Source: Sistotremastrum niveocremeum HHB9708
Lineage: Eukaryota; Basidiomycota; Agaricomycetes; Sistotremastrales; Sistotremastraceae
Length of the DNA: 20,474 nt
NCBI GenBank assembly: GCA_001630475.1
Contig: KV419495.1
Location: 1 to 20,474, forward strand
Direction of reading: 5' to 3'
Of the stretch, positions 1 to 20,474 are shown in pieces (the stretch's first letter is position 1; the number at the start of each line of letters is the position of its first letter). Under the pieces are notes generated by a model. That model searched no databases and had not been told where the DNA came from. It saw only the letters and a program-made list of their open reading frames with translations. The position numbers were made by a program, and so were the translations under genes.

Positions 1-1938
1 GACCCTTCTCCTCCTCCGACACATCTACCGGTCCCTCTTTCACCGCTTTAGCATCCTTATCCGAAATCGCCCGATAGAATATCAGAGTCGCGATAGCAGT
101 AACCCCAACCCCCGCAAACAAAAACCAAAAACTATCCTTCCTCCCCTCAAAGCTCCCCCTCCCCTCCCCACCATTCTTTCCAGCCGCATCAATATTACTC
201 TCAATACTACTAGCAGCAGACACAGCAACAGCCGCACCAACCTGCAGAGCCGAATTAAATATCGCACCGACTGTACCTGCGAGACGGGATGGGGTAGTTT
301 GGAACATTGCTATTCCGGTGTTTGCGTAGAGTATGGAAGCACCGAGGGTGCCGAGGATGAAGGCGGGGAAGAGGGTTGACCAGTAATGATTTTTAGAGCC
401 GCCTATTGTGAATAGGGGTGTGGCGATTATGAGGAGGGCGAATGCGGAGAGGAGGACGGGGCGGAAGCCGAAGCGGGTTGCTAGGTACATTGCTAGTGGG
501 AATGCGGGGAATGCGATTATTCCTATTGGGAGGCTATATCATAAAATTATTAGGTGTGGGAGAAAAGGAGGGGTGAGGGGGCTTACAAGTGGATTGCGGC
601 GATTATGGGTTTCCATTCGTATACTTCTTGGAAGTATTCGGTCCAGATTAGGAATGTGGTTGCCCACCATGCATAAGGGATGAGCGCCACACCGAAGAGC
701 ACTGCGAAGTTGGGGTAGAACCATATACTCGGTGGTCTACACCAATCACCATCAGCACTGTCATTTAATTAGAGAAGGGGAGGGGGGACTTACAGGCAAG
801 CGTTATCCTCCGGAATAGTAGTCTCATACCAAAAGAACGCAGCACCCAAAAAGACCGAAATGATAATAGGCGCAAGGACATGCGCGGACCCCCAACTAAT
901 CGTCGATCCACTCGTTATGCCGAAAATGAAAAGGATGAGAGCAGCAGTGATAATCGCCACCCCTACAAAGTCTAAGCCTTTCGGCTTGGTGTCTTGGTGG
1001 CCGGAGGGTGTACCGATTCGCTGGGGGATTAGGAAGATTGAGAGAAGGGCGATGGGGAGGACTATCATTGTGCCGAGCCAGAATACCCAGCGCCAGCCTG
1101 CGAATTGGGTAAGCAGCGCTCCGATAATAACTCCACACACTATCCAACCCAATCAACATCCCACATGAACGTATAGAAAGGACGGAGGACTAACCGTTGC
1201 CTACGGCACCTGATGCGCCGAAAATAGAGATAGCGAGAGCTTGTTCTTTTTCGTTAGGGTAGAGGTGGACGATTAGGTTTAATGCTGAGGGGATTGTCAA
1301 GGCTCCGCCTACTCCGCTTATGCCGCGGATTACTAGGAGGCCGATTTTGGTGTGTGTGAAGCCTGCGCCGAGGGAGAGGAGACCTAGACTTGCGCATCCT
1401 GCGATGAAGGAATATTCTGATACAGGTTGTCAGAAATCGTTTGCTTTCTTGACGGATGAAGAAGACGTACTGGGATTGTAGATGTCGCTTAATCGTCCGC
1501 TCTACAATCGACGTCAGAAAGAGATCATCGCGATGAGAGAAGCGGACATACCAATAAAAGGAAGGAAGCAAAAGTCAAAGGATAAGCGCTAATAATCCAC
1601 ACACTCTCACTCGCATTCATCTTCAACTGTTCCGAAATAGTAGGCACAGCCGGAAACAGTGCAGAGACATTGAATACATCGAGGAATTGAGCGAGGCAGA
1701 AGAAGAGGAGGAGTAATATCCGGAGACTTGATGATGGTCTCTTTGCTTCTGCTTCTGCTTCGAGTAGGGATGGTGAGGTGGAGGGAGAGGAGGATTTGGG
1801 GAGGGTGGAGATGACGGGTTGGGGAGAGGAAGATTTTTTGGTGAGAGAGGGTGTGCGGGTGAGTGTGGGTTCTTCCTCGACGAATGTGGCTGTTTGGGAA
1901 TCGGGGAATGTATCCGTTATCGACGTTCGTGTTGTCAT
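1..1938 (-). CDS. MFS drug:H+ antiporter-type transporter (DHA2-like, ATR1-type), C-terminus cut by window edge
   Basis: A membrane exporter of the major facilitator superfamily, probably with 14 helices and proton-driven. Exons (minus): 1938-1552, 1501-1471 (31 nt), 1416-1195, 1139-794, 736-587, 533-1 and beyond; all joins keep frame. Residues 1-70 are a Ser/Pro-rich cytosolic tail. The first helix starts near residue 73 (RILLLLFFCLAQFLDVFNVS). The loop after helix 2 carries the MFS motif-A-like SGRLSDIYNPK, built by exons 1 to 3. RGISGVGGALTIPSALN and GASGAVGN...GALLTQFAGWRWVFW follow, typical of DHA2/ATR1-like fungal exporters. About 556 codons are in the window, so only the last residues are missing. 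The start is supported by GAAATGACA. The substrate cannot be read from sequence; azole, aminotriazole or boron-type efflux is known for relatives. Sure of the family, unsure of the role. Confidence 0.9.
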
Positions 1939-2110
1939 TTCTTCTTCTACTTCTCGACGATTCGCTGAGGTTATTGGGGGGTGGATCGGCTACTAATAGA
2001 CTCGAGGTCTTCGAGCGTCGGACGGGTGGAGGGTAGGGAGGAGGGAGAGCTCGGGAGGGCTTGTAGGAGGGGAAAGTCGATTTGGTGGATAAGTCGGCGA
2101 GGGATAGCAA

Positions 2111-2118
2111 GCTTATAT
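2111..2118 (-). promoter_or_regulatory. Candidate TATA box of the MFS transporter gene
   Basis: On the minus strand the sequence reads TATATAAG, about 175 bp upstream of the MFS start codon at 1938. It is a good match to a TATA element at a plausible distance for a fungal gene. No transcription start evidence is available from sequence alone. Confidence 0.4.
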
Positions 2119-2595
2119 ACCTCGATTATCTTCCACCCAGGACTGACGCACTGACGCAACGACACGCCGACATCGCGATCGAACCATACCAGCGCTTCCT
2201 TTCAGATTGGAGTCATCTCTGCCAGGATGAAACGTCGGGACGCGTACGACTCCTCCTACGAGTCGGCCTCGGCTTCCAATCGATGTGGAAGAGGGTGCGG
2301 GCAGAGGGAAGAAGACCGAGGCTACGCAATCCGCAGGGGTAGCTCGGCTTCATGGATTAGCTGAGTGTGCGAAATGAGAAAAGGGGGTAAATTGCTCGAT
2401 CGAGATCGTGGATGGATCTTACAAAGCAGCTTATGCTTATGCTTCACATTCCCCTCTAATCCCTCTAGTCGCGTCCTCGTCCAAAAAGCTCGAAATCTGA
2501 GTCAGCAACTTGAATCGTCTAGCCAATAGTTTTGGCCATGGAAGGTCGGCACGGATACTGCATTAGACCGAGAACGACTCGGGGCGAGAAAGTCC

Positions 2596-2817
2596 TCAAG
2601 CTGCTGTGCGGAATTGTTTGACTGGATTTTCGTGCCCTTGCATGGCCGTGTCATCCACCCAATCGATATCGCCAAGGACTGGATCGGGTGAAACCGTGAA
2701 ACCGTAAAACGTGCCTCGTGCTTCGGGCCTGTCAGGACCCTGAATCTCAGATTCCCACATCTCGCCTACTGTAGCGCGCACGTGATGTGGGCCGTTCTCG
2801 GAAGCTCGGGGAGCCAT
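2596..2817 (-). CDS. Possible small hypothetical protein, 73 aa
   Basis: An unspliced ORF with an optimal start context (AAGAATGGCT: A at -3, G at +4). The product is acidic and without low complexity, with a stretch GDIDWVDDTAMQGHENP that looks like real protein rather than chance translation. I do not recognise it. It has no membrane segment, signal peptide or known motif. It lies alone in the gap between two same-strand genes, about 650 bp upstream of the MFS start. It could also be a chance ORF or one exon of a larger small gene; no convincing splice partner was found. Low to moderate confidence. Confidence 0.3.
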   Translation of the reverse strand: MAPRASENGPHHVRATVGEMWESEIQGPDRPEARGTFYGFTVSPDPVLGDIDWVDDTAMQGHENPVKQFRTAA

Positions 2818-4161
2818 TCTTTTCGTCGCCGAAAGTCAATTTTGCGCAGCTATTTCTTGTTCTTCATTCTACGTGGTTGGTCGAGGAATGAGATTTTGTC
2901 CATGAGAGGAATTGGGAATAAATTCTCTCAGAGCCATTTGTTTATTTTCTATGATAATTTCATGGATCTGCGAATACTACTAGTAGCCGCCCAACGGCTC
3001 CTTGAACGGCTCCGACCTTCGAGGTCTGACCCGAGCGGCTGGCTTCCTTCGGCTGGGCTGTTCAGGTTCAGGGCGATAGACGTTCAGGGCGGTTAATTAG
3101 AACGTTCAAGATGGAGTGATGCAGTGATGGAAGATCTGAAGCTTGTCAGATTGGAGCGATACCGATTGGAGATTTGACCGGGTGTTTTAAGTTTTAAGAA
3201 AAGTGGAGGCCGGAGCACGTGAAGTCACCCGGCTCGGATTCCGTATATTTTCTCTTGTCTTTGCTCTTCCTTGCATCCTCGTCCCATTTTCATCGAGATT
3301 CGAAATCAACGTTGAGAGCTGAAAGCAAAGTCGATCAAGTTGATTTTCATCACGCAGCACGAATAGCGGAGCGCAGTATCCTCGTTTTCTCGAAAGCTGC
3401 TGCTGCGAAATCAATATTGAAGCCGATTCCGATAGCACATCCACAGCTGACGCGTCTCGGCAACTCGAAAGCACTTGCTACGCAAGGCCATCACGATACC
3501 CACCGAATAATATCCAATAGCATACTATAGCACATCAGATCCATCAAGTCCATGATATCAATGAAGCATATGCCATATGCCATAAATCCAGCGGCGCCGA
3601 GCCAATATTCAACTTTCTCCTTTCTCTCCTGACTCGACTTCCATTCTTTCAATTGCAAGCGCCTCCAGTAAAATGGCTCCACTGGCAGCTCCCCGAGGGG
3701 CGAGGCTGAAGTGAAAGTGATTCCGAGTCGGGATTACTAATGTTGGGCTGAGAGGAGTACGAGGACGTTAGCATGTTTGTCAGCTTCACTACGGATTGGG
3801 GATGGATTTATCAGAATCAAGGTCAGAATGGAGTATGTTGACGTTAGGAGAGGAGGGGAGATGACGTTATGGTATACGAAGTTGTAAAGTGGCGTAGATG
3901 CGTTATCTGATAAGAGCGAAAGGTTTGAGGCACGCAATCTAAATTTAATCACCACGACTCGGTTAATTCACCCGATCTTTTCGTCGATGTATTATTCTGC
4001 AGTGTCTTGACAGTGTATACGTAACTTGGATTCTACAGATATATATTGTGAAGTTACACAGAAAAGGAAAGCGAAAAGCCAAAAACGAAGGCAATATTTG
4101 AACTGACTCGAACGAAAGATAACAAGACGACATCTGCCCGGCCAAGTCGAAAAATCAAAAA

Positions 4162-5821
4162 TTATCTCCCACCACCGACCGTCAACCCCCGCGCATTCAT
4201 CCCCATCCCATTCGCACTCGCATTCGCACCCCTCACACCCATACCAATATTCGTCGACATAGAAATCTTCATCTTCCTCCGACTCCACCTAACAAATAAT
4301 AAAACTCCAAGATATCCAATCTGCACAACCACCCTACGGAGGACTTTAAGGCCCCCGGATTTATGGGATATGAAGTGGGCGTAGAGGTGGAGCCATCGGA
4401 TGGGATCTTCCAAGAGAGATGATGAGGCAGAGGAGGAGGAGGAAAATGTGGAGGAGTGGGAGGAGGGAGGGGAAGAGTAGAATTTGAAGAGGACGGGAGA
4501 GCGGCATACGGGGCATGGAGGCGTCGTAGTTCGGAGGGATGCTATAGGAGTCCCGACATCGATAGCGGGAGTCGAAGTCGAAGTCGACGACGAAGAAGAA
4601 GAAGAAGAAGAAGAAGAAGGGAGAGTAGAAGAGGGATTGAGGATCATACTGGGAAACGTATCTTCATCCACCCCAACCGCTCCGAATAAATTCCTCACAG
4701 CAGCGTGTGCGAGTGCTGAGCCGGATGCGAGGTTTAGATATTGGAAGCCTGTGGCGTCGAGGATTGATCGGGCGCGTTCGAGGAGTTTGTCGTCTCTTAC
4801 TTCTCCTCCTTCTACTTCATTCACTGAGGCCGAAGCCGAGGTCGAGAGGGAGGTCGAAAAGGGAGTGGAAGACGGAGAAGAGGTAGGGTTGGATGGAGGC
4901 GAAGATGAAGGGTTGGAAGGGGGTGGGGAGGAAGATACAAGTACGATATCAAGCTGTGAAGCTCCCCTCCTCCGCTGTTGAAGATACGCCTCATGCCACG
5001 CCAAAAAGCACGATCGATGGGAAAGATGCATCCTCGGTGCTGTCACGCAGAATGATTCCAGTTTTTCGGATCCGAGACGATCTGTGCTTGCGCCTGAGCA
5101 GATGCTGCATTCTCTTTCTTCTGCTTCTCCTCCCTCTTCTGTAGAAGTTACGTCTTTGGTAGATGAGGAGGAGGAGGTGGTAGATTCGGAGGTGGGGATG
5201 GGATCTCCACAGACGATTATTCGTTCACCTTCCTTCTCCTCCCTCGCCCGCGAGATCAAGAATCCCACAGAAACCCTCTGCACCTCATGCGATACCGCAA
5301 GTACGATCATAGCCCCCGCGACAACTCCCCAATTGACACTTGCGACTCGCGGAAGTCGTCTCGGAAGAGGCAATGAGCCTGCGAGTGCTGTGAAGATTAT
5401 GCTGAGGGGGTATGAGGTGTCGAAGTAGTTTAGTAATCCAATCGACGTCTGCGGAATTCAATAAGTATTGTAAATGAGGGAGAAGGGAGGGGAGGGAGGG
5501 GAGGGGACGTACGAGAAAGTCGAGAGATGATAGGATCGCACGGGTTCTTGAATCAAGCTCATCGCCAGGACTCATAATCCACTTCTTAACCTTCTCTCCA
5601 ACGCTCATCTCTTCCTCCTCCTGCCTATCATCCTCTCTTCTATCTCCTCCTGCAAACGAACGACCCCGAGTCCGACGACCGCTGGCGCTACTTTGTGAAT
5701 GGGTGGATGAGGATGTGGATGGGATGTTGGAAAGAGCGAGATGTCGAAGACCGGCTGTTCCTTCGTGCCATGATGCAAGCGCATATGAGATCAAAGATAA
5801 TTTCAACGAAGAGGATAACAT
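4162..5821 (-). CDS. Membrane-anchored RING-like (RING-CH-type) protein, putative E3 ubiquitin ligase
   Basis: Two exons: 5821-5513 and 5448-4162, giving 531 residues. The only intron has donor GTACGT and acceptor GCAG. An N-terminal hydrophobic segment (residues about 6-17) is followed by a Ser/Arg/Glu-rich region, two hydrophobic stretches near residues 116-128 and 143-155, and a RING-like zinc site: C217-x2-C220, C237, H244, H247, C250, and then CPVC at about 415-418. The second half-site lies some 165 residues away, past Pro/Ser-rich sequence and a poly-Ser run coded by a trinucleotide repeat. A hydrophobic segment near the C-terminus (VVVQIGYLGVLLFVRW) is likely another membrane helix. 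The cysteine pair usual in RING-CH is C-x-T here (CVT), so the fold is atypical. Ubiquitin transfer at a membrane is inferred from the family. The start is the first ATG in frame; the gene begins 133 bp after the WDR24 stop. Confidence 0.75.
4592..4618. repeat. (GAA)9 microsatellite
   Basis: Nine uninterrupted GAA units on the plus strand, inside the RING-like gene, where the minus strand encodes part of a poly-serine run between the two halves of the zinc site. Length variation would change only the serine count. Confidence 0.9.
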
Positions 5822-5954
5822 CGTCTTCGTCCTCCCCACGTTTCAAGGTTTCATCCGAGTTCCGCTCCGTTTATCGTCAGGGACCGGAATCAAATCAGCA
5901 TCAATATTACAGAATACAGGTATACGATAGTCTAAAGTCTACAGTAAGTAAGGA
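5822..5954 (-). promoter_or_regulatory. Short leader/promoter of the RING gene with two minimal upstream ORFs
   Basis: Only 133 bp separate the WDR24 stop from the RING-gene start on the same strand. On the minus strand this interval contains two tiny ORFs ahead of the main ATG: ATG-CTG-ATT-TGA and ATG-AAA-CCT-TGA. If the transcript starts upstream of them, they could reduce or condition translation. The promoter may overlap the end of the WDR24 gene. Confidence 0.35.
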
Positions 5955-8900
5955 TCACTGACGAAAAGCCTCATCCATCATCCCCTCATTAGTAGCAAAA
6001 CATAAATGCCCACACCCAATCGGACAAGGCTGTCCATAAACCCTCATCTTATCTTTCCCTCCTCCTCCTCCCCCATTTCCTCCCGCTCCCCCAATCCCTC
6101 CCTTCCCTGCTCCGGAGCCGGAACCGGCGATTCCGGAGCGTTTCCAATATCCTGCGCCTCCAGGCCACGTCCACCCCCCTCCGCCGTTCGAAGTCGAGCC
6201 AGATCCGGAGCCAGGAACGAGGCTCGAAAGACCATTCCCAGTCCCGTGGCCTGTAGCTGTGTTCGTAGTACTACTAGCACTACTACTCGTCGTACCACCC
6301 GTCCCAGCCGTACTCCCTCCATTACTCGATAAAGGAAGATCAGATACATACGCTGTATCGGTGGACGAGATGAAGGACTCCCATTCGGATATGTATGTTT
6401 CGCCTGGGACGAGGGGGAAGTGGACGTTGGATGTGGATGTGGATATGGTACGTGTCGAACTGTCTTTTGATACTGCGCGTTTCTTGTCTGTTATTCCGGT
6501 GGTGGTGTCGGAGGTGGAGGTTGTCGGGGAGGAGGAGTCGGGATGGTCATTGAATGAGTTTCGGCGCGAGCGTCGTCCGCGAGGGAGTAATGCCGCAGCC
6601 GCACGCGCTTCTCGCTCACCCGCACCTCCTCCTCCTCCTCCCCTCGCACTCAAACTCGCACCCGGAATCCCAAAACTCAAAGCACCAGCATACGTCCCCC
6701 CACCCCCACCTACTCCTCCCGCTCCTCCTCCAAGGTTCGGATGTAAACCCCCGCCGATCCACCCTGTTCCAGGACGATACCCAGCCCTCATCCCCCCCGG
6801 ACTCTCCTCAAATTCAACACCAACCTCCACAAATCCCCGACTCGCATAATACCCCCTATAACACTCCGTATGTCCTCCATGTGAACATACAGTACAATGA
6901 TATCGTAATCCTTTGACGGGGAGATGACAGATTGAACAGCGGGATGTTAGAGTTTTGCAGGATTGACAGATTGAGTAGTGCGAGGTGGGGAAGGGAGGGA
7001 TGTGAGGGGAGGGAGAGGAGGAGAGGAGGGGGTGGTGGCAGGTGTTGCATGTTGTTGGGATTACGGTTTCGAGCTATAGTCGTTATTCAGCATTCGTCTT
7101 ATTATTGAGATGGGAGGAGGACGTACGCCGGTTCGAGAAGCTATAGGGGTGACTTTCGTATGTTTCCTCACATAAGCCGCACAAGCGTTAAGTCGTAATC
7201 TCGCCAACGCATCTACACCATCGCCCACCCATCAATATCTTCCCACAACCTCCAAAAGCGAGTAAACGCACCAATATACGCATCGAGAAAGCTCTGAACC
7301 CTCCATTCCTCAACCTCCAATTCCTTCCCCGCAACATGCACCATAAGCGCACACATCTGCATATCGCCCTATAAAAGCATCGATCATCAGTATCCTTGCA
7401 ATTGGGGAGCGGGAGCGCGGCGGAGAAGGTCCGACGAATAACGAGATGACGGAATGACAGAATGACGGAATGATGGTATGAAAGAAAGAACGAGGATAGG
7501 AAGAAACGTACCTGATCGACGAAGAAATCGAATTGCTGCTTCAACCCGTACCATCCAATACGCCTATAACTCTCCTCATCTTCACTTATTTCTAATTTCT
7601 TACGGGCGTGTGTACGGCCTTGCCAGTCATCTTCTTTTTCTCCTTCTTCCTCTCCGTCATATCCTTCTCCTCCTCCTCCATCGTATCCTCCTCCTTCGCC
7701 GTTGTAGCTCTCCGCGTACCGATCTCCGCGGTTATATTCGCCGTTCATACGATGAGCAGAAGCGGAAGCGGAGATGGAGAGATTAGGACGCTCACGATCA
7801 CGATCGTGCGAAGGTATTGGAGAATGAGCTCTCGATGCCGCAGCGGAGAACATAAGACCCAATCCACCTTCAGACCCCGCAGGTGAAGGAACGACAGAAG
7901 CAGGCGAAGGAGGAGGTATAGGTACGAATTGAGGACTAAGCGCCGTCGTCGATAACGCTGTACTCGTCGTCACTAATCGTAGAGGCGACGCCGTACCCGG
8001 AATATGTTCATTCGTCGAACTCGACGCAGAGGCGGATGTGGTGGGAAGACGTGGAAGGAGAGAATTAGGGAGGGGAGGTGAAGATGCGATCACCGTACGT
8101 AGACTTGCGGATGAGTTCTGTTTCTCGAGATGATGATGAGGTTGAGGAGCTTTGAGAGATGCGATCAAAGGCATCGAATGCGTCTGCTCTGCCACGTTTC
8201 CACTTTGTTCGCGATCGCGAGTCGATCGTGAATCGTCGGCTTCGTTCGACTTCCGAGGACGCGTACGTGCTCGGGTCGAAAGACCATGCGAACGACGAGA
8301 ATGGTGAGAATGATGAGAAGCGTGTGATGGTCGACGATCCCGCGTTCGAGGTGAAGCAGACCCAGATCTTGATCTCGACTCCGAATTTGAGCCCGAGTCT
8401 GAACCTGACTCTGATTCAGAGGCTGAGTTAGGTGAAGGTGAAGATCGATCTGAGTGTTCTGAAGTCGGAGACGTGGATTCTGCGTCATCTTCGTCTGATG
8501 AGAGATCTGCTGCGCCGGGAGGAAGTGTTCCTCGTTCTTGATCTCCTTCTTCGTCTCCGCCTGCGCCGTCTTCGACTTCGCCGAATTTGACTGCATCGGA
8601 ATCTCCATCAACATCTTCTTCATCCGCTTTGACTTCTTGCTTCAAAGGACTCAAATCCACCGATTTACGTTCTCTCGATCCGTGTCCATGTCCATGCGCG
8701 TGTCCTCCTGCATTCCCGCTGGTTCCGGCGAGGCTGGAGGAGAGGAATCCACTCGACGAGACGCTAACTCTCAGTCCGCTCTTCTTCCTTCCAGCTTCAT
8801 CACTCCTCGCCGGACTCGGTTCTTTACTCCCTCCCTCTCCTCTTCCAACGGAGCCGGGGAAGACTTCAATAAGAGGCGACCCCTCATCAACCTCATCCTC

Positions 8901-11900
8901 GTGAAAGACCCCGCCGAACTCCACATCACTCCCACTCCCACTCCTTCCACCAAGTAGATCATGCTCATCAGCCTCGTGGTCCCCCTCCTCATACCCCACT
9001 CCCCCCTCTCCCTCTCCCTCATCATCAGGCTCCGAATCACTATCATCAAGCGCCTCCAACTCCTGGCTAACAAAACTCTTCGGACTATCCGGTCCTAAAC
9101 TTCCCCCCGCATGAGAAATTGACATAGATCGAATCGAAGGTCTGGAGCTGGAGGTTGTCATTATGGATGGACGGCGGCCTGGTAGACCTGGTCGAGGTGA
9201 TATCCCGGACGCAGATCCTGAGAGAGAGATCGGTGTACCGGTGTTAGTGTGGTTTGGGGTGTTGGATGTATGTGTCGTTGAGCCTGAGCCGCTACGTTTT
9301 GAACGGGCTCGGGCACTTGAACGGGAATGAGATTGGTGGGGAGTTGATGGTGGAGGATTCACGGATGTTATGGATGTAGCTGTAGACGAAGATGAAGGGA
9401 TAGTGGGTAATCCACCAGGTGCGATTCGCGGCGAAGGTGAAGCAGAATGCGTAGGCGTAGATCTCCTAGTCTGAGCCATCGAGGAACTCGATATCGACGA
9501 TCGCGGCGTATGCGAATGGGAATGCACAGAGGAGTGGACAGAGCGAACACCGCCTATAAGCGTTCCACTACTCGTCGTACCATTCCCAGATCTCGAAGGC
9601 GACGATCTCGAAAGTGAAGGATTCGTCCGACGAAGAATCGGCGATGGACTCCTCAAACTGCTCTTCTTCGCCTTCACATTCGCATTGGCCCCCAGATTAG
9701 GATCCGTCAAATCAGCATGTCGATCCGCAGGTAGAGGCGGAATCGAAGTGATAAAAGGAAGAGGCGTTGATTCTATCTCCCCATCTGCCGAATCTCTCCC
9801 GAGTCCAGGCGACGAGTGTGAAAGAGGATCGTATTGATCGGGGGAAGGTTTCGAGACTTTCGTCCAGCCATCTTCATCTTCCCCATCTTGTGTACCTTCG
9901 ATCATCTCTCCATCGCCTTCTCCGTTCTGATCAGGATGGAAATCTGTGAAGAGACATTGAAGCATGAACCACGTATGCGCCGCGCGATTGTATCCCGCAT
10001 CTAACGCGACCTACACCACACCACCTCGCATTAGTAAAGCAGGTGCATTAATTAGAGCGAAGAAGTACCTGAGCGTTGGTGCTGCACATCTCCCGCCTAT
10101 CGCCTTCCATAATATACCCCTTCGCAAGACGCGTGAACCCCTCCCGATCATAGATTGGAACAGGATACGTCCCGAACGTCTGCGTGTGTGGTTGATACGA
10201 GGCATCACCCAGGGTCTTGGGTTTGATCTTCTTCTCGATCATCTGCGATCTCCGGTCTTCTCGACTAGCGAATCAATGTCATCAGTGAATGTTCGACGAG
10301 GGAGGAAGAGACGTACATGTCGTCGTATGGGATCTCCCACTTGTCCACAGCGTCAATCACGAATCCAAGCGTCCCCATCCCATCCCACGTCATCGAGTTC
10401 CGTCCAACAAGATCGATAGGTTTTGAGCAGATCGATAAGTCGAGTTGTGAGAATGTCCCGGAGAGGGTATGAGACCATGCGGTATGGGAGTCGAGGAACG
10501 TGAAGTCTTGGGTGACGGATATACGACATTAGCGATGGATGATGGACGATAAAGGGGAGGTAATACCTGTTGATCCGCCTTCGCTCCCGCCGACACCCCA
10601 CTTCGCGATCCATCCTCTCCTCACATCCCATATCTCAAGACACTCTCTTTCGACTTCTCCACCACCTACACCGGATCCCATCAGCTCTGTTCGATAGTAG
10701 ATAAGGAGGCACCGAACGTACTTTCAGAATGCGAGATAACCCCAAGTTCACACTCATACCCACTCCCAGGCCTCCACTCCACATGTCTAACAGGGTACGA
10801 AGGATGTAACGTATACGCCGGCTGTTGCGTCAATCCATGCGTTAAGTCCCAAATCTGCCGCCATTAACGTTAACATAGGCCTCGCAGAGGTAAGAGCAGG
10901 AAGGGAGGGGTACCTTGACGGTTTTGTCGAGAGATCCGGTAGCGACGTAATTCGCGCTTTCTCCTCGTCCTCCATCACTCCAAGCGCATGTCATAATCGA
11001 ATTGCGATGAGCCACCAATACTCTATCCAGGACTTTTGTCTGTCTCGGATCGCATCTACGCATCGTTACAATCAGTACAAGAGGATATGTGAAGGAGGGA
11101 GGGAGGCGTACCGTAGTATCGAGCCGTTATCGAGTCCGCATATGACTTGCCACGAAGCAGTCGGTGTTATCGTCACACTGCGTACGGCGGCGGGACATAT
11201 AAATTTCACAATCGATGCTCGCGGATCTCTTGCGTCCTGCCCCAATGAACAACATCAACACGACTTTATGTTTCGGAGGCGGAGAGGGAAGGATATACCC
11301 ATACGCGTGCGGTGCCGTCTTGAGAAGCTGTGACGAGGTAATTCGGCGCGATACGCGAATATGCCATGTCGTTGACACTCCTCTGATGTTCCTTGATTCG
11401 TTTCTCTAAACCCATCCCACCTATCAGCACTTATCTCATCTTGGAGGGAGGAGGAGAACGAACCAAGTTTACATGATCCACGAGACACGTCCCATATGTG
11501 GAATTCGCCGTTCCGGCCACATGTAAATATCTTATCGTTCTGGGCTGTAGGTACTCGTCAGTACTCGTTCGTCTTCGTGAGGGTTCGAAGAAGGAGGAAA
11601 GGAAGGCAAGATGATATAAGAAGATAACAAAGAATGACAGAAGGAAGAAATGTGATCATCAATCGACCCGATTTCTCAAACCACACAATCGGATTCCCCA
11701 TATGTGTGATACGGCTTCTCCAATCGTGTGTGGGTACGGAGAAGTCGAATGAGATGAAACACGCATCGAATGACGAAAGCGCAGGAGTGAAAGGAAGGCG
11801 AAGAAGCAATGGTTATAAGACAACGAACGCCAACATCGCAGTGTACGAGAGGGAGAACGATAATCGCAGACTCTACGGTAACGACGCGCAAAGAAAATAG

Positions 11901-13046
11901 TCAACGAAAAGTGATAGGTCTGAATCTGGGTGTCCAGCTCGCCGTATTCGCCCAGGGGCTTGAACCCCATCACGGTGGTGATCTGGACAACCACTGGGCG
12001 GAGGCGAGTGACCTATTTCGAAAGCCGGAAAGGGTTGCGTCCGACGCTATAGCGCAATGACACGATTGCGAATGGAGTCAAAGCCGAACCACGAAGGAAC
12101 AAAGGGGAAAAGCGAATAAAAGTTACGGATAAGAGGAAACGGACGAAACCCAACGCGAAAGAGCGAAACCAGTCAGAAGAAAGACAGCAAAGCAAAAGAA
12201 AGGAAAAAGGGAAGAAAGGAGGAAATGACTGACCCCAAACAACATCCGTAAAAGCACTATCAATCTTCAACCCACTCCCTTTCCAATAATTAGCTCCAGC
12301 ATCCATCCTAGCACCTCCAGGCCCGAGGGCATGTTTCGTTCCTAGCCAACTTCCTGATCCTCCTCCGCTTCCACCTGAAGGGTTGGGTGCGGGCTCGGAG
12401 TCGGAGGGTTGTGTGACTTTTATTATTCGGAGGACTAAAGTCGAATTAGCATTGAAAATTATAATGGAGAAGATGGGTGGATGGGGGAAGGAAGGGACGA
12501 GGGGAAGGGGGTACCTTCACGTCCAGCAACGACACATCGACTCCCATCTTCACTAGCGTATAAACTCCCACCTCCACCTCCACCTCCTGGAGTTGAGGAA
12601 CCGACTCCAGCGAGTGAGACGCGTCGATCTTGGTTTGCGTGCGGACTGTGGTAGCGGGAATCTATAACGAGCGAAGCGAGTTAACAAATAGGCAGGTGAG
12701 GTAGCGGGTAGATAAGAAGAGGGAGGTTACCTGAGTATATATCCCTCGACCTCAAACTACTCCGATACCCTCCACCGCTGCCACCTGAATTACCCAATCC
12801 CTCCCTCTCCCGCTCACGTCCCCAAGACCCCGAACTCCTCGACTCGACCGACCCACCACCACTTCCAGATCCAGATAATCCAGATAATCCAGATAATGCA
12901 GGTAACCCTGATATGCCAGCAGCGCCAGATTGAAGATTAGCATTAACGAAATGCGACGATGTAGACGTTGACGCGGAGGGTCCGGTGGATACGCCGAGTA
13001 GATTTGATGATATCCCTGATATTGAGGGTGGTGAATTACGTGTCAT
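5955..13046 (-). CDS. WDR24: WDR24/Sea2-like GATOR2 (SEACAT) subunit with WD40 propeller and C-terminal zinc/RING module
   Basis: Fifteen exons (minus): 13046-12731, 12661-12515, 12434-12234, 11544-11464, 11405-11299, 11236-11112, 11055-10914, 10854-10722, 10665-10567, 10506-10317, 10264-10069, 9998-7512, 7368-7272, 7212-7127, 7073-5955; about 1841 residues. A Ser/Gly-rich N-terminus is followed by a propeller at residues about 135-480: CVVAGRE, FTDVVWAQNDKIFTCGRNG, HQRSVNDMAYS, SQDGTARVWDARDP, GLDNGSILR, HRNSIMTCAWSD, TGSLDKTVKIWDL, then AVDKWEIPYDD. Exon 12 (residues 580-1408) is a mostly low-complexity Ser/acidic linker ending in WYGLKQQFDFF. Next come GDMQMCALM and YIDALARLRLNACAAYVRKH, then the zinc module: C1478/C1481, C1504/C1507, RCSICHLPVKG, CSHGGHTEC, and finally CPIGCGHLC at 1819-1827. 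Family role: releases TORC1 from GATOR1/SEACIT inhibition at the vacuole or lysosome. It is much longer than animal WDR24, mostly through insertions. Confident on identity; less so on the start and the exon 12 acceptor. Confidence 0.88.
7445..7476. repeat. 8-bp tandem repeat in a WDR24 intron
   Basis: Four imperfect copies of AATGACGG (GATGACGG, AATGACAG, AATGACGG, AATGATGG) inside the 143-nt intron 7369-7511. They are C/T-rich on the transcript side, near the 5' end of the intron. No function is evident. Confidence 0.8.
11545..12233 (-). other. Unusually long (689 nt) third intron of the WDR24 gene
   Basis: The flanking exons join as TGG-G|CC-CAG to give DVVWAQNDKIF, which continues the WD40 repeat without gap, so no exon is needed in between. 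The donor is GTCAGT; the branch point CTGAC lies close to the acceptor CTACAG. The first 170 nt are very pyrimidine-rich. The middle (about 11925-12010) is a G+C-rich island with an open frame on both strands. The 3' third holds an 11-bp hairpin. Most other introns of the gene are 50-80 nt. Confidence 0.75.
12871..12897. repeat. 9-bp tandem repeat, three copies, coding
   Basis: CCAGATAAT occurs three times in tandem on the plus strand. On the minus strand it encodes Leu-Ser-Gly repeats in the low-complexity N-terminus of the WDR24-like protein. Confidence 0.85.
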
Positions 13047-13393
13047 CGGATATCTATTCTCTATGTTGACTTGGATATTGAGAGTGCGTTGAGGGATGTC
13101 ATCGACGGCGAGTCGTGGACAGGGGTACGTCCGAGTTCCGATGCCGACAATGAGCGCTTATCGTCGTCGTCTTCGCAGAGATTGGGAAATTCGAAGAAAT
13201 AGAATACGGGAGGAGAGGACGAAGAAGTGGGAATAGAAGCTGAATACATCCTTGATCTCATTCCGGTCCTTATAACAAATTACAAAAGACGAATACACAT
13301 AATTTTTACTCATACAAATCATCCTTCTTCTTCTTCCTTCGACAAACCACTCTCGACGACTCGACGGCTCGCACAAATGCTCACCGAACTCGC
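13047..13393 (-). other. Spacer between monooxygenase stop and WDR24 start
   Basis: This holds the 3' end of the monooxygenase gene and the leader of the WDR24 gene. An ATG-initiated 66-codon ORF (13261-13061) lies just upstream of the chosen WDR24 start. It is either a long upstream ORF or a first coding exon that splices in frame to the main ORF. Confidence 0.5.
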
Positions 13394-14978
13394 CTAAAGC
13401 CTGGCCAAAGCACCCCCATGTTCCCTCCACCACCTCTTCCCAACCTCCTCCGCATCATACCCAAACTGTTCCCCATTCTTCCTCTTATCCGCCCACTGAT
13501 TCATATTTCCCTCATTCCCACCCTTCCCCCTCCCTCCCCCTTCCCCTCCACTCCCGCCGCTCTTGGAAAGCTCGAGTTCCTCGGCTTCATCATCCTCCAT
13601 AGCCTGCCTCATCTGTCTATCCCTCTCCCTCTGTTCCTCCCCATCTTCCAAATGGAATATCCACTGATTCAGCCTACTACTCTTCTGCGTCTCACTCGTC
13701 CTCCCCACCCTCAACTCGAAATAAGCTTGTAAGAGAGGTCGGAGTTGCGCCTTTGATGAGATTCGGGAGAGAAGGACTCCGAGGACTGCAGCGTCCTCAA
13801 TAGCCATAGCAGCCCCCTGCGCACGATAAGGAAGCATAGGATGACATGCGTCACCTATCAATACGATGGGTGAGGTGGGGTGGATCCAGTTTGGGAGAGG
13901 GGCGCGGTCGAAGAGTTTCCAGACTAGAGTGGATGGGATGAATGAGAGCATCTTTTTGATGCGCGGTTCGAAATCTGCGAATTCGGCTCGCATCTCTTCT
14001 ACGCTTCCTTTCGCTGTCCATGATTCCTCTCGAGCTTTCTCCGCTTTACGTTGTTCGGCTTTATTCTTGAACGAATCGCCTGTCTCCTTCGAGGAGTCGG
14101 AGGAGGAGTTGGGATTGGAATTGTTGGAGGGGAGGGTGGAAGGAGCGAAGACGGCGTCGCGGGCAGGATGAAGCATAACCAAATTATACTCCCTCCTCCC
14201 CCTAATACAATACCCCATAATATGCCTCCTAGGCCCCATCCAAGCCGTCATCTCCGGTCGTTCAATAAGACCTCTCAACTCCTCATCCTCCATCATCTTC
14301 TCAGCACTAATCGTAGCTCTATAAGCCGCATCACCCGTCGGACTCGCTTGATCTTTCCTCCCTACGACAATATTGCGAGTGAGGGATTTTATACCGTCTG
14401 CGCCGATGATCAAGTCGGCTGAGAGGACTTCGCCTGAGGAGAGGGTGATGGAGGGGGTGGTGGGGTGGGGTGTGTGGGATGTTACGAGGGAGGAGAGACG
14501 GAGTGTTACGTGGGGGTGGGAGAGGGCGAGATGGGAGAGCATTGTGTGGTAGTCTGCGCGGTGGATGTGATAGTACGGTACACCAAATTCTTTGCGCATG
14601 TTCTCGCCCCATTTCGTCCTTCCTACAATCTCGCCGTTCTCATCTACACCACCAACCACATCAGCCCCCATTCGCATTAACAGATCAAACGGAAGACTTA
14701 CAACGACGAAAAACAACAGCCTCAGGTTCAACAGCAACCCTCTCCAACTCACTCCCTAATCCCCACCTCAAAAGCAACCTAACAACATTAGGCGTAACCT
14801 GTATCCCCGCTCCAACTTCTCCAATCTTCTCCGCCGCTTCAAGAATCGTCACTTTATGTCCGGATGAAGCGAGAGTGTGGGCGGCGGCGAGACCGCCTAG
14901 ACCGCAGCCTATTATTATTATGTGCAGGGGGAGGGGAGCGGGTGGGTAGGCTGAGGCTGATTGGGGGGATGAGGGCAT
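13394..14978 (-). CDS. FAD-dependent monooxygenase, salicylate-hydroxylase-like (group A flavoprotein)
   Basis: Two exons, 14978-14702 and 14643-13394; the intron (donor GTAAGT, branch CTGAT, acceptor GTGTAG) joins RR to YENGEIVG. Protein of 508 residues. Three hallmark sites are present: the Rossmann GxGxxG GCGLGG at 24-29 within HIIIIGCGLGGLAAAHTLAS; the DG motif GADG at 173-176; and the GD motif GDACHPMLPYRAQGAAMAIED at 356-375. YYHIHRADYH near 116-125 is typical of fungal salicylate hydroxylase-like enzymes. Family chemistry: NAD(P)H- and O2-dependent hydroxylation of aromatic acids. The actual substrate is not readable. Residues about 258-300 are a Ser/Lys-rich insertion, and the C-terminus adds Glu/Gly-rich sequence. 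The start is the first ATG (GTCGACATGCCC); the frame stays open about 67 codons further upstream but holds no ATG. Confidence 0.9.
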
Positions 14979-15520
14979 GTCGACGTCGGTGTGATCGTAG
15001 TAGTCGTATTCGGGATCGTGGATGTGCTGGCGGTCGACGAAGACGTGGCTGGAGTCGATGTACGCCGAGTGAAGCAGTGAAGTAGGAATAGGGGCGTAAA
15101 TCAATGAAGACGATGAAGGTTTAAGGGAGATCCGGCCCAGCAGCTTCGAGCCTAAGAGCCTAGGAGACGAGGAGATAAATCACAGCGTGGATAAACCAAC
15201 TTGCGGAACGTACATGTAGAGCTACATAAGCAGCCAAGCTAGATCATCAGACTAGCCAGTAACGAATCATCCGACCCGCCCGAGAACCTGAACCGTAGAG
15301 CCGTAGGCCGTAGTTCGTCTAAGCATATGCTCAAGAACAGTTTTCCCATCTGCCGCACGCTCATTTCACAGCTATCGTCTACGTTCCCAAAATTCCCAGG
15401 GCCGGCGATTATGAGGACGGGAGTATCGCGTGTAGATGATTTGTAGGTTCCATGAATGAACGGAGGCGAATAATTGAATCGAAATGGACGACCAGGACTG
15501 GATTCTAGTCTCTGGAGCAT

Positions 15521-15551
15521 ACGGTAAGAGCGCTAGTCTAGCGTATACCGT
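15521..15551. repeat. Nested inverted repeat
   Basis: The inner arms CGCTAG and CTAGCG (15531-15536, 15538-15543) flank one base. The outer arms ACGGTA and TACCGT (15521-15526, 15546-15551) pair as well, with 4 and 2 unpaired bases between the stems. It lies about 1 kb upstream of the phosphate transporter start and 540 bp upstream of the monooxygenase start. Confidence 0.7.
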
Positions 15552-16236
15552 GCGCCCCGTAGCGCTTATTCTTTAGTCGAAGTCATTTATTCGTCTCCTA
15601 TCCGGATCTTTATTTTCTCCTCTTACGTTTTATTCTTACCTATTCTTACATAATCTTCTTTCTTTGACTACCTGGTCCTGAAGGCTAGGAGAGATGATGA
15701 ACGTTCGATCTATAAATATCTGAACGTTGTAAGTGCCTTGTACCTCGACCTGTCAGATTTTGAAATTCGGTACCGTAAAGCAAGCCGTAAGATGTCGAGA
15801 TTGCTTTGACCTTCCCCGCATCTAATCGTATCTAATCTCCTCGGCATATCGGCACATCTCCTCCCCTGTCTCTTCCTCGGGCCCTCCTTTACGAACCTTT
15901 ACGGGTATCGATCTTCATCATCAATCTCGACTCTTTCTCTCCTCGGATTCTCCTTATTTTAATCCTTCGGCCCCGTCCATCGGCATCGCTTGAATCTGTT
16001 CGGTTGTAGCGACTTTACATCCGAGCGCTGTTCCTGGGAATCAATTTTTAAAGAAGAGAAGACCGGCAACCAGCGTCGGCATGACTTCATCCATCCGTCA
16101 CGGCATCATCTCATCTTCTCGCTTCCCTCAAACTCTCCTCACTCGATCCCATCGGTACCTCGATATTTATACCGTCACCAGTACTAGTGGCTCCTACGTT
16201 CCTACGTTGCGTTCCTGTGGAGTCTCGTAAAACGAC

Positions 16237-16243
16237 AAACGTG
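16237..16243 (-). promoter_or_regulatory. CACGTT-type site upstream of the phosphate transporter (candidate Pho4-like site)
   Basis: The minus strand reads CACGTTT, about 300 bp upstream of the transporter ATG. In fungi, phosphate-starvation bHLH factors of the Pho4 type bind CACGTG or CACGTT. A single weak-class copy is only suggestive, and a 6-base match can occur by chance in a region this long. Confidence 0.25.
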
Positions 16244-16540
16244 CTTCAACAACCTCTCACAATTCGTCCTTCAACCCAGAACAGCTCCCAGAACGCCCTT
16301 CGACGTGCGACCGTTCGTGATGTGAGCGAACGCGGTAGTGTAGAATGAGAGTATGACGGAAGTTATGGCATGCGTAGAGATGTAGTGGTATATCATACGT
16401 TGTATCCACCCGCTTCCCGACCGAATTTTCACTTCCCGCCTCCCTCCGTCCCTCTCTCTAAAATTTTCACAACGACCCCGAAAATTCTCCTTCCACAGCA
16501 CCTCGACTGAAATCGGATCTAACACGTCCACATCATCGAA

Positions 16541-19093
16541 ATGGCCACCTACCGCCCTCCCCAACATCATCCAGGAGGCGCAGACCCCGCCGATCCTGAA
16601 GATGCTGCTCTCCACAACGTCGATCGTACGGGTCTCAAAGGCGGACTAGAAGAATATGAGAGGAACGATGGAAGACCTCCTTTTGTGCTTACTTGGACTG
16701 AAGTGAAGTTACTTGGGATTGCGGGTGTTGGATTTTTCTTGGATGGTGTGTTCTTCTTCCTTCTTTGGGGATGCATGGAAATTTATGTTGGGGTGCAGCT
16801 TATGATTTGTTCATCATTAACGTATGTTTTTTCGTTCGATTTGTTGGGATTGTTGCTGATGGGGACTATAGCAAGGTATTTGATTGAACATGTCGGTGAA
16901 GAAAGCTCGACTGATTCGATCAAAGTCACTGTCCAACTTCAATACAGGTCCTCCCTCCCTCGCTCCTTCCCATCGTCCACTCATTGCTGATTGACTCAAT
17001 GATAGATTATACGGCGGTCATGCCCTTCCTACGAACCTCCAAGGCTTCGTCAACGCCTCAGCTAACATCGGCTCCGTCATCGGTCAATTCTCATTCGGTT
17101 CGCCGCCTCCTCGCTACCCGTCCGTAGATCCACGTCTAACCCTCTATCGTCCTCAGGCTACCTCGCCGACTCCCTCGGCCGCAAAGCAATCTGTACGTCC
17201 TCCTTACCTCGACTCGTCGATTATATGTACTGATGAAAGTTCGTCAGACGGCAAAGAACTCATGATCATCATCCTCGCAACAATCCTCACAATTTCCGCC
17301 CCCACAGACCTCTGGGGCCCACCCCACAACCACCCAAACCGCGTCCTAATCTGGATCGCATGCTGTCGAATCCTCCTAGGCATAGGCGTAGGCGCAGACT
17401 ACCCAATGTCCTCATCCGTCACATCAGACCGAGCAGTCCTTCGAAAACGCGGCTCTTTACTCGCATACGTCTTCGCTAATCAGGGATGGGGGTCTTTGGT
17501 GGGATCGTTGGTTACTATGATTACGCTTTTGGCGTATAAGGGTGCTATTGAGAAGAAGTCGAGTAAGGTTGATGGGAGTTGGAGAGTTATTGTTGGGTTG
17601 AGTCTTGTGCCGGCGTTTGGGACGCTTTATCAGAGATTGACGTTGCCGGAGAGTACGAGGTTTAAGGAGAGTCAGAAGGTGCGTGGGGCGGATGATGAGG
17701 AGGATGAAGAGGAGTTTGAGAAGAAAGTTGGGTTGGATGGGAAGAGGATCTCGGACGATGGAGAGGGGACAGGGGTGGATGTTCGTCCGGCGGGAGAGGG
17801 GTTGACACCTGCTACTACTATGATGGGGAAAGAAGGGGATGAGGATGCTGCGACTGTTGGAGGACCGAATGCACCTCCCGCGGAAGGATTGGGAGTCAAA
17901 GCTGCTGCTGCTAAGAAAAAAGCTCATTTCAGAGGTACGTCTATCATTTTTATTCTCCGAGTCCGGAGTTATTGAGGGCGTTGTAGAATTCTTGGTTTAT
18001 TTCTCGGAGTGGAGACATGCTAAAACGCTCATCGGGACGTGCTTCTGCTGGTTCTTCCTCGACATCGCGTACGTCCCTCCCTCCCTCCCACCTCCTCCAT
18101 CTTCATCGTCATTGAATGAGTGATCGGCAGATTCTACGGTATCAACCTGAATCAATCCGTCGTCCTCCAACAAATCGGCTTCGCAGGCAAAGGCGAAGCA
18201 GAATGGACATCTCTATTCCATATCGCTACTGGGAATTTGATCATCACCGCTCTTGGATTCGTCCCCGGTACGGTCCCTTTCCTCCTCCCACCTTTTGCAG
18301 TCGCTAAGATGGAATGCAGGATATTACGTCACTGTCCTCACTATCGAATACCTGGGTCGTAAATGGATCCAAGTCCAAGGATTCCTAATGGCAGCTCTAT
18401 TTCGTACGTCCCTCCCCCTGGCTCATCGCCATAAGGACCGTACTAATACGAATGACGGACGATAGTGGGAATCTTAGCTGGGAAATTCACGACGCTCTCA
18501 ATCCCCGCATTCGTAGTCTGCTTCGCTCTCCTCCAGTTCTTCTTCAACTTTGGTGCAAATGCGTAAGTCACCCTGCCCCCTTTCACCCAACAACTACTAA
18601 CGATCTATGATGATAGGACGACATTCATCTACCCCGCCGAAGTATTCCCCACCCGCGTCCGTGCAACAGCTCACGGGATGTCAGCCGCATGTGGAAAAGC
18701 AGGCGCTATCATCTCTTCTCTCGCATTCAATTCGTTGTCGAAGAAGATCGGAACTCCCAACGTCCTCTGGAGTACGTCTTTCCTTCTTAGTCTCTCCCCT
18801 CTTTCTGTCCCTCTCCTCCATCCTCCATCCTCCGTTGCATCCTCCGTCTGCAATTTTTACGGGAAATATATTCTGAGAATTCGAACGACATGCTGATGCT
18901 GATGTAATATGTAGTTTTCTTCGGCTGTTGTCTCGCAGGCGCATGTTTCACAATGCTCCTCCCCGAAGTCAAAGGCCGCGATCCGGATTTGGTAGATTTG
19001 GAGGAGATTAGGGAGAGGAGGGTTAAGAGGAGGGGATTGTTGGGGAGGAAGAAGAATGTCAACGGCGGGGTTGATGGTACGAATGGAATATGA
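16541..19093 (+). CDS. PHO84: High-affinity inorganic phosphate:H+ symporter (PHO84 family, MFS)
   Basis: Thirteen exons: 16541-16745, 16799-16821, 16872-16875, 16926-16947, 17006-17097, 17157-17192, 17248-17934, 17987-18068, 18131-18267, 18320-18403, 18466-18562, 18617-18771, 18915-19093; 600 residues. The start has a good context (CGAAATGGCC). Family hallmarks in order: [20 protein letters not shown] then DLFIINQV (helix 1, with the paired Asp residues known in fungal phosphate symporters), [19 protein letters not shown] (MFS motif A), [41 protein letters not shown], then [37 protein letters not shown], and PEVKGRD near the C-terminus. The central cytosolic loop has an acidic Glu/Asp-rich insertion before AKKKAHFR. 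Expected in the plasma membrane, importing phosphate with protons. It is divergent to the monooxygenase and convergent with the next gene. Confidence 0.95.
16872..16875 (+). other. 4-nt microexon (CAAG) of the phosphate transporter
   Basis: Flanked by two 50-nt introns, 16822-16871 (donor GTATGT, CTGAT branch, ending TATAG) and 16876-16925 (donor GTATTT, CTGAT branch, ending AAAG). It supplies Gln77 and the first base of Val78, giving [13 protein letters not shown], in register with the family. Skipping it shifts the frame and runs to a stop in exon 7; retaining the second intron gives an immediate stop. Confidence 0.7.
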
Positions 19094-19247
19094 ACGGAAT
19101 TAATTGAGATGCGACGATGGACTGAATTGGAATTATCTGTTTGATGTACAGTACGGAAGTTTGCATGTGAATTCGAATTCAAGAATAATATATCTATACG
19201 ATATCGCCGTACATGTAACAAGAGTGAAGTTGACATGCTCTATGGTA
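19094..19247. other. Convergent 3' intergenic region
   Basis: 154 bp separate the stop codons of the phosphate transporter (+) and the downstream minus-strand gene. The region is A/T-richer than its flanks. The two 3' untranslated regions probably overlap. No clear polyadenylation signal of canonical AATAAA form is seen; AAGAATAATATA near 19182 is the closest. Confidence 0.4.
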
Positions 19248-20474
19248 TCAGTATTGAACCATGACAGACCCATCGGCGGTTTGGACAAACAGCTGCCCGT
19301 AAATAGGATCAAACCACCGCACGTTAGCTTTGTCTTCGTCCCGTTCTTTACCATATCCTGGAACTGTCAACCTCAAGTCTACCGTCTTTCTCTTGTCCGC
19401 ACTCAAGAAAACTACCTCAACAATATCTTCCGACGCAAATCTCGCCGCTAATATCCAGCTCTGGTCCTGAGGGGAAGAATGACCCGGAAACTGCCACTTA
19501 ACGCAATCGGACGCTTCGGGTCCGTACACAGATGTGAAAGTGCGCAGTTTCACGATGATTAACTCCTGATTGGGTTTCCGACAAAGCATTCCAGTATCGC
19601 AGTTGTGCTTCGACAAGGATCTCTCGACGTTCCAGCTGGTAAGTGTCCTCATACAGTCATACGTGACTGGTATTTCTGACTCATTGACAGGCCAGTCTGA
19701 GCGCCGAGTCCAGTGCGTTATTGTGACTGGCTCTATCCAGGTGATTTCCCCGAATTCTTGGGAGGTGACCGATGAAGATGGGGTGCTAGTGGGTATGTCT
19801 AGGAGCGATACGTAATGTTGAGGACCATGAGCATGAGCGTCTCCCTCGTTGTTATTACGATATTCTAAAATGAGAAGTGGGAGAGTGTGGTGAAAGTGAG
19901 CGATGGTGGATCCTTCGACCATCTGCAACAAGATTGTTGGTCAGAACTCTGCCGCGTCTCCGCCACAAAGAGGGAAGAATGATCTCACGTTCAGGGGACC
20001 AAATCGAAGGTCCAATACAACACCCAATCGTCGCTTCAAGTCCAAGAAAACGATAGAATAGAGATTTCGATGGAGACCAAGCAAACATGAGTCACGAGCA
20101 TCGAAGACACACTTCATAATTTTTTTGACGGATGCCAGCTCGGAGGTGAACCTCGGAATGTGATGCGGGGGTTCCATGCCTTGTGCGAATTGAACATCCC
20201 GAACATACGTCCTATGGTCACTGATCGACGATCCAAGATTAGAAGATTTTTACTACGATCAGTGAGACGCCCTCTACCTGAACAAAATGCCTTGATACGG
20301 ACTGAGCTCAATACAGCGTACGTTGCCATCACCCAACGCCTCTATCTGCATTTCCCAGGTAGACCGAGTCTCACAAAGCACGCCTTCTTGAATCAGGATT
20401 TTATCCATATCACGAATTCTCAATTGAGATTCCCTCTCATAGAGTATCCATCGGCCTCCTGGTACGTGATAAGT
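19248..20474 (-). CDS. Hypothetical protein, N-terminus beyond window; possibly propeller/F-box-type
   Basis: Three exons in view: 20474-20278 (enters from outside the window), 20220-19989, 19922-19248; 367 residues to the stop. Introns use GTAGAG/ATCAG (branch CTAAT) and GTGAGA/TGCAG (branch CTGAC). I do not recognise the family with certainty. The first exon reads YHVPGGRWILYERESQLRIRD, which resembles the 'lpgGRyll...gslrvwDl' blades found in many basidiomycete F-box and propeller-like proteins; the rest shows beta-rich, non-repetitive sequence with no membrane segment (for example WILAARFASEDIVEVVFLSA and WFDPIYGQLFVQTADGSVMV). An F-box would lie upstream of the window. Function unknown; sure only that it is coding. 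Confidence 0.75.

Follow-up and report, generated by a model that had tools for sequence, protein, structure and literature searches.

The locus and the predicted transporter gene

The window, i.e. the whole 20,474-nucleotide stretch of DNA analysed, corresponds to positions 1-20474 of contig C101 (KV419495.1) in a genome assembly of 34.7 Mb and 111 contigs. It contains a 13-exon gene for a phosphate:H+ symporter-like protein, together with five other genes or open reading frames, all on the opposite strand (Table 1). The FAD-dependent monooxygenase-like gene is represented by two overlapping open frames, with an intron seemingly near position 14700. The transporter gene model was built by reading positions 15800-19200 and joining GT-AG introns; its frame is intact across 600 residues with 12 such introns, 11 of which are 50-62 nt long, the remaining one being 143 nt.

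The product looks like a predicted phosphate:H+ symporter. TIGR00887 (2A0109), by far its top match among 16 NCBIfam families, aligns with it over profile positions 11-498 of 502 at 489.9 bits, a score below the curated cut-off of that model (610.3 bits), and PF00083 gives 135.3 bits. The similarity to a structurally solved member, PDB 7sp5 ('Phosphate transporter'), which we take to derive from Serendipita (Piriformospora) indica, a basidiomycete, is full-length, with 563.7 bits in two stretches covering residues 37-271 and 332-583 of the query.

Table 1. Features of the window, with the exons and introns at the 5' end of the transporter gene
Feature	Positions	Strand	Description
Second MFS-type transporter, in exon pieces	790-1989	-	MFS_1 weak, below cut-off in both pieces
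Open frame with Cys motifs CSICSG and CPVCRS	4162-5457	-	no Pfam match
RING-like zinc-finger open frame	5955-7073	-	zf-RING_16, 26.9 bits, just under cut-off of 27.4
940-aa open frame, Ser-rich, low complexity	7188-10010	-	no Pfam match
FAD-dependent monooxygenase-like gene	13394-15179	-	divergent, upstream of transporter gene; FAD_binding_3, NAD_binding_8
Phosphate:H+ symporter-like gene	16541-19093	+	13 coding exons, 600 aa, stop TGA included
Exon 1	16541-16745	+	205 nt, phase 1 at end; end confirmed by spliced alignment
Intron 1	16746-16798	+	53 nt, GTGTGT..GTGCAG, without CTRAY match
Exon 2	16799-16821	+	23 nt, finishes an A codon, then YDLFIIN
Intron 2	16822-16871	+	50 nt, GTATGT..CTATAG, CTGAT with A at 16859
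Exon 3, predicted microexon CAAG	16872-16875	+	4 nt, Gln and first base of Val; 7sp5 alignment, shuffles
Intron 3	16876-16925	+	50 nt, GTATTT..TCAAAG, CTGAT with A at 16914
Exon 4	16926-16947	+	22 nt, (V)TVQLQY(R)
Intron 4	16948-17005	+	58 nt, GTCCTC..TGATAG
Exon 5	17006-17097	+	92 nt; gene model, spliced alignment
Single intron of the rival reading	16826-16925	+	100 nt, donor GTTTTT, gives N-V-F

A predicted 4-nt exon and its alignment with a solved relative

An earlier note on this DNA had proposed a run of 23-, 4- and 22-nt exons in the transporter gene, the last two separated from their predecessors by 50-nt introns, and its coordinates (16799-16947) were reproduced. The CTGAT branch-point motif that it had claimed for each of the two introns was likewise found, once in each, with its A 12 nt (intron 2) or 11 nt (intron 3) before the last intron base. 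As modelled, CAAG is an internal exon of a few nucleotides that lies between GT-AG introns and restores the frame, i.e. a microexon. The favoured reading, to which we give a probability of roughly 0.85, is that CAAG is a genuine coding exon of 4 nt, probably constitutive, within an ordinary gene for a phosphate:H+ symporter; the case for it is built on one solved relative, the anatomy of the flanking introns and shuffled sequences.

The first stretch of 7sp5 was aligned with the raw DNA of positions 16501-17800 using a purpose-written spliced protein-to-DNA aligner. In a flat version, which has no splice-site model and scores every GT and AG site as equal, the alignment returned exactly 16799-16821, 16872-16875 and 16926-16947, the peptide of 7sp5 at the site being identical to that of the CAAG-spliced product, including Q-V. 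The flat version selected the CAAG exon at six of 13 intron penalties (0 to 10). At the other seven (12 and above, up to 30) it chose instead a single 100-nt intron, in which exon 2 runs on by four bases to the donor GTTTTT, so that the product reads FIIN-V-F-T and CAAG would be an intronic accident; the switch occurs where it does because the BLOSUM62 scores of Q-V and V-F differ by 12. With donor, acceptor and branch-point terms set by hand, the CAAG exon was kept at all seven penalties used (8 to 24); it gains about 14 from these terms, and the switch is then calculated to lie a little above 26.

The single 100-nt intron is nonetheless a coherent alternative, albeit one that we consider unlikely. 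The donor on which it depends had been pointed out in the earlier note, and does exist: the resulting chain is in frame, free of stops and leaves the length of the protein unchanged, while its 3' end is served by the same CTGAT 11 nt from the end. TIGR00887 scores the two products almost equally (489.9 bits with N-Q-V, 489.6 with N-V-F), so that the broad family model does not decide between them. Against it, the residue pair identical to that in 7sp5 is lost, the length is roughly double that of 11 of the 12 modelled introns, which have 50-62 nt (although the twelfth has 143 nt), and no account is given of why the interior can be parsed into two introns, each with a CTGAT 11-12 nt from its end. 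The 7sp5 evidence represents one solved protein, since the five alignments seen are near-identical versions of it; the next relative is a plant protein, 9kmq.

Alternative chains, donors and chance

All chains linking exon 2 to exon 4 that are in frame, stop-free and made of GT-AG introns no shorter than 38 nt were enumerated, giving four with one intron and three with two. Only the CAAG chain, from the donor at 16822, yields FIINQVT. Among the two-intron chains is one whose middle exon has zero length (introns 16826-16875 and 16876-16925) and whose product reads N-V-F, hence the product of the single 100-nt intron could also arise by recursive splicing, with a step at 16875/16876.

The strength of the competing donors was gauged by a tally over 387,956 bases, covering 21 sources (the window and loci L026-L045, paralogue loci included) on both strands, of how often a donor hexamer is followed by an intron-like end. 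This was the case at four of 77 places for GTTTTT, compared with seven of 79 for GTATGT and seven of 93 for GTATTT, the median hexamer standing at 0.029. The tally picks out GTAAGT (12/45) and GTACGT (17/88), but separates the competing donors weakly; GTTTTT, described in the earlier note as a poor donor, is thus only slightly poorer than the two that the CAAG model uses. GTGTGT, the donor of modelled intron 1, scored 0/56. A splice-site model trained on long open frames was abandoned, as the 34 unverified introns obtained had scattered donors and were too noisy; GTTTTT occurred once among them.

How readily such an arrangement arises by chance was estimated from 20,000 shuffles of the 104-nt stretch, in which dinucleotides were preserved and the first six and last four bases stayed in place; exons of 1, 4, 7 or 10 nt were allowed between introns of at least 38 nt, and both ends of the stretch were accepted as correct. 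Of these shuffles, 4128 contained a tiny exon that restores the frame. N-any-V was obtained in 395 and N-Q-V in one of the 20,000; a tiny exon of any kind with CTRAY in both introns was found in 21, and N-Q-V with CTRAY in both introns in none (0/20,000). Similarly, AG, any four bases and GT occurred in succession in 80 of 967 genomic spans that run from GT to AG and measure exactly 104 nt (16 loci, both strands); none of these 80 carried CTRAY in both introns, and the more specific AG|CARG|GT was present in none of the 967. Thus, the pattern by itself is cheap, whereas its combination with the residues of 7sp5 and two branch points is not.

It may also be asked whether the microexon merely patches the frame after a base had been lost from the assembly at the edge of one long intron. 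Such a loss would likewise create a frame problem; however, no correction is needed to obtain an in-frame GT-AG parse with a residue identical to that of 7sp5, and the rest of the gene is intact, so that an assembly error is the least probable of the explanations considered. A duplication origin of the paired introns finds no sign in their sequences, with 17 of 50 bases identical between introns 2 and 3, and a mean of 17.4 after shuffling.

Homologues

Four places on other contigs of the same genome are related to the transporter gene, and those on contigs C17 and C23 yielded models spanning the CAAG site. In both, the sequence is FFTDAYDIFA|INIAS; an intron separates A from I, and the exon before it is 31 nt long. 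Neither has an intron between N and the next residue, and neither has the microexon. Short exons in this segment are common to all three genes, but of these only the gene in the window shows the 4-nt exon. The C23 model is not independent of that for C17, the C17 product having served as its query together with the hand-set splice terms; in a first C23 alignment, with flat splice scores, the introns near the site were placed differently. The C23 model also needs an apparent intron of 39 nt (locus L027, reverse complement, 2063-2101), which would be very short if real. The C8 alignment stops short of the site, whereas that for C16 crosses it without an intron there, at a score (139) that makes it too distant to judge.

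The earlier claim that the CAAG peptide has the right register for the family therefore goes too far. The two residues concerned are identical in 7sp5, but the corresponding positions are I-A in both resolved paralogues, and TIGR00887 hardly separates Q-V from V-F. Outside this genome, a search of genome contigs for homologues returned one distant Streptomyces protein (L046, 23% identity), and a search of viral contigs gave no match.

Proposed splicing and the question of a switch

Pairing of splice sites across the intron is the expected mode for introns near 50 nt. The earlier note held that 4 nt is too short for exon definition, so that splicing must rely on the two flanking introns; the premise is true, although it carries less force where introns of about 50 nt make intron definition the expected mode, and the deduction is a reasonable one. 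From the sequence we infer that intron definition would operate on each of the 50-nt introns and that they would be removed in succession, since U1 and the 3' splice-site factors cannot occupy 4 nt together, i.e. two complexes cannot assemble on the exon at once. If intron 2 were removed first, the junction AACCAAG|GTATTT would present a usable 5' splice site. The same CAAG precedes this donor before intron 2 has gone, so that either order of removal may be possible.

Skipping of CAAG would, as the earlier note stated, lose the frame and lead to a stop in exon 7 (residue 132), and across skipping and retention of a flanking intron the predicted stops fall at residues 80-150. It may be that such events constitute a regulated switch, by which the transporter is turned off under some condition. 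In other fungi, MFS and sugar-transporter domains are reported to be enriched among alternatively spliced Cryptococcus genes (PMC3990503), and a glucose-dependent 20-nt microexon is described for Trichoderma Xlr2 (PMC11121469). However, a premature stop also results when any one of the 12 introns is retained, or when any of nine of the 11 internal exons is skipped, only exon 6 (36 nt) and exon 10 (84 nt) being skippable in frame, and no feature specific to CAAG that would point to a switch was found. The 'off switch' of the earlier note is thus not supported, and we regard regulated inclusion as very improbable.

Also counting against a switch, the + strand of 15501-16545 contains a single match to CACGTG, CACGTK or MACGTG; this is AACGTG, at position 16238, rather than the CACGTG of Pho4 sites.

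A different use of the same elements can be envisaged, in which the donors 4 nt apart, coupled with inclusion or skipping of the 4-nt exon, would give two in-frame transporters, FIIN-QV and FIIN-VF. By family knowledge this site should lie in the first transmembrane segment, where the two products would differ in two residues; were this so, the microexon would tune rather than kill the transporter. Two such isoforms appear about as improbable as the switch, and constitutive inclusion of CAAG is the reading carried forward here.

Comparison with known tiny exons

Tiny exons are already known, though rare, and CAAG is probably a real, ordinary case of this known class. Among the matches listed in literature on microexons, fungi, basidiomycetes and phosphate transporters, which include a record on lupin and a paper on Drosophila microexons, there was no earlier report of it.

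The closest fungal parallel concerns Fusarium CYP621A genes, in which a single-nucleotide exon was inferred from the reading frame and by comparison with a homologue that lacks introns, is needed to assemble the gene and has SRA reads behind it (PMC12940212). There, as here, a motif is interrupted by two introns with a tiny exon between them; the Fusarium exon, however, is 1 nt long, common to the orthologues compared and read-backed, whereas the 4-nt CAAG is a model from genome sequence. Cryptococcus neoformans, which resembles the window gene in being rich in introns that are short (median 56 nt), has exons 'as small as 1 bp'; unlike CAAG, these come from a genome-wide RNA-seq annotation, and the section describing them makes no mention of the transporter gene (PMC3990503). 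In the case of the single-nucleotide exon of Arabidopsis APC11, intron definition has been suggested by the authors, the introns on either side being removed in succession (PMC4674806). That exon is constitutive, as proposed for CAAG, but it is a plant exon of 1 nt for which expression assays were done (PMC4674806). The 20-nt microexon of Trichoderma virens Xlr2 is, like CAAG, fungal and alters the product when lost, but differs in its dependence on glucose (PMC11121469). Phanerochaete P450 genes likewise contain fungal microexons (2-10 aa) and frequent introns of 45-55 bp, the shortest exon given there being 6 bp, compared with 4 nt for CAAG (PMC1184071).

The interest of CAAG is principally one of gene annotation. 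It is to be expected that automatic gene finders would overlook such an exon, or replace it by use of the wrong donor (N-V-F), so misstating two residues of the product. The reading proposed involves no new mechanism and leaves knowledge of splicing unchanged, though the region may provide a compact natural substrate in which the spliceosome faces two 50-nt introns 4 nt apart.

Elsewhere in the transporter gene, three introns (17193-17247, 18069-18130 and 18404-18465) start with GTACGTCC, followed in two of them by a run of C and T, e.g. GTACGTCCCTCCCTCCCTCCC at 18069; the pyrimidine tract in these introns lies right after the donor rather than ahead of the acceptor.
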